A DNA stretch of 64,000 nucleotides, from the NCBI GenBank assembly GCA_015061545.1, contig SUWJ01000007.1, positions 28,614-92,613 of the forward strand. The letters are read 5' to 3'. The notes under the pieces are model-generated. The model ran no database searches. It worked only from the letters and a program-made list of their open reading frames with translations, and was not told the DNA's origin. This document shows, one piece after another, positions 1 through 64,000 of this stretch. How positions within the stretch are numbered: position 1 is the stretch's first letter; every line of letters starts with the position of its first letter. Source of the stretch: Lentisphaerota bacterium. GTDB taxonomy: Bacteria; Verrucomicrobiota; Lentisphaeria; Victivallales; Victivallaceae. A program made the translations under genes and the position numbers.

Positions 1-8
1 ATAGACTT

Positions 9-728
9 TTATAACGTCACCTGCGAATCGCTCTCTTTAGTAAGATTCATCTGCAAGGGTGTTTTTTCTGCCTTATCTTCCTTTTTACTGCCGTTGTCAA
101 GCGGCGAAACTTCAACTTTCACCTGACTTTTATCCAACGCATCTTCCGCAGTTTCCGCCGCTGGCTGCAGTTTTTCGGCAGCTTGTTCCAGCTTTTTGCG
201 TTCTTCCTGATAAAGCGCTCTTACCGAATCAAACCGGTCGCTCGACACCATCAGCAACGCTTTTACCTGCAATTCAATGATCGGGGTCGTGGGTGCATCC
301 ATCGTCACCGCATCGCCGAAGCTGTTGGTGTAAATATATGCTCCGCCGGCATTACGGTTATCCCGATTCCAACTGGGCGTATCGCCTCTGCCGATTCCCG
401 GAGCCGCGCTGCCGATATTCACCCGTTTGGACTCAACAATATTGACCGCTTCCGCACCTTTTTCCCGCGCCAAAGCCACCAGTTCATCGCTGATCTCTTC
501 CACGCTGGTACCTTGCGGTGCAGTCAGATAAACCCTGCCGATAGCACGCATATTTTCAGGCGGCGGCGCCGATGGCGAATAGACCGCCACCGCGCTGTCT
601 TCCGCCAACGGCGGAAAACTCTGCCCCACATAATCCACATTCATACACCCGACTGCGCTCAATGTCAGCGCAGCCAATGCCGCAATTCTGATTCCTATGC
701 CATACTTTTTCATCGCCTGTTTCCGCAC
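9..728 (-). CDS. putative lipoprotein of unknown function
   Basis: ORF 239 aa; hydrophobic N-terminus followed by a Cys (LSAVGC) resembling a lipobox; no recognised domain. Confidence 0.7.
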   Translation of the reverse strand: MRKQAMKKYGIGIRIAALAALTLSAVGCMNVDYVGQSFPPLAEDSAVAVYSPSAPPPENMRAIGRVYLTAPQGTSVEEISDELVALAREKGAEAVNIVESKRVNIGSAAPGIGRGDTPSWNRDNRNAGGAYIYTNSFGDAVTMDAPTTPIIELQVKALLMVSSDRFDSVRALYQEERKKLEQAAEKLQPAAETAEDALDKSQVKVEVSPLDNGSKKEDKAEKTPLQMNLTKESDSQVTL

Positions 729-734
729 CTCAGG

Positions 735-2042
735 TTAAATACCGATCCGTCTTACGTTGAACTCCAACACCCGCCCGCGGCGGATCTTGCGCACATAAAA
801 CTCGGCATTGTTGTATTTCAGCACATCACCGACTTTCGGTCCCCGCCGCAACTGGCGGCAGAACCAATCCGAAAGCATCAACGCCGTCCGCGGCATCTTC
901 AGCGGAGTATCCGTTGCCATCATAGACACCAGCACACCGCCGCCGATCACCCAGAATCCTTCACTGGGCGAATAGAATGTCTTGGGCAGCGGATCGAATT
1001 CATCATCCAAATCGCCGATGAGCTCTTCTATAATATCTTCCATAGTTATCAACCCGCGGGTTCTGCCCTGCACATCCCTGACGATCGCCAGGTGAACGTG
1101 CTGCAACGCAAAACGCTCCAGCAGATTCGCCGCCGTATCGTCGGGCGCTACAAACGCAATGGGGCGCACGATATCCCGCAGCGCCGTCCGTTCAGGATGC
1201 GCCCGGAAACTGGCTACCAGCTCTTTGAAGTTGATATACCCTAAAACCTTATCTTTATCGCCGTTTTCGCACACAGGATAGCGGGTATGGAAATCCGCCG
1301 GCACCGTGTTCAACGCTTCCGATGGAGTCTGAGTGGAAGATATAAACGATATATTTTCCACCGGCAGCATCACCTGATCCGCCCGCCGTTCCGACAGCTT
1401 CGGCGTTGCCAACAGAATATGTTCCTGCTGACTGCTGATCTTCTGCTCCCGCCGCGCCAGACTTGCCAATGCAGCGATCTCGGCAGCGGTCGAAGGCTCG
1501 TTATCGGTCATTTTAGCCTCAAATGGCCGATTTATCAAATGCACCAGACGAATCAACGGCCGCATCAAGATTGTCATGCCCACCAGCGCGCCTGCGCTGA
1601 ATGAAATGATACGGCAGTTGAAATGCACGCCCAGCGTCTTGGGCAATATCTCCGTATATTGAACCATTATCAGCGTAAATGCCAAAGTAAACACTCCCAA
1701 CCATGCGGCACCGAAGAGTTTGGAAAATTCCGCACCCGCAATTGCCGCCCCGATCGTATGCGCAGCGGTATTACAAATCAATATCACCGCCAACGAAGGC
1801 TCAATATCTTTTTTCAATCGTGAACACAACTCTCCGCGACGCGGATTCTGTGTTCTTATATCCGCCAGTTGGCTCGGAGTAAGGCTCAACAGCGCCGATT
1901 CCAGCAACGAGCAGAGAAACGATACTGTAACTGCCATTGCCATACTTGCAATCAGCAGCACCCACGGCAAAAACTCGCTGCTGCCGCTTAACTGCGGAGC
2001 GGAAACTCCTGCAACTGTAAAAATATTCCACATTTGCATCAT
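735..2042 (-). CDS. CNNM/DUF21-CBS-CorC_HlyC family transporter (hemolysin C-like)
   Basis: N-terminal membrane DUF21-like segment (LLESALLSLTPSQ), CBS-like region (ARYPVCENGDKDKVLGYINFKEL, GLITMEDIIEELIGDLDDEFD) and CorC_HlyC-like C-terminus; SD GGAAGGA upstream of the start. Confidence 0.85.
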   Translation of the reverse strand: MMQMWNIFTVAGVSAPQLSGSSEFLPWVLLIASMAMAVTVSFLCSLLESALLSLTPSQLADIRTQNPRRGELCSRLKKDIEPSLAVILICNTAAHTIGAAIAGAEFSKLFGAAWLGVFTLAFTLIMVQYTEILPKTLGVHFNCRIISFSAGALVGMTILMRPLIRLVHLINRPFEAKMTDNEPSTAAEIAALASLARREQKISSQQEHILLATPKLSERRADQVMLPVENISFISSTQTPSEALNTVPADFHTRYPVCENGDKDKVLGYINFKELVASFRAHPERTALRDIVRPIAFVAPDDTAANLLERFALQHVHLAIVRDVQGRTRGLITMEDIIEELIGDLDDEFDPLPKTFYSPSEGFWVIGGGVLVSMMATDTPLKMPRTALMLSDWFCRQLRRGPKVGDVLKYNNAEFYVRKIRRGRVLEFNVRRIGI

Positions 2043-2285
2043 GACAACCGTCCTTCCGGCACAGCTGCCGCCTGACTGCCTGACCGCATCTTATTGCGGC
2101 CGCAACGTTTGTCCCCGCAACTGCCAGGGTCATCAGATGCTTCACTCATCCCCTCGCCGACTTTTGTCAGCATCACGTTGGCGTTAGAAACTCCACCATT
2201 CATAAGTTGGTCTACCAAATTTCCTTTCTTGGCTGGTATTTTTTTCCAGCTCCCGTCAGTTACCACGCCGACGGGAGCTGATCGG

Positions 2286-3881
2286 TTATTTGTCTTCCTT
2301 GCGGGAATCTTCTTCCCGGCCCGCGCGCTGACTCTTGATCTTGGCGCGGATGATTGCGGCGGCTCTGGGATCGGCGTGTTCCAGATAATCTTTCACCACC
2401 TGGTTGCGGATCTCGTTATACGGCGCCAAACCGCGGCGGCCCCGTTCTTTATCCGAAGAAATACCGCTCTGATAATCGGCGTAAATCTTCTTTGCCATCA
2501 GTTCGTAAGTGGCGGCCTCTTCTTCTTTATCGTTGACCGAAGCAGTCAGCGCATTCTGAATGAAGGCATTGATAATATCGGTGATCTGTTTGAAGGTAGC
2601 AGTTGCCACGATCTCTTTAAGTTCCCGATCCAGAAATGTTTTAAAGGGAGGATATTTGACTGTGTTATCCTCTTTCTTCAGCAATTCATAAACCTCTTTG
2701 GTTTCATCAAAACGGCCGAAAATGAACAGCAGCACCGAGGCATTCTTCATAAAATTGATCTTACCGGTACGGAAACTTTCCAGATTGTCCGCTTCTTCCC
2801 GCGCCCAGTCATAAGTGCGGATCGCCGCCATTACCATATCCAGATTCGGCGCCAGAATCAAATAGCGATACCCCTCCTGCTGCGTCCACAACACCCGGCC
2901 CGCCCGCACCATTTCCTGCAGACAGGTGGCAATGATACGCGAGCATTGCATATCGTGCCCGGTAACGCGGATCCCTTCCGACGCCCAGTAGATCGCCTGA
3001 GCTTCGGCAAGGCGCCAGTCCATAGAACCGTACTCCTTGTTGAGTGTATTGATATATTCAGCCCGCAAACGGTATTTGTCATAAAGCCAGATCGTGCGCA
3101 GCGCTGCATCAAGATTTTCCGCCAGCTTGAGATCGTTCAGCGCAGTTACAAATTTCTGCGGCAGCATCGACTCCTGACGGAATATTTCGTTCAGCGCCTT
3201 GTAATCGGCGATACCGCAGCGGTTGGCAGCTTTCCACATGGGATCGTCTTTCGGATAAAGCTTCATAAAAGCGGCTTCATCCATCGGCATTGTACTCCAG
3301 AGTTCCCACTTCGGTTCGGCAGTTATAACTGCTTCCATTTCCGTGGCCAGACGCGCCTTGTAGTAGTAACTTGCATTGTCCAGCACGTTACCCATTTTCT
3401 GCTGAAAGATCACCGCCAGCTCCCAGTACAGACGCGGTGCATCAGGGTTGTAGACCAACGCCTCATCGCGGATGAGTTTGATCCCTTCCCACACCCAGTA
3501 CCAGCGATCCTGCCACAACGAACAGGTTACAGATATATTGTACGCCATGTTCCACGCCAGATAAGCCGTTGCGCTGGCAAAACGCGGCTGCAATTTAGTT
3601 ATCCAGCTGGCCAGCTGAACCATTTCAAAGTAGTTCTTATCTTCCTGCAAACTGGCAGCACGCAGCCAGAGCAAGTCGGCGATCAATCCGCGGAAACTGC
3701 CCAGCGCCATGGTGGTAAACGTTACCACCGGCGGAGCGTTGTTGATCTGCCCGGTAAAGAAAAGATCATGCTGACGGATCATCGAATCCAGCCGCCGCTG
3801 GGTCATACTGATCCCGAACACCAGCACCAATGTCACGATCAGCGCCAGAGAATATTTGAAAAATTTATGAATGTTTATCAT
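2286..3881 (-). CDS. conserved membrane-anchored TPR-like protein of unknown function
   Basis: 531 aa ORF, N-terminal TM helix and helical repeat-like body; 4-nt ATGA overlap with upstream ABC permease. Confidence 0.7.
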   Translation of the reverse strand: MINIHKFFKYSLALIVTLVLVFGISMTQRRLDSMIRQHDLFFTGQINNAPPVVTFTTMALGSFRGLIADLLWLRAASLQEDKNYFEMVQLASWITKLQPRFASATAYLAWNMAYNISVTCSLWQDRWYWVWEGIKLIRDEALVYNPDAPRLYWELAVIFQQKMGNVLDNASYYYKARLATEMEAVITAEPKWELWSTMPMDEAAFMKLYPKDDPMWKAANRCGIADYKALNEIFRQESMLPQKFVTALNDLKLAENLDAALRTIWLYDKYRLRAEYINTLNKEYGSMDWRLAEAQAIYWASEGIRVTGHDMQCSRIIATCLQEMVRAGRVLWTQQEGYRYLILAPNLDMVMAAIRTYDWAREEADNLESFRTGKINFMKNASVLLFIFGRFDETKEVYELLKKEDNTVKYPPFKTFLDRELKEIVATATFKQITDIINAFIQNALTASVNDKEEEAATYELMAKKIYADYQSGISSDKERGRRGLAPYNEIRNQVVKDYLEHADPRAAAIIRAKIKSQRAGREEDSRKEDK

Positions 3882-5311
3882 TTGCGAATCACCAATCCCA
3901 GTTCACGCCGCCAGTACAGGAAGACGCCCAGCACGATAAACGGCAGCGCCTGCAGCAGAAAATGCTCGCAGAACAACCCGCCGATATAGCTGAATTCCAC
4001 CAGTTCGCCGCTGGCAATTTTGTACGAGATCTCAAACTCCTGCAGCGGAGCAACGATCTTCATGATCACCTTGCCGATCCAGTAACCTGCATATTTGCTC
4101 GGATCTGCCAGCTGACTTGTGGTCATGATCAACGGAGCCACACTGCCGAGGAACATATAGCTTAAAACCGCAAAGATCGCCGTCGGCATGGAAAATGCCG
4201 CTGCCACCGCGCAAGTGATCCCCGCATAAACCATTACCATCAGCAATATCACCAGCAAACCGCGGATAAAGTTGCCCGCAAAGCTGCTTACGCTGATCAA
4301 CAGTTTAGGCCCGTCAACGGTCTGAAAGTAAACCTTATCCTGAGCGTTATCCAGATTTATATAGCGCAAATTCACATTGCCGTCGGGGTCGATAACCTGC
4401 GGCGGCATAACTTTTTCGTGAAATTCCCCGGCGTAGTTCTGTTCGGGCATCTGCGAAAGTGCCATCCAGTTGCGGGTGTAATCTTCCTGAGCTACAGTCT
4501 GGTTATTCATCGCCTCCTGTTTGCGCTCAACAATATAACCTGCCCACAACCCGGTGGTGTAACGCTGCGCTTCCGAATCCACCTTGCCCACATAGCAGCG
4601 GTAACGCAGATAGATCGGCTTGCTCTTATCCTGAGGCAGATCTTTGAAAGTCCACTCGCCGTATTTCTGGAAAAGAACTTCCGAACGCTGCCGCAGCATC
4701 TCCTGACTCAAGCCCTTGCGGAGTTCAGCTTCCATTTCCCCCGCCTGCGCCGTCACCTGCCGATTACCTGCTTTACGCATCTCTTCCAGCTGTTGCGCCA
4801 GCGCTTCGCGGGTAAGTTTATCCATATCCGGCGGCTCCGGGTAGTAGACACGCCTGCCCACCAGTACCTCGTTGCGGATGCGCTCTTTTTCTTCTTCAGG
4901 AATATCATCCTGAGCAAAGCGCCACATCACGCCGCCGAAAATCGTTATCCCAGCCAAGCCCAGCAGCACCGCGTGCAGCAGCACTACGCTGGCATATTTG
5001 GCACAAAAAATCTTGATGCGCGACACGGGTTTGGATACCACCATATGCAGCTGATAACTCTCCACATCCTGAGTCATCACCAAACTGGAGATCCACACCG
5101 TCGAAAGCGCCAGAATAAACCCTACCGTCCCCAGACTGTACATAAGCGCGATCTGTATATAAGAACGCGCCCCTTCGCCGGAACCGGAAACAGTCATCGG
5201 CAGCATCACCGCACACAACACCAGCAATCCCAGCAAAAGCTGAAAGATGTGTGAACGCATCGCGCTGCGCAATGTAAGTTTTACGATTGCAGAAAATGCT
5301 CTCATAATCAA
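3878..5311 (-). CDS. ABC-2 type transporter permease with large extracytoplasmic insert
   Basis: N-terminal TM segments, long soluble insert, C-terminal TM cluster; adjacent to ABC ATPase. Confidence 0.8.
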   Translation of the reverse strand: MIMRAFSAIVKLTLRSAMRSHIFQLLLGLLVLCAVMLPMTVSGSGEGARSYIQIALMYSLGTVGFILALSTVWISSLVMTQDVESYQLHMVVSKPVSRIKIFCAKYASVVLLHAVLLGLAGITIFGGVMWRFAQDDIPEEEKERIRNEVLVGRRVYYPEPPDMDKLTREALAQQLEEMRKAGNRQVTAQAGEMEAELRKGLSQEMLRQRSEVLFQKYGEWTFKDLPQDKSKPIYLRYRCYVGKVDSEAQRYTTGLWAGYIVERKQEAMNNQTVAQEDYTRNWMALSQMPEQNYAGEFHEKVMPPQVIDPDGNVNLRYINLDNAQDKVYFQTVDGPKLLISVSSFAGNFIRGLLVILLMVMVYAGITCAVAAAFSMPTAIFAVLSYMFLGSVAPLIMTTSQLADPSKYAGYWIGKVIMKIVAPLQEFEISYKIASGELVEFSYIGGLFCEHFLLQALPFIVLGVFLYWRRELGLVIRK

Positions 5312-5333
5312 TTACTTCCGTTCACCTGTGTTA

Positions 5334-6497
5334 TTAGCGGTTTTTCAATATATCGTTAAGTTTTTCATCGGCAGCCTTGAGTGCTTCAGCATCAGCCTGC
5401 GCCTGCAGATCTGCCTTGTCAGGACTCTTCTTTTCAGCGTTTGCCGTCAACTCGGCGACTTTGGCTTCCTGAGCCTTGCGCAAAGCTTCGGCCTGACGGG
5501 CGGCGGCTTCTTCGGCACTTTCGCGTTTATGTTCGGCTTTCGGTTCGGCGATCAGATTTTCCAGCACGGCGCTTTCTTCATCCTTACCGGCAGAAAGGTA
5601 TTCAGCAATACCGCCCCCCAAAGCGCCCGAAGTTTCCACACTTTCGTTCTTGGCTTCGGCAATAACATCCAAGAAGAATTCTTCCAGCGTGCGGCGCGGA
5701 TGATCCATTACAAACTCTTCGCCCTTGAGATTTTCGCGCAGGATGTTCAGCACCTTTTCAGTTACCTCAGGCGCCAGCGACGGCGTGACAATGCGCGTGG
5801 AATCGCTGACCGTGAGCAGCTCGTTCAAACTGCCCTGCGCACGGATCTTGCCGCCGTAGAGAATTACCACGCGGTCGCAAATATCTTCCACATCGCTGAG
5901 CAAATGGCTGGTGATAAGCACCGTTTTGCCCCGCTTTTTCAGCTCCATGATCAAATCTTTGACTTCGCGGCAGCCCAGCGGGTCAAGCCCGGAAGTCGGC
6001 TCGTCAAAAATCAGCAGCGACGGGTCGTTGATCATCGCCTGCGCCAACCCGATGCGGCGCGCCATACCTTTGGAAAACTCTCCGACCCGACGGTGACGGG
6101 CATGGGACAACCCCACCATTTCCAACAGCTGATCAATACGGTTGCGCCGTTCAGCCGCCGAAAGATTGAACAGCGACCCGAAGAAATCCAGCGTTTCTTC
6201 CGCAGTCAAATATTTGTAAAGATAACTTTCTTCCGGCAGATAACCGATTTCGCGCTTGGTTTCCACCGCCCGCGGCGCCTTGCCCAGCACCGAAAGCTGG
6301 CCGGAGGTCGGATAAAGCAATCCCAGAATCATCTTGACCGTAGTCGATTTACCTGAACCGTTCGGTCCCAGCAACCCCACAACTTCACCTTCCTTGACCG
6401 TAAAATCGATCTGGTTCACCGCCCGTGCTTTGGGGCGGTTCCAGAAATCGCGGAACACTTTGGTCAAGCCTACCGCGCGTATCACATCATCTGCCAT
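5334..6497 (-). CDS. ABC transporter ATP-binding protein with Ala/Glu/Lys-rich C-terminal extension
   Basis: Walker A GPNGSGKST, Walker B LLIFDEPTSGLDP, signature FSKGMARRIGLAQ; start set at MADDVIRAVG. Confidence 0.9.
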   Translation of the reverse strand: MADDVIRAVGLTKVFRDFWNRPKARAVNQIDFTVKEGEVVGLLGPNGSGKSTTVKMILGLLYPTSGQLSVLGKAPRAVETKREIGYLPEESYLYKYLTAEETLDFFGSLFNLSAAERRNRIDQLLEMVGLSHARHRRVGEFSKGMARRIGLAQAMINDPSLLIFDEPTSGLDPLGCREVKDLIMELKKRGKTVLITSHLLSDVEDICDRVVILYGGKIRAQGSLNELLTVSDSTRIVTPSLAPEVTEKVLNILRENLKGEEFVMDHPRRTLEEFFLDVIAEAKNESVETSGALGGGIAEYLSAGKDEESAVLENLIAEPKAEHKRESAEEAAARQAEALRKAQEAKVAELTANAEKKSPDKADLQAQADAEALKAADEKLNDILKNR

Positions 6498-6588
6498 ATT
6501 TTTCAACCTTTCATCATTAATGCGTTGAATCCATCGGCATGACGGCATTTATTACTGAACTTCTGCCGCCATGCCGATAAGGTAATTT

Positions 6589-8535
6589 TTATTTTTTACG
6601 TTTGTTTTCTTCCAGCGTCAATTCTTCACCGGTACGCACCAATCTGGCGCTGTTGAAGATCACCACCAGCGTGCTGAGCGTGTACAATACCGCCGCCCCG
6701 ACGGGAGTCATCTTATCAAACACCAGCAGCACCATGCCGCCGAATACAAACAATATACCGATACACAAATTCTGATAGATCACCATCCGCGATTTCTGCG
6801 AAAGGTCTATAAGCATGGGAATACGACGCAAATCGTTAGTCATCAATGCAATCGAAGCGCTGTTGATCGCAACGTCGCTCCCGATCGCCCCCATGGCGAT
6901 CCCCAGATCCCCTTCCGCCAGCGCCGGAGCATCGTTGACCCCGTCGCCCACCACCGCAGTCGGATAGCTCTTCTTGGCATTTTCCACATATTCGACCTTG
7001 GCTTCGGGCAGACACTCGCTGCGGAATTCATCAATATCCAGCACGCCGGCAACCTTTTCGGCAACCGATTCACGGTCCCCGGTCACCATTGCCACCTGGC
7101 GGATACCCAGATTGCGCAGATCTTTCAGCGCCTGCGCCGCTTCCTTACGGATTTTATCGCTCAATCCGATCCAGCCGATGATCTCGCCGTTGCGGGCAAC
7201 AAAGACCACGCTGAGTCCTTCGGTATCTTCGATCTTGAAATCTTCGGGCAGATAAATTTCCTGCTGCTCCAGCCACGCCGAGCGGCCTACTGCCACCGAC
7301 ATACCGTCTATGGAAGCTGTAACCCCCTTACCGTGGATTTCCTTGAAGTCGCTTACCTGACTCAAGCTCATCTGCGCCTCTTCCGCCAGCTTGACCAGCG
7401 CCACCGCAGTCGGGTGGTTGCTGTTGGCTTCGGCAGAAGCTGCCAATTTGAGCATTTCCGCAGGGGAAACTTCACCGAACGGCACCAGTTTGACCACCGA
7501 AAGCAGTCCGTCGGTCAGTGTACCTGTTTTGTCAAAGACAAACGATCTGATCCGCGCCGCCAGCTCCAGATGGCTCACATCCTTGATAAAGATCCCCAGA
7601 CGTGCCGCTGCCGCCACCGCTGCCACGATTGCCGTCGGCGATGCCAGCATAATAGCTCCGGGACAGGCGATCACCAGCAGCGTGATGACCTTGGATATAT
7701 CTCCGGTAAACCACCAGGTGATACCCGCCAGCATCAGGATCGTCGGCGTATAATAGCCTGCATAGCGGTCGATGATCCGCACAATGGGTGTGCGGGTGTT
7801 TTCCGCCTGCATGATCATACTCTTGACTTTACCCAGTGTGGTATCTTCGCCCAGACGGGTAACTTTAAGTTCAACCAAACCGGTCAGGTTCTGGGTACCG
7901 GCGTAAACATCGTCGCCCACAACTTTATCCACGGGCATTGATTCCCCGGTGATCGACGCCTGGTTGACAATGGATTCGCCGGCAAGCACCTGACCGTCCA
8001 CCGGGAAGTTTTCCCCGGGGCGCACGCGGATGATATCGCCCAGCGCCAGACTCATAACATCAGCTTCCACTTCGGAACCGTTTTTCACCAGGTGTACCTG
8101 AGTCGGCGTAAGTTTGACCAGTTCTTCAATGGAGCGCTGCGCCCCTGAAGCGGTACGGCTTTCGATGATAATTGTTATCAACAGAAAGAATGCAATGACC
8201 CCGGCGTTCTGAAAATGACCGCCTGCCGTCTGGTAATTGCCGCCTGCCAGCGCCGCTAAAATCGCCAGCGCCACCAGTTCATTCATATAAACCTTGCCCG
8301 AAAGCAAGTCTTTGACCGCAGTATAAATGATCGGCATTGCCAGCACAAACGCCCCCAGCAGAGCGCTGAAGGTTGCCGCAAAAACCTGATTCGGCAAAAA
8401 ATAGCTGAGGATAAACGAGTCCGCAGTCAGCATCCCGCCAATGACCGCAAAAGCGACCAGAGTCAGACTGCGTTTGCGGTTATCCCCTGAATTTACAGCC
8501 ACTGCAGCTGCTTCATTATTTATATTCTGACTCAT
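6589..8535 (-). CDS. P-type ATPase, heavy-metal (P1B)-like, with CPG instead of CPC/CPH motif
   Basis: DKTGTLT, TGES, HP locus (SNHPTA), GDGVNDAPAL, TM motif ACPGAIMLASPTA; no N-terminal GMxCxxC domain; start set at MSQNINNE. Confidence 0.9.
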   Translation of the reverse strand: MSQNINNEAAAVAVNSGDNRKRSLTLVAFAVIGGMLTADSFILSYFLPNQVFAATFSALLGAFVLAMPIIYTAVKDLLSGKVYMNELVALAILAALAGGNYQTAGGHFQNAGVIAFFLLITIIIESRTASGAQRSIEELVKLTPTQVHLVKNGSEVEADVMSLALGDIIRVRPGENFPVDGQVLAGESIVNQASITGESMPVDKVVGDDVYAGTQNLTGLVELKVTRLGEDTTLGKVKSMIMQAENTRTPIVRIIDRYAGYYTPTILMLAGITWWFTGDISKVITLLVIACPGAIMLASPTAIVAAVAAAARLGIFIKDVSHLELAARIRSFVFDKTGTLTDGLLSVVKLVPFGEVSPAEMLKLAASAEANSNHPTAVALVKLAEEAQMSLSQVSDFKEIHGKGVTASIDGMSVAVGRSAWLEQQEIYLPEDFKIEDTEGLSVVFVARNGEIIGWIGLSDKIRKEAAQALKDLRNLGIRQVAMVTGDRESVAEKVAGVLDIDEFRSECLPEAKVEYVENAKKSYPTAVVGDGVNDAPALAEGDLGIAMGAIGSDVAINSASIALMTNDLRRIPMLIDLSQKSRMVIYQNLCIGILFVFGGMVLLVFDKMTPVGAAVLYTLSTLVVIFNSARLVRTGEELTLEENKRKK

Positions 8536-8536
8536 C

Positions 8537-9727
8537 TTATTTGCCTCCTGCCTGTGTCTGATTCGCTTCAGGAGCAGCACTCTGCGCCGAAGCGTTGCCC
8601 CCGTTGTCAGCGGACTGGGGCTTGGGGATTTCGGGACTGAGCTTGAGCCAGACTTTGCCGCCGTTGGCAGCGCCCAGCACAAACTTCTGATCAATATTGC
8701 TGAGAACTTCGCCCAGCACCGCGTTGTAACGCGACATCAGCGCAGTGCGCGGATTGGCGGTGTATTCTTTCAGAAAACTTTCAAAATAAAGACTTTCGGC
8801 TTTCACATCCGCCACCGTCATCGTGCGGTAATTTTCGGCAGCTGCCACGATTCTGGCACTTTCTTCCTTGGCCCGCGCCAAAGTGCTGTCGCGGTATTCA
8901 GCGGCTTTTTCGATCATCGTGCCCTGTTCGGAACGCACCGCAGTAAGGGCATCGAAGAATCCCTGGGTAACTGCGGGAGTCATCACCTTGCCGTTGATCC
9001 GCACTTCTTCGATCACGATCCCGATATCCAGATCGGCAACCATCTTGCGGTAGCAGCGTTCCACGGCATCGCGGTACTCAGTCTGGCGGGAGTAAAGGAT
9101 ATCGTCCACCGTCCAGGCGGCGGTGGTGATTATGACAGCGCTTTCCAACATTCTGCCCAGCATGACCCGCGGTCCGCGGCGTCCCAGTTCCTGACCGTTT
9201 TCCACAATCACTTCATCCGGCCCGGCAGGATCGACCGGCACCCGCAGCGTCTGATAAAAACGCGCCGGATCGCTCACCTGAAACCGTGCGCTCCAGCTGG
9301 CGTGGATAATATTGGCATCCGCCGTCAGCAAATAGCGATCCCGCGACGGCTGCATACCGGGCAGCTCCCCGTTCGGACCGGGCGGAGGCAGCTGCTCCAG
9401 CGGAATCCCGGCATTAAAAGTAACCTGCAGCGTCTGCGGACTGGTGGGTACCACCACTTTGCTGGTCACCGGATCGGGCAGGAACCAATGCCAATCGCTG
9501 GTGTAAGTCTTTTCGTATTTACCGAAACGCAGCACGATCACCGCTTCCTGCGGGGAAACTGCAAAGTAACCGCCCAGCGTAAAGAAGTAAACCAGCATTG
9601 CAAAAATCAGCCCCACCAGCGCCAGAAAGACCCAGTGACCGGCCTTCATAAACGCCTGGACACCGCTGCTGTACTGCGCGTACAACTCGCCATCCTGCGT
9701 CGTATTTTTATTGTATTTGTTATCCAT
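8537..9727 (-). CDS. SPFH/band-7 domain protein, HflK-like
   Basis: single N-terminal TM followed by SPFH domain (YFAVSPQEAVIVLRFGKYEKTYTSDWHWFLP); 1-nt gap to the ATPase gene. Confidence 0.85.
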   Translation of the reverse strand: MDNKYNKNTTQDGELYAQYSSGVQAFMKAGHWVFLALVGLIFAMLVYFFTLGGYFAVSPQEAVIVLRFGKYEKTYTSDWHWFLPDPVTSKVVVPTSPQTLQVTFNAGIPLEQLPPPGPNGELPGMQPSRDRYLLTADANIIHASWSARFQVSDPARFYQTLRVPVDPAGPDEVIVENGQELGRRGPRVMLGRMLESAVIITTAAWTVDDILYSRQTEYRDAVERCYRKMVADLDIGIVIEEVRINGKVMTPAVTQGFFDALTAVRSEQGTMIEKAAEYRDSTLARAKEESARIVAAAENYRTMTVADVKAESLYFESFLKEYTANPRTALMSRYNAVLGEVLSNIDQKFVLGAANGGKVWLKLSPEIPKPQSADNGGNASAQSAAPEANQTQAGGK

Positions 9728-9742
9728 CTTCAACAGCCTTTG

Positions 9743-10681
9743 TTATTTGGCACCCGGGGTATTATCGGCAGGAATATTCAACACGTCAGCATTGCTCTTG
9801 AGCAGAGTAAAGGGGTCGGTGTTGGTATCCAGCACCACCGTGGTCTTGCCCTTCATGATGGTACGCAGACTGTCGAGCTTGCGCAAGAACGCCGCCAGTT
9901 CGGGATTCTTGGCAAAGACCCGCAGATACTGGGCTGCTTCCACATCGCCCTTGGCGCTGATCTCTTTGGCCTGAGCTTCCGCCATGGCAATGATATTGGC
10001 GCGTTCCTTATCGGCAGCGATACGGATCTCTTCGGCGCGGAGTTTCCCCTTGCTCAGATAATCCTGCGCGGCGCGCATACGATCCTGATTCATGCGTTCA
10101 AAGACCTTGCTGCTGACCGCTTCGGGCACATTCAGCGAAGTGATGCCGACTGCGCAAATATCCAACCCGTAGGGATTGGCTTTTTCCGCAATATCTTTTT
10201 TGATCTGATCGGCGATCTGATTGAGCCGCATTTTTTTGGCATCGGTGGTCAGGATCTCATCGAACTTGTACTTGCCGAAAGCGGCGCTTTTGGCTCCGCG
10301 CATCCAGATATCCAGTTCGCTTTCCGCCTTCTGGAAAGTGGTCATACGCTTGGCAAAAACCAGCGGGTCCTGAATCTTGTACGCCACATAGATCCCCACG
10401 AGAATATTCTGTTTATCCGCCGTGGCAGTTTCTTCGATCTGCCCTTCATGACCGCCGAAGCAGTGCATACGCTTATCATATTTGGTGATCTTTTCAAAAG
10501 GATACGGCCAGCGGAAATGCAGCCCGGGTTCAGGATGTTCATTGAGCATCTGCCCCATCCGTTCGATCACCGCCACTTCGGTCATATTCACCTGATAAGT
10601 AAATACTGCCACCAGCAGCACTGCAAATACAAACACCCCCAGCAGGAGCGTCGGCCAATGTTTGAAAATCTTGCTTGACAT
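9743..10681 (-). CDS. SPFH/band-7 domain protein, HflC-like
   Basis: N-terminal TM, TEVAVIERMGQMLNEHPEPGLHFRWPYPFEKITKYDKR, and coiled region KERANIIAMAEAQAKEISAKGDVEAAQY. Confidence 0.88.
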   Translation of the reverse strand: MSSKIFKHWPTLLLGVFVFAVLLVAVFTYQVNMTEVAVIERMGQMLNEHPEPGLHFRWPYPFEKITKYDKRMHCFGGHEGQIEETATADKQNILVGIYVAYKIQDPLVFAKRMTTFQKAESELDIWMRGAKSAAFGKYKFDEILTTDAKKMRLNQIADQIKKDIAEKANPYGLDICAVGITSLNVPEAVSSKVFERMNQDRMRAAQDYLSKGKLRAEEIRIAADKERANIIAMAEAQAKEISAKGDVEAAQYLRVFAKNPELAAFLRKLDSLRTIMKGKTTVVLDTNTDPFTLLKSNADVLNIPADNTPGAK

Positions 10682-10725
10682 AATTTATGCTTACGCCTTT
10701 CTTTTATATATATTTTTTCTTAATC

Positions 10726-12717
10726 TTATTCACCCAAATTGGCATCAAAGAGATTCAAGCGCTCTTTTTCTTCCAGATTCAACTCGTAAACATCGCCCTG
10801 CAGCGAGGAGCTGAGGATATATTTGCGGACATCTTTGCAATCTTTTTCCAGAAATTCCAGATAATTGCGCAACATGAAAAGCCGCGGCATGGTGTTGTAT
10901 GCCTGAAGCTGCTTTTCAAAACGTTCGCTGACCGCCTTGGCAACGGTGGAAGTCTGATTGCTCTGTGCTTCGGCGCGGGCTATGATCGACAAAGCATCTG
11001 CCTTGGCCTGCGGCAGCACCTCGGCGCGGTATGTTTCCGCCGCCAGCACCATTTTTTCGCATTCTTCCATAGCGCCCAGCACCTTCTGGAATTCGATCCC
11101 CACCTGAGTCGGAGGATGGATCCCCACCAGATTGGCGGCAATGATGTCCACGCCCAATTTTTGCGCATCGCATTGCTCTTGAATACGCTTGCGGATTATT
11201 TCTTCCGCCTGACGGCGGCCATTGGTTATAACATAGTAGAAAGGCGCGCTGGCAAGATATTCGGTCACGACCATATGCCCGATATTGCTGATCATTTTTT
11301 TGGTGTCAACGCTGCCATATACGTAATTGAGAATACCTTCGGGGCGGATCTGATACTGAATGGGCATGGAAAGCCCCACAAAGTAGAAATCGCCCAGCAC
11401 ATCATCGGACTTGCGACCGCTGGAGTGAGAGACATCGTTGGCAACGATAAAGTTGTTGTTGCCTTCGCCATGTTCAGCTGTCCAGAGAACCACCGAATGG
11501 TCTTCTTCTTTTTCTTTTTTGGGCGGCGGCGCGTGACCGTGACCGTCATCGACGTATTCTTCTTCTTCCTCTTCATGTTCATGTTCATCGTGACCGATTA
11601 TCACCGTATGGATCTGGTCGCAGGAATATTTATCCAGCGTACCGAACGGCCACGGCAAGGTAAAGTAGATACCCGGTTTAAGCGGTTCTTCCACATTGGC
11701 GCCCAGATTGGAACGCAGCCCGATCTCGTTGGGATCGACCTCATGGATCGACGTAGAACCCCACAACAGCAGCGCCCACAGCAAAAGCAGCGGGAACAGC
11801 GCCCGCTCCACAAAGCTGTACATCCAGGTCGAAGAAACCTTGAAGCCGAACTGATAGTCCAGCATATTGGCAAAGTTACGCATCACGCCGCCGGGTTCGG
11901 TAAAGAGCGCCAGCAGACGGCTTTCAAATACGGGGCGGGATTCCTCCAGCGTGCGGGGCCGGTAAAACTCCACCACAAAACTCAGCACCAGTTCCGCCGC
12001 CAGCACCAGATAGATCCCCAGCAGGATTCTGGCGATCATGGGATCATACTCTTTATGGCCCGACTTGAAGCAAAGCCCGGCCACCACCGCCGCCGCCGAA
12101 GCAATGGCGCCGGCAATCAGCCACGCCCCGAAGGGACGCAGCCAGCGGAAGATATCCTCCCGGCTCTGACCGTTGTAGAACGCTCCGGCAAAGAGCGAAA
12201 TGACCCCGATCACCGCCGCCAGAAACACCATGTACATCGGATTGTTCTGGCTGCTGTGGAGTACGGCTTCGCGCAGTTCAGCGCTGCGGTCGCTCCAATG
12301 GTTGAAGAACGCCATTGCCAGCACTGCGATCAGTACCGCTGCCAGTACACTCAGTACATAAGGCACATAACGAGTATAATTATCGAAGGTGCGCTGCTGG
12401 GTAAAGCGGGCATCTTCGTCCACCGCCAGCATATTGTTGTCGTGCCGTTTTGCCAGCAGCATTTTTTCTTCGTTTTCGATTGCCGCGCCCTTGGCGAACA
12501 TACCGTAAAGGGTGGCAGCCAAACCGAACAACGCTGCAATGGTATAGGGTATGACCACCACAGCAAATGTATCGGAATTGGCGAAGGAGGATTTGATCAC
12601 GCCCAACACCAGCAGGAGTATGGCAAACACCGCGCTGAGGATTGTCCCCACCACAGATAATTTGGTCATAACCCCGGCATTGTCAATTGCGGCGCGATAG
12701 TTTGAAGTATTGCTCAT
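10726..12717 (-). CDS. large polytopic SPFH/band-7 domain protein with His/Glu-rich insert
   Basis: multiple N-terminal TM helices then SPFH domain (VDPNEIGLRSNLGANVEEPLKPGIYFTLPWPFGTLDKY); ATG at 12717 preceded by SD GGGAG. Confidence 0.85.
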   Translation of the reverse strand: MSNTSNYRAAIDNAGVMTKLSVVGTILSAVFAILLLVLGVIKSSFANSDTFAVVVIPYTIAALFGLAATLYGMFAKGAAIENEEKMLLAKRHDNNMLAVDEDARFTQQRTFDNYTRYVPYVLSVLAAVLIAVLAMAFFNHWSDRSAELREAVLHSSQNNPMYMVFLAAVIGVISLFAGAFYNGQSREDIFRWLRPFGAWLIAGAIASAAAVVAGLCFKSGHKEYDPMIARILLGIYLVLAAELVLSFVVEFYRPRTLEESRPVFESRLLALFTEPGGVMRNFANMLDYQFGFKVSSTWMYSFVERALFPLLLLWALLLWGSTSIHEVDPNEIGLRSNLGANVEEPLKPGIYFTLPWPFGTLDKYSCDQIHTVIIGHDEHEHEEEEEEYVDDGHGHAPPPKKEKEEDHSVVLWTAEHGEGNNNFIVANDVSHSSGRKSDDVLGDFYFVGLSMPIQYQIRPEGILNYVYGSVDTKKMISNIGHMVVTEYLASAPFYYVITNGRRQAEEIIRKRIQEQCDAQKLGVDIIAANLVGIHPPTQVGIEFQKVLGAMEECEKMVLAAETYRAEVLPQAKADALSIIARAEAQSNQTSTVAKAVSERFEKQLQAYNTMPRLFMLRNYLEFLEKDCKDVRKYILSSSLQGDVYELNLEEKERLNLFDANLGE

Positions 12718-12838
12718 GCTATCCACTCCCGGAATCGTTTTGCCGAATCCATTTTTTTGTTTTTTACTTTATACATTATTGTTTGTATCTTTTTTTATTA
12801 TTTATGAAAGATTGCCTGAATGCCTGATCTGTTCGCTT

Positions 12839-13198
12839 TTATCCGACAAAAAACCTATGGGGCGGTCCCCGCGGATTGCCGCTGCAGCACAATCTGTTTT
12901 CCTGCACTTGCTCCGAACGCGGCAAAAGATGCTCCGTAACTCCTGAGCAAGCGCCGAGTTCCACACTTTCTGGCACCAGGTAATCCAGCGACCCGACGCA
13001 GACCGCAGTCATCTGACTGCCGCGGTAGACGATCGTTCCGCCCGGAGCCTCCCACTGAAAACTCTCCGCAGAAGAGCTTTGCCAGCAAAATTCCTCGGTT
13101 ATTTCCACCGTATGACGCGACATTGGCGAAGCCGCCAACACAAAGAGCATCACACTCAGCAGCAATAAGTTAGCATAAATTTTACGACACACAAACAT
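12839..13198 (-). CDS. small hypothetical protein with N-terminal signal/TM segment
   Basis: 119 aa ORF with hydrophobic N-terminus; located downstream of a putative promoter. Confidence 0.45.
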   Translation of the reverse strand: MFVCRKIYANLLLLSVMLFVLAASPMSRHTVEITEEFCWQSSSAESFQWEAPGGTIVYRGSQMTAVCVGSLDYLVPESVELGACSGVTEHLLPRSEQVQENRLCCSGNPRGPPHRFFVG

Positions 13199-13253
13199 AA
13201 AAAGTACACAATTATCCTATAATACTATCGCCTATACGATAGCATCAGATCAT

Positions 13254-13312
13254 AAAAAAATCAAATCCTGCAGTAAAGAAATGTGTTTTTTTGACACTTC
13301 TTATGGCAGGAT
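13254..13312 (-). terminator. putative intrinsic terminator of the AraC-family gene
   Basis: outer arms ATCCTGC/GCAGGAT with interrupted inner pairing, followed on minus strand by TTTGATTTTTTT. Confidence 0.6.
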
Positions 13313-13360
13313 GGGCAAGTGATGAATATGCAGCGCCAAACCGTTTATCGGACAACCCGA

Positions 13361-14218
13361 TCAATGGTTCCAGCGGGTTCTGAATTCCCGCGGACTCATG
13401 GCACGTTTTTTACGGAAGATACGCGAAAAATAAAATTGATCTTTGAATCCCGCCGCAGCAGCGCACTCCCGGATGGAAGCGTTGGGATGCTGCTTCCAAT
13501 ACTCTTCGGCAGCGCAAAGCCGCCGTTCGATCAAAAGCTCCTTGAAACAGGTATGGTATTTATTGCGGAGAAACTGCGCCACAGCCGATATGCTTTTACC
13601 GAGCAACGCGGCCAGATCCGCCAGATATATATCGTTGGCATAATTTTCTTCTATATACTTATCTATAGCGCATTTCAGCGGATCGGGGCGGAATATTGCC
13701 AGCTCCCGTGCCGAGATGTAGTCGATCAACATTTGCAATGTACCGATTATGGCTTCGAGTTTTTCATCCGACAGCATCGGCAGCGCGGCAAAAGATTTTT
13801 CCAGCAGCTTGCGTTCTTCGCTGCTGCGGCAATAAGCCAGCGCGCAGGCAGGGATCGTATCGCCGCTGCGGAACTGCCCGACCATCAGAAATCCCGCCAG
13901 ACGGCCACCGATGACCACGGGGGCGACTATTTCCCGCAACCCGGCGTGGCAGGTGTAAGAGATCGGTGCATGGTGCTCAATAACTTTTTCCCGCATAATG
14001 CGGTCAACATCCATACATTTATCCAACAGCCCCAGTTTCTGCTGAATAAAATTGCAAAACCCGGTGTTGGGCATCTCTTTGCCGCGGCGGATCGGCAGAC
14101 CGAAGCGGGAAAAGAAAGTGACCCGCAGATCCAACATTCCGGCAAAATTATCCAGCAGCTTCTGAACATCGTCGTTCAGAAACAACTCCTGAATATTATG
14201 ATTTTCCATACTCTCCAT
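13361..14218 (-). CDS. AraC family transcriptional regulator with PocR-like sensory domain
   Basis: N-terminal PocR-like region (LLDNFAGMLDLRVTFFSRFG...CHAGLREIVAPVVIGGRLAGFLMVGQFRS) and C-terminal AraC HTH (IRECAAAAGFKDQFYFSRIFRKKRAMSPREFR). Confidence 0.88.
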   Translation of the reverse strand: MESMENHNIQELFLNDDVQKLLDNFAGMLDLRVTFFSRFGLPIRRGKEMPNTGFCNFIQQKLGLLDKCMDVDRIMREKVIEHHAPISYTCHAGLREIVAPVVIGGRLAGFLMVGQFRSGDTIPACALAYCRSSEERKLLEKSFAALPMLSDEKLEAIIGTLQMLIDYISARELAIFRPDPLKCAIDKYIEENYANDIYLADLAALLGKSISAVAQFLRNKYHTCFKELLIERRLCAAEEYWKQHPNASIRECAAAAGFKDQFYFSRIFRKKRAMSPREFRTRWNH

Positions 14219-14352
14219 ACTCTAACTCCTGAATGATGCATAAAATAACATTTTATGGAGAAATTACCAATTTTTTTGTAATAAAAAACAGTTTTCCATG
14301 CAAAATAACGATTATTTGCCCGATGTTTACCCAAAAAAAAGAATTTAATACG

Positions 14353-14380
14353 TTGCATTTGATTTGTAATATGCTATATT
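14353..14380 (+). promoter_or_regulatory. putative sigma70-like promoter of SGNH hydrolase gene
   Basis: TTGCAT - 16 nt - TATATT, in divergent intergenic region. Confidence 0.55.
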
Positions 14381-14449
14381 CTTTAAATAAATATATAAAC
14401 AAATACATCAGCAGCCATTCAACCGGCTGCCAACCGGGGAGTTATTCTC

Positions 14450-15484
14450 ATGAAAAGTAATCTTAAAAATTTCTGGCGGACTTGCCGCTTTGCCCGTTTG
14501 AACACCGCCGTTCTCTGCTGCGGATTGCCGTTGATCGTCAGCGCTTCGGATGTTCCGCCGAAGAAGATCCTGTTTGTAGGCGACAGTATTTCGGTGGGGG
14601 TCGGGGCATCTTCTCCGCAGAAAAGATACTCCTCGGTAGCGGTAAAAATGCTCAATCAGGCTGCGGGCAAAACTGTTTATCAGGAAATAAATACTTCCGT
14701 ATCGGGTTCCACCATGGTCGATCACCCGTGGCCGCGGGCCAATGCTTCGGGCTATCCGTACCGGCTGGAAAACATCAAAGCAATAAAGCCGGATATTGTC
14801 GTTATCCAGCATGGCGTCAACGATAACGGCGGCTGCAACTCGCTGGCGGAATATGTTTGGGCATACCGCAACTTTGTGCGTCAGGTCAAAACGATCCTGC
14901 CTGAATGCAGGATCGTCTGCATGACTCCCGGCCCGCTGAAAAGAGATGATGAAGCCTACGACGAATGGATCAATCAGGCTAATGCCGCCATTCAGGAGAT
15001 CGCCGCGTTGGAAAACACCATTGTTGCCCAAAGCCATATGGCGCTGCACAACCGCATGGAACTTTTCCCCGACGGAGTACACCCCAACGATGCAGGACAT
15101 CAAATCATGGCAGAAGCGCTGGTCAAAGCGATTCAGGAAAATAAAGTGCAGAGCCGCAGCAACTTCGACTTCACTGCCCAGCGGGCGGGCGCCTATCGTT
15201 TGTGCGGCTATATGTTTATTGTTTCCGAAGCAGCTGCCGCCAACGGCAATTACACCGTATTCAACAATGTTTCCACAGCGGGATGGAGTTACAGCGCCGA
15301 CGGCCCGGTCAGGATCTTCACTACGCCGCTGACTTATATGCAGGAACCTGCCTGCACGCTGGATAACGGCAAAAAAGCGGTTTGCCAGTATCGTGCCTAT
15401 TTCAAAGATGCCGAGTGGCAGCTGCCGGGCACGGATGGCAAGATGGTCAAGGCAACAATTTCTGCCGCTGAAAAGAGCAAGTAA
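14450..15484 (+). CDS. SGNH/GDSL-family hydrolase, secreted
   Basis: FVGDSISVG (block I), QHGVND (block III), DGVHPNDAG (block V); N-terminal hydrophobic segment. Confidence 0.85.
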   Translation: MKSNLKNFWRTCRFARLNTAVLCCGLPLIVSASDVPPKKILFVGDSISVGVGASSPQKRYSSVAVKMLNQAAGKTVYQEINTSVSGSTMVDHPWPRANASGYPYRLENIKAIKPDIVVIQHGVNDNGGCNSLAEYVWAYRNFVRQVKTILPECRIVCMTPGPLKRDDEAYDEWINQANAAIQEIAALENTIVAQSHMALHNRMELFPDGVHPNDAGHQIMAEALVKAIQENKVQSRSNFDFTAQRAGAYRLCGYMFIVSEAAAANGNYTVFNNVSTAGWSYSADGPVRIFTTPLTYMQEPACTLDNGKKAVCQYRAYFKDAEWQLPGTDGKMVKATISAAEKSK

Positions 15485-15527
15485 GCTCTCCCGGAAACCG
15501 GAAATATCTTTGTTCAAGCAATAAATC

Positions 15528-17594
15528 ATGGATTATCTGGCAGTTATATTGATCGGCACGATTGTCTTTGCCCTCGCCAATGCCGCGCTGATTTTCGGAG
15601 CGGTACAGCTGGCGCACAAACTTGCCGGCAACCTTATGCTGCAGATTGCGCTGAGTATATTCATTGTGCTGACTCAAGGCGGTCTGATTTTTCTGCTGCT
15701 TGGATCGCTGAAAATATTGCAGCTGCCCTGGGCAATTGCCGCCGCGATGCTCTGCGGCATTATTACAGCATATCTGGCAAAACGCCTGCCCGATCAACCG
15801 GCGGAACCGGCATTGATTTTTGACGGAAACACCACTTACGCCCATCGGCTGTTCGGACTTGTTTATTGTTTGGCAGGCGGTCTTTACCTGTATCGATCAG
15901 TTTACATAACAGGAACCGATGCAACGCTTTATCACCTGTACTACCCCGCCATGTGGATCTCGGAAGGCGGCATAGAAGCCATTACGCTGCTGGGTTTGCC
16001 CCACGAGTATTTTCCTTATTGCGGAGAGTGTATGTACGGCTGGCTGATGCTCACAGGCGAGGATGTACCATTTTACACGCTGCTGCAGCCGCTGGCATTG
16101 GCAATGGCACTTTGTGCGGCGGCGGGATTCTGGCAGCAGTACAGGATATCCAGACTCTTTACCGCCGGTGCCGTCATCTGGATCGCCAGCGTGGGGATAA
16201 TCTTTGAAAATGCGTCCATATGTTACAGCGATACCTTGTGCGGAGCATTTTTATCGCTCGGAATCATTTTCCTGCTGCAGCTGACCTTCCGCAATGCAGA
16301 TATGAACACCGCTCAACGCTGGTTCTTTGCAGCGGCAGCAGGCATAGCCATGGGCTTCTGCGCGGCAATAAAATATTCAGGACTGGTGCTGGCGCCGATC
16401 CTGACGCTGGCGCTGACCGTTTGGAGCTGCGTAAAACTTTATCAACGGAAAGAGTTGAAAAAGATTCTGAAATACCACCTGCTGCTGCTGACATCGGCAA
16501 TATTCAGCGCGGGAATTTTCTACCTTGCCAACCTGCTGAAAACGGGTAATTTATTTTACCCGGTCAAGATACCGTTTCTTTTCAGCAACGGCATCGACTT
16601 TGAGCGCCCGCCGGTCGAGTTGAATCAACTCTGGAGTTTTTTTGTCAACGAAAGCAGCTGGAGTTTGAACGGTGTTCAGGCGGTATTCTTCCTGAGTATA
16701 CTGCTGCTGGCGCTGCTTTACGGTATTCTGAACCGGAAAAATGGTTCTGAACAAGATCCGGTTCTTAAAGAGATCATCCCGACATTGGCAATATTGCTGA
16801 TAATTGCCGAAGCGTTTATGATAAGTATTTATCCGGCAATGACCCAAGCCCGCTCGGGCATCCCCTTTCTGATGGCAGTATCATTACTAACTGCACCGCT
16901 GCTGCATTGGCTCCTGCACCGCATCATAAGTACGCCGCAGCGGGAAACAGTTTATGCGTTGGCAGCATTTATGATCTGCTATTTGCTTACCAGCTGGAAT
17001 TACCCGCGCAGATTCCAGCTGGCGGTAATTATTCTGACAATAATATTCGTTCTGCTGCCGATGTTGAAAACCCGCCGTCAATTCAAGATCACAGTTATCT
17101 GTACGATCACACTCAGCCTTATGCTCTTTTACTTTTGCTGGTTTTTGCGCCGCAACGCTGTCAACGAGCTGGCAGATAAATTTTATGATCCGGAAACGGC
17201 TGCGGCTATCAAATTTATCAACTATTTCCATGCGGAAAACAATTTTATGCCGCTTAGAATCGCTTCCGCCGGTTGCTACTTCAACTACAATTTAATGCTG
17301 GATATGCCGGGCAATCAGGTAAAATGTGTTCCGGTAAATAAAGCCGGCACAACCCATCCCCACGAAGTAAAAAACCTCGAAGAGCTGCGGGGCGATGCGT
17401 ATGTTGATTACCGACTCTGGCTGGAGCGGCTGCGTAAAGGCGGTTTTTCGCTGCTGCTGGTGGATTTGAGCAGCTATCAGGATTTTCCGTTCAACCGCGA
17501 TCTGGAATTGAAATGGGCGCAGGCTCACAGCGAAGTTTTTATTCCCGTGATCACAGGTAAGAATGTGCATCTGTTTCTGATCAAAAAGCAATAA
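15528..17594 (+). CDS. polytopic membrane protein, glycosyltransferase family 39-like
   Basis: 688 aa with many TM helices; overall layout as in ArnT/PMT-like membrane glycosyltransferases; no definitive motif. Confidence 0.6.
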   Translation: MDYLAVILIGTIVFALANAALIFGAVQLAHKLAGNLMLQIALSIFIVLTQGGLIFLLLGSLKILQLPWAIAAAMLCGIITAYLAKRLPDQPAEPALIFDGNTTYAHRLFGLVYCLAGGLYLYRSVYITGTDATLYHLYYPAMWISEGGIEAITLLGLPHEYFPYCGECMYGWLMLTGEDVPFYTLLQPLALAMALCAAAGFWQQYRISRLFTAGAVIWIASVGIIFENASICYSDTLCGAFLSLGIIFLLQLTFRNADMNTAQRWFFAAAAGIAMGFCAAIKYSGLVLAPILTLALTVWSCVKLYQRKELKKILKYHLLLLTSAIFSAGIFYLANLLKTGNLFYPVKIPFLFSNGIDFERPPVELNQLWSFFVNESSWSLNGVQAVFFLSILLLALLYGILNRKNGSEQDPVLKEIIPTLAILLIIAEAFMISIYPAMTQARSGIPFLMAVSLLTAPLLHWLLHRIISTPQRETVYALAAFMICYLLTSWNYPRRFQLAVIILTIIFVLLPMLKTRRQFKITVICTITLSLMLFYFCWFLRRNAVNELADKFYDPETAAAIKFINYFHAENNFMPLRIASAGCYFNYNLMLDMPGNQVKCVPVNKAGTTHPHEVKNLEELRGDAYVDYRLWLERLRKGGFSLLLVDLSSYQDFPFNRDLELKWAQAHSEVFIPVITGKNVHLFLIKKQ

Positions 17595-17628
17595 TCAGCC
17601 GCTTGACCAATCGCCCCCAAATTCCCGA

Positions 17629-20600
17629 TCACTCTACACGCACCAGAGTATAGACTTTGAGCAGCTCTTTCGGCAATTTGACTTGCAATCCCGCAGCATT
17701 CTTACTGACGGCCAGCTCTTTCCAGCCTTCAAAATCAGGACTGGCAGCCTGAGCGCGTGAAATATTTTTATCGGGGATAACAAATTCAATATCCTCTTCA
17801 AGCGGCGGAAAAGCATTTTCCGGCAGCGCATTTCTAACCACGTCATTTTTACCCAGATTTACCCCTGTTGCATTCAAAAAGTGGGCGTAATAGCAATTTT
17901 CCTGCTTGTAAAGGGTGGTGAAAACTTTTGCAGGAGCATTGCATCGCCAGGTTCCCGCCTGAGCTTTCTTCAATATATCTTTCAAGAGATGACGATATGC
18001 CATCGCCACATTTTCATCCAGCTCAAAGTTTACTTTAAGACCGGTCATCACCTCGTTCTGCATAACTGCGCTGCCGATCGCCAAGGGCATAAAAATAACT
18101 CTGCCTTTGCCCAGCGCGGCGTCAAAAGCTGCGGGAATACGGGTTTTGCCCCACACCATAGTCAGCGAACTTTCAGGCATTTTCATATCGCGGGGAATCG
18201 GCAGAAATGCGGTAATGACTTCCTGCGGTTTGACCACCTGACCATTATCCAGATCCAGCTGTCTGACTTTGCTTACCGAATCGGCAGGTTTGAATTTGAA
18301 AATATCTTCAAAGGGCCATTTTTCCCGCAAATTGCCGTATTGATCGGCGATTCCCGCAATGGGGCCCAACACTACAGTACCGCCTTTTTCGGCAAACGAA
18401 CGCATCACGCTGATTTGCTCATCCGAAAGCGGTCCGGAAGCGGCAACAAACAGCACCTTATAGTTTTGCAAAAGTTTTTCCGAAAGAGTCATATCGGCAA
18501 TGATATCGTAATTTACATTCATTTCGCCCAGCGTTTGAGCCAACCCGAACAACTCGTTGCGGTAGTTCATCCTTATCGCATTATCCCTGCCCTGACTGGA
18601 AAAAAGCAGCGCCACATCGGCATGGCTTAGTGCTTTCTTTATATCCATATTGCGGTCACCGAAAAGGAAGTAATTGCTTTTTCCCGGCGGACATTCCATC
18701 GCCGGTTCTGCCCAGTAGACCTGACCGTTCATATTCATCATGCCCCAGCCGAAATAAGCTACATCCCAGCCGCCCACCGCGTAAATCTGCCCGTAGATCG
18801 GAGTGCCGAAAGCAATTTTGAACATATTCATAGCTTTACGGAAAGCAAAGCCCGCCCGCGCCGTTGCCCAGATATTGCGCGGCATGATCTCCGTACCGAG
18901 GAAGTCCACCGCCCGACCGACCTGCAGCATATCAGCCCCCAGTTGATTAGGTGCATAATTACTGCTCAAACCGTAGTGAGTTGTATAAAACTGAAACGAA
19001 AAATCCGCTTTCTCCTCACTTATACTCTTGCGCAGCTCCACCCACCAGTCGCCGACCCGTTTTTTGCGCCATGTGCGATGCTGTTTAGCCAGCGGGGTAT
19101 TGGCTTGTACGCCTTTTTTATTCACCTGATCGGGGGCAAGTTCATTAAGCGGCCATTGCTGATCGGTATCGGCAGTAAAGTCGCTGCGGCAATCGCCGCA
19201 TCCGCAGAAATTGCTGCCGGTAAAACAGGCTTCATCGATCATAATACCATCAATATTTGTATCGCGTACCCACTTGACAAGATACTTGCGGAAAGCCTGA
19301 TTGCGATCGTGATTATTCACACAAAAGTCTGTAGTCGGCAGCAGCGTATCCAGTTCGCGGGCAAGCCAGTAAGGTTTTTCGGCAGCCACGCGGAAACCTG
19401 AATCCATGTTCCACAGAAGCGTGTAGTCGATATGGTCGTAAATTTTCATTCCCCGCTGATGGGCGGCATCCGCCATGCGGGTCAGCACCTTGCGCACCCG
19501 CGCCAGATGCGCAGGGTAAGTGTGGCGCGAGAGCAATCCGCTGATAAGCACCATATTGCACTTGTCGCGCTTCAACTCATCCATCCGCCGTTCAACCAGA
19601 CCGGGGGCATTGAATTCATGGAACGTACCGTTGTTGTTGATCCCCAGTTCGGATACATTGACATTGTAGCGCCATTCCATAAGTTTTTGCGTTTCCGCGT
19701 CAGGCAAAGCCACCGTATAGACCAATGGTTTATCCGGCAGCGGAGCCTGCTCCGGATCGGGCATGATTACATCGGTCCGTCCTACGGCAAAGTCGGGTTC
19801 TTTGGCGTAATGAGCATTGTTGTACATCACGCCGGGTTCAAAACCGTCAGTCACCCAGAATCCGCGGCTGAAGCTGAAATCTTCGTAAAAGTTCAACAGC
19901 TGCTGGAATCCCAGCGTGGAGATCCGCCAATTGCCTGAAAACTCGATTTCGGCAACGCCTTTTTCCAGCTTGAAAACTTTGGTTACGGAGCTGGCGGTCC
20001 TGTTTTTTACAACAATATCTTTAAGGAGTGTCTTACCATTGACCTTGACGGAAAATTTATTCTCTTTTCCTTCAAAGTTCCCGACACCCAACGTTACAAA
20101 GTAGTATCCCGGCTGCAAACCGCCGACCGTCAATCCGGCATTGCCGCTGCCATATACCGCCGAATAAAATGCGCCTTCGTGTTTACCTTTTTCGATCGCC
20201 GCGTTGCCCGGATCGCTCCAGCCGTCGCCGGAATCCGATTTTTTCAAATCCAGTTTGCAATAGCGGTAACCGACTTTATCAGCGCCGAAGCTGTAGAGTT
20301 TCTGCGCCGGCAACGCATTGTAATAAGAGTATTTCTGGCGGGGGTGATAAATCTTGAATTCTTTGTATCCACCGGCTGTCAACACCAGTTTGGCGGCAAT
20401 ACCGCCGCCCCAGTCCGGCAAGGTTCTGGCGGCGACCAGCTGCAGATATTCAGGATCATCTTTCATCCGCATTACGCCCCACATCCCGATATTGGTATTG
20501 AGTGTAGCCCCCGCATAGGTGCAAACCCCGTGGGGAGAAAAGTCAAACAACACGCTGCCGCGTTCCAGCTGCGGAGTGAACATACGCGCATGAGCTGCGG

Positions 20601-21084
20601 TTATATTGCCGAACACGCTCCCGCCGATCACGCCTTTCTGATAAATCGGGCGCATATTCCGACCGTGAACAGCTTCAAACGGAACATTTTTGAGCTGTTC
20701 AAAGGGTACTTTCAGGGCAAAAACAAAGTTTTTACCCGCGCCGAAGCTGTACGCCTGATACTCGAACTGCATATTGATTTCCACCCGGCTGCCATCAGCA
20801 TTTATCACCCCTTCCTGACGGAAACGGTGCTGCGGATCTTTGCTCCAGACGTTGAACGCAGTTGAACCATCGGGCAATACTTTCTTTTCCATATGCAGCT
20901 TATCAGCGGTAAGCAAAACCTTGTCATTGCACGTAAAGCTGCTGGAGCTTATCAATTCTTTTCCGCGGAAACCGACCGAAAACGAACCGTTTTTTTCCTG
21001 TAAAGTAAAGTCGCCTCCGCTGCAAATAAATCCCATTGTCCCGAACAACGTAAAAAGGCTCCAACAACTTTTGATCCATCCCAT
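17629..21084 (-). CDS. large secreted glycoside hydrolase-like protein (GH42-like barrel plus beta-galactosidase trimerisation-like domain)
   Basis: signal peptide; barrel-like region NIDGIMIDEACFTGSNFCGCGDCRSDF; C-terminal flavodoxin-like region YDIIADMTLSEKLLQNYKVLFVAASGPLSDEQISVMRSFAEKGGTVVLG. Confidence 0.7.
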   Translation of the reverse strand: MGWIKSCWSLFTLFGTMGFICSGGDFTLQEKNGSFSVGFRGKELISSSSFTCNDKVLLTADKLHMEKKVLPDGSTAFNVWSKDPQHRFRQEGVINADGSRVEINMQFEYQAYSFGAGKNFVFALKVPFEQLKNVPFEAVHGRNMRPIYQKGVIGGSVFGNITAAHARMFTPQLERGSVLFDFSPHGVCTYAGATLNTNIGMWGVMRMKDDPEYLQLVAARTLPDWGGGIAAKLVLTAGGYKEFKIYHPRQKYSYYNALPAQKLYSFGADKVGYRYCKLDLKKSDSGDGWSDPGNAAIEKGKHEGAFYSAVYGSGNAGLTVGGLQPGYYFVTLGVGNFEGKENKFSVKVNGKTLLKDIVVKNRTASSVTKVFKLEKGVAEIEFSGNWRISTLGFQQLLNFYEDFSFSRGFWVTDGFEPGVMYNNAHYAKEPDFAVGRTDVIMPDPEQAPLPDKPLVYTVALPDAETQKLMEWRYNVNVSELGINNNGTFHEFNAPGLVERRMDELKRDKCNMVLISGLLSRHTYPAHLARVRKVLTRMADAAHQRGMKIYDHIDYTLLWNMDSGFRVAAEKPYWLARELDTLLPTTDFCVNNHDRNQAFRKYLVKWVRDTNIDGIMIDEACFTGSNFCGCGDCRSDFTADTDQQWPLNELAPDQVNKKGVQANTPLAKQHRTWRKKRVGDWWVELRKSISEEKADFSFQFYTTHYGLSSNYAPNQLGADMLQVGRAVDFLGTEIMPRNIWATARAGFAFRKAMNMFKIAFGTPIYGQIYAVGGWDVAYFGWGMMNMNGQVYWAEPAMECPPGKSNYFLFGDRNMDIKKALSHADVALLFSSQGRDNAIRMNYRNELFGLAQTLGEMNVNYDIIADMTLSEKLLQNYKVLFVAASGPLSDEQISVMRSFAEKGGTVVLGPIAGIADQYGNLREKWPFEDIFKFKPADSVSKVRQLDLDNGQVVKPQEVITAFLPIPRDMKMPESSLTMVWGKTRIPAAFDAALGKGRVIFMPLAIGSAVMQNEVMTGLKVNFELDENVAMAYRHLLKDILKKAQAGTWRCNAPAKVFTTLYKQENCYYAHFLNATGVNLGKNDVVRNALPENAFPPLEEDIEFVIPDKNISRAQAASPDFEGWKELAVSKNAAGLQVKLPKELLKVYTLVRVE

Positions 21085-21133
21085 GTGATTTCTCCTTTAT
21101 CAGATTTTTACCTAAATAATGCTGTAAATTCTC

Positions 21134-23140
21134 TTAAAACCCGAACGTAAGCTGTTTGGCTTCACGCGGTATATCCTGCGCTGGATCCTTGCTTTCCTGC
21201 TCTTGAGCGTTATTGTCGGGCGAATCGAACAATGCCAATGCTTCCTGCTTGAAAGTATTTTCCTGTGTCTGCATTAGCGCACTCTCTTCCGGAGCAACAA
21301 CTTTTTCCGACGGCGTCAAAGCAATAAATTCATCGACAGATACGATCTTTACAGCAAGTTTCCGCGCCTTGACCAGTTTGGAGCTGTTTTCATTTATATC
21401 GGCGGCGACCAGCAAACTTAAATCTTTATTAACGCTGTCCACCGCCTTATAGCCCTTGCTTTCAGCCAATTTTTCATAATAGGAGCGTTTTTCCGGCATC
21501 TTGCCCGTAAAACATACCGTGGGCAGCGCCTGCACAGAGTTATCCGAACGGATCAGCTCCACCGCTGCCAGCAATTCGTCAATAAAGGCTCTTTGTTCCT
21601 TCAGCACGCGGTGCATGGCTTTGGCGCGTTCGGGGCCGATTCCGGCAATATCGGCAAGTTTCGCTTCGTCGGCGCAACGCAGTTCCTCCAGCGGCATTAT
21701 ACCGAGAACCGCTTTTGCAACATTCAGTCCCACATGAGGAATATTCAGCGAAGCCAACAGCTGAAAATCGTTGACCTTACGTGCTTTGGCAATTTCGCGG
21801 CAGAGATTTTCCGCCGATTTATCCTTGAAGCTCTCCAGCTGCATAATATCCGCTTTGCTCAATTCAAAAATATCCTGCAGCGAGCGCACCTGCAAAGTCT
21901 GCATCATCTTGCGCAAAGTCGGTTCGCCCAACCGTTCAATACCGATATTGCGCACCGCTGCCAGCAGATTCTGCAGCTGCATTTCAAAACAATCTTTATT
22001 TACGCAGCAAAGCTCAGGTCCATGCTGTTCCAGCTTGCTGCCGCAACAGGGGCAGGAACTTATGATCACACTTTGGCGGTTCTCGCCGGGCAGCGAATTG
22101 ACAATGTAAGGTATAACATCCCCTGCCCGCTCGACTTCAATGATATCGTTCAGACAAAGATCCCGATCGATCACATTCTGCAAATTGTGCAGCGTGGCGT
22201 GAGTTATGGTCACGCCGCCGATCTCCACCGGGTCGATCTCCGCAACGGGAGTCAGACAATTTTTCCCGAAGCTCCACTCCACCTTGCGCAGCACACTCTG
22301 CTTGCGGATGTTGGTAAATTTAAAAGCGATCGCCCCCCGCGGGTGATGCGCTGTATTGCCCAGACCGGCAGCGTACTCTTCGTCCGCCAGTTTTATCACC
22401 ACGCCGTCGGTGGGATAAGGCATATCGGCGATCTGCTCAAGAAATCCGGCAAAATATTCTGCCAGCTCCCGACGGCTGCAGCAACAGGAGATCTTGCGGT
22501 AATCCACCAGAGTGAGTTTGGCACCCTGAGCTTTGATATCGTCTATTTCTTTAAGCCCCATGATTCCGGCGGCGGCGTTGCGGGAATTTTTATACACCTC
22601 GCCGTTTTTGCGTTTGATCCGGCTGTAAATATTGCGGAAATCGTCATCGCGGATAATTATTTCCCCGCGAATCGACTGATCTTTAAGCAAGGGGCCGGTA
22701 TAATCCATACTTTCAAGTTCGATCAACGGCACTTTATCGGAGATATCCTCGCCCACGCTGCCATCGCCGCGGGTTACCAGCACACCATTTTCCCACAATG
22801 CTGAAATACCGTCGTATTTAGGCTGCAGCAGCAGCATTTCATCGCCGCTGCGGACATACTTATCTGCCCACTCCATAACTTTTTCCAAACTGTATGCCTT
22901 ATCCAGCGACAACATCGGCTCGCGGTGTCTGACTTTCCCCGCAGCTGCCACTTTCTGAGCATGGATCGCAGTCAGCAACTCATGATCGGGCTGCAGCTGC
23001 TCCAGCTCGCGCAACAGATTATCGTACTCAACGTCCGAAATTTCGGGAGCAGCCTGATTCCAGTAAAGATCGTTATGATAGTTTATAAGCCTTACAAGTT
23101 CTTCCAGCGTATGCACAAAACACCTCGTTATTTCTGCCAT
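21134..23140 (-). CDS. ligA: NAD-dependent DNA ligase
   Basis: KYDG active site (LQPKYDGISALWENG), RGDGSVGEDIS, tetracysteine zinc finger CPCCGSKL..CCVNKDC, HhH and BRCT regions. Confidence 0.96.
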   Translation of the reverse strand: MAEITRCFVHTLEELVRLINYHNDLYWNQAAPEISDVEYDNLLRELEQLQPDHELLTAIHAQKVAAAGKVRHREPMLSLDKAYSLEKVMEWADKYVRSGDEMLLLQPKYDGISALWENGVLVTRGDGSVGEDISDKVPLIELESMDYTGPLLKDQSIRGEIIIRDDDFRNIYSRIKRKNGEVYKNSRNAAAGIMGLKEIDDIKAQGAKLTLVDYRKISCCCSRRELAEYFAGFLEQIADMPYPTDGVVIKLADEEYAAGLGNTAHHPRGAIAFKFTNIRKQSVLRKVEWSFGKNCLTPVAEIDPVEIGGVTITHATLHNLQNVIDRDLCLNDIIEVERAGDVIPYIVNSLPGENRQSVIISSCPCCGSKLEQHGPELCCVNKDCFEMQLQNLLAAVRNIGIERLGEPTLRKMMQTLQVRSLQDIFELSKADIMQLESFKDKSAENLCREIAKARKVNDFQLLASLNIPHVGLNVAKAVLGIMPLEELRCADEAKLADIAGIGPERAKAMHRVLKEQRAFIDELLAAVELIRSDNSVQALPTVCFTGKMPEKRSYYEKLAESKGYKAVDSVNKDLSLLVAADINENSSKLVKARKLAVKIVSVDEFIALTPSEKVVAPEESALMQTQENTFKQEALALFDSPDNNAQEQESKDPAQDIPREAKQLTFGF

Positions 23141-24336
23141 GCATCATTCAGAATCATCCGCAGCACATCGGCGCTGTTGGCAAGCGGTACCGGGCGCGGC
23201 GCCAACTCAAGTTTCATGCGGTTGGCACCTGCGCTCAGGCAGGTTTGCTCCAAAAGGGCGCGATCCAATTCGGGGAAATCCGTCAGGAGCGGCACTTGCC
23301 ATGAATCCAACAGTTTTTCGTAATTACCGATCACTTCCGATGCGGTATTGCCGCCTAATACCTTACCGATTTCGCAAGTACGCGCTTCCACTTCGCTGCG
23401 GCAGATATAATATCGCCATGCGGCAGGCAGCAAGCGGGCAACGGCGATACCGTGTTCGATTCTGCCGAACCATGAAAAACTCAACAGATGGGGCAAGCCC
23501 GTAGATTTATTGCGGATCGTCAAACCGCCCAAGGCGGAAGCCAGCTGCAGTGCTTTGCGCGCCCGCCGATCGGCAGGATCAACCAATGCTTGACGCAAAT
23601 TATTCATCAGCAGCAAAACACCCAGCGCCGCCGCTTCGTTGACCCACATTTTATTTTCGTCCATATTGACATTGAGCCACCCCTCCAGCAGATGTGCCAG
23701 CGCATCGCAGCCGGTTGCCAGCGTTACTGCTTGTGGCATCGAACAAGTCAATGCGCCGTCCAGCAGCGCAATTTCAGGCGCCAGCACCGGATCGCTTATC
23801 AACTGCTTTACCCCTTTGCTGCGGTTGACAATGTTGCTGTAATGAGTTATTTCGCTGCCGGTACCGGACGTGGTGGGAATGGCAATGATCCGTTTGAAAT
23901 TGCGATCGGGAAATTTTTTACTGATCGAATCCGTACCGAAACACTCTTCCAGCGGCAGAGTGCTTTGTTGAACAATAAGCGCCGCCTTGGCTGCGTCCAA
24001 CACGCTGCCGCCGCCCAGCGCAATAACTGTATCGGCGTTTTCCCGCCGCAGAAAATCCGCCATGGCGTTGACCGTTTCCATATCCGGTTCAGGCGGAATA
24101 TTCTTAAAGCGCACCACCGCGCAATCAGCATAGCGCAACGAGTTCAAGAGCTTGCTCCACGCCCCGGATCTATCCGCCGAAGTGCAGCCGGTAAAAACTG
24201 CCGCTTTCCGACAGTTGTGCTGCTGCACAAACTCATCCAGCGCACTCCAGGAATCATCGCCCTGAATTACAGCTGTGCCGTTCCACGCCGCCAGCATCTG
24301 AACTGCCTGTTCAAACCAATTGCCTTTGCCGTCCAT
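23128..24336 (-). CDS. iron-containing alcohol dehydrogenase family protein
   Basis: IALGGGSVLDAAKAA, IPTTSGTGSEIT, TGCDALAHLLEG. Confidence 0.88.
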   Translation of the reverse strand: MDGKGNWFEQAVQMLAAWNGTAVIQGDDSWSALDEFVQQHNCRKAAVFTGCTSADRSGAWSKLLNSLRYADCAVVRFKNIPPEPDMETVNAMADFLRRENADTVIALGGGSVLDAAKAALIVQQSTLPLEECFGTDSISKKFPDRNFKRIIAIPTTSGTGSEITHYSNIVNRSKGVKQLISDPVLAPEIALLDGALTCSMPQAVTLATGCDALAHLLEGWLNVNMDENKMWVNEAAALGVLLLMNNLRQALVDPADRRARKALQLASALGGLTIRNKSTGLPHLLSFSWFGRIEHGIAVARLLPAAWRYYICRSEVEARTCEIGKVLGGNTASEVIGNYEKLLDSWQVPLLTDFPELDRALLEQTCLSAGANRMKLELAPRPVPLANSADVLRMILNDAWQK

Positions 24337-24390
24337 AAATAAGCATCCCGTATTAAATCAAAATATTTGCTGTTTCCAACAACTTGAATT

Positions 24391-24427
24391 AAAAAAGGCC
24401 CGCTGAAACACTTGTTTCAGTCAGGCC
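24391..24427 (-). terminator. intrinsic terminator after peptidylprolyl isomerase gene
   Basis: minus strand GGCCtgaCTGAAAC-aagt-GTTTCAGcgGGCC followed by TTTTTT. Confidence 0.8.
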
Positions 24428-24455
24428 GATAATCTTTTTTCAGAACTCAGTCATA

Positions 24456-25628
24456 TCACTTGGCCGGGGCAGGAGCCGCAGGTGCAGCTGCAGGAGCAGC
24501 TGCGGGAGCTGCGGGCATGGCAGGAGCTTTGACCAGAATCTGCACTTTGGCATCTTTCATCAGCTGGGCAAAGACCTTCTGAGCGGCCTCGTTGCGCTTC
24601 TGATTAAGCAGCATTGCCTGCAGACGGTCCTTGACTTCCGCCAATTCGATCTTGCGTTCGCTCTGGGCGGCGTCGCGGCGGATGATGTGATAACCGAACT
24701 GAGTTTTGACCGGAGCCGAAAGTTCGCCCGCTTTCAGCGCAAAAGCGGCTTTTTCAAACTCAGGAACCATCTGTCCCGTGCTGAAAGCGCCCAGCGAACC
24801 CTGTGCGCTCTTGCCGGAAGGACAGGTGCTCTTTTCGGCGGCCAGTTTGCCGAAGTCAGCGCCTTTTTTCAGCTCGGCAAGAATCGCTTCGCACTCCGCC
24901 TTGGCTTTTGCCCAGGCCTTGTCGTCGGCATCTTTATCCACCCCGATAAGAATGTGCGAAGCGCGAACGCTGCCTTCGGGATCACCGGGTTCAACGAACT
25001 GCTCAGGATTTTCCTTGTAGAACTTTTCCAGTTCCGCTTGAGTCACTTCCAGCTTGCCGGTTTTCTGTTCGATAAACTTTTCAAAAGCCAGCATTTTCTG
25101 AGCTTCTTTGCTTTCGGACTGTTCTTTGATGATGCTGTCGATGGTCTTGCCCTGAGCCTTGAGCATCTGCTCGATCATATTGCGCTGCTCCTGGGGCATC
25201 TTTTCGATTTCGCTCTTGATCTGAGCGGCAATATCCGCAGCGGTAACTTTGATCCCCGATTTGGCGACCGCCTGATCGATCACCTGAGTAAGAACATACT
25301 GTTCAACCATCTGCGGAGCCTGCATTTTCAGCATTTCCACGGGCACCTGCGCCGGGATCATACCGTTGGGGATCTGCTGGGCGGCAAATTTGATAAACTC
25401 ATCTTTAGTCACCGCCTTGCCGTCAATGGTCGCCACCGTTGCGGGCAGAAAATCAAACGCTTTAGCCACAGGAGTACCCGCCTGCTGATTCATTGCCGCC
25501 ACCAGATTGGCACCGTCTTTCTGCGCTTCAGGCGCGGGGACCGAAGTGGTCCGCGGATTGTCAGCCATCAGCATTGCACCCATACCAAGCACCATACCCG
25601 GTACCAGCATCATCTTGAATTTACCCAT
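24456..25628 (-). CDS. parvulin-type peptidylprolyl isomerase (SurA/PpiC-like), exported, Ala/Pro-rich tail
   Basis: signal peptide; rotamase domain VRASHILIGVD...GSLGAFSTGQMVPEFEKAAFALKAGELSAPVKTQFGYHIIRRD; C-terminal (APAA)n. Confidence 0.92.
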   Translation of the reverse strand: MGKFKMMLVPGMVLGMGAMLMADNPRTTSVPAPEAQKDGANLVAAMNQQAGTPVAKAFDFLPATVATIDGKAVTKDEFIKFAAQQIPNGMIPAQVPVEMLKMQAPQMVEQYVLTQVIDQAVAKSGIKVTAADIAAQIKSEIEKMPQEQRNMIEQMLKAQGKTIDSIIKEQSESKEAQKMLAFEKFIEQKTGKLEVTQAELEKFYKENPEQFVEPGDPEGSVRASHILIGVDKDADDKAWAKAKAECEAILAELKKGADFGKLAAEKSTCPSGKSAQGSLGAFSTGQMVPEFEKAAFALKAGELSAPVKTQFGYHIIRRDAAQSERKIELAEVKDRLQAMLLNQKRNEAAQKVFAQLMKDAKVQILVKAPAMPAAPAAAPAAAPAAPAPAK

Positions 25629-25758
25629 AAAAATCTCCTTTTATTTTTATTTTCCGGACTCAATAATCCTTAACCACACTCTAAGACCGCACCGCGAAAC
25701 ATAAAGTTTCAGCCGCAAAGCCCAATAATATAATGCTTCAGGCGCGTGTTATATTTAG

Positions 25759-25787
25759 AAGATAACCCTGTTTTATCAATTTTTCAA
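25759..25787 (-). promoter_or_regulatory. putative promoter of peptidylprolyl isomerase gene
   Basis: minus strand TTGAAA - 17 nt - TATCTT. Confidence 0.5.
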
Positions 25788-25819
25788 GCCGTAAATAGTT
25801 TTTTTTATAGAAATAATAC

Positions 25820-25848
25820 TTGCGAAAATCAACTTTGGGTTGTAAATT
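25820..25848 (+). promoter_or_regulatory. putative promoter of pfp
   Basis: TTGCGA - 17 nt - TAAATT. Confidence 0.5.
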
Positions 25849-25915
25849 ACCATCCGTAACAAATGTTTTGAGAAGATCGAACAGTTTTTTCATAATCAAA
25901 CGAAAGGATAAAAAA

Positions 25916-27577
25916 ATGAGTGCTGCTGTTTCTGCTCTCCAGAAGGCGCGTGCCGCCTACCAACCCAAACTGCCCAAAAGCCTGCGTAACGGCGCCGCCG
26001 CCAAAGCGGTAAACGGCGAACCCACCACCGCTGCCGGCAACGTTGAACAGATCAAAGCGCTGTTCACCGAAAACTTCGGCAGCCCCATGGTGACTTTTGA
26101 AGCCGCCGCTGCCGATGCAGTCAACAGCAAATTCAACGCCGGTGTGATCCTTTCCGGCGGTCAGGCCCCCGGCGGTCACAACGTTATCGCGGGTATCTAC
26201 GACGGTCTGAAAAGCCTCAACAAAGAAAACAAGCTCTACGGTTTCCTCAAAGGTCCTGACGGGCTGGTCAAAAATGAGTACATCGAACTGACCGATGAAA
26301 TCATCGATGCTCACCGCAACACCGGCGGGTTCGATATGATCGGCTCCGGCCGTACCAAGCTGGAAAAAGTTGAACAGTTCGAAGCCGGCAAAAAGAACTG
26401 CGAAGCGCTGGACATCAAAGCGCTGGTCATCGTCGGCGGCGATGACTCCAACACCAACGCCTGTCTGTTGAGCGAATATTACCGCAAGACCAAGGCGGGT
26501 ATTCAGGTGGTGGGCTGCCCCAAGACCATCGACGGCGACTTGAAGAACGAATATATCGAAGCCAGCTTCGGGTTCGACACCGCCTGCCGCGTCTACAGCG
26601 AACTTATCGGCAATATCGGCCGCGATGCCAACTCCGCCAAGAAATACTGGCACTTCATCAAACTGATGGGCCGCAGCGCTTCGCACATTGCTTTGGAATG
26701 CGCATTGCAGACCCAGCCCAACGCCACGATCATTTCCGAAGAAGTGGCGGAAAAGAAAACCACGCTGGCGGAAATCGTTGATTACCTCGCCGGCATTGTT
26801 GCCGACCGCGCCGCCAACGGCATGAACTTCGGCGTGGCGCTGATCCCCGAAGGTCTGGTGGAATTCATCCCCGAAGTCAAAGCGCTTATTGCCGAACTCA
26901 ACGATCTGCTGGCAAAAGAAGAAGCTGCTTTTGCCGCGATTACCGAAGCCGATGAAAAGATCGCCTTCCTCAAGGCTAAACTTTCGGCGGATAAAGCAGC
27001 GGTCTACGCCAGCTTGCCCCGTACCATCCAGCTGCAGCTCTGCCTGGACCGCGACCCCCACGGCAACGTGCAGGTTTCTCTGATCGAAACCGAAAAGATG
27101 CTGGCCGAAATGGTCAAGACCAAGCTCGCTACCTGGAAAGCCGAAGGCAAATACAACGGCAAATTCAGCGCCCAGACCCACTTCTTCGGCTACGAAGGCC
27201 GTTGCGCCGCGCCGTCGAACTTTGATGCCGACTACTGCTACAGTCTGGGTTACACCGCAGCTGCGCTGCTGGCGGCGGGCGTTACCGGCTATATGTCCAG
27301 CGTGCGCAACACCATGCTGCCGGCGGACGAATGGGTTGCCGGCGGTATTCCGATCACGATGATGATGAATATGGAACGCCGTCACGGTGAAGACAAGCCG
27401 GTTATCAAGAAGGCGCTGGTGGAACTGGAAGGCAAACCCTTCAAGTTCTTTGCTTCCAAGCGTGCCGAATGGGCAAAAGAAACCAGCTATGTCTATCCCG
27501 GTCCCATCCAGTATTTCGGTCCGTCCGAAGTCTGCGACCAGTGCACCAAGACTCTGGCGCTGGAACAGAGCAAGTAA
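25916..27577 (+). CDS. pfp: pyrophosphate-dependent phosphofructokinase (long PFP type)
   Basis: [25 protein letters not shown] (GGDD marker of PPi specificity), [11 protein letters not shown] at 25916 after AAAGGA SD. Confidence 0.95.
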
Positions 27578-27604
27578 TCAATAAAAAGTAAACGGTAAGT
27601 TGAT

Positions 27605-27919
27605 ATGAGCAATACAAACAACGCTGCTATCGACGTAAAATATGTTGCGGAGCTGGCTCGTATTGATCTGGCGGAAGAAGCTGTGGAAAAACTCCAGCAG
27701 GATATGCAGAATATCGTGGCGTACATCGAACAGCTTTCCGAACTGGATGTAAGCAATATCGAGCCGACCGCTCATGCCGCCGCCCTGACCAATGTAGTGC
27801 GCAAAGACGAAGCCAAAACCAGTTTTCCCCGGGAAACTATGCTGGCAAATGCCCCCGCAGTACTGGATGGAGAAACGATCAAAGTTCCTCAGGTGCTGCC
27901 GGGAGAAGGGATCAATTAA
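27605..27919 (+). CDS. gatC: Asp-tRNA(Asn)/Glu-tRNA(Gln) amidotransferase subunit C
   Basis: VKYVAELARIDLAEEAVEKLQQDMQNIVAYIEQLSELD. Confidence 0.92.
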   Translation: MSNTNNAAIDVKYVAELARIDLAEEAVEKLQQDMQNIVAYIEQLSELDVSNIEPTAHAAALTNVVRKDEAKTSFPRETMLANAPAVLDGETIKVPQVLPGEGIN

Positions 27920-27922
27920 GTT

Positions 27923-29392
27923 ATGAATATGATGTCTATTGCACAGGCGGCAGAAGCATTGAAACTCGGGAGCGTAACTTCCGCGGATTTGGTGGAGGCG
28001 GTGATTGCCAACGTAACGGAACGGGACGGCGCTGTCAAGGCGTTTCTCAAGCTGGATGCAGATAAACTGCGCAAGCTGGCGGCCGAATCCGATGCGCGCC
28101 GCGCTGCGGGTAATGCCCTGAGTGAATACGATGGTATTCCTGTCGGGATCAAAGACTGTATCGTTACCGGAGGCGAAACCTGCGCCTGCGCTTCCAAGCT
28201 GCTGGAAAACGTGGTATCACCTTACGACTCAACCGCAGTAGCCAAGCTCAAAGCGCTGGGTTTTATTCCCACCGGACGGCTCAATATGGACGAGTTTGCC
28301 ATGGGCAGCAGCTGCGAAAACAGCGCGTTTCAGAAAACAGCCAACCCCTGGGATACCGATCGGGTACCCGGCGGTTCATCGGGCGGTTCAGCGGCTGCGG
28401 TCGGTGCCAGACTGGTGCCGGCAGCGCTGGGCAGCGACACAGGCGGCTCGATCCGTCAGCCCGCAAGTTTCTGCGGGATCGTGGGGCTTAAACCCACCTA
28501 CGGACGGGTATCCCGCTACGGCTTGGTGGCGTTCGCCTCCAGTCTGGATCAGATCGGCCCGATGACCACGAGTGTGGAAGATGCCGCGATCCTGCTGGAA
28601 GCGATAACCGGGGCCGATCCCCATGACTCCACAAGTCTGCCGCTGGAAAAGGAAGCGTTTGTTCAGGCGGTACGTCAAACTACCGCCGATGAGTTCAAAA
28701 CCCTCAAAATCGGTCTGCCCGAAGAGTATTTCAATGCCGAAGGCATGAGTGCGGAAGTCAAAGCCGCCATCGATCAGGCGGTCGAACAGGTCAAAGCAGC
28801 GGGTGCGGAGATCGTGCCGGTAAAACTGCCGCATACCAAGTATGCAGTTGCAGTATACTACATTATCGCCACGGCGGAAGCCAGCGCCAATCTGGCGCGC
28901 TTCGACGGGATCCGCTACGGCGCACGCAAAGAAGCTAAAGATCTGGTATCCAGTTATTTTGCCAGCCGCGGTGCCGGTTTCGGCGAAGAGGTAAAACGGC
29001 GTATTCTGCTGGGAACTTATGTGCTGAGCAGCGGTTATTACGATGCGTATTACCTGCGGGCACAAAAGGTGCGTACCCTGATCCGGCGCGACTTTGAAGA
29101 AGCGTTCAAAAGCTGCGATATATTGCTGACACCTGTAGCGCCCAACGTGGCGTTCAAGTTCGGCGAAAAAAGTTCGAATCCGCTGGAAATGTATCTTTCG
29201 GATATTTTCACTATTGCCCTCAATCTGGCGGGCAACTGCGGAATCAGCGTACCGGCAGCGCTGGGCAGCGAAAGCGCCATGCCTATTGGCGTACAATTCA
29301 TTGCTCCCGCTCTGGCGGAAAACAAACTGCTGAAAGCGGCGCGGGCTTTTGAATTGATCCGTGGCAGTTTCCCTGCCCTGCAGGGGTGCTGA
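27923..29392 (+). CDS. gatA: Asp-tRNA(Asn)/Glu-tRNA(Gln) amidotransferase subunit A
   Basis: amidase signature VPGGSSGGSAAAVGARLVPAALGSDTGGSIRQPASFCGIVGLKPTYGRVSRYG. Confidence 0.96.
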   Translation: MNMMSIAQAAEALKLGSVTSADLVEAVIANVTERDGAVKAFLKLDADKLRKLAAESDARRAAGNALSEYDGIPVGIKDCIVTGGETCACASKLLENVVSPYDSTAVAKLKALGFIPTGRLNMDEFAMGSSCENSAFQKTANPWDTDRVPGGSSGGSAAAVGARLVPAALGSDTGGSIRQPASFCGIVGLKPTYGRVSRYGLVAFASSLDQIGPMTTSVEDAAILLEAITGADPHDSTSLPLEKEAFVQAVRQTTADEFKTLKIGLPEEYFNAEGMSAEVKAAIDQAVEQVKAAGAEIVPVKLPHTKYAVAVYYIIATAEASANLARFDGIRYGARKEAKDLVSSYFASRGAGFGEEVKRRILLGTYVLSSGYYDAYYLRAQKVRTLIRRDFEEAFKSCDILLTPVAPNVAFKFGEKSSNPLEMYLSDIFTIALNLAGNCGISVPAALGSESAMPIGVQFIAPALAENKLLKAARAFELIRGSFPALQGC

Positions 29393-29426
29393 CACCGCAG
29401 ACAAGCAATCAAACGGCTGTTAACCA

Positions 29427-29464
29427 GGCGCAGTATCAACAGGGTAGAACTCTGATACTGCGCC
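29427..29464 (+). other. strong stem-loop between gatA and downstream gene (possible terminator/attenuator)
   Basis: perfect 12-bp inverted repeat GGCGCAGTATCA / TGATACTGCGCC followed by GGATTTTTCC. Confidence 0.7.
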
Positions 29465-29485
29465 GGATTTTTCCGGAGCAACGTA

Positions 29486-30589
29486 ATGAAGAGCAAATTA
29501 TTCTTTTCTGCCGCAGCGCTGTTGCTGCTGTCGGCAATGCCCATGGTGGCGGGGAATATATCACAGGGGATCAGCAGTATAAAATTTGACCGCCGCGCCA
29601 ACGGTCAGGCGGCATGGCAGAAGATTTATGTAGTCAATGTAATCAATCCTGCGATTCCCTACAGCGTGAAAGCTGGCGGCATACTAAAAAAAATAAAGCA
29701 GGATTTTGCTTCGGATAATGTGGAGATTCTGGCAGTATTGCCATGCAATCGCGCCGAAGCGGAAAAATTTGCGGCGTTACACACGGAATTCGATTTTCCT
29801 TTAAGCTACGACGAAAATCTGCTTGATCTGCGCAAGCTGCTGCAAAACAGCGGCGACTCCTTCAATCCTGCCAGCATATTCAACCACGCAGGTAAACTGC
29901 TCTGGAGCGGTGACCCGGTGGATTTGCCTTTGCTGCTGAAGATCATAACCGGAAAAAAGTACAGCGAGCGCTATGAGATCCGCCTCGGCGTACTTTACAG
30001 CGAGCTGCAGACTGCATTGCGCTCAGGCAGCGCCAAACTTATCGAACAGGCGGCAGACAAGATATTGCAGCTGCGGCCGGAACAGCTCAGCGCGGTCAAC
30101 GCCAAGGCTTACGCGCTGGAAATGTCGGGCAACTGGAGCAGCTTGGAAAACTTTTTCCGCAGCCGGATCAAACGTTTTCCGCAAGCGCCCGAAAATTACA
30201 TAATGTTGATCGAGGCAGCGTACCGTAATCCGACTCAAAGCAACATCGTACCGCAGTTAGCGGCGGAGTTCATGCAGAATCTCCCCGACGATGCAGAAAA
30301 CATCAACGCGCTGGCATGGAGTATGCTTACCAATCTGCCGTTTGATGTACAGGCACTTAAGGCTGCCGAAAACGCCGTTGCCCTGCTGCAGAAAAGTACG
30401 ATTGCTGCTCAGAGCAACGTTTTGGCAACCCGCGCCTTGCTGGCATATCGGCAATGCGACCTTGCCGCCGCCGGCACTTTGGCACAACAGGCGCTGCAAG
30501 CAGCAAAAAGCGACAGCGAAAAGAAGTTTCTGCAGGAATTGGTTCAATACTTTGACTATTTGAAAAAAAGCCATCCCAGCGGCGACTGA
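29486..30589 (+). CDS. exported thioredoxin-fold-like/TPR protein of unknown function
   Basis: signal peptide; TlpA-like region without CXXC; helical repeat-like C-terminal half. Confidence 0.6.
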   Translation: MKSKLFFSAAALLLLSAMPMVAGNISQGISSIKFDRRANGQAAWQKIYVVNVINPAIPYSVKAGGILKKIKQDFASDNVEILAVLPCNRAEAEKFAALHTEFDFPLSYDENLLDLRKLLQNSGDSFNPASIFNHAGKLLWSGDPVDLPLLLKIITGKKYSERYEIRLGVLYSELQTALRSGSAKLIEQAADKILQLRPEQLSAVNAKAYALEMSGNWSSLENFFRSRIKRFPQAPENYIMLIEAAYRNPTQSNIVPQLAAEFMQNLPDDAENINALAWSMLTNLPFDVQALKAAENAVALLQKSTIAAQSNVLATRALLAYRQCDLAAAGTLAQQALQAAKSDSEKKFLQELVQYFDYLKKSHPSGD

Positions 30590-30617
30590 AGCGGCAGATA
30601 AAGAGCTTGCCGTAAAA

Positions 30618-30977
30618 TCAGTTTTGACGGCAGCGGGTGATTTCCACCGCCACGGCAGTTGCCGAACCGATGGCACGGGGTTTATCGACCGTTATGGTAA
30701 CGCTCTCCAGCAGCGGAAAACGCTCCAGCAGCAGTTGTGCCGAATTTTCGGCAAAGGCTTCGATCAGCAGAAACGAACTCTTCCTGCCCAACTCCAACAG
30801 CAGTTCGGCAGCTTCCTGATAATTTACCGATTTAAAAAGGTCATCGCTGACACCTGCCGCCTGCAGCGGACACTCCATAACCACGTTGAGGATCAGCGGG
30901 CGGGGAGCCAACCGCTCGTGACTCAAAGTACCGACCACCGTCATTACGGTCAGATCACGAATAAATATCTTATCCAT
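30618..30977 (-). CDS. folB: dihydroneopterin aldolase
   Basis: MDKIFIRDLTVMTVVGTLSHERLAPRPLILNVVME...SVNYQEAAELLLE...TVDKPRAI. Confidence 0.9.
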   Translation of the reverse strand: MDKIFIRDLTVMTVVGTLSHERLAPRPLILNVVMECPLQAAGVSDDLFKSVNYQEAAELLLELGRKSSFLLIEAFAENSAQLLLERFPLLESVTITVDKPRAIGSATAVAVEITRCRQN

Positions 30978-30983
30978 ATAAAA

Positions 30984-31658
30984 TCACTCTCTTTGCGAGT
31001 TCTGCAGCACCAGCGCATCGTAATACGCCGCTGAAAAATAAGAACAAAATGGCAGATACCACAACAAACCCAGTCCGCAAGTAAGAAATACAACAGGAAT
31101 ACCTATCAGCATCAGCAGCAAATTGAATCCGAAAAGTTCCAGCTTGTGATTTTTCATCAACGCCCTGCTCCTGCTTAAAGCATCCATCATCGGCGTAGAC
31201 GGCGAATCCAGCAGGATGTAATTGACGGCGAAAAACGACAGCGATATAACAATACACGGGATCCAGCACAACAGCGCCGCTACCGCAAGCACAGCTGCCG
31301 CAATGTAGTATTGAGTTATCCCCAGCAACACCGCTGCAATGCCCAGCGGAACTGCCAGCAGCATGGGCAGCATACTGAAAAACGATGCCAGAAAATTAGC
31401 TCCGACCAGCGGCCAATAATTGCTGAACGGGTTGAAAATAACATCTATCTCCGGATCTCCGCCCCGTACGATCAACAGAAAATACCAAAGTTCCCCCGCC
31501 ACCAGCGGCATTAAAAAAAACGTTCCCAGCCCGAAGGAGAGCTGATTCACCCCTTGAATTATCCCCGCTGTAATCAGAACAACCAGCAGCGATCGCCAAT
31601 AATTCCGGCTCAGTTTTTGATTGGCAAGTTTGAAAAGCGCTCCGAAACTGATATTCAT
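30984..31658 (-). CDS. integral membrane protein of unknown function
   Basis: start at MNISFGALFKLANQKL; multiple TM helices. Confidence 0.6.
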   Translation of the reverse strand: MNISFGALFKLANQKLSRNYWRSLLVVLITAGIIQGVNQLSFGLGTFFLMPLVAGELWYFLLIVRGGDPEIDVIFNPFSNYWPLVGANFLASFFSMLPMLLAVPLGIAAVLLGITQYYIAAAVLAVAALLCWIPCIVISLSFFAVNYILLDSPSTPMMDALSRSRALMKNHKLELFGFNLLLMLIGIPVVFLTCGLGLLWYLPFCSYFSAAYYDALVLQNSQRE

Positions 31659-31706
31659 AAGCTCTGCACTCCAGATAGAAAGATTGATACTGTCAACAAC
31701 CTTTTT

Positions 31707-31735
31707 AATATAACACAGCGATTGCAACATTGCAA
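31707..31735 (-). promoter_or_regulatory. putative promoter of membrane protein gene
   Basis: minus strand TTGCAA - 17 nt - TATATT. Confidence 0.5.
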
Positions 31736-31778
31736 ATATTTTATACGCGGCGTATAACCCGCGGGAACTTGCAAATAT

Positions 31779-31820
31779 AAAAAAGCTGCCGCATGAACTT
31801 GCGTTTCAGCAGCAGCTTTT
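31779..31820 (-). terminator. intrinsic terminator after ychF
   Basis: minus strand AAGCTGC ... GCAGCTT followed by TTTTTT. Confidence 0.65.
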
Positions 31821-31843
31821 CCCGACCGAGTGTAAATTTCTCT

Positions 31844-32944
31844 TCAGACCGAGAATCTGACGTGGATCACATCGCCATCCTGCACAACGTAATCTTTGCC
31901 TTCGATCCTGAGTTTACCTGCGGTTTGGGCAGCGTTCCAGCCGCCGCATTCGACCATATCGCTGTAAGAAACCGTTTCCATACGGATAAATCCGCGGCAC
32001 ATATCCGTATGGATCTTGCCGGCGGCATCGGGCGCCAAAGTGCCTTTGGTCACCGTCCACGCCCGCGACTCCATCGGTCCTGCAGTAAAGAACGTTATGT
32101 AATCCAGCAGCCGATAGCCCGTCTGAATCACCTGATCCAAGCCGGTTTCTTTAATTCCCAACTCTTCCATAAACATTTGGGCCTCTTCCGGCGAAAGCTG
32201 ACCGAGTTCTTCTTCGATCTTGGCGCAGACCGGAATTACTTCCAAGCCCATTTCCGCAGCTTTGTCCAACAGTTTCTGCGCCAGAGGCAGATTTTTGAAA
32301 TCAGCCACTCCCGCTTCATCGGTATTGGCGCAGATAAAACCGGGCATGGTGGAAAGCAAACCGAAACCTTTGACCAGCTCAACAACTTTGGGATTGCTGC
32401 GGTCATATTCGGGGCGGCGCCCTTCGCTGAGCTGATTGGCAAGATCTTTGAGCAATTCAAACTCCAACTTGGCATCAGGATCGTTGGAACGGGCAAGTTT
32501 GGAGGCTTTATCGCGCCGTTTTTCGACCATTTCCAGATCCGCCAGCATAAGTTCAGTAGAAATAACGTCCAGATCCTCCGCCGGATCGACCCGGCCGGCA
32601 ACGTGTACCACGTCGGAATTTTCAAACACCCGCACCACATGAGCAATCGCATCCACGCTGCGGATATGTCCCAGAAACTGATTGCCCAGCCCCTGCCCCT
32701 GACTGGCGCCGCGCACCAGACCGGCAATATCAATAAATTTAAGGCTGGAAGGGACGATCCGTCCCGACTTTTCCATATCCGACAACACCTGCAAACGTTT
32801 ATCCGGCACCGCCACGATCCCGGTATTGGGTTCGATCGTGCAGAAGGGGAAGTTGGCAGCTTCCGCCCCGCCCCGGCTCAAAGCATTGAAAAGGGTGGAT
32901 TTGCCGACGTTGGGCAATCCGACCAGACCACAGGAAAAACTCAT
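31844..32944 (-). CDS. ychF: redox-regulated/ribosome-binding GTPase YchF
   Basis: GLPNVGKSTLFNAL, NFPFCTIEPN, DIAGLVRGASQGQGLGNQFL. Confidence 0.97.
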   Translation of the reverse strand: MSFSCGLVGLPNVGKSTLFNALSRGGAEAANFPFCTIEPNTGIVAVPDKRLQVLSDMEKSGRIVPSSLKFIDIAGLVRGASQGQGLGNQFLGHIRSVDAIAHVVRVFENSDVVHVAGRVDPAEDLDVISTELMLADLEMVEKRRDKASKLARSNDPDAKLEFELLKDLANQLSEGRRPEYDRSNPKVVELVKGFGLLSTMPGFICANTDEAGVADFKNLPLAQKLLDKAAEMGLEVIPVCAKIEEELGQLSPEEAQMFMEELGIKETGLDQVIQTGYRLLDYITFFTAGPMESRAWTVTKGTLAPDAAGKIHTDMCRGFIRMETVSYSDMVECGGWNAAQTAGKLRIEGKDYVVQDGDVIHVRFSV

Positions 32945-33058
32945 TTATTCAAATCCTTTTACTTTCAATTTTGATTGTTATATCATATAATAATTTACAC
33001 CATATAAAAGTTTTTTCCAACTTTGTAGAAAGATTTCAAGTTTTTTGGAGAAGCAAAC

Positions 33059-33087
33059 TTGTGAAAAGCGCTTTTCAAAGGTATATT
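33059..33087 (+). promoter_or_regulatory. putative cmk promoter overlapping a 16-bp palindrome
   Basis: TTGTGA - 17 nt - TATATT; TGAAAAGCGCTTTTCA at 33062..33077. Confidence 0.55.
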
Positions 33088-33132
33088 ACAGAACGTATGA
33101 ATATAATTATAAAAAATAACAGGAGCGGATCT

Positions 33133-33801
33133 ATGGATAAAGTAATTGCCATCGACGGACCTTCAGCTTCGGGCAAAAGCTCGCTGGCAAAAATGCTGTC
33201 GGAAAAATTGCGTATACCCTATATCAACACCGGCAGTATGTTCAGAGCCGCCGCTTTCGCAGCACAGCAGAAAAATATCAGTTGGGAGAATGAATCCGAT
33301 CTGGCAGATATGCTGGAAAAACTGAATATGGAATACAAGCTCAACAGCGACGGCGAATTCGATCTCTGTATCGACGGGACTTTTCCTGCTGAAGCATTGC
33401 GCAGCAGCGAAATTGCCGCAGGCGCCAGCAAAGTAGCAACCTATCCGGCGGTACGTCACGCCCTTAAACTCCAGCAGCAGAAGATGAAAAATCTCGGCTG
33501 GCTGGTTATGGAAGGGCGCGATATCGGTACGGTGATCTTCCCCGAAGCTCAATTCAAGTTCTTTATCACCGCTTCTCCGCTGGAACGCGCCCGTCGACGG
33601 CTGGCGCAGGAAGGCGATAAAGCCGGCGGCTCGCTGGAAGAAGTAGCTGCCGCCATCGCCGCGCGGGATGAGCAGGACAGCAACCGTCCCGTAGCGCCCC
33701 TGCGCCCTGCCGAAGACGCCGAATTGCTGGATAACAGCAGTATGACTCTGGATGAAACTTTCAACTATATATACAACAAGGTGAAAAATGCCGTACTTTG
33801 A
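33133..33801 (+). CDS. cmk: cytidylate kinase
   Basis: VIAIDGPSASGKSSLAKMLSEKL, INTGSMFRAAAF, VMEGRDIGTVIFPEAQFKFFITAS. Confidence 0.93.
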   Translation: MDKVIAIDGPSASGKSSLAKMLSEKLRIPYINTGSMFRAAAFAAQQKNISWENESDLADMLEKLNMEYKLNSDGEFDLCIDGTFPAEALRSSEIAAGASKVATYPAVRHALKLQQQKMKNLGWLVMEGRDIGTVIFPEAQFKFFITASPLERARRRLAQEGDKAGGSLEEVAAAIAARDEQDSNRPVAPLRPAEDAELLDNSSMTLDETFNYIYNKVKNAVL

Positions 33802-34210
33802 TTGTACCTACCGTGTACCCTATGCCGATACCGATCAGATGCAGGTGGTATATTACGCCAACTATCTGGAATATTTTGAACGCAGCCGTACAGAAATGCT
33901 CCGCTCAGTAGGATTCCCTTATTCGGAAATGGAAAAAATGGGATTTTTCCTGCCTGTGCGCGAAGTGAATGTGATCTATCACTCCAGCGCCTGCTATGAC
34001 GATTTGCTTACGCTGCGGTCGTGGGTCAAAGAGGCCCGCGGCGCACGGCTGGTGATCGCCAGCGAAGTACGGCGGAACGATGAAGTGCTGGTGTCAGGTA
34101 CAGTTACGCTCTGCTGCGTCAATGCTCAACACCGCGTGAGCCGTCTGCCGGAAGAAATCATGGCTGCCGCCAAGCTGCTCAGTTTGGATTCAACTGAAGG
34201 GCAGAAGTAA
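33788..34210 (+). CDS. YbgC/FadM-like acyl-CoA thioesterase
   Basis: hotdog fold signature YADTDQMQVVYYANYLEYFERSRTEMLR; overlaps cmk end. Confidence 0.88.
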   Translation: MPYFDCTYRVPYADTDQMQVVYYANYLEYFERSRTEMLRSVGFPYSEMEKMGFFLPVREVNVIYHSSACYDDLLTLRSWVKEARGARLVIASEVRRNDEVLVSGTVTLCCVNAQHRVSRLPEEIMAAAKLLSLDSTEGQK

Positions 34211-34211
34211 T

Positions 34212-35237
34212 ATGGCAGATTTTATTGATTCAAATGAACTTTATTTTTTACAGTTCAAACCGTTGTACAAACAGCGCATCTGGGGCGGCAATCTGCTGCA
34301 GAAGACCTTGCAGCGCAGCGATATGCCACAGCTTGATCCGGATCAGGAACCGATCGGCGAATCCTGGGAGATAACCGACCGCAGCGATGCGCAGAGCGTC
34401 GTCAGCAGCGGTCCGCTGGCGGGAAAAACGCTTCGGGAGCTGATCGAATACTACGGTCAGACGCTGCTGGGTGGAATCTGGCAGGGCGAAACATTCCCGC
34501 TGCTGGTAAAATTTATTGATGCCGGGCAGAAACTCTCGCTGCAGGTCCATCCTGACGAAAACTACTGCCGCGAATACGGCGACGGCGCTGAACCGAAAAC
34601 CGAAATGTGGTACATCGCCGAATGTGAATCCCGCGGGGAAATCCTGGCGGGGCTGATGCCCCGTGCAACCAAAGATCAACTCATCGAAGCGCTGAATTCC
34701 CCCAAGGCAGCATCGCTTTTGCAGCGTTTTCCCTCGCAGGTGGGCGACAGCTACTTTATTCAGGCCGGCACCGTACACGCCATCGGCGGTGGCAATCTGA
34801 TTTTCGAGATCCAGCAGAACAGCGATACCACCTACCGGATCAGCGATTGGGGCAGAGTCGATAAAAACGGCAAACCGCGGGAACTGCATCTGGATAAAGG
34901 CATCCGCGCCATCGGTTTTTCCAACCGGGTATCGCCGCGGATACCTGCGGTGATCGGCGAAACGCGCTTCAACCGCAAATTCCCGCTGGTGGAACGGCAT
35001 TGTTTCAACGTTGATTGTCTGCTTCTGGTGGAAAATTATCCCGAAAATACGGGTAAGCTCAACGGCAGTTTTCATCTGTTGAGTGTTATGAAAGGCAGAA
35101 TAAAACTGCAATCGGCAGCTTGCGGAACGCTGGAAGCCAAATTCGGCGACAGCGTGCTGGTGCCTGCCAACTGCGGGAATTATCAGATCCAGCCGCGGGA
35201 TGGATCGGCTACAGTTTTGAAAAGTTATCTGAAATAA
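34212..35237 (+). CDS. manA: mannose-6-phosphate isomerase, class I
   Basis: LQFKPLYKQRIWGG, ESWEITDR, LSLQVHPDENY, KTEMWYIAE, TVHAIGGGNLIFEIQQNSDTTYRISDW. Confidence 0.92.
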   Translation: MADFIDSNELYFLQFKPLYKQRIWGGNLLQKTLQRSDMPQLDPDQEPIGESWEITDRSDAQSVVSSGPLAGKTLRELIEYYGQTLLGGIWQGETFPLLVKFIDAGQKLSLQVHPDENYCREYGDGAEPKTEMWYIAECESRGEILAGLMPRATKDQLIEALNSPKAASLLQRFPSQVGDSYFIQAGTVHAIGGGNLIFEIQQNSDTTYRISDWGRVDKNGKPRELHLDKGIRAIGFSNRVSPRIPAVIGETRFNRKFPLVERHCFNVDCLLLVENYPENTGKLNGSFHLLSVMKGRIKLQSAACGTLEAKFGDSVLVPANCGNYQIQPRDGSATVLKSYLK

Positions 35238-35277
35238 TATTAAAGTAAATCAACATAAAACAAGGATATAACTACTG

Positions 35278-37074
35278 ATGTCGGATTTCAAATTCATCAT
35301 TGACCTTGAAGAACATCTCAAAGGTTTATTTCCGCTTAAAGCGGCGGATAACTGGCATATCGCGCCGGAAAAATGCCCCGAAACTATGGACGGGGAACTG
35401 ACGATCAACGCCTTCCGTTTTGCCCGTGTATTCGGTCAGGCTCCGGACAAACTTGCCGGCGTGATCGCAGAATATCTGAACAGCCACGAAGATGTGGAAA
35501 AGGTCGATACGGTCAAGGCGTTTATCAATGTAACGATCAAACCCGCCGCTCTCTACCGCGATACGGTTCAGGATATAGCAGCGCTGCTGGAAAATGTAAA
35601 GCTGCCCGCAGCTGAACGGAAAAAGATCCTGATCGAATTTTCCGCGCCCAACACCAACAAGCCTCAGCATCTGGGGCATGTACGCAACAATACGATCGGT
35701 CAGGCCACCGCCAGTATGCTGTCCAGAGTGGGGCACAATGTAATACCGATCAATCTGGTCAACGATCGCGGTATCCATATTTGCAAATCCATGCTCGCAT
35801 ATGAGCGCTTCGGCGAAGGTGTAACGCCCGAAAGTTCCGGGATCAAGGGCGATCATCTGGTGGGGAATTTTTATGTGAAATACGCCAGCGCACTTTCGGA
35901 GCAGATCAAAAAGCTGCGCGCGGCACGTCCCGATCTGGCGGATAAGAGCGATGACGAACTTTTCCTCGAAACCGAAATCGGTGCCGCCGCTCAGGAAATG
36001 CTCCGCAAGTGGGAAGCCAACGATCCGCAAGTCCGGGAATTGTGGCAGAAAATGAACTCCTGGGTATTGAAGGGTTTTGATGAAACCTACCGCCGTCTGG
36101 GGATTGAATTTGCCCATACCTATCTGGAAAGCGAAACCTATCTGCTGGGCAAAGATCTGATTGCCGACGGTTTGTCGCGCGGAGTCTTCAGCAAACGCGA
36201 AGACGGGGCAGTGATCGCCGATCTGGGCAAGCTGGGCAAAAAAGTGGTGCTGCGCTCCGACGGTACCAGCGTATATATTACGCAGGACATCGGTACCACG
36301 GTCAAAAAATACAATGATTACACCCCGGAAGAACAGATCTGGGTGGTGGGCGATGAACAGAATCTGCATTTCCAGATGCTTTTTGCCATTCTCAAACTGC
36401 TGGGCTTTGAGTGGTCGGATAAACTCTCGCATCTGGCATACGGCATGGTCAATCTGCCCAGCGGCCGCATGAAGAGCCGCGAAGGTACAGTAGTAGATGC
36501 CGACGATCTGTGCGACGAAATGGCCAATCTGGCTTACGCCGCCTGCAAGGAGCGCGACAACAACAATGCCGATGATGCAGAACTGCGTCAGCGGGCGGAA
36601 ATCATCGGTCTGGGCGCACTCAAATTCATGCTGCTGAAATTCAATGCCAAAACTACCATCATGTTCGATCCCTCGGCGTCGATCCGTTTTGAAGGCGATA
36701 CGGGCCCTTATGTGCAGTATGCCTGTGCGCGTATTGCCTCCATCGGGCGCAAGGCTGCCGAACGCGGTCTGGATATAAGCGCCGAAGCGGATTGGTCGCT
36801 GCTTGCCAGCCGGGAAGAAAAACTTCTGGCGCTGGATCTGAGTTTCTACCCCGCAGCGGTGCAGCAGGCGGCGGCACGGCGAGATGCGTCAGGTCTGGCG
36901 GAATACTTGTTGAATCTTGCCAAAAGCTTCAACCGCTTCTACCGTGAATGTCCGATTCTGGCGGCGGAAACGCCTCACCTGGCCTGTGCCCGCGCCCAGC
37001 TGGCCGAGCGCACCCGTCAGGTACTGGTCGATGGTTTGGCGACCATGACGATCAAAGTTCCGGAAAGTATGTGA
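35278..37074 (+). CDS. argS: arginyl-tRNA synthetase
   Basis: EFSAPNTNKPQHLGHVRNNTIGQA (HIGH-like), MKSREGTVVDADDLCDEM, C-terminal DALR region. Confidence 0.95.
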   Translation: MSDFKFIIDLEEHLKGLFPLKAADNWHIAPEKCPETMDGELTINAFRFARVFGQAPDKLAGVIAEYLNSHEDVEKVDTVKAFINVTIKPAALYRDTVQDIAALLENVKLPAAERKKILIEFSAPNTNKPQHLGHVRNNTIGQATASMLSRVGHNVIPINLVNDRGIHICKSMLAYERFGEGVTPESSGIKGDHLVGNFYVKYASALSEQIKKLRAARPDLADKSDDELFLETEIGAAAQEMLRKWEANDPQVRELWQKMNSWVLKGFDETYRRLGIEFAHTYLESETYLLGKDLIADGLSRGVFSKREDGAVIADLGKLGKKVVLRSDGTSVYITQDIGTTVKKYNDYTPEEQIWVVGDEQNLHFQMLFAILKLLGFEWSDKLSHLAYGMVNLPSGRMKSREGTVVDADDLCDEMANLAYAACKERDNNNADDAELRQRAEIIGLGALKFMLLKFNAKTTIMFDPSASIRFEGDTGPYVQYACARIASIGRKAAERGLDISAEADWSLLASREEKLLALDLSFYPAAVQQAAARRDASGLAEYLLNLAKSFNRFYRECPILAAETPHLACARAQLAERTRQVLVDGLATMTIKVPESM

Positions 37075-37250
37075 TAACAACGAACCTGCAGGCGTCCTTT
37101 CAAGTCTTAACATAACAAAAAAACATAAACTGTATTTGAAAAAATACGAATTTATGATATATTAAATGTGTGATGTTATGTTATAATTAAATCAAGTCGG
37201 AACGCAGTTGATTTCAACAGCTTCCGACAGTATCCTGAAAGGGTTGGATA

Positions 37251-37544
37251 ATGGCGAATAAAACAGCCGGAGGTGCCGTAAAGCGCCGTCGGGTCATATT
37301 GACAGCTGACTTGGGGCCGGGCAAAAATGTGAGCGTGGCGGGGAATTTCAACGATTGGGATCCCGCCGCCAAGCCGATGACCGATAAAGATGGCAACGGA
37401 GTATATCGCTGCACGCTTTTGCTTAAACCCGGCAGCTACGAATACAAGTTTGTCATCGACGGCGTCTGGTGTGTGGATACCAATAATCCGAACTTTGCGC
37501 CCAACGATCTGGGGACACTTAACAGTTTACTGATCGTTGATTGA
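37251..37544 (+). CDS. standalone CBM48/AMPK-beta-like glycogen-binding domain protein
   Basis: VSVAGNFNDWDPAAKPMTDKDGNGVYRCTLLLKPGSYEYKFVIDGVW. Confidence 0.88.
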   Translation: MANKTAGGAVKRRRVILTADLGPGKNVSVAGNFNDWDPAAKPMTDKDGNGVYRCTLLLKPGSYEYKFVIDGVWCVDTNNPNFAPNDLGTLNSLLIVD

Positions 37545-37566
37545 AGGTCAATTTTATGCAGAAATC

Positions 37567-37610
37567 AAACTCCGGGAAAGCTGTTTAACAGGCATTTCCG
37601 GAGTTTTTTG
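37567..37610 (+). terminator. intrinsic terminator after CBM48 mini-protein
   Basis: AACTCCGGgAAA ... TTTCCGGAGTT followed by TTTTG. Confidence 0.75.
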
Positions 37611-37635
37611 TTTGAACAGGAGAAAATAAAGCAAT

Positions 37636-40179
37636 ATGAACAATACGATAAAACTTTTCAATGTGGCGCCGTCGGTGCCGGCGGAACTGCGTTTTCTGGA
37701 AGAACTTTCCTACAATATGTGGTGGTGCTATCACCCCGAAGCGCAGGAACTTTTTGAGCGCATCGATCCGCGTTTGTGGCAGGAAGTGGAAGGCAATACC
37801 AGATTGTTTATGAGCAGTCTGCCGCAGGGTAAACTGGAAGAACTCGCCAAAGATCCGCTGTATGTAAGAGAACTCAACAATGTGGAAACAGCGTTCCGGC
37901 GCGATGTAAACGATTCAACGGATATCAGCGACCGCAAAGTGGCGTATTTTTCCATGGAATTCGGTATCCACGAAAGCGTGCGCATCTTCTCGGGCGGTTT
38001 GGGCGTACTTGCCGGTGACCATTTGAAAGCCGCCAGCGACCTGCATCTGCCGCTGGTGGGGGTGGGCTTGCTCTACCATCAGGGCTACTTCCGTCAGGTG
38101 CTGGACAGCAACGGCTGGCAGCAGGAAAGATATCCTGAAAACGAGATCCACAATATGCCGATCACCCGCGCAAGAGATGTCAACGGCAACGAAGTGACCG
38201 TAACAGTTCCGCTGATCGATCGGGAAGTCAGCGCCGCAGTATGGCAGCTGAAAGTGGGCAATGTGCCGCTGGTGCTGCTTGATACGGAAATTCCGCAGAA
38301 TCCGCCTGAATTGCGTTCGCTTACCTGGCGGCTGTACGGCGGCGATACCCGCAACCGCATCCAGCAGGAATTGCTGCTGGGCGTGGGGGGCTATAAAGCG
38401 CTGGTGGCAATGGGCTGCACGCCCGAAGTGTGCCATATGAACGAAGGCCATGCGGCGTTTCTCTCGCTGGCAAGAATCGAACACCTGGTCAAAACATTCA
38501 ACTATGCGCCTGATACCGCGCTGGAAGTCGTGTGGCGCAGCAATGTATTTACCACGCATACGCCGGTGCCTGCAGGTAACGAAGCCTTTGATTTTGATCT
38601 GGTCAGACCCTTTGTGGCGCCGCTGTGCGCTGCTGCGGGCGTGGATGTGGAACGGATGCTCAAGTGGGGCGTGCCGATCGGGGAACGCAACAGCAGTACG
38701 CAAATGTCGATGACGGTGCTGGGTTTGCGGCTGGCCAACTTCAGCAACGGCGTGAGCAAACTCCACGGCGAAGTGGCGCGGCAAATGTGGAAAAATCTCT
38801 GGCCCGGTCGGGCGCTGGACGAAATCCCGGTCAAGCATATCACCAACGGGGTACATCCGGCATCGTGGATCTCCACGCGCAAACGAACATTGTTCGACCA
38901 TTATCTGCCGGGCAATTACCTGCTGAGTCCCAGCTACGAAAAACTGCGTCAGCGGTTGGATCAGATCCCGGATTACGAATTGTGGACCGCGCACGAACTT
39001 TGCCGCCAGAGTCTGGTACGCTATGCCAGACTGCGGCTGCAAAAATCGCTTAAATGCGTGGTATCCAATCCCGATGAAAACTCAACGGCAGCGGTTCTGG
39101 ATCCCCATATCCTCACCATCGGGTTCGCCCGCCGCTTTGCCACCTACAAACGCGGTACGCTGCTGCTGCGTTACCGCGACCGGCTGCTGCGGCTGCTGCG
39201 CAACAATACAACGCCTGTGCAGTTTATCTTTGCGGGGAAAGCGCACCCGGCGGACGACAACGGCAAAAGATTGATCCAGGAACTGGTGCAATTTGCCCGT
39301 CAGAACGGTATTTCGCACCGTCTGGTGTTTCTGGAAGACTACGATATCGGCATGGCGCGCAAACTGGTACAGGGTGTGGACGTATGGCTGAACAATCCCC
39401 GCCGCCCGCAGGAAGCCAGCGGTACATCGGGCATGAAGGCAGCGATCAACGGCAGCTTGAACCTGAGTATTCTGGACGGCTGGTGGGACGAAGCATACGC
39501 ACCCGGCAACGGCTGGGCGATTCCCGGCAACGAAAATTATCAGAATCCCGAAGATTGCGATAACTTTGAAGCGCAGGAACTCTTCAATCTGCTGGAAAAT
39601 GAAGTGATCCCGCTTTTCTACGAACGCAGCAACAACGATCTGCCGACGCGCTGGATACGCATGATGAAAAACTCGATCGCCATGGGGCTGGGAATGTTCT
39701 CCAGTTTGCGCATGGTCGAAGAATACCGCGATATGTTCTATACGCCTGCGATGCTCAATTACGAAAAACTCAGCGCCGACCACGCTGCCAGCGCTGCGGC
39801 ATTGGTGGAGCAAAAGCATCGTTTGCAGGAAAACTTCCCCAAGATGAGCATCGAACCGCCGATAATCGAAGGCGATTTGCAGAGCGATATTCACGTTGGG
39901 GACAGTTTCAAAGTGCAGCTTAAAGTCTACCTGGCAGATTTGAAGCCCGAAGAAGTAGCTGTACAAATTTATACCGGCAACGTAAACGTTCATAACGAGA
40001 TCATCACCAGCTGCAGCCATAATATGACCGTCAGCAAAGATCTGGGCAACGGCAATTACATTTACGAGCTTTGCGTAACTTGCAAGAGTTCGGGGCGTTT
40101 CGGCTTGACTGCGCGTATTACACCGATTGGCGACAGCTGGCAAAACAGCGTGCCGGGATTTATCTGCTGGCCCAAATAA
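37636..40179 (+). CDS. glgP: alpha-glucan phosphorylase (GT35, DUF3417-type)
   Basis: YFSMEFGIHESVRIFSGGLGVLAGDHLKAASDL, VCHMNEGHAAFL, FTTHTPVPAGNEAFD, RRPQEASGTSGMKAAINGSLNLSILDGWWDEAY. Confidence 0.95.
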   Translation: MNNTIKLFNVAPSVPAELRFLEELSYNMWWCYHPEAQELFERIDPRLWQEVEGNTRLFMSSLPQGKLEELAKDPLYVRELNNVETAFRRDVNDSTDISDRKVAYFSMEFGIHESVRIFSGGLGVLAGDHLKAASDLHLPLVGVGLLYHQGYFRQVLDSNGWQQERYPENEIHNMPITRARDVNGNEVTVTVPLIDREVSAAVWQLKVGNVPLVLLDTEIPQNPPELRSLTWRLYGGDTRNRIQQELLLGVGGYKALVAMGCTPEVCHMNEGHAAFLSLARIEHLVKTFNYAPDTALEVVWRSNVFTTHTPVPAGNEAFDFDLVRPFVAPLCAAAGVDVERMLKWGVPIGERNSSTQMSMTVLGLRLANFSNGVSKLHGEVARQMWKNLWPGRALDEIPVKHITNGVHPASWISTRKRTLFDHYLPGNYLLSPSYEKLRQRLDQIPDYELWTAHELCRQSLVRYARLRLQKSLKCVVSNPDENSTAAVLDPHILTIGFARRFATYKRGTLLLRYRDRLLRLLRNNTTPVQFIFAGKAHPADDNGKRLIQELVQFARQNGISHRLVFLEDYDIGMARKLVQGVDVWLNNPRRPQEASGTSGMKAAINGSLNLSILDGWWDEAYAPGNGWAIPGNENYQNPEDCDNFEAQELFNLLENEVIPLFYERSNNDLPTRWIRMMKNSIAMGLGMFSSLRMVEEYRDMFYTPAMLNYEKLSADHAASAAALVEQKHRLQENFPKMSIEPPIIEGDLQSDIHVGDSFKVQLKVYLADLKPEEVAVQIYTGNVNVHNEIITSCSHNMTVSKDLGNGNYIYELCVTCKSSGRFGLTARITPIGDSWQNSVPGFICWPK

Positions 40180-40207
40180 CACTCAATAAAATATCGGGGA
40201 AAATATT

Positions 40208-41746
40208 ATGGCCAAGGTGGTTATAAAACCGAAGAAAAACAAGAATCCGCGTATTCTGGTGGTAACACCCGAAATAACTTATCTGCCCGAAGGCATGGGC
40301 AATATGGCAAACCGCCTGAAAGCCAAAGCAGGCGGTCTGGCGGATGTATCTGCTTCGCTGGTATCGGCACTTTACCGGCAGGGCGCAGATGTACACGTGG
40401 CGCTGCCTGATTACCGGCAATTATTCAAGGTGGATGTAAACCACTTAGTCAGTAAAGAGTTGCGTATGTATCTGGCGGGATTGACCGACAACCGTGTACA
40501 TCTGGCGGAAGATCGGATCTTTTATTACCGCGACCGGGTATATTCCAGCTACAGCGCCGAGAGTATGCTTGTGGCGCTGGCGTTCCAGCGCGAAGTGATC
40601 AATAATATCATTCCCAAAGTCAATCCCGACTTGATCCATTGCAACGATTGGATGACGGGGTTGATTCCGGGTATGGCACGGCGGCTGGGGATCCCGTGTC
40701 TGTTTACGGTACACAATATCCACACGCAAAAGACCACGCTGGCGCAGATCGAAGACCGCGGTATTGATGCGGCGGCGTTCTGGAAAGAACTTTACTACGA
40801 ACATATTCCGCAGAATTATGAGGAAACCCGCAGCCGCAACATGGTCGATTTGATGGCAAGCGGGATTTTCAGCGCACACTTTATCAATACGGTCAGCCCC
40901 ACTTTTCTGGAGGAGATCGTACAGGGGTGGTTCGATTTTATTCCCCACGCGGTGCGCAGCGAAATCCGCGGGAAATATCATGCCGGATGCGCATCGGGCA
41001 TTCTCAATGCACCTGACGAAAATCAGACTCCTGCCAAAGATCCGGCATTGCCTGAAAATTACACCTCCGCCAATCACCGCGAAGTCAAGCGGCGCTTGAA
41101 AACCCGATTCCAGCAGCGTCTGGGCTTGCGGGTGGATGCCGATGCGCCCATATTCTTCTGGCCGTCGCGGCTTGACCCGGTACAGAAGGGCTGTCAGCTG
41201 CTGGCAGAAATACTTTTCCATACGATAGCGCGATATCACCATAAAAATCTGCAAATAGCGATCGTTGCCAACGGTTCGTTCTTTGAAGTTTTTGAGCGCA
41301 TCCGCAATATACATAATATTTCCGACAAACTGGCGGTGGTGCCGTTCGATAACGATCTGTCGCAGCTGGGTTATGCCGCCAGCGACTTTATGCTGATGCC
41401 CAGCTTGTTCGAGCCATGCGGTCTGCCGCAGATGATCGCGCCCAAATACGGCTGTCTGCCGGTGGTGCATAATACCGGCGGCTTGCACGATACGGTGGAA
41501 ATGCTGGATACGATCCAACATCGGGGCAATGGCTTTATCTTCAACGATTACGACTCACACGCGCTTTCGTGGGCTATCGACCGGGCTATGGAGTTTTACG
41601 AGCTGCCTGAAGATGTGCGCACCAGAGAAATCAGCCGGGTTATGGATGAGGCGGAACGGCGTTTCAATCACGATGTTACCGCGCAGGCGTATATACGCAT
41701 CTACGAAGAGATGCTCCAATGCCCGCTGATCGTGGACAGGGATTAA
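40208..41746 (+). CDS. glgA: glycogen synthase (GT5)
   Basis: KAGGLADVSASLV, IHCNDWMTGLIPG, FTVHNIHTQ, MLMPSLFEPCGLPQMIAPKYGCLPVVHNTGGLHDTV. Confidence 0.92.
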   Translation: MAKVVIKPKKNKNPRILVVTPEITYLPEGMGNMANRLKAKAGGLADVSASLVSALYRQGADVHVALPDYRQLFKVDVNHLVSKELRMYLAGLTDNRVHLAEDRIFYYRDRVYSSYSAESMLVALAFQREVINNIIPKVNPDLIHCNDWMTGLIPGMARRLGIPCLFTVHNIHTQKTTLAQIEDRGIDAAAFWKELYYEHIPQNYEETRSRNMVDLMASGIFSAHFINTVSPTFLEEIVQGWFDFIPHAVRSEIRGKYHAGCASGILNAPDENQTPAKDPALPENYTSANHREVKRRLKTRFQQRLGLRVDADAPIFFWPSRLDPVQKGCQLLAEILFHTIARYHHKNLQIAIVANGSFFEVFERIRNIHNISDKLAVVPFDNDLSQLGYAASDFMLMPSLFEPCGLPQMIAPKYGCLPVVHNTGGLHDTVEMLDTIQHRGNGFIFNDYDSHALSWAIDRAMEFYELPEDVRTREISRVMDEAERRFNHDVTAQAYIRIYEEMLQCPLIVDRD

Positions 41747-41751
41747 CTCTT

Positions 41752-43791
41752 ATGCCCCGCCGCATTACCAGTCAATATCCGTTGCAGATATCAAAACTGC
41801 AGGACGATGCTTTTTTGGCGCCTTATGCAGGAGTTCTGGAACGGCGCAAGATGAATCTGGTGGCGGCGCGGTACAAACTCACAGGTTCTGTAAATGGTTC
41901 GCTGGCGGAAAAAGCGGCGCAGAATCATAAATTCTTCGGACTTCACCGTCAGGCGGACAACTCCTGGGTATTCCGCGAATGGGCCCCGGCAGCAAAAAAA
42001 ATCGTGCTGGTGGGGGATTTTTCCGGCTTTGAAGAGCGCGATGGATTTGTTCTGTCGCATTTGCATACCCCCGATGGCTGCTGGGAATTGCAGCTGCCGC
42101 CCGGTGTTATCCGCCACGGGATGCACTACTGCTTGCATATATACTTTGCCGACGGCACCATGGGCGTGCGGCTGCCGGCTTACGCAGATTATGTGGTGCA
42201 GGATCCTGACAGCAATATTTTCAGCGCTATGGTGTGGGATCCGCCGGAAAAATATCAATTCAAAAATCCCCGCCCTCCCCGTCAGGATCATGTGCTGATT
42301 TACGAATGTCATGCCGGAATGGCGCAGGAAGAGTGCAAGATCGGCACCTTTAATGAATTTACCGGAAAAATCCTGCCGCGGATCGCCAAAGGCAATTACA
42401 ATACGATCCAGTTGATGGCGGTAATGAGCCACCCGTATTACGGGAGTTTCGGCTATCATGTCGCAAACTTTTTTTCCATATCGGGCCGCTTCGGTACACC
42501 TGACGACTTCAAACATCTGGTAGATACCGCCCACGCATACGGATTGCGGGTGATAATGGATGTGGTTCACTCTCACGCAGTCCGCAACGAAGTGGAGGGT
42601 CTGGCAAGGTTTGACGGCACCCGCGAACAGTATTTTCACGCCGGCAGCCGCGGTGAGCACAGCGCGTGGGATTCGCTCTGTTTTGATTACGGCAAAACGG
42701 AAGTGCAGAAATTTCTTTTATCCAATCTGAATTTTTACCTTGAAGAGTACAATCTTGACGGCTTCCGCTTTGACGGGGTGACAAGTATGCTTTACAAGCA
42801 TCACGGACTTAACAGAGTTTTTTCAGGTTACAGCGATTACTTTTCCGATGAAGTCGATGAAGATGCCTACACCTATTTAGCCCTTGCCAACACTTTGATC
42901 CACGAAGTCGTGCCGGAAGCTGTAACTGTAGCCGAAGATGTCAGCGGAATGCCCGGAATTGCGGCGCCCTTGGAGCAAGGCGGCGCCGGATTCGATCTGC
43001 GTATGGCAATGGGCGTGACGGATCTCTGGTTCAAACTCTTTGACCTGCCCGATGAAAAATGGGATATTGCCGCATTGTTTTACGAACTTATCAACCGCCG
43101 TCGCGATGAGCGCTGTATAAGTTATGTCGAGTGCCACGATCAGGCGATCGTGGGCGGGCAGAGTGCGATTTTCCGACTTGCCCAAAGCGATATCTACCAC
43201 AAGATGCGCTGGTTTGATACCACGCCGACTGTAGAACGCGCCGTAGCGCTGCACAAAATGACCCGTTTGGCGACCGCCGCCACGGGATGCAGCGGATATC
43301 TGAACTTTATGGGCAATGAATTCGGGCATCCTGAATGGATCGACTTTCCGCGGGAAGGCAACAACTGGAGCTGCCATTACGCACGGCGGCAATGGAGTCT
43401 GGCGGATGATCCAGAATTGTACTATCACGCTCTTGGAGAATTCGACCGCGCCATGCTTGAGCTGCTGACTGAATTCGGCGTATACAGTTCCGCAGTACGC
43501 AAACTGAAGCTGGATAATCACGATAAAATCATGGCGTTTGAGCGGGGTAATCTGTGGTTTTTCTTCAATTTCAACAGCAGCAAATCATTTACCGATTACG
43601 GAGTGGAAGTTATGCCCGGCAAATACCAACTGCTGCTGGACAGCGATGAGTCACGCTTCGGCGGTCATGCCCGCCTTGCTGCCGATCAATGCTACTTTAC
43701 CATGCCGGAGCGCTGCGGCAATCTGCTGAAACACGAATTGAAACTCTATCTGCCCTGCCGGACGGTACTGGTATTGAGCAAACTTGATTGA
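41752..43791 (+). CDS. glgB: 1,4-alpha-glucan branching enzyme (GH13_8, eukaryote-like subtype)
   Basis: CBM48 region, LDGFRFDGVTSMLYKHHG, VTVAEDVSGMPGIAAPLEQGGAGFDLRMAMGVTDLW, SYVECHDQAIVGGQS, YLNFMGNEFGHPEWIDFPREGNN. Confidence 0.94.
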   Translation: MPRRITSQYPLQISKLQDDAFLAPYAGVLERRKMNLVAARYKLTGSVNGSLAEKAAQNHKFFGLHRQADNSWVFREWAPAAKKIVLVGDFSGFEERDGFVLSHLHTPDGCWELQLPPGVIRHGMHYCLHIYFADGTMGVRLPAYADYVVQDPDSNIFSAMVWDPPEKYQFKNPRPPRQDHVLIYECHAGMAQEECKIGTFNEFTGKILPRIAKGNYNTIQLMAVMSHPYYGSFGYHVANFFSISGRFGTPDDFKHLVDTAHAYGLRVIMDVVHSHAVRNEVEGLARFDGTREQYFHAGSRGEHSAWDSLCFDYGKTEVQKFLLSNLNFYLEEYNLDGFRFDGVTSMLYKHHGLNRVFSGYSDYFSDEVDEDAYTYLALANTLIHEVVPEAVTVAEDVSGMPGIAAPLEQGGAGFDLRMAMGVTDLWFKLFDLPDEKWDIAALFYELINRRRDERCISYVECHDQAIVGGQSAIFRLAQSDIYHKMRWFDTTPTVERAVALHKMTRLATAATGCSGYLNFMGNEFGHPEWIDFPREGNNWSCHYARRQWSLADDPELYYHALGEFDRAMLELLTEFGVYSSAVRKLKLDNHDKIMAFERGNLWFFFNFNSSKSFTDYGVEVMPGKYQLLLDSDESRFGGHARLAADQCYFTMPERCGNLLKHELKLYLPCRTVLVLSKLD

Positions 43792-43808
43792 AAATATACT
43801 GATCAAGC

Positions 43809-43829
43809 AAGTCCGGCAGTCGGACTTTT
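43809..43829. terminator. short stem-loop between convergent genes, probable terminator
   Basis: AAGTCCG-gcagt-CGGACTT followed by TT between glgB (+) and the GYF-domain gene (-). Confidence 0.6.
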
Positions 43830-43833
43830 CCGT

Positions 43834-44826
43834 TTAATCGCCGGTGCAGAACGGGCAATGTTCAACAAGCAATCTGGGGGTACCATCCTGTTCCATTTGC
43901 CATATTTCCAACGCGTACATCCAGAACCAACCGCCCGCCAGCCAGCTTATCAGCAGCAGGATTCCGCCGGTAACGAATATGCCGCGCCGCGCACGCCGCG
44001 CCAACCCCAATACCGCCTGATGCAGCGTATCGTAATTGATATCTGCGCAACAGGACAATGCGCCATAAGCCAAATTGCTCAGCTTATCTTTTATCAGCAG
44101 CAGCGTGATCTGGTCGGTAAAGAACAGCGACATCAAAGTCAAACCGTACCACAGCCACGATATAAGCCCCACGATCTGTATTGTCAGCACCCCATCGATC
44201 CGCTGGACAAAAAAATAGAGTATTTCGCTGATGATCATCAGGTAAAACACCGCCATCACCAGATAATAGAGCAAATATGGTGTCTGATCGGGAATCTTGT
44301 GCATAGCTTTGAACCGCCGCCAATATTTCGGCAGCCGCATATAGCCGATCCACAACCAGACGCAGTTCACCACCGGAATCGCCATCGGCAGCGCATAGAG
44401 CGCAGCTTTCCACGGCATATGTTTATCTTCCGCCAGCAAAATGCGCCATTTCTGATAAAGCCACAAACTCATTCCCAGATTGCCTGCAGCAATCGCAGCC
44501 GGAATCAGAATAAATACATCCCGACTGTGGCAAATGGAAAATCCCGCCAATCCTGCGGAGAAAAGCGGCGTGAAAATCAGCCACGCCCAATACAGCACGA
44601 TCGTATGCTGCCAGTACCAATGCCGCGCTACCCAGGTTATTTCTTTAGCGGCTTTGCTTGCCCCCAGCGGCAGCATTACGTTGCTGTCGCCAACGCTGAC
44701 CAGCGAATGGGCATCCAGCAAACCTGCGCTGAGAAACTGCCGCAGCTGTCCGCGGTTGAACGGACCCCAGCGTTTCATCCCTTTGCGGCAATAAAAAAGT
44801 TCCTGTTTTTCTCTGGATAGAGCCAT
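43834..44826 (-). CDS. membrane protein with N-terminal GYF_2-like (DUF4339) domain
   Basis: FYCRKGMKRWGPFNRGQLRQFLSAGLLDAHSLVSVGDSNVMLPLG followed by several TM helices. Confidence 0.65.
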   Translation of the reverse strand: MALSREKQELFYCRKGMKRWGPFNRGQLRQFLSAGLLDAHSLVSVGDSNVMLPLGASKAAKEITWVARHWYWQHTIVLYWAWLIFTPLFSAGLAGFSICHSRDVFILIPAAIAAGNLGMSLWLYQKWRILLAEDKHMPWKAALYALPMAIPVVNCVWLWIGYMRLPKYWRRFKAMHKIPDQTPYLLYYLVMAVFYLMIISEILYFFVQRIDGVLTIQIVGLISWLWYGLTLMSLFFTDQITLLLIKDKLSNLAYGALSCCADINYDTLHQAVLGLARRARRGIFVTGGILLLISWLAGGWFWMYALEIWQMEQDGTPRLLVEHCPFCTGD

Positions 44827-44835
44827 GATCCGGGA

Positions 44836-45183
44836 TCAAAATCCAATTTCAGTATCAAAGCGGTGCTCAACCGCTCCTGATGCGTAGATTTTCAAAGTAA
44901 GAGTATATTTTCCGCCCTCGCCATTGCTGCTGACGATCGGGTTTATCACGCTTATTTCCGGCAGTTCCAAAGTATTTTCACCCGATTCGATCGACAAGCG
45001 CACTGACTCGTGCATTTCTATATTATCCAGTTCCAACGATGCCATGTACAGCACTTTGACCGGGGTATTGGTCTTCAAAAAGCCTTTGATCACTCCGCGC
45101 TGACCGCGTTCAGGATCAGGGGTGGAAACTGTTTCAGCAAAAAAATCGCATATCTCCAGATAATCGCCTATTTTCTTCAACAT
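44836..45183 (-). CDS. hypothetical protein
   Basis: 115 aa ORF in collinear cluster; no recognised domain. Confidence 0.5.
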   Translation of the reverse strand: MLKKIGDYLEICDFFAETVSTPDPERGQRGVIKGFLKTNTPVKVLYMASLELDNIEMHESVRLSIESGENTLELPEISVINPIVSSNGEGGKYTLTLKIYASGAVEHRFDTEIGF

Positions 45184-45209
45184 ATTGCCATCTCCTTGCA
45201 GGGCTTGAC

Positions 45210-45674
45210 TTATTTACACTCTTCCTGCCGCAAACCTTCGTAGATCCCCAGCGCTACCGAATTGGCCAGATTAAGACTGCGGCTGAATTCTCCCGGCATG
45301 GGGATCGTGCAAAGCGCATCCGCATACCGCTGATAAAACTCCGGCGGCAACCCTTTGGATTCGCTGCCAAAGACCAGATACACATTATCCGGATAATCTA
45401 TCTGCCAATAGCTGCGTTCGCCCCTGGTGGAAAAAAAACGCATTTCCGCATTGGGATTGCGTTCCAGAAAATCATCCCAATTTTCGTACTCGCTCACGTC
45501 CAGATGATGCCAGTAATCCATCCCTGCCCGCCGTAAATGTTTATCATCAAGAATAAATCCGTAGGGCTTGATAAGATGCAAACGGCAGTTGGTAGAAACG
45601 CATATCCTGCCGATATTGCCCGTATTTTGCGGTATTTCAGGCTCCACCAACACAATATTGTATTTAGCAGCCAT
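45210..45674 (-). CDS. trmL: tRNA (cytidine(34)-2'-O)-methyltransferase (TrmL/SpoU family)
   Basis: NIVLVEPEIPQNTGNIGRICVSTNCRLHLIKPYGF, LVFGSESKGLP, IPMPGEFSRSLNLANSVALGIYE. Confidence 0.92.
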   Translation of the reverse strand: MAAKYNIVLVEPEIPQNTGNIGRICVSTNCRLHLIKPYGFILDDKHLRRAGMDYWHHLDVSEYENWDDFLERNPNAEMRFFSTRGERSYWQIDYPDNVYLVFGSESKGLPPEFYQRYADALCTIPMPGEFSRSLNLANSVALGIYEGLRQEECK

Positions 45675-46551
45675 GGTTTGCCAGCTCTCCTGCCCGATAT
45701 GAACTGCGTACCAACGGAGCACTTGCCACCTGCTTGAAGCCCAGTTCACGGGCATACTGCGCCCATTCATCAAATTTTTCAGGAGTAACATATCTCTGCA
45801 GCGGCCAATGGGTATCCGACGGCGGCAGATATTGCCCGATGGTAACGATCGACACCCCCGCCGCACGCAAATCGCGCAACGTAGCTTCCACCTCTTCATC
45901 GGTTTCGCCCAGCCCGACCATCAAACCTGACTTTACAGGAATCTTATCCTGCGCCAGTTCGCTGGCTATTTTCAGCACTTCCAGCGTCCGTCGGTAAGTT
46001 GCCACCGAACGGATGCTGCTTGAAAGACGTTCCACCGTTTCAATATTGTGATTGAACACCGTAGGTCCTGAATCCAGCACCGTTTTGATATGCTCCCGAT
46101 TGGCGTGCAGATCCGACACCAGCACTTCCACTTTTACATCCGGTATCCGCGCTTTCAGCGCCTTGACCGTTGCCGCAAAATGTGCCGCCCCGCCATCAGG
46201 CAGATCATCGCGGGTAACACAGGTAACGACCACAAACTTCAACCCCAGCTCCGCCGACGCTTCCGCCACCCGTTCGGGTTCTCCCGCATCCAGCGGTTCA
46301 GGATGCGATGAGTGCGGTACTGCGCAGAATTTACAATTACGGGTACAGGCGTTGCCCATAATAAGGTAAGTTGCAGTAGAGTGATGAAAACACTCACACA
46401 AATTCGGACATTGCGCGCTGGCACAGACCGTATGCAGCTTCAACCGCGACATAAGTTTGCGCACCTTGTCACGTTCGTCACCGGGAGCTACGCGTATACG
46501 CAGCCAATCCGGGCGCGGGAGTTTGACCCGCGGCAAAACGATATCTTCCAT
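45664..46551 (-). CDS. lipA: lipoyl synthase
   Basis: radical SAM CTRNCKFCAV, auxiliary cluster CASAQCPNLCECF, GLMVGLGETDEEV. Confidence 0.95.
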   Translation of the reverse strand: MEDIVLPRVKLPRPDWLRIRVAPGDERDKVRKLMSRLKLHTVCASAQCPNLCECFHHSTATYLIMGNACTRNCKFCAVPHSSHPEPLDAGEPERVAEASAELGLKFVVVTCVTRDDLPDGGAAHFAATVKALKARIPDVKVEVLVSDLHANREHIKTVLDSGPTVFNHNIETVERLSSSIRSVATYRRTLEVLKIASELAQDKIPVKSGLMVGLGETDEEVEATLRDLRAAGVSIVTIGQYLPPSDTHWPLQRYVTPEKFDEWAQYARELGFKQVASAPLVRSSYRAGELANHGC

Positions 46552-46552
46552 A

Positions 46553-47782
46553 TCAATTCACACAATCGCTCAATACTACACTTATATTGCTGCCGCCGAA
46601 GGCAAAACTATTGCTCAAAACGTGTTTAAGATCAACATTTTCCCGTGTTTCGCGCACCAGATCGGCCCAGTCGAACTCAGGTTCGGGATTATCCAGATTC
46701 ACCGTGGGGGAAATAAATTTATGTTCCATCATCAACGACGAAAAGATCAATTCCACCGCCCCGGTTGCCCCGATCATATGTCCGGTCTGGGATTTGGTAC
46801 TGTTGACGGCAACCTTGCTGCCGAAAACCGATTTGATCGCCGCCATTTCCACCGGGTCGCCGACCTTGGTCGCGGTACCGTGCGTATTTATGTAAGCAAT
46901 ATCGTCGGCGGCAAGTCCCGCATTTTTTACTGCTTCGCGCATCACCGCTTCGCTGGCGGCGGCATCGGGCACGACCATATCTTTGGCATTGCTGTTGCTG
47001 GCGCAGCCTGAAATCAGCGTTTTGGGAGTCACTCCGCGGCGCTTCATGCTTTCTTCCGACTCTATAACCACAAAGCCCGCACCTTCCGCCAGCACAAATC
47101 CATCCCGATCCACATCAAAAGGACGGCTGGATTTTTCGGGGCAATCGTTATAGCTTTTCGACAGCGCCCGCGCCGCCGTAAATCCCAAACATTGTACCCA
47201 GTCAAGGTTTTCCGACCCGCCGGCCACTACAATATCGTATATCCCGCTTTCGACCAGCCGCGCACCCTGCATAATTGCAATCGCACCGCTGGAACAGGCA
47301 GCGCTGACATCGTAACTCTCGCCATTGAATCCGAACTGCAGAGAGATATTCGCCACTGTCGAAGAGGGCATTACCCGGGGAACAGTCAACGGCGAAACCT
47401 CGCGCAAGCGCCCAGAACGGCAGTAGCCGCTGGTCATATCGTGGATCATCGAAAAATAGCTGCCTGCCACTCCGCCGATCAATGCTATGCGCAAATTGGG
47501 GATATCTTCCCGGGCGATCTGAGCTTCCGCCAATGCCTCCGCCACCGCCTCAAACGCGAACAGCGCATTGGGCTGACAGAAACGCAGCTGTTTGCGGTCA
47601 TACATGGAAACATCCGGCAGCTCTTTCACCTTGCCGCCAACGTGGGATTCAAGATTATGTTCCACAAACTCGGGAATTGTACAAATACCGCTGACTCCGC
47701 TGCGTAAACCGGCTATATTGCTTACCTGCCCGATCCCCAAAGGAGTCACCAGCCCGCGTCCTGTAATATATGCTCGCTTCAT
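46553..47782 (-). CDS. fabF: beta-ketoacyl-ACP synthase II-like
   Basis: VSAACSSGAIAIMQGARLV, YINTHGTATKVGD, KSQTGHMIGATGAVELI; start at MKRAYITGRG. Confidence 0.9.
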   Translation of the reverse strand: MKRAYITGRGLVTPLGIGQVSNIAGLRSGVSGICTIPEFVEHNLESHVGGKVKELPDVSMYDRKQLRFCQPNALFAFEAVAEALAEAQIAREDIPNLRIALIGGVAGSYFSMIHDMTSGYCRSGRLREVSPLTVPRVMPSSTVANISLQFGFNGESYDVSAACSSGAIAIMQGARLVESGIYDIVVAGGSENLDWVQCLGFTAARALSKSYNDCPEKSSRPFDVDRDGFVLAEGAGFVVIESEESMKRRGVTPKTLISGCASNSNAKDMVVPDAAASEAVMREAVKNAGLAADDIAYINTHGTATKVGDPVEMAAIKSVFGSKVAVNSTKSQTGHMIGATGAVELIFSSLMMEHKFISPTVNLDNPEPEFDWADLVRETRENVDLKHVLSNSFAFGGSNISVVLSDCVN

Positions 47783-47885
47783 GATCTCTGCTTCTGCCTC
47801 TAAAATATTTATCATCCGTTTTTCACACGGACCCTATATAATTATATTCCAATCGCGGGAAAATACCACTCCCGAACGATATTTT

Positions 47886-49343
47886 TTACGCTTTTTTCTC
47901 TTTTTCCGCCGCAGGGCGGTCATCGCTGTGATAGCGGACATTGACAAATTCCATCCGCGACGGATAAAATTCCAAATCCACATACCCCGTTTCGCCGTTA
48001 CGATTCTTTTCCACAATCAGTTTGGCTTCCACCGATGCCCCCGGCGGCAGGTTTTTGGCCTTATCCCGATCGCGATGCAAAAACACCACCACGTCGGCAT
48101 CCTGCTCGATTGAACCTGATTCTCGCAAATGGCTCAATTTCGGCATGGTCGAAGCGGTTCCTTTTTCCACTTCGCGGTTCAGCTGCGCCAATACCATAAC
48201 CGGGATTTGCAGCTCTTTGGCAAGAGATTTTATACCGCTGGAAATTTCGGACACTTCCCGCTGGCGGCTCTCTTCGTGCCCCGATCCCTGCATCAGCTGC
48301 AAATAGTCAATAACGATCAGATCTATCTTATGCTGTATTTTCATGCGCCGGGCTTTGGCGCGCAATTCGGCAATCGTCAAGCCCCCGGTCGGATCTATAA
48401 ACAGCGGCGCATTACGCAGATTTTTGACCGCATTGGCAAGTTTGGGCATATCGCCGTTGCGGAAACTGCCGTCGCGGAAATTACGTTCCGACATATCCGC
48501 TTCAGTGCAGATCAAACGGGTGGATATTTGTTCATCGGTCATTTCCAAACTGAACAATATCACCGTTTTAGGGTTGTTTTTCATTACAATATTGCGGATA
48601 ATGTTCAGCGCCAGCGCCGTCTTACCGATGGACGGACGCGCCGCCACCACAAACATTTCCCCGCGTTTAAGTCCGCCGGTCATCTTATCCAAATCAGGAA
48701 AACCGCTCATGATACCCGGTTCTTCCTGTTTGTTGATGATCCGTTCAATATGTGCAAAAGCAGTCCACGCGCTGTCCTTCAACGATACGATCGAGGTCGA
48801 ATCCGAGTCGCCGCGAACCTTGTAGATAGCATTTTCAATTTCATTGACCAATTCCGCAGCATCTTTTTCCGCTTCGTAACATTTGCGGATCGAATCGCTG
48901 CAGACATTGATCATACTGCGCAGCGTGTATAAATCGCGCAGCATCACGCACCAACGCTCAAAGTTATACGTCGATGCAATCGCATTTTCCAACTTGGCAA
49001 GTTCCGGCAAACCGCCGCAGCTCTCCAGTTTATTGCTCTTCTGCAATTCAGCAGAAAGCGCCAGAATATCTATATTGCTGGCTTCAGTTGCGTACAAACG
49101 CATATACGCAGAAAAAATCTCCCGGTGAACCTGCGAATAAAATGTATCCGCGTTCCCCAGAAGCTCTACTGCTTTACTCCCGCAATAAGCGGGATCGCGC
49201 AGCATTGCTGACAATACTGCGCGTTCCACATCCAGATTATGAGGGGACGGGCGTTCAGCCACAGGGCTGGCGGCATTGCGCCGCACTTCCGCCCGTCCGT
49301 CCTTCCCCGTTTGAAAACGGGGAACGGATTTTTCTTCACTCAT
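47886..49343 (-). CDS. dnaB: replicative DNA helicase
   Basis: HNLDVERAVLSAML, ARPSIGKTALALNI, SLEMTDEQISTRL, DLIVIDYLQLM. Confidence 0.95.
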   Translation of the reverse strand: MSEEKSVPRFQTGKDGRAEVRRNAASPVAERPSPHNLDVERAVLSAMLRDPAYCGSKAVELLGNADTFYSQVHREIFSAYMRLYATEASNIDILALSAELQKSNKLESCGGLPELAKLENAIASTYNFERWCVMLRDLYTLRSMINVCSDSIRKCYEAEKDAAELVNEIENAIYKVRGDSDSTSIVSLKDSAWTAFAHIERIINKQEEPGIMSGFPDLDKMTGGLKRGEMFVVAARPSIGKTALALNIIRNIVMKNNPKTVILFSLEMTDEQISTRLICTEADMSERNFRDGSFRNGDMPKLANAVKNLRNAPLFIDPTGGLTIAELRAKARRMKIQHKIDLIVIDYLQLMQGSGHEESRQREVSEISSGIKSLAKELQIPVMVLAQLNREVEKGTASTMPKLSHLRESGSIEQDADVVVFLHRDRDKAKNLPPGASVEAKLIVEKNRNGETGYVDLEFYPSRMEFVNVRYHSDDRPAAEKEKKA

Positions 49344-49356
49344 ACTTCAAACCAAA

Positions 49357-49812
49357 TTACGCACGCACAACGTTGACCTTGAGCGCAGCCGTAACTTCGT
49401 GATGCAGCTTGACCGCCACCGTGTATTCGCCGATCATCTTGATGGCGCTTTCGATGGTGATGCGGGTGTGTTCGATCTGGAAACCGGCCTTGGCAAGCGC
49501 ATCGGCAACGTTGCGGGCAGTCACCGAGCCGAACAGCTGATTGTCATCGCTGGCCTGCATGGCAATTTCGATATTCGCTTCCATAAGTTTGGCAGCCACA
49601 GCCTGAGCGGCAACCAGTTCGTCGCGGCGCTTGGCTTCGATCTTTTCCTTATTGGCAGCCAGCACGCGCAGGATACCAGGGGTAGCCTTGGCAGCAAAAC
49701 CGCGGGGGATCAGGTAGTTGCGGGCATAACCGGGAGCCACCACTACTTCGGTACCGGCAAGACCCAGATTGTCAACATCCTGCAAAAGGATCAACTTAAC
49801 ATTGTTAGCCAT
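49357..49812 (-). CDS. rplI: 50S ribosomal protein L9
   Basis: VKLILLQDVDNLGLAGTEVVVAPGYARNYLIPRGFAAKAT. Confidence 0.96.
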   Translation of the reverse strand: MANNVKLILLQDVDNLGLAGTEVVVAPGYARNYLIPRGFAAKATPGILRVLAANKEKIEAKRRDELVAAQAVAAKLMEANIEIAMQASDDNQLFGSVTARNVADALAKAGFQIEHTRITIESAIKMIGEYTVAVKLHHEVTAALKVNVVRA

Positions 49813-49836
49813 GATTATTTCTCCTCTGCAGTTAGC

Positions 49837-50064
49837 TTAGAACACCAGCGCCGCAATACGGGCGCGTTTGATCGCGGTAGCCAGCATCTTCTGGTGATCC
49901 AGGCAGGTACCGGTAATACGACGGGGCAGGATCTTGCCTTTTTCGGTCTGGAACTTCTTCAGAGTTTCAGCATCTTTGAAATCCAGAAAGTTGATCTTCG
50001 CTTCGCAGAAGCGGCAGACTTTCGGTTTGGCCGGCTGACGCCGACGGGAACTCTTCTTCAACAT
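49837..50064 (-). CDS. rpsR: 30S ribosomal protein S18
   Basis: [57 protein letters not shown]. Confidence 0.95.
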
Positions 50065-50123
50065 CGTGTAACCTCTTGAGTTTATTTTTATTTTTTATCT
50101 TGTGTTCACAATTTTACGCTGGC

Positions 50124-50663
50124 TCAAAACGGAATATCATCTTCCCCGGCATCGGGGTTGAAGGCTTCCTGCGGCATCGGCGGCATTCCATTGGGCATTC
50201 CGCCCTGCTGATAAGCTCCGCCCTGCTGCGGCATCGGACGGTTGTAGGCGCCCTGATTGCCGTTATTGGAAGCATTGCGATAACTGTTCTGCTGATTCTG
50301 ACCGCCCATTCCCGCTGCACCGTCGCTGTTTTCGCGGCGGGCACCGACAAACTGAACGTTGTCGGCTACCACCCGCAGACGGCTGGAACGGCGGCCTGTG
50401 GTTTTATCTTCCCACTGATCGTACTGCAAACGGCCTTCGATCAATGCCTGAGATCCTTTATTCAGATAACGCTGGCAAAGTTCGCCGCTCTTGCCCCATA
50501 CTACAATATCCACAAAGCAGACTTCTTCACGAGTCTGGTTGTTGGCTGTATAGGTACGGTTGATCGCAATGCCGAACTCACAGACCGCAGCACCGCCGGG
50601 CGTATAACGCAACTCCGGTTCCCGCGTCAGGTTACCCATCAAAAATACTTTATTCAAAGGCAT
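50124..50663 (-). CDS. ssb: single-stranded DNA-binding protein
   Basis: LNKVFLMGNLTREPELRYTPGGAAVCEFGIAINR OB-fold and C-terminal acidic tip DDIPF. Confidence 0.96.
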   Translation of the reverse strand: MPLNKVFLMGNLTREPELRYTPGGAAVCEFGIAINRTYTANNQTREEVCFVDIVVWGKSGELCQRYLNKGSQALIEGRLQYDQWEDKTTGRRSSRLRVVADNVQFVGARRENSDGAAGMGGQNQQNSYRNASNNGNQGAYNRPMPQQGGAYQQGGMPNGMPPMPQEAFNPDAGEDDIPF

Positions 50664-50718
50664 GATCTTATTCCTCTTGCTTCTGATTTACTGCAGATTC
50701 GAGCCAAAACTTGCTCCC

Positions 50719-51069
50719 TCAGCGGGCAGCCATCACCGCATCATCGGCGATCGGAGTCTGGAAGCAGGTGACTGCATTTTCCGGACGTTCGTCGATGATG
50801 GTCAGGATACGCAGCACGCGTTCATCCAACGCATACTGTTCCTTGATCAGATTGACCTTGTCTTCGGCCAGCTCAAAGTGGAAATCCCAGTAGATACCAG
50901 CCTTGCGCTTTTTGATTTCATAGCTGAACTGCAAACGGCCCATGGCATCCGCCGCAGTGATCTTGCCGCCCCAGCTTTCGATCAGGCTGCAAAATTCCTT
51001 GCTCAAGGCGTTGCCTTCGTCCTCGACCTTGCGAACATCGAGGATAAACAGTGACTCATACTTTTTCAA
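50719..51069 (-). CDS. rpsF: 30S ribosomal protein S6
   Basis: MKKYESLFILDVRKVEDEGN..., FSYEIKKRKAGIYWDFHFE; conserved position next to ssb and rpsR. Confidence 0.92.
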   Translation of the reverse strand: MKKYESLFILDVRKVEDEGNALSKEFCSLIESWGGKITAADAMGRLQFSYEIKKRKAGIYWDFHFELAEDKVNLIKEQYALDERVLRILTIIDERPENAVTCFQTPIADDAVMAAR

Positions 51070-51112
51070 AATAATACCTCCTAAAAAAGTTTATTGGACT
51101 TATCTTGCTTTA

Positions 51113-51730
51113 TCAATTTTTGTCTGTTACTGCCGTTTCCGGCTCCGCTTCAGGAGTGTAACTCCATGAATTATATTCGTTCATCGCTTTGCCGGCACCG
51201 CAGCGAATCAGCATTTCCAACGCTTTACAGCCCACAGTCAGACTGCTGTCAACTGCTGCCTGTTCCGCAGCGCTGAATCCGGAAAGAACATGATCCACCG
51301 TATCTTTGCCATGGCCGATCCCCAGCCGCAGCCGGGTAAAATCACCGCGATTGCCCAATTCAGCAATGATCGAATCGATTCCGTGGTGTCCGCCCGAAGC
51401 TCCGTTGCGGCGGATCCGCAAACGCCCGGGCTCCAAATCCATATCGTCGTAAACGACTACCACTTCTGACGGTTCGATCTTTTCCTGCCGCATAAGTTTT
51501 GCCACCGCCGTACCGCTGTTGTTCATAAACGTTTGCGGCAGCTGCAATATCAGTTTGGCTCCGGCAAAACTGCCTATATAGCAGTAACTGTTGCAGATAT
51601 GCACCTTTTCCCAACGCTCGGGCCGATGACCGGCGAGAAAACGTTCCAGCAGCATAAAGCCCATATTATGACGGGTATTTTCATACTCGCTGCCGGGATT
51701 CCCCAGACCGACCACCAGTTTATATGACAT
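51113..51730 (-). CDS. pth: peptidyl-tRNA hydrolase
   Basis: LVVGLGNPGSEYENTRHNMGFMLLE, LILQLPQTFMNNSGTAV, VVVYDDMDLEPGRLRIRRNGASGGHHGIDSI. Confidence 0.95.
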   Translation of the reverse strand: MSYKLVVGLGNPGSEYENTRHNMGFMLLERFLAGHRPERWEKVHICNSYCYIGSFAGAKLILQLPQTFMNNSGTAVAKLMRQEKIEPSEVVVVYDDMDLEPGRLRIRRNGASGGHHGIDSIIAELGNRGDFTRLRLGIGHGKDTVDHVLSGFSAAEQAAVDSSLTVGCKALEMLIRCGAGKAMNEYNSWSYTPEAEPETAVTDKN

Positions 51731-51766
51731 ATCTATCTTGCAACTCAAACAGACTTAATATTAACT

Positions 51767-52045
51767 TTACGCGCGGCAGAAGTCCAGATGCATGATCTGG
51801 CTCTTCATGTAATTCACCTGAACATCCATGACCCGAACCGCGATCTTTTCGCCGTTCAGAACCAAAACCGCTTCGTCACCGGCGCGGAATTTGGCGCTGT
51901 CGAGTTCGCCGACCGACGCATAGAGCATCACATTTTCCGTACCTTTGCCATACAACACCGCCGGCACCTGACCGTTCTTGCGGGCGCGACCCATGGCGCC
52001 TTTGCCGGTTTCAGTTCTGGTGTTGACCATGATTTCCTTACTCAT
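51767..52045 (-). CDS. rplY: 50S ribosomal protein L25 (short form)
   Basis: TRTETGKGAMGRARKNGQVPAVLYGKGTENVML...MKSQIMHLDFCRA; start at MSKEIMV. Confidence 0.85.
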   Translation of the reverse strand: MSKEIMVNTRTETGKGAMGRARKNGQVPAVLYGKGTENVMLYASVGELDSAKFRAGDEAVLVLNGEKIAVRVMDVQVNYMKSQIMHLDFCRA

Positions 52046-52134
52046 TGATCTACTTTCCTTTTTTTGTTCCGGTATCCGTCTTACGGCAGACACCTTATTG
52101 TTATAAAAACCTTTTTTGGGTTGTAATCTGTTAC

Positions 52135-53088
52135 TTACGAACGCACTTCAAAGAGGCACGACACCGATTTGCCTTCGTGGATGCGCATGATCGCTTCACC
52201 CAGCAGCGGCGCTACCGATACAACTTTGATCCGCCCGTTGAGGTCATCGAGCTGCGGCACTGCATCGGTGGTAAACAACTGTTTGATCGTATCGTTAGCC
52301 AGCAGAGTCTTTTTGCCCTTTTCGTTGAGCAGGCAGTGGGAAACTGCGGCATAAACTTCTTTGGCACCGGCTTTTTTCAGCAGGTCCGCTGCCGCGCAAA
52401 GCGTACCGGCAGTACTGGTCAGGTCGTCAGTCACCACACAGACCTTATCTTTAACATCGCCGACCAGATGGCTGCTGGCAACCGCGCTGCCCGAAAGACG
52501 GCGTTTGGCAACCACCGCAAAACCGCCATGGAGCATATCGCAGTAATACATGGCCATCTTGGCGCTGCCGCTGTCGGGCGACACCACCACGGGATCATCA
52601 CCAAGCACCTTACGCAGCTCGGGCACCAGCACGGGGCGGGCGTAAAGATGGTCTACGGGAATATCAAAGAAGCCCTGGATCTGCTGTGCGTGCAAATCCA
52701 TGGAAATAATGCGGTCAACTCCGGCTGCCACCAGCAGATTGGCAACCAGCTTGGAAGTGATCGGAACGCGGGGACGATCCTTGCGATCCTGACGGGCATA
52801 ACCGTAATAGGGAAGAACCGCAGTAATACGGGCAGCCGAAGCGCGGCGCGCCGCATCGATCATAATCAGAAGCTCCATCAAATTTTCATTGACAGGCGAA
52901 CAGGTGGGCTGAATAAGAAAAACATCCGACCGGCGTACATTTTCTTCAAACTGAACGCAAATTTCCCCATCAGGAAAACGTTCCAGGTGAACCCGTCCCA
53001 ACGAAAGGCCGAGATAATCTGCAATATCTCTGGACAACTGCGGGTGTGAACTGCCACTATAGACTCGAATGTTTTTTGCCGTATCCAT
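52135..53088 (-). CDS. prs: ribose-phosphate pyrophosphokinase
   Basis: RVHLERFPDGEICVQFEENVR, YYGYARQDRKDRPRVPITSKL, VVTDDLTSTAGTL. Confidence 0.96.
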   Translation of the reverse strand: MDTAKNIRVYSGSSHPQLSRDIADYLGLSLGRVHLERFPDGEICVQFEENVRRSDVFLIQPTCSPVNENLMELLIMIDAARRASAARITAVLPYYGYARQDRKDRPRVPITSKLVANLLVAAGVDRIISMDLHAQQIQGFFDIPVDHLYARPVLVPELRKVLGDDPVVVSPDSGSAKMAMYYCDMLHGGFAVVAKRRLSGSAVASSHLVGDVKDKVCVVTDDLTSTAGTLCAAADLLKKAGAKEVYAAVSHCLLNEKGKKTLLANDTIKQLFTTDAVPQLDDLNGRIKVVSVAPLLGEAIMRIHEGKSVSCLFEVRS

Positions 53089-53104
53089 TTTTTGATCGTC
53101 ACTC

Positions 53105-53341
53105 TTACTTTATACAGGCTGCCGCCGCCCGCGGCACCGCAACGATCAAACTCAGCAATTCATACAGGCTTTACCGCCTGCATCATAAATCAACTGCAGA
53201 TTTGCACCTCACGGAACCCGTAAGCCCGACCCCATTGCCGAGCCTCGGCGATCCGGAAAAACCGGATCGAGGGCGACAGCGATACCTTTGGTTTATATCG
53301 CGTCAATCTCTATAATATAGCATATTTTACATTTTTTGCAA
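53105..53341 (-). promoter_or_regulatory. putative promoter and highly structured 5' leader of prs
   Basis: minus strand TTGCAA - 16 nt - TATATT (53314..53341) followed by successive potential hairpins incl. GATCCGG-TTTTT-CCGGATC (53250..53268) and GCGATA...TATCGC (53279..53301). Confidence 0.55.
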
Positions 53342-53487
53342 ATAAAAATCCTGCAACGATCAGAAAATGAGTTATTTTCGGCGCTTTTAATCAGCCCGGG
53401 AACCTGCTTGTAATGCAGCTGTATTTTCTTTGTTGCGCATTGCTCCGCAACAGAAAAGCAATATCAACTCTTTTTTGAGAAGAAAAC

Positions 53488-53516
53488 TTGAAAAGTCTGC
53501 CAAATCATGGTATGTT
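53488..53516 (+). promoter_or_regulatory. putative promoter of nagA-like gene
   Basis: TTGAAA - 17 nt - TATGTT. Confidence 0.55.
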
Positions 53517-53614
53517 AAAGCGTTGTCGGGATGATTCGAAAGCTGAACTTTCCTGCGTCCCTTAACCAAAAATTACATCAATACACCCAATCAATATAAA
53601 ACAAGGATAAAAAA

Positions 53615-54610
53615 ATGGCTGTTTCCATTAACAAGCTGCCCGGATTCATTGACTTGCAGGTCAATGGTTTTCTGGGGGTCGATTACTCCGCCGAAGGGCT
53701 GACTCTGGAAAAGGTGCTGATGACTGCCCGCGAAATCTACAAGCGCGGTACCGCCGGTTTTCTGGCAACTGTTATCACTTCCAGCGAAGAGATCTACGAA
53801 AAGAACCTCAGCATCATCGCCGATGCAATGGAAGATCCCGAAGTCGGGCATATCATTCTCGGCATCCATGCCGAAGGTCCGTTCCTGAGCGACCAGCCCG
53901 GTGCCGTTGGTGCCCACAACCCCAAGTATGTGCAGAAACCCACCGCTGAATTCTTCGACAAGATGATGAAGTGGAGCCGTAACAACATCAAAGTCATCAC
54001 CATCGCCGCCGAAAGCGAAGGCGCGGCTGAATTTACCAAATATGCCGTCAGCAAAGGCGTAGTGGTTTCGCTGGGGCATCATCTGGCGACCTTTGAAGAT
54101 GTGCAGCGCTGCGCCGCCGCCGGTGCCGGCTGGCTGACTCATCTGGGCAACGGCTGCCCCAACAGCATCGACCGTCACCGCAACCCCATCTGGGCTGGTC
54201 TGTGCGAAGACGGCGTGACCGCAGGCTTGATTACCGATGGTCACCACCTGCCCCCGCCCGTGGTCAAAGCCATGATCCGTGCCAAAGGCGTGGACAATGT
54301 TATCTGCGTCAGCGATGCTTCGCCTATTGCCGGTATGCCTCCCGGGGTTTATGAAACGCTGGGCAACTACGCTGTGCTCGAAGAAAACGGCTTGCTGCAC
54401 AATCCTGAAAAGAAGTGCCTGGTCGGTTCTTCCGCCACGATCCTGCAATGCGCCAACGTGGTGGCTTCGCTGAATGCGTTTACTCCCGAAGATATCGTGC
54501 AGATGTGCTTCATTGCTCCGCTGAAGAAAATCGGCATCGATCCTGAAGCATTTGCCGCTTCGCTGCCTGCCAAATACGGCTGGAACGGCAGCAGCTTTGC
54601 AGAAATCTGA
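53615..54610 (+). CDS. NagA-like N-acetylglucosamine-6-phosphate deacetylase (short form)
   Basis: PGFIDLQVNGFLGVDY, GIHAEGPFLS, VSLGHHLATFEDV, LTHLGNGC, LITDGHHLPP, VSDASPIAGMPPG. Confidence 0.85.
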   Translation: MAVSINKLPGFIDLQVNGFLGVDYSAEGLTLEKVLMTAREIYKRGTAGFLATVITSSEEIYEKNLSIIADAMEDPEVGHIILGIHAEGPFLSDQPGAVGAHNPKYVQKPTAEFFDKMMKWSRNNIKVITIAAESEGAAEFTKYAVSKGVVVSLGHHLATFEDVQRCAAAGAGWLTHLGNGCPNSIDRHRNPIWAGLCEDGVTAGLITDGHHLPPPVVKAMIRAKGVDNVICVSDASPIAGMPPGVYETLGNYAVLEENGLLHNPEKKCLVGSSATILQCANVVASLNAFTPEDIVQMCFIAPLKKIGIDPEAFAASLPAKYGWNGSSFAEI

Positions 54611-54633
54611 TCTGCAAGCGGATTTGATTTGAC

Positions 54634-54682
54634 AACTCCGACGGCAGCAGGCGGCAAAGTCTGTTGGGTCGGAGTTTTTTTT
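54634..54682 (+). terminator. intrinsic terminator after nagA-like gene
   Basis: AACTCCGAC ... GTCGGAGTT followed by TTTTTT. Confidence 0.8.
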
Positions 54683-54816
54683 GACTGGCTTTGTTCCCCA
54701 TGCGAACAGGCAGATGAAAAATAGCAGATATTTCTTAACCCTGAGAGATTTTTCTGAATTTTAATACAGTTTTATTTTTGTCAACCCGAGCAAAAAGTTG
54801 AAAAGAAAGATTCCTT

Positions 54817-55179
54817 ATGAAGATCAACGATATACCCGTACAGGATGCCGAGCATATAAAATTGCTTTTGGACCGACTCATGTCTGGCGCCGAAGAATTT
54901 GTCGTGCTGGAGCGCGACGGTCAGCACTTTATCCAAACCGACGGCTATGGGCTTGAATACAAAAATCCTGCGGGGCTGTATCGGGCTATTCAGACAGAAT
55001 TCACCCTCCGCGAACTCACCGGGATTTTTCTGAACTATTATCACGGCGGCAACGCCTGTATAAATGAATACCAATGGCAGGAAGTCCCGGGTTTTTCCGA
55101 ATGGGAACCCGAAGTAAAGGATGACCGTCCGCCGCCGCGGACTCTGCGCGAAAAATTCCGCCGTTTATTCGGACTCTGA
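54817..55179 (+). CDS. hypothetical protein
   Basis: 120 aa ORF; no recognised domain. Confidence 0.55.
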   Translation: MKINDIPVQDAEHIKLLLDRLMSGAEEFVVLERDGQHFIQTDGYGLEYKNPAGLYRAIQTEFTLRELTGIFLNYYHGGNACINEYQWQEVPGFSEWEPEVKDDRPPPRTLREKFRRLFGL

Positions 55180-55189
55180 CCCGAAAAAG

Positions 55190-57952
55190 CTATTCTGTTG
55201 TAATAAACACCTTTTCGATGACTGCCCCGTTCGGAGCGTAAAGACTCAAGCCGATCCAGCGATCAGGTTTGATCGTATAGCTGAAAGTACGGGTCTTGGG
55301 CTGCTCTGCAAGAACAATCTCTCCGATCGGGTCGGTCGGGTGCGATGTGCGCTTCAGCTTTTCGCCGCCCCAGTCATCATGATAATTCAACACTTTTATA
55401 TGCAGCTTTCCGCTGCCTGAAGCTCGTACATTCACCTTGATCCGGCGGGCACGCGGTGCCTGAGCAAGCGGCCCGAGCCAATCCCAGACCAGCTGCATTG
55501 CCGAACCGTGCCGCGCCAGTACCACAGCATTGCGGTCGGATCTTTCCACCACCTTGCCATTGTTCAAAGTCCAGTGTTCAGGCTGCATATTTTTGGAATC
55601 GCACACCGAAAAATCCCCGTTGGCGATCAACGCTCTGCCGATAGTTAAGGAAGGGTATTTACTGCGTTCATTTTTGCCGATTCCGTTCAGCGAAAAAATA
55701 CGGCGCGGCACCGTACCGTCTCCGCGGCTGCTGCATATAATATTGAAGTTCCACAATGCGCCGTTCATAAAGATACCGTCCGTACTTTTCATCGGCAGTT
55801 TTATTTCAAATACGCGCTTCTTATCAACAGTTTCTCCAACTGCGGCAGCCACATTACTGTTCATTTTCTTTCCATTCGGCAGCTGCACCCAATCCGCCCT
55901 GCCCGACGAATTGAGCTTGAGTCGATAATATGTGCCGCGGTCATTACCGGGATCCAGCAGAATTTCCAGTTCATTGACAGCTGCTTTCCCGTCCGTTAAA
56001 ATCAGGAAATAAAGATTATGTTTATCCGACAATATCCCTACTGAATTATTTGCGGCGGAAGAGCTCTGTGTTTCTTCCGCTGACGATATGCTCCTGAAAT
56101 CCGCAATCCATCTTGCCCCCAGCCACGCCGGATCATCGCCATTGCCATCGATCTTAATTCGGCTGCGGGCAGTCGGGGCATTGATTGGCGGAGCTTTTTT
56201 TGCCCGCAACCGATCATTTTTCCCCAGCCAGAAAACTTCCAGATATTGCCGGTCGCGTTTCAGCCGCCGCAGCAGAACTGCATCATCCGCAGCCAGCATT
56301 TCCGCCTGATCCAGCAACTCCAGCAGCTCACTGCGCAAGCCTGGTTTCATCAACACTTCCGCAGTACGGTTGTCGCCATTGGGATAGCCGAAACACCCGT
56401 GACCGTTTGCCCATGCCTGACGGCGGAGATCATGAAATTTTTTCATTGCCGCATAACTTTTGCCGTAATATTTGGATTCAATATCAGCAATGACCTCCTC
56501 CACTTTCAAATCAGGATTCCACGTCAGTCGGGCAGCCACAGCAAAATAAAACCAGTTATATCCCAGCCGATGAGCGGGGTGCTGCGGATTTTTGGTAAAT
56601 TCAGGGATCTGCCGATGATTTGCATCGGGGAACGCGATCTCTTCTTTCCAGCCTTTGATCCCCAGCTTGCGGTAGGTTTTAAGATCCGCAGATAATACAG
56701 CTTCCAACGGGGTCCATTCAATCGGCGTACAATGAGCATATTCGTAAAGATGGATCGCCCGCGGCTTGACCGCGATCCACTCTTTGAGCTGGGTCAGCAC
56801 CCGCACATTGCGCACACAATCAGGATCATCTATCCGATGCGCATAACAGCGGCCGTGAGTACAAAAATATACATTCATGCGCCGATCTATTTTCATTCCT
56901 TCCGGCAGCTGGCGGTAATTGGCGTAAGCCCAAACATCCAAACGTATATCCGGGTGTCTGGCATAAACCATTTTGGCGATTTTCTGCACCGTCCGGTGAT
57001 AGCGTCGTGACAGATCCAACCGGTCTTTGGCATCCAGCAGGCGGCATTTTTCGCACTCGCACCAATCCCGAATCGAATCTGGTGCGCCGAACAGATAAGT
57101 CACCCGTCTGCCGTGTTGACGGTAAATACGGCTGATATGATTCGCCGTCAGTTTCTGTACCTGCAAATTTGACAGGCAATGATGGGTGTTGTTGTGTTCT
57201 TTATTCTGTAAGCGCTTGCCTTTGACCAACGCAAAGTATTCCGGATTGGTTTTCAAATATTTCTGCGGCGGAACCGCGTTGTAAAATGCCAGGTGCCCGC
57301 CGATATCAATAACATGGTCGGCAATTCTGGCATCGAAAAATTCCTTCTGCGCGGGATCATGCAGCGCCCCGGACGGGCATTGCAGCCGATTGCGCGCTGC
57401 CCAGATCTTGCTGTCGCGGGCAAATCCGCCCGCCGATGTCTGCGAAACTGTCCGCCATAAAAATACCGGTTCTTCCACCCGATCCAGCTCAGGAAGAACG
57501 ATCGTCTTCCTTTGTTCAGTATATTCTTCGCCAGGCATAAACCAGCGAACCTGCAAGTAATCACTTAACACACCATACGCCCCGTAAAGCGTACCCACCT
57601 GCGTTTTACCGATAATATAAAGTTTGCCGTTCAGGGTTTTAAGCAGATAGGATTCATCCTTCCTGCCGCGCAGCGGAGCTTTCAAATTTTCAGGGATCCC
57701 CGGCGTATTGACCGTAGCAAGCACCACCACACAATTCTGCCGGCTGTTCTCCGTCTTAAAATCAGCCTGAGAAATCTTGCGCAGATAAAACTGCAACTCC
57801 TCCGCCGCAGTTTTCTCCCCCGGCTTGGCAGTATTATCCAGATAAATCCCGCCGCGCGGAACCCCATCTTGCACCAGACAAAGTTCCGCCATTGCCGTTA
57901 TCGCCGCAGCCGATACCAGCAGCGATATTGTTACAACTTTCCACTTCAGCAT
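55190..57952 (-). CDS. secreted DUF4838 / alpha-glucuronidase-like protein with C-terminal CBM9-like domain
   Basis: signal peptide; KTAAEELQFYLRKIS...GTLYGAYGVLSDYLQVRWFMPGEE (glycoside-hydrolase N-domain-like), DWCECEKCRLLD motif, C-terminal IKIDGNGDDPAWLGARWIADF. Confidence 0.8.
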   Translation of the reverse strand: MLKWKVVTISLLVSAAAITAMAELCLVQDGVPRGGIYLDNTAKPGEKTAAEELQFYLRKISQADFKTENSRQNCVVVLATVNTPGIPENLKAPLRGRKDESYLLKTLNGKLYIIGKTQVGTLYGAYGVLSDYLQVRWFMPGEEYTEQRKTIVLPELDRVEEPVFLWRTVSQTSAGGFARDSKIWAARNRLQCPSGALHDPAQKEFFDARIADHVIDIGGHLAFYNAVPPQKYLKTNPEYFALVKGKRLQNKEHNNTHHCLSNLQVQKLTANHISRIYRQHGRRVTYLFGAPDSIRDWCECEKCRLLDAKDRLDLSRRYHRTVQKIAKMVYARHPDIRLDVWAYANYRQLPEGMKIDRRMNVYFCTHGRCYAHRIDDPDCVRNVRVLTQLKEWIAVKPRAIHLYEYAHCTPIEWTPLEAVLSADLKTYRKLGIKGWKEEIAFPDANHRQIPEFTKNPQHPAHRLGYNWFYFAVAARLTWNPDLKVEEVIADIESKYYGKSYAAMKKFHDLRRQAWANGHGCFGYPNGDNRTAEVLMKPGLRSELLELLDQAEMLAADDAVLLRRLKRDRQYLEVFWLGKNDRLRAKKAPPINAPTARSRIKIDGNGDDPAWLGARWIADFRSISSAEETQSSSAANNSVGILSDKHNLYFLILTDGKAAVNELEILLDPGNDRGTYYRLKLNSSGRADWVQLPNGKKMNSNVAAAVGETVDKKRVFEIKLPMKSTDGIFMNGALWNFNIICSSRGDGTVPRRIFSLNGIGKNERSKYPSLTIGRALIANGDFSVCDSKNMQPEHWTLNNGKVVERSDRNAVVLARHGSAMQLVWDWLGPLAQAPRARRIKVNVRASGSGKLHIKVLNYHDDWGGEKLKRTSHPTDPIGEIVLAEQPKTRTFSYTIKPDRWIGLSLYAPNGAVIEKVFITTE

Positions 57953-58031
57953 GATCTGCTCTGCTCCCGTTTTTGCATATTAACCGGAAATTTTTGCTTC
58001 GATTTCCTGTTCCACTATTCAATACTGCAAT

Positions 58032-58063
58032 AAAAAAGGACCTTTGCACTTCTGCAAAAGCCC
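58032..58063 (-). terminator. intrinsic terminator downstream of secY
   Basis: minus strand GGGCTTTTGCA-gaag-TGCAAAGGTCC then TTTTTT. Confidence 0.8.
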
Positions 58064-58086
58064 TTCAATTCAACCTTAAACCTGCA

Positions 58087-59478
58087 TCAGAAACCGCTGC
58101 GGCCATGCAGACGGCCCTTGCGCAGGAAGCCATCGTAATTGCGCATGGTCAGGTGCGATTCCATCTGGCTCATAGTATCCAGCGTAACCCCTACCATAAT
58201 CAGCAAACTGGTTCCGCCGAAAAGCGACGCCACCAAAAACGGAATGTTCAGCGAATTGGCAAGCAGCATCGGGAACAGCGCCAGCAGCATCAGGAAGAAC
58301 GCGCCGCCAAAAGTTACACGGGTCATCGTCGTATCCAGAAAGTCTGCCGTGGGCTGACCGGGACGGATACCGGGAATGTAACCGCTTTCACGCTTGAGGT
58401 TTTCCGAAATCTGCAACGGATTGAACTGCGTCGCCACCCAGAAGAAGTTGAACGCCATAATCAGCAGACCGTACGTTACCGTATAACCGGCTGCATCGTA
58501 GTTGAACCAGCTGGCAAGCGCGGTCCAGGTATTCTTGCCGAAAGAAACGTGCTGACTGAGATATTCAAACACAGGCCGCGGAATCATCATGATCGCACCC
58601 GCAAAAATGATCGGCATCACCCCGGCAAAGTTCACCTTCAACGGCAGATAAGTCGCTCCGCCCTGCACCTGATTGCCAATGCTCTTGCGCGCCATCTGTA
58701 CCGGCACCCGCCGCACACCCTGGCAAAGCATGATCGTTGCCGCCGTAACCGCCGCGAACACCATCAGCAGAATCAAAAGATGCACAGGCTTGAAGCTGGA
58801 GGCACCCGTGGACTGCGACATCGCCATCTGGCAAAGCTGCACCACCGCCTGCGGCACTTTGGAAATAATATTGATCGTAATAATGATCGAAACCCCGTTA
58901 CCGATACCACGCTCGGTGATCTGTTCCCCCAACCACATGAAAATCATAGTAGTACAGGTAAGCACCAGCACCGTCATAATCACAAACACCGTCGGATTGC
59001 CCCAGAAAAGCGGAGTACTGAGGGGAGAACCACCGAAAATCTTTTCGGGATTGACCATCGCCAACGCCGCCAGCACGCCCTGCACAATACAGACCAGAAT
59101 CGTCAGATAACGGGTATACTGACTGATCTTGGCACGGCCGCTTTCGCCATCGCGCTGAATCTTTTCCAAGCTCGGAACCACCGGAGTCAACAGCTGCATG
59201 ATGATCGACGCGGTAATGTAGGGCATGATCCCCAACACCCCCAAAGCAAACTGCTGCAGCGCGCCCCCGGAAAATATATCCAGCATACTCATAATGCCGC
59301 CGGCAGTTTCACCTGCATTGGCGGTCTGAGCTTCAAGATAGCCCTGCAGCGCCTTGGAATTAACCCCCGGGCACGGAATATTATCCGCCAGACGCACCAA
59401 TACGATGATCCCGGCAGTAAAGAGCAGACGACTACGCAATTCCTTAATCTTAAGGACGTTCCAAAACGCTTTCAACAT
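58087..59478 (-). CDS. secY: preprotein translocase subunit SecY
   Basis: RLADNIPCPGVNSKAL, MPYITASIIMQLL, GNGVSIIITINI, typical 10-TM layout. Confidence 0.96.
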   Translation of the reverse strand: MLKAFWNVLKIKELRSRLLFTAGIIVLVRLADNIPCPGVNSKALQGYLEAQTANAGETAGGIMSMLDIFSGGALQQFALGVLGIMPYITASIIMQLLTPVVPSLEKIQRDGESGRAKISQYTRYLTILVCIVQGVLAALAMVNPEKIFGGSPLSTPLFWGNPTVFVIMTVLVLTCTTMIFMWLGEQITERGIGNGVSIIITINIISKVPQAVVQLCQMAMSQSTGASSFKPVHLLILLMVFAAVTAATIMLCQGVRRVPVQMARKSIGNQVQGGATYLPLKVNFAGVMPIIFAGAIMMIPRPVFEYLSQHVSFGKNTWTALASWFNYDAAGYTVTYGLLIMAFNFFWVATQFNPLQISENLKRESGYIPGIRPGQPTADFLDTTMTRVTFGGAFFLMLLALFPMLLANSLNIPFLVASLFGGTSLLIMVGVTLDTMSQMESHLTMRNYDGFLRKGRLHGRSGF

Positions 59479-59530
59479 TGCTGTTTTTTCCTTGACTTTT
59501 ATATGTTAATTTTTATATTTGCATCTTTGG

Positions 59531-59559
59531 AATATACTTCATAAAAACAAAGTTTGCAA
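59531..59559 (-). promoter_or_regulatory. putative dedicated secY promoter
   Basis: minus strand TTGCAA - 17 nt - TATATT within rplO-secY gap. Confidence 0.55.
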
Positions 59560-59591
59560 ACCTGTTTTATGAAATTTCAACCATTTTCTCA

Positions 59592-59652
59592 GGTCGTTTC
59601 GTACCACATTACCCTAATATGATACGAAACGACCCGAGGTATTACCCTCGGG
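59592..59652 (-). other. two abutting stem-loops between rplO and secY
   Basis: CCCGAGG/CCTCGGG (59633..59652) and perfect 12-bp GGTCGTTTCGTA/TACGAAACGACC (59592..59634). Confidence 0.75.
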
Positions 59653-59667
59653 ATCGTAAATCCTGCT

Positions 59668-60111
59668 TCAGCCTTCGATGCAGCTGCCGCCGGCAGCTTC
59701 GATCTTGGCCTTGGCCGCTGCGGAGAACTTGACCGCTTTAACGGTCAGAGCCTTGGTGATATCACCATCGGCCAGCACCTTCAAAGGCAGTTCTTTCTTG
59801 CCCAGCAGACTCTTGGCGCGCAAGCTGGCTTCATCCACAGTTTCACCCGCGTTGAAATTCGCTTCCAGCACCGACAGGTTCACCAGTTCAAAAACCTTGT
59901 GGTCTGCACTGTTGAAACCGCGTTTCGGCAAGCGGCGGAACAACGGAATCTGACCGCCTTCAAAGAAAGGACGGATCGTTGCACCGGTACGGGATTTCTG
60001 ACCCTTTTCACCACGGCAGGCAGTCTTGCCCATGCCGGAGCTGTCACCACGGCCCACGCGTTTGCGGTTTTTCACCGAACCGGGAGTGGTCGTAACTTCA
60101 TGAAGTCTCAT
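59668..60111 (-). CDS. rplO: 50S ribosomal protein L15
   Basis: MRLHEVTTTPGSVKNRKRVGRGDSSGMGKTACRGEKGQKSR. Confidence 0.95.
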   Translation of the reverse strand: MRLHEVTTTPGSVKNRKRVGRGDSSGMGKTACRGEKGQKSRTGATIRPFFEGGQIPLFRRLPKRGFNSADHKVFELVNLSVLEANFNAGETVDEASLRAKSLLGKKELPLKVLADGDITKALTVKAVKFSAAAKAKIEAAGGSCIEG

Positions 60112-60190
60112 TTTTTTTCCTGACAAGTCAGCGTTATATTTCTTCGGAATATCTGCCTCGCTTTCACTCTATACGGCAAATGTTCCTGCA

Positions 60191-60224
60191 ACCGGTTCCG
60201 ATATCTTACAATACCGGAACCGGT
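60191..60224 (-). other. strong stem-loop between rpsE and rplO
   Basis: 13-bp stem ACCGGTTCCGATA/TACCGGAACCGGT, 8-nt loop. Confidence 0.75.
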
Positions 60225-60233
60225 ATCTCTCAA

Positions 60234-60740
60234 TTACAGAGTGTCGATGCCGCGTTTGGCAAGCACATCTTCTTTGGTTGCAAGACTCTGCAACGCCTTG
60301 AACGTAGCTTTGGCAACGTTGGAGGCATTGGAGGCACCAAGACTCTTGGCAAGCACGTCCTGCACACCGGCAAGTTCGAGAATCGCACGCATGGCGCCAC
60401 CGGCAATCAAACCTGTGCCGTTGGAGGCAGGGCGCATCAGAACTTTAGCTCCGCCAAAACGGACTTCCACCGGGTGCGGCAGCGTAGTACCCACCAGTTT
60501 CACATCCATGATGTTCTTGCGGGCAGCTTCGCCGCCCTTGCGGATTGCATCGGACACTTCGTTGGCTTTGCCGAAGCCATAACCAACGCGGCCCTTGCGG
60601 TTACCGACCACGACCAGAGCGCCGAAGCTGAAGTTCTTACCGCCCTTCACAACTTTGGCACTGCGGTTGATGCAGATCACGCTTTCTTCGAATTCGCTCT
60701 GCACGCGTTCTTCGGCTTTGAAATTTTCACGTTTAGCCAT
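60234..60740 (-). CDS. rpsE: 30S ribosomal protein S5
   Basis: [43 protein letters not shown]. Confidence 0.96.
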
Positions 60741-60757
60741 ATTAGCAAAGCCCTTCC

Positions 60758-61120
60758 TTAGAACTTGAGTCCGTTTTCACGGGCAGCTTCGGCAATCGCC
60801 TGCACACGCCCATGGTACTGAAAACCGGAACGGTCGAAAACAACTTCGGTAATGTTGGCCGACTTTGCTTTTTCCGCCGCCATCTTGCCGAGCAGAGCCG
60901 CACCGGCCATATTCGGCTTGCCATTTTCCGCCTTGAAAGTGGCATCCAGCGTCGAGGTCGCCGCCAAAGTCTTGCCCGCTACATCGTCGATGAACTGGCA
61001 GTAGATGTTATTGGCAGTAACACTGACACAAAAACGCGGACGTTCCGCGGTACCCGAAATCTTTTTGCGGATACGCATATGGCGCTTCACGCGTCTAGCT
61101 TTATTATCACAATTAGCCAT
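60758..61120 (-). CDS. rplR: 50S ribosomal protein L18
   Basis: [44 protein letters not shown]. Confidence 0.95.
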
Positions 61121-61150
61121 GATAAATTATTTACCTTGATTTTTTAATGA

Positions 61151-61684
61151 TTAACCGACCGTTTTACCTTCCTTGATCGTTATGTGTTCATCCACATAAC
61201 GGATACCCTTGCCCTTGTAGGGTTCGGGAGGACGGTATCCGCGGATCGTAGCAGCGGCCTGGCCGACCATCTGCTTGTCCGCACCGGTAATAACAATGGT
61301 GTTGCCTTCGCCCATAGCCACGGTCAGACCTTTCGGGATCTGATACTCAATCGTGTGCGAATAACCCAGGTTCAACACCAGCTTGCTGCCCTGAACCTGA
61401 GCCTTGTAACCCACACCCACGATCTGCAGCTCCTTCTTGAAGCCGGTCGAAAGCCCGATGACCATATTCTGGACCAGCGCACGGGTCAAACCCTGCATCG
61501 CACTGGCTTCCAGCGTGTCTTTAAGCTGCTTGACGGTAACTTCGGTGTCGGTAATTTCCAACTCCACCAACCGGGGCAGCGCCATGGTCAACTTCTCTTT
61601 GCCTTCCGCCGTCACGACGCCGTCTTTGACCGACACCTTGATCCCGGCAGGAATAGCAACAGGTTTTTTACCAATTCGAGACAT
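61151..61684 (-). CDS. rplF: 50S ribosomal protein L6
   Basis: MSRIGKKPVAIPAGIKVSVKDGVVTAEG, RGYRPPEPYKGKGIRYVDEHI. Confidence 0.96.
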   Translation of the reverse strand: MSRIGKKPVAIPAGIKVSVKDGVVTAEGKEKLTMALPRLVELEITDTEVTVKQLKDTLEASAMQGLTRALVQNMVIGLSTGFKKELQIVGVGYKAQVQGSKLVLNLGYSHTIEYQIPKGLTVAMGEGNTIVITGADKQMVGQAAATIRGYRPPEPYKGKGIRYVDEHITIKEGKTVG

Positions 61685-61706
61685 TGTATTAGCCCTTCTG
61701 CTTTAA

Positions 61707-62102
61707 TTACCAGACGTACAGCAGTACTTCACCACCGCAGTTGGCTTCCTTGGCCTTGCGGCCGCTCAGAATACCCTGGGGGGTGCTCAGCACCACTGAA
61801 CCCAGTCCGCCGCGCACTTTCGGAATATCCTTGCAAGTGCAGTGTACACGGCAGGACGGCTTGCTGACCCGCTGGATGCCTTCGATCACCGGCATACCCT
61901 GATAATACTTCAGAGTCACACTCAGGATGCGCTTGGCACCATCTTCGAGAACTGCAAAGTCACTGATGTAGCCCTCTTCCTTCAGCACTGCAGCAATTGC
62001 AGCCTTCTCTTTGGAGCTGGGCATTTCGATTTTCTTGAGCCCTGCTGCGCCGGCATTGCGTACCCGCGTAAGCATATCGGCAATCGGATCTTGCATACTC
62101 AT
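61707..62102 (-). CDS. rpsH: 30S ribosomal protein S8
   Basis: DPIADMLTRVRNAG, RVSKPSCRVHCTCKDIPKVRGGLGSVVLSTPQGILSGRKAKEANCGGEVLLYVW. Confidence 0.95.
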   Translation of the reverse strand: MSMQDPIADMLTRVRNAGAAGLKKIEMPSSKEKAAIAAVLKEEGYISDFAVLEDGAKRILSVTLKYYQGMPVIEGIQRVSKPSCRVHCTCKDIPKVRGGLGSVVLSTPQGILSGRKAKEANCGGEVLLYVW

Positions 62103-62118
62103 TTTGCGTATTCCTTTC

Positions 62119-62304
62119 TTACCAGCTGGCCTTCGTTACACCAGGAATGCGACCCGAAGAGGCCAGTTCCCGGAAACAAATACGGCAGAGCTGGAACTTG
62201 CCAATATAAGCGCGCGGGCGTCCGCAGTTCTTGCAGCGGGTATATTCCCGGACCTTGAACTTGTTCGGCCGTTCGCTCTTGACAATCAGACTTTTCTTAG
62301 CCAT
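62119..62304 (-). CDS. rpsN: 30S ribosomal protein S14 (zinc-binding type Z)
   Basis: 61 aa; [38 protein letters not shown]. Confidence 0.95.
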
Positions 62305-62327
62305 AAAAACTTATCTCCTCAAGCGCC

Positions 62328-62864
62328 TCATTCCCCGAAAGGAACTTCCAGCATTGTTAAGAGTTCACGGGCTTCAGCGTCGGTCTGCGCGGTGGTGACC
62401 ATCGCAATATTGACGCCAAGCGGATACTTCAGTTTGTCAGCATCGACTTCGGTGAAAACCGACACGTCGGACAGACCGACGTTGTAGTTGCCGACCCCGT
62501 CAAAACCCTTGCTCGAAATCCCGCGGAAGTCGCGCACACGCGGCAATGCGTTATGCACAAAACGGTCGAGGAATTCGTACATCCGGCGGCCACGCAACGT
62601 AACCATAACACCCACGGGCATACCCACGCGGAGTTTGAAGTTCGCAACGTTCTTGTGGGCCTTGGTGATCACAGGGGCCTGACCGGCGATCGCCGCAAGA
62701 TGCTTCTTGGCTTCGCCAAAAGCATCACGTTCGGCAGTGGATTTCAGCCCGGTGCTGATCACAATCTTCGTGAGCTTCGGAATCTGCATCACGTTCTTGT
62801 AACCCAGCTTGCTCTGCAGAGCACCGCGGACTTCATCCTTGTATTTTTTCATCATGTCTGGCAT
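62328..62864 (-). CDS. rplE: 50S ribosomal protein L5
   Basis: MQIPKLTKIVISTG, GMPVGVMVTLRGRRMYEFLDRFVHNALPRVRDFRGIS. Confidence 0.95.
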   Translation of the reverse strand: MPDMMKKYKDEVRGALQSKLGYKNVMQIPKLTKIVISTGLKSTAERDAFGEAKKHLAAIAGQAPVITKAHKNVANFKLRVGMPVGVMVTLRGRRMYEFLDRFVHNALPRVRDFRGISSKGFDGVGNYNVGLSDVSVFTEVDADKLKYPLGVNIAMVTTAQTDAEARELLTMLEVPFGE

Positions 62865-62874
62865 AGGTATAACC

Positions 62875-63147
62875 TCACTTCACTTCCGCAGCATCTTCCG
62901 CAATGCGGTTGACATTGGAAACGTGAACCGAAACCGAACGCTGCACACGGCCGCCGTTCGGATTGGCCTGACTCTTCTTTACCGTGCGCATACCGATACT
63001 TTCGGACTTCGCTTCGGAAAGATTGGCGAAATTCAGCACGACTCGGTCGTTCTTGGTCAAAACCGCTTCAATAGTGGCTTCTTCACCCTTGAACTTGCCG
63101 GTGTTAACCAGCACTTTGTCGCCTTTTTTGACGTGATATTTTTTCAT
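62875..63147 (-). CDS. rplX: 50S ribosomal protein L24
   Basis: KYHVKKGDKVLVNTGKFKGEEATIEAVL (KOW). Confidence 0.9.
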   Translation of the reverse strand: MKKYHVKKGDKVLVNTGKFKGEEATIEAVLTKNDRVVLNFANLSEAKSESIGMRTVKKSQANPNGGRVQRSVSVHVSNVNRIAEDAAEVK

Positions 63148-63512
63148 TACAGCACCTCCGGGGCCAGCGAAATGATCTTCATGAAATCTTTTTCGCGCAG
63201 CTCACGAGCGACCGGCCCGAAAATACGGGTACCGACCGGGTTCTTCTGTTTGTCAATGATCACCGCCGAGTTGCTGTCAAAACGCAGGTAGGAACCGTCA
63301 GCCCGACGGATCGGAGCCTTCGTCCGCACGATCACAGCATCAACGACCTGACCTTTTTTGACCGTACCATCCGGAAGAGCTTCCTGCACGGCGCACTTGA
63401 CAATATCGCCAATATGGGCGATCTTTTTGCCCTGCCCGATCACGGTCATACACATGATCGACTTGGCGCCGGAGTTGTCGGCAACTTCCAATTTGGTTTG
63501 CATCTGAATCAT
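63147..63512 (-). CDS. rplN: 50S ribosomal protein L14
   Basis: [26 protein letters not shown]...[26 protein letters not shown]. Confidence 0.96.
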
Positions 63513-63535
63513 GATTAGTTCACTCCAGAGTTAAA

Positions 63536-63805
63536 TCAATTGGCATTGGCGATGATTTCAACGAGCCGCCAGCGCTTGTTCTTGCTCAGCGGACGGGTTT
63601 CGGCAATCCGAACCGTATCGCCCTTCTTCGCGGCGTTGTTCTCATCGTGGGCAGTAAACTTCTTCTTGAAGCTGACTACCTTCTTATACAGCGGGTGGGG
63701 TGTACGACGCTGGACTTCGACCACAATGGTCTTATCCTGAACATCGCTTACCACAACGCCGACGCGTTCCTTGCGGTTACCGCGCTTGTTGGTATCTTCA
63801 CTCAT
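63536..63805 (-). CDS. rpsQ: 30S ribosomal protein S17
   Basis: [42 protein letters not shown]. Confidence 0.94.
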
Positions 63806-63821
63806 AGTCACTTACCCTGTT

Positions 63822-64000
63822 TCAGTTAGCCGCACGACGGGTAGTTTCGGTCAGAAGCTGCGCGATTTCACGACGCACCTGACGCACCCGGGCGGATTTT
63901 TCCAGCTGACCGGTGGTCGCCTGGATCGCCAAAGTCAGCTTTTCACGACGCAGATCAGCCAGCATGCTGACGATCTCGGCATCGGACATTTCACGGATTT
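63822..64000 (-). CDS. rpmC: 50S ribosomal protein L29 (5' end truncated by window edge)
   Basis: minus-strand translation ...IREMSDAEIVSMLADLRREKLTLAIQATTGQLEKSARVRQVRREIAQLLTETTRRAAN*; expected position upstream of rpsQ. Confidence 0.85.
   Translation of the reverse strand, partial: IREMSDAEIVSMLADLRREKLTLAIQATTGQLEKSARVRQVRREIAQLLTETTRRAAN

What the first reader, a model, noticed from the sequence alone, without database searches (positions are those of the whole stretch)
6589..12717. Candidate undescribed membrane system: three SPFH proteins cassetted with an atypical P-type ATPase
Seen: four collinear minus-strand genes with 1, about 15 and 44 nt gaps encode a polytopic SPFH protein (about 663 aa), an HflC-like protein, an HflK-like protein and a P1B-like ATPase. 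Known: HflK/HflC form the canonical SPFH pair that modulates FtsH, and flotillins scaffold membrane domains; neither is normally encoded as a trio with an ion pump. No ftsH is present in the window. Inference: the SPFH trio may build a membrane cage or microdomain that houses or regulates the ATPase.
Basis: partly seen in the sequence, partly recalled or inferred. Interest (0 to 1): 0.75.

Follow-up and report, generated by a model that had tools for sequence, protein, structure and literature searches.

The report
SPFH trio with metal-type P-type pump
Three membrane-organising (SPFH) proteins and a P-type ATPase sit side by side here in a gene block that is conserved across at least two bacterial phyla and matches the zinc/copper pump (hmtA) operon of Pseudomonas aeruginosa, so it is a real, widespread metal-transport module rather than a unique system, although what the SPFH proteins do for the pump is untested and this lineage has an altered metal site.

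Summary
The order polytopic SPFH, HflC-like, HflK-like, P-type ATPase is strongly conserved. In the window's phylum, 73 of 81 loci carry all four (69 in this order, 4 with the ATPase first). It also holds in 80 of 80 named Proteobacterial loci that were fetched with the SPFH gene alone, and on conjugative plasmids. By gene order and phylogeny it corresponds to the P. aeruginosa PA2439-PA2435 (hmtA) cluster. HmtA is reported as a zinc/copper importer, and that cluster is induced by zinc starvation. Most likely the trio forms a periplasmic cage or platform around or next to a metal pump; that step is inference. New here: (1) the unit extends to seven genes with an ABC transporter and a TPR protein; (2) in the window's genus the pump's metal site is changed (CPC to CPG, His to Tyr) although the gene is the operon's most conserved (dN/dS 0.08), suggesting a changed cargo; (3) the SPFH protein's six-helix part weakly resembles zinc CDF transporters, by fold only.

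The parts
10726..12717 (-). polytopic SPFH protein ('SPFHtm', 663 aa): six-helix N-terminal membrane domain, seventh helix, SPFH domain, 70-residue helix as in HflK
   Evidence: Band_7 E 2.8e-7; 7 hydrophobic segments; AlphaFold2 pLDDT 85; best fold hit HflK 9cz2 E 2e-12; homologues in about 96 of 100 class genomes
11497..11592 (-). His/Glu-rich insert (HDEHEHEEEEEEYVDDGHGH...) in the SPFH domain of SPFHtm
   Evidence: sequence; similar in L054 but not general in the family
9743..10681 (-). HflC-like SPFH protein (312 aa)
   Evidence: Band_7 E 7.5e-23; TIGR01932 125.5 bits, below its cut-off 134.4
8537..9727 (-). HflK-like SPFH protein (396 aa)
   Evidence: Band_7 E 3.7e-13; TIGR01933 91.2 bits, below its cut-off 159.4
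6589..8535 (-). P1B-like P-type ATPase (648 aa), no N-terminal metal-binding domain
   Evidence: TIGR01525 531 bits; catalytic TGES, D335KTGT, HP, GDGVND conserved; dN/dS 0.081 against the same-genus copy
7657..7665 (-). ATPase membrane metal motif C291-P292-G293 (CPC in most relatives)
6682..6684 (-). ATPase last-helix residue Tyr618 (His in most relatives)
5334..6497 (-). ABC transporter ATPase with C-terminal extension, next gene downstream
   Evidence: ABC_tran E 1.1e-34; adjacent to the P-type ATPase gene in 44 of 81 loci
3878..5305 (-). ABC-2-like permease
   Evidence: ABC2_membrane_4 E 0.0017, below cut-off; conserved in synteny
2286..3881 (-). membrane-anchored TPR-solenoid protein (531 aa), overlaps the permease gene by 4 nt
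   Evidence: AlphaFold2 pLDDT 85, one N-terminal helix plus helical repeats; TPR fold hits; TPR families in some relatives; present in 96 of 100 class genomes

Best explanation
The locus is the local form of a widespread cassette: three ancient SPFH paralogues plus a P1B-type metal ATPase of the HmtA type. Shown: conserved order, tight spacing, intact catalytic residues, shared phylogeny with the Proteobacterial cassettes. From literature on P. aeruginosa: the homologous operon is induced by zinc starvation, its first promoter binds Zur, and its ATPase raises cell zinc and copper when overproduced. Inferred: the three SPFH proteins co-assemble, as HflK/HflC do, into a ring or cage on the periplasmic face of the inner membrane, with the six-helix part of the largest one in the membrane, and this cage surrounds or docks the ATPase, shielding or feeding its metal-entry side or protecting the pump from FtsH. 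In the window's genus the pump stays active but its cargo is probably changed, because two likely metal ligands are replaced. The downstream ABC/TPR genes are a separable companion module of this class.
For: Four genes in order in 69 of 81 loci from the window's phylum, plus 4 with the ATPase first; 3 of the 8 exceptions are contig ends. Same order in 80 of 80 named genomes fetched with the SPFH gene alone and on plasmids of Burkholderia, Klebsiella, Paraburkholderia and Rhizobium. Median gaps between the four genes -4 to 17 nt in both sets. Tree: polytopic SPFH of both phyla form one clade (support 0.93), cassette HflK one clade, canonical HflK and canonical HflC separate clades. ATPase catalytic residues virtually invariant in 158 sequences, CPC in 62 of 74 and 84 of 84, last-helix His in 65 of 74 and 83 of 84. 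ZnuA/ABC-3 metal importer genes upstream in three distant lineages (L098, L134, L120). Zur-box-like palindrome near the first gene in 70 of 86 Proteobacterial loci against 54 of 1720 control windows. P. aeruginosa: PA2437-PA2439 and hmtA up under zinc depletion (PMC4542158, PMC11761036), Zur binds the PA2439 promoter (PMC8531726), HmtA raises Zn and Cu (PMC10393844). SPFH fold hits HflK/C cages.
Against: No test of physical contact. PA2435 itself was not compared by sequence (its genome was not reached); orthology rests on published gene order and on other Pseudomonas loci. No Zur box was found in the window's phylum. The window's own pump lacks CPC and the last-helix His. Some relatives keep the trio without the ATPase (L070, L089, L114) or SPFHtm alone (L079, L082). 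The direction of HmtA transport is described as needing confirmation (PMC10393844). Deleting the three SPFH genes in P. aeruginosa PA14 had only small effects (PMC13086221), but zinc limitation was not among the conditions in the passages I read.
Confidence: 0.5

Rival explanations
1. The SPFH trio is this lineage's HflKC and serves FtsH or general membrane quality control; the ATPase is a regulon neighbour that shares a promoter but not a complex.
For: The genome has an ftsH elsewhere and no other HflKC-like pair was seen: its other three Band_7 proteins are an adjacent flotillin/prohibitin-like pair and one more distant protein (judged by eye). Cassette HflC groups with canonical HflC. Trio without the ATPase exists in a few relatives.
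Against: Order kept over two phyla with the ATPase almost always present. Pseudomonas has a separate canonical HflKC, and the cassette HflK and SPFHtm are not in that clade (PMC13086221). NCBIfam hflK and hflC cut-offs are not reached.
Confidence: 0.2
2. In this lineage the pump no longer moves Zn/Cu; it moves another ion, and the seven-gene unit (SPFH, P-type ATPase, ABC transporter, TPR) is an envelope or lipid-handling machine.
For: CPG and Tyr replace CPC and His in the window and its same-genus relative while dN/dS of the ATPase is 0.081, the lowest of the operon. Other lineages also vary (VPA; CP[VIM] with Gln; [IL]PC with His-Glu). ABC/TPR genes are adjacent in much of the class.
Against: Only two independent joint changes, so ligand coupling cannot be shown statistically. 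The ABC/TPR genes lie elsewhere in many genomes of the class and did not appear next to the Proteobacterial cassettes.
Confidence: 0.2
3. Gene order is conserved only by inertia and horizontal transfer of a useful metal pump; the SPFH proteins are not needed for its function.
For: Patchy in Proteobacteria (9 of 299 genomes) and on plasmids, as expected of a mobile block.
Against: Transfer as a block of all four, with order kept in all 80 named loci, argues that the four work together; the order also survives in the class where the unit is near-universal.
Confidence: 0.1

Closest known systems
P. aeruginosa hmtA cluster PA2439-PA2435 (HmtA P1B ATPase with SPFH proteins PaFlo5-7)
   Same: Same gene order by published annotation (PA2439 first, HflK family; PA2438 HflC; PA2437; PA2435 HmtA); the same order seen directly in 80 other Pseudomonas and Enterobacterales loci
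   Different: Window ATPase has CPG/Tyr rather than CPC/His, no Zur box, extra ABC/TPR genes downstream; about 37% ATPase identity to Pseudomonas cassettes
HflK-HflC-FtsH complex (E. coli)
   Same: SPFH domain plus long helix; HflK 9cz2/7vhq are best fold hits
   Different: Third, polytopic SPFH protein; linked to a P-type ATPase rather than hflX/hfq; separate clades for canonical HflK and HflC
P1B ATPases CopA, ZntA (7r0g, 4umv)
   Same: Long matches over most of the protein (E 5e-95 and 4e-83), catalytic motifs
   Different: No N-terminal metal-binding domain; CPG motif; last helix without His
CDF zinc transporters (YiiP, ZnT) and the Aquibium CDF-HflK fusion
   Same: Fold search places nine CDF structures directly after the SPFH and vault hits; the Aquibium trio has a true Cation_efflux-HflK fusion (PF01545 E 4.5e-25)
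   Different: No CDF sequence signal in the window protein, no HxxxD sites, profile comparison not significant

Membership tests
HmtA-type SPFH/P1B cassette | SPFHtm, HflC-like, HflK-like, P-type ATPase in this order on one strand | tested here: met
HmtA-type SPFH/P1B cassette | SPFH members group with Proteobacterial cassette members, apart from canonical HflK | tested here: met
   one clade each for SPFHtm and cassette HflK; HflC cassette members group with canonical HflC
HmtA-type SPFH/P1B cassette | CPC in the membrane and His in the last helix of the ATPase (family majority) | tested here: not met
   window and same-genus copy have CPG and Tyr; so the Zn/Cu activity of HmtA is not claimed for the window
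HmtA-type SPFH/P1B cassette | Zur box upstream | tested here: not met
   70 of 86 Proteobacterial loci have one at 2 or fewer mismatches, window has none
HmtA-type SPFH/P1B cassette | Zn/Cu uptake by the ATPase | not testable with these tools
   literature only, for P. aeruginosa (PMC10393844)
HmtA-type SPFH/P1B cassette | Sequence orthology to PA2435 itself | not tested
   no P. aeruginosa genome reached; other Pseudomonas cassettes used instead
P1B ATPase | TIGR01525 above cut-off and P-type catalytic motifs | tested here: met
Canonical HflKC | NCBIfam equivalog cut-offs for hflK and hflC | tested here: not met
   91-92 of 159.4 and 125.5 of 134.4 bits
Canonical HflKC | FtsH-contact residues of E. 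coli HflK (R141, E142, R185) | tested here: inconclusive
   these positions vary even among canonical HflK (residues from PMC13220708)
Cation diffusion facilitator (for the SPFHtm N-terminus) | PF01545 match and HxxxD sites in helices 2 and 5 | tested here: not met
   fold resemblance only

The most novel reading that the evidence does not exclude
SPFH cages have a second, non-protease client class: P1B metal pumps. The trio forms a periplasmic chamber around the pump, with a CDF-derived six-helix membrane domain as its metal-facing part; in the window's class the chamber also carries an ABC/TPR transporter, and the window's genus has retuned the pump to a new cargo.
Probability: 0.2. Interest if true: 0.85.

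Novelty: new variant of a known kind. Interest (0 to 1): 0.55.

Why it matters
What SPFH cages do other than modulate FtsH is an open question, and P. aeruginosa PaFlo5-7 have no clear role; the paper that characterised them does not mention the neighbouring pump gene (hmtA 0 occurrences; ATPase 0). Showing that the same trio is locked to a metal pump across phyla turns both problems (what the trio does, and how an 'importing' P-type ATPase can work) into one testable hypothesis. The natural series of metal-site variants (CPC, CPG, CP[VIM], VPA, [IL]PC) is a ready panel for asking how pump cargo changes.

Tried and rejected
Zur box in the window's phylum: no enrichment. Shared upstream motif in the family: only A/T-rich and promoter-like words. 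His-rich insert as a general metal trap: present in the window and L054 but not conserved. Statistical coupling of the two metal-site changes: too few independent events. FtsH-contact residues as a discriminator: not conserved in canonical HflK either. CDF homology of the six-helix domain by sequence: not supported; hhalign probability 4%, and an unrelated control (part of the P-type ATPase) scored higher. CDF-HflK fusion elsewhere: only the one Aquibium plasmid among plasmids, none in 399 genomes at the threshold used (the genome search had no positive control). Kinase in place of the ATPase in L070 and DEAD helicase next to lone SPFHtm in L079 were not pursued.
Full report
Observation. The four minus-strand genes are present as described, with gaps of 44, 15 and 1 nt: SPFHtm 10726-12717, HflC-like 9743-10681, HflK-like 8537-9727, P-type ATPase 6589-8535. 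All three SPFH proteins match Band_7, and the ATPase matches the heavy-metal P-type ATPase model TIGR01525 well above its cut-off. The genome's only FtsH peptidase domain is on another contig. Three more same-strand genes follow: an ABC ATPase, an ABC-2-like permease and a 531-aa protein. The last is predicted as a TPR-like solenoid on one membrane helix.

Conservation in the window's phylum. The polytopic SPFH protein was found in 148 of 291 genomes of the phylum, and by my count from the table in about 96 of 100 genomes of the same class. I took 80 loci of up to 20 kb around it plus the window and scored every ORF with profiles of the seven proteins. The SPFH trio is in order in 76 of 81, the four genes in 69, and 4 more have the ATPase directly upstream. 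Of the 8 exceptions three are contig ends, three have the trio without the ATPase (L070, L089, L114) and two have SPFHtm alone (L079, L082). The ABC ATPase follows the P-type ATPase in 44 loci and the full ABC/TPR set in 31. The TPR protein is in 96 of 100 class genomes but often away from the cassette, so it is a companion module, not part of the core.

Conservation outside the phylum. A protein search of plasmid records led to the same four genes in the same order in Burkholderia ubonensis, Klebsiella aerogenes, Paraburkholderia sprentiae and Rhizobium tumorigenes, two of these on plasmids typed as conjugative. A scan of one genome per species with the SPFH protein of these records returned 80 loci (Pseudomonas, Enterobacter, Kluyvera, Erwinia, Rahnella and others). 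All 80 carry the four genes in order although the ATPase was not used to find them. They are dominated by one genus and are not 80 independent observations. In a sample of the phylum Pseudomonadota only 9 of 299 genomes have it, so it is patchy there. Median intergenic distances are -4 to 17 nt in both phyla.

Phylogeny. In a tree of 107 SPFH sequences the polytopic proteins of both phyla form one clade (0.93), the cassette HflK-like proteins another, canonical HflK a third and canonical HflC a fourth; the cassette HflC-like proteins group with canonical HflC. The trio therefore consists of old paralogues shared by the two phyla, not a local duplication.

Identity of the pump and link to known biology. 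The closest characterised counterpart is the P. aeruginosa hmtA cluster: PA2439 first, HflK family; PA2438 HflC; PA2437; PA2435 HmtA. It is up 5- to 14-fold in a znuA mutant (PMC4542158) and its proteins rise on zinc depletion (PMC11761036). Its first promoter is bound by Zur in vitro (PMC8531726), although that study saw no repression of hmtA mRNA on zinc addition. HmtA overproduction raised zinc and copper, with the importing direction described as needing confirmation (PMC10393844). I could not fetch PA2435 itself, so the correspondence rests on published order plus direct evidence from other Pseudomonas. A 2026 study of the three SPFH proteins as PaFlo5-7 does not mention hmtA, and none of the top results of a search for HmtA with SPFH, flotillin or band 7 held HmtA.

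Independent metal evidence. ZnuA/ABC-3 metal importer genes lie just upstream of the cassette in a member of the window's phylum (L098, reading frames overlapping) and in Erwinia (L134), and ABC-3 permease genes lie a few kilobases upstream in Paraburkholderia (L120). These are 3 of about 166 loci. A Zur-box-like palindrome (consensus from general knowledge) lies near the start of the first gene in 70 of 86 Proteobacterial loci against 54 of 1720 control windows; there was no enrichment in the window's phylum. The Aquibium trio starts with a true CDF-HflK fusion (PF01545 E 4.5e-25) and is followed by a P1B ATPase and a copper chaperone gene.

The window's pump. Catalytic residues (TGES, D335KTGT, HP, GDGVND) are virtually invariant in 158 cassette ATPases. 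CPC is present in 62 of 74 and 84 of 84 sequences of the two sets, and the last-helix His in 65 of 74 and 83 of 84; each set includes one or two ordinary P1B ATPases. The window and its same-genus relative have C291-P-G293 and Tyr618 (residue numbers printed there are zero-based). Between these two species the ATPase is 90.6% identical with dN/dS 0.081, against 0.17-0.28 for the other six genes, so the altered site is not decay. Second cassettes in some genomes of the class have CP[VIM] with Gln, and other lineages VPA with His or [IL]PC with His-Glu. A changed cargo is the simplest reading; statistical coupling cannot be shown.

The polytopic SPFH protein. AlphaFold2 (83 sequences, pLDDT 85) gives six membrane helices, a seventh, an SPFH domain and a long helix as in HflK. 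Fold search gives HflK/C, prohibitin, stomatin and erlin cages first, then, after vault and single SPFH domains, nine CDF zinc/manganese transporters in a row at E 0.03-0.16. Sequence tests for CDF are negative or not significant, so this is a lead only.

Mechanism. Shown: a conserved, tightly spaced unit with an intact P-type ATPase and three distinct SPFH proteins. From literature on the P. aeruginosa counterpart: zinc-starvation induction and metal accumulation. Inferred: the SPFH proteins form a cage on the periplasmic side that hosts the pump. Main rivals: the trio serves FtsH; or the pump in this lineage has another cargo and the seven genes do envelope work.

Verdict. Real and widespread, partly known in P. 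aeruginosa, not previously described (in the papers I could search) as a cross-phylum SPFH-pump system; the window is a variant with a changed metal site and an ABC/TPR companion.

Noticed in passing
L121:5361-6908 (Aquibium oceanicum plasmid): A true CDF (PF01545) fused to HflK, followed by HflC and a second HflK, then a P1B ATPase and a PCu(A)C copper chaperone gene: an independent SPFH-metal transport link.
   Followed up: partly
L184:15553-16740 and about 63 other Proteobacterial (mainly Pseudomonas) loci: A cyclopropane-fatty-acid synthase-like (CMAS, PF02353) gene about 277 nt downstream of the cassette on the same strand, with a phospholipase-D-like gene next to it on the other strand.
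   Followed up: partly
L081, L084, L111, L112, L116: Second cassettes, in genomes that also hold a first one, whose pumps have CP[VIM] and Gln instead of CPC and His: a paralogous cassette clade, probably with another cargo.
   Followed up: partly
L070:8392-11160: The trio is followed by a 922-aa Ser/Thr protein kinase where the ATPase normally sits.
   Followed up: no
L079, L082: A genus in which SPFHtm stands alone, without HflC, HflK or the ATPase nearby; in L079 the next gene is a DEAD helicase.
   Followed up: no
L087-L105 (several), upstream of SPFHtm: An extra ABC-2-like permease gene overlaps or abuts the start of the cassette in part of the phylum.
   Followed up: partly
window 13361-14218, minus strand: PocR-domain AraC-family regulator upstream of the cassette; an orphan 119-aa ORF (12839-13198) lies between.
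   Followed up: no
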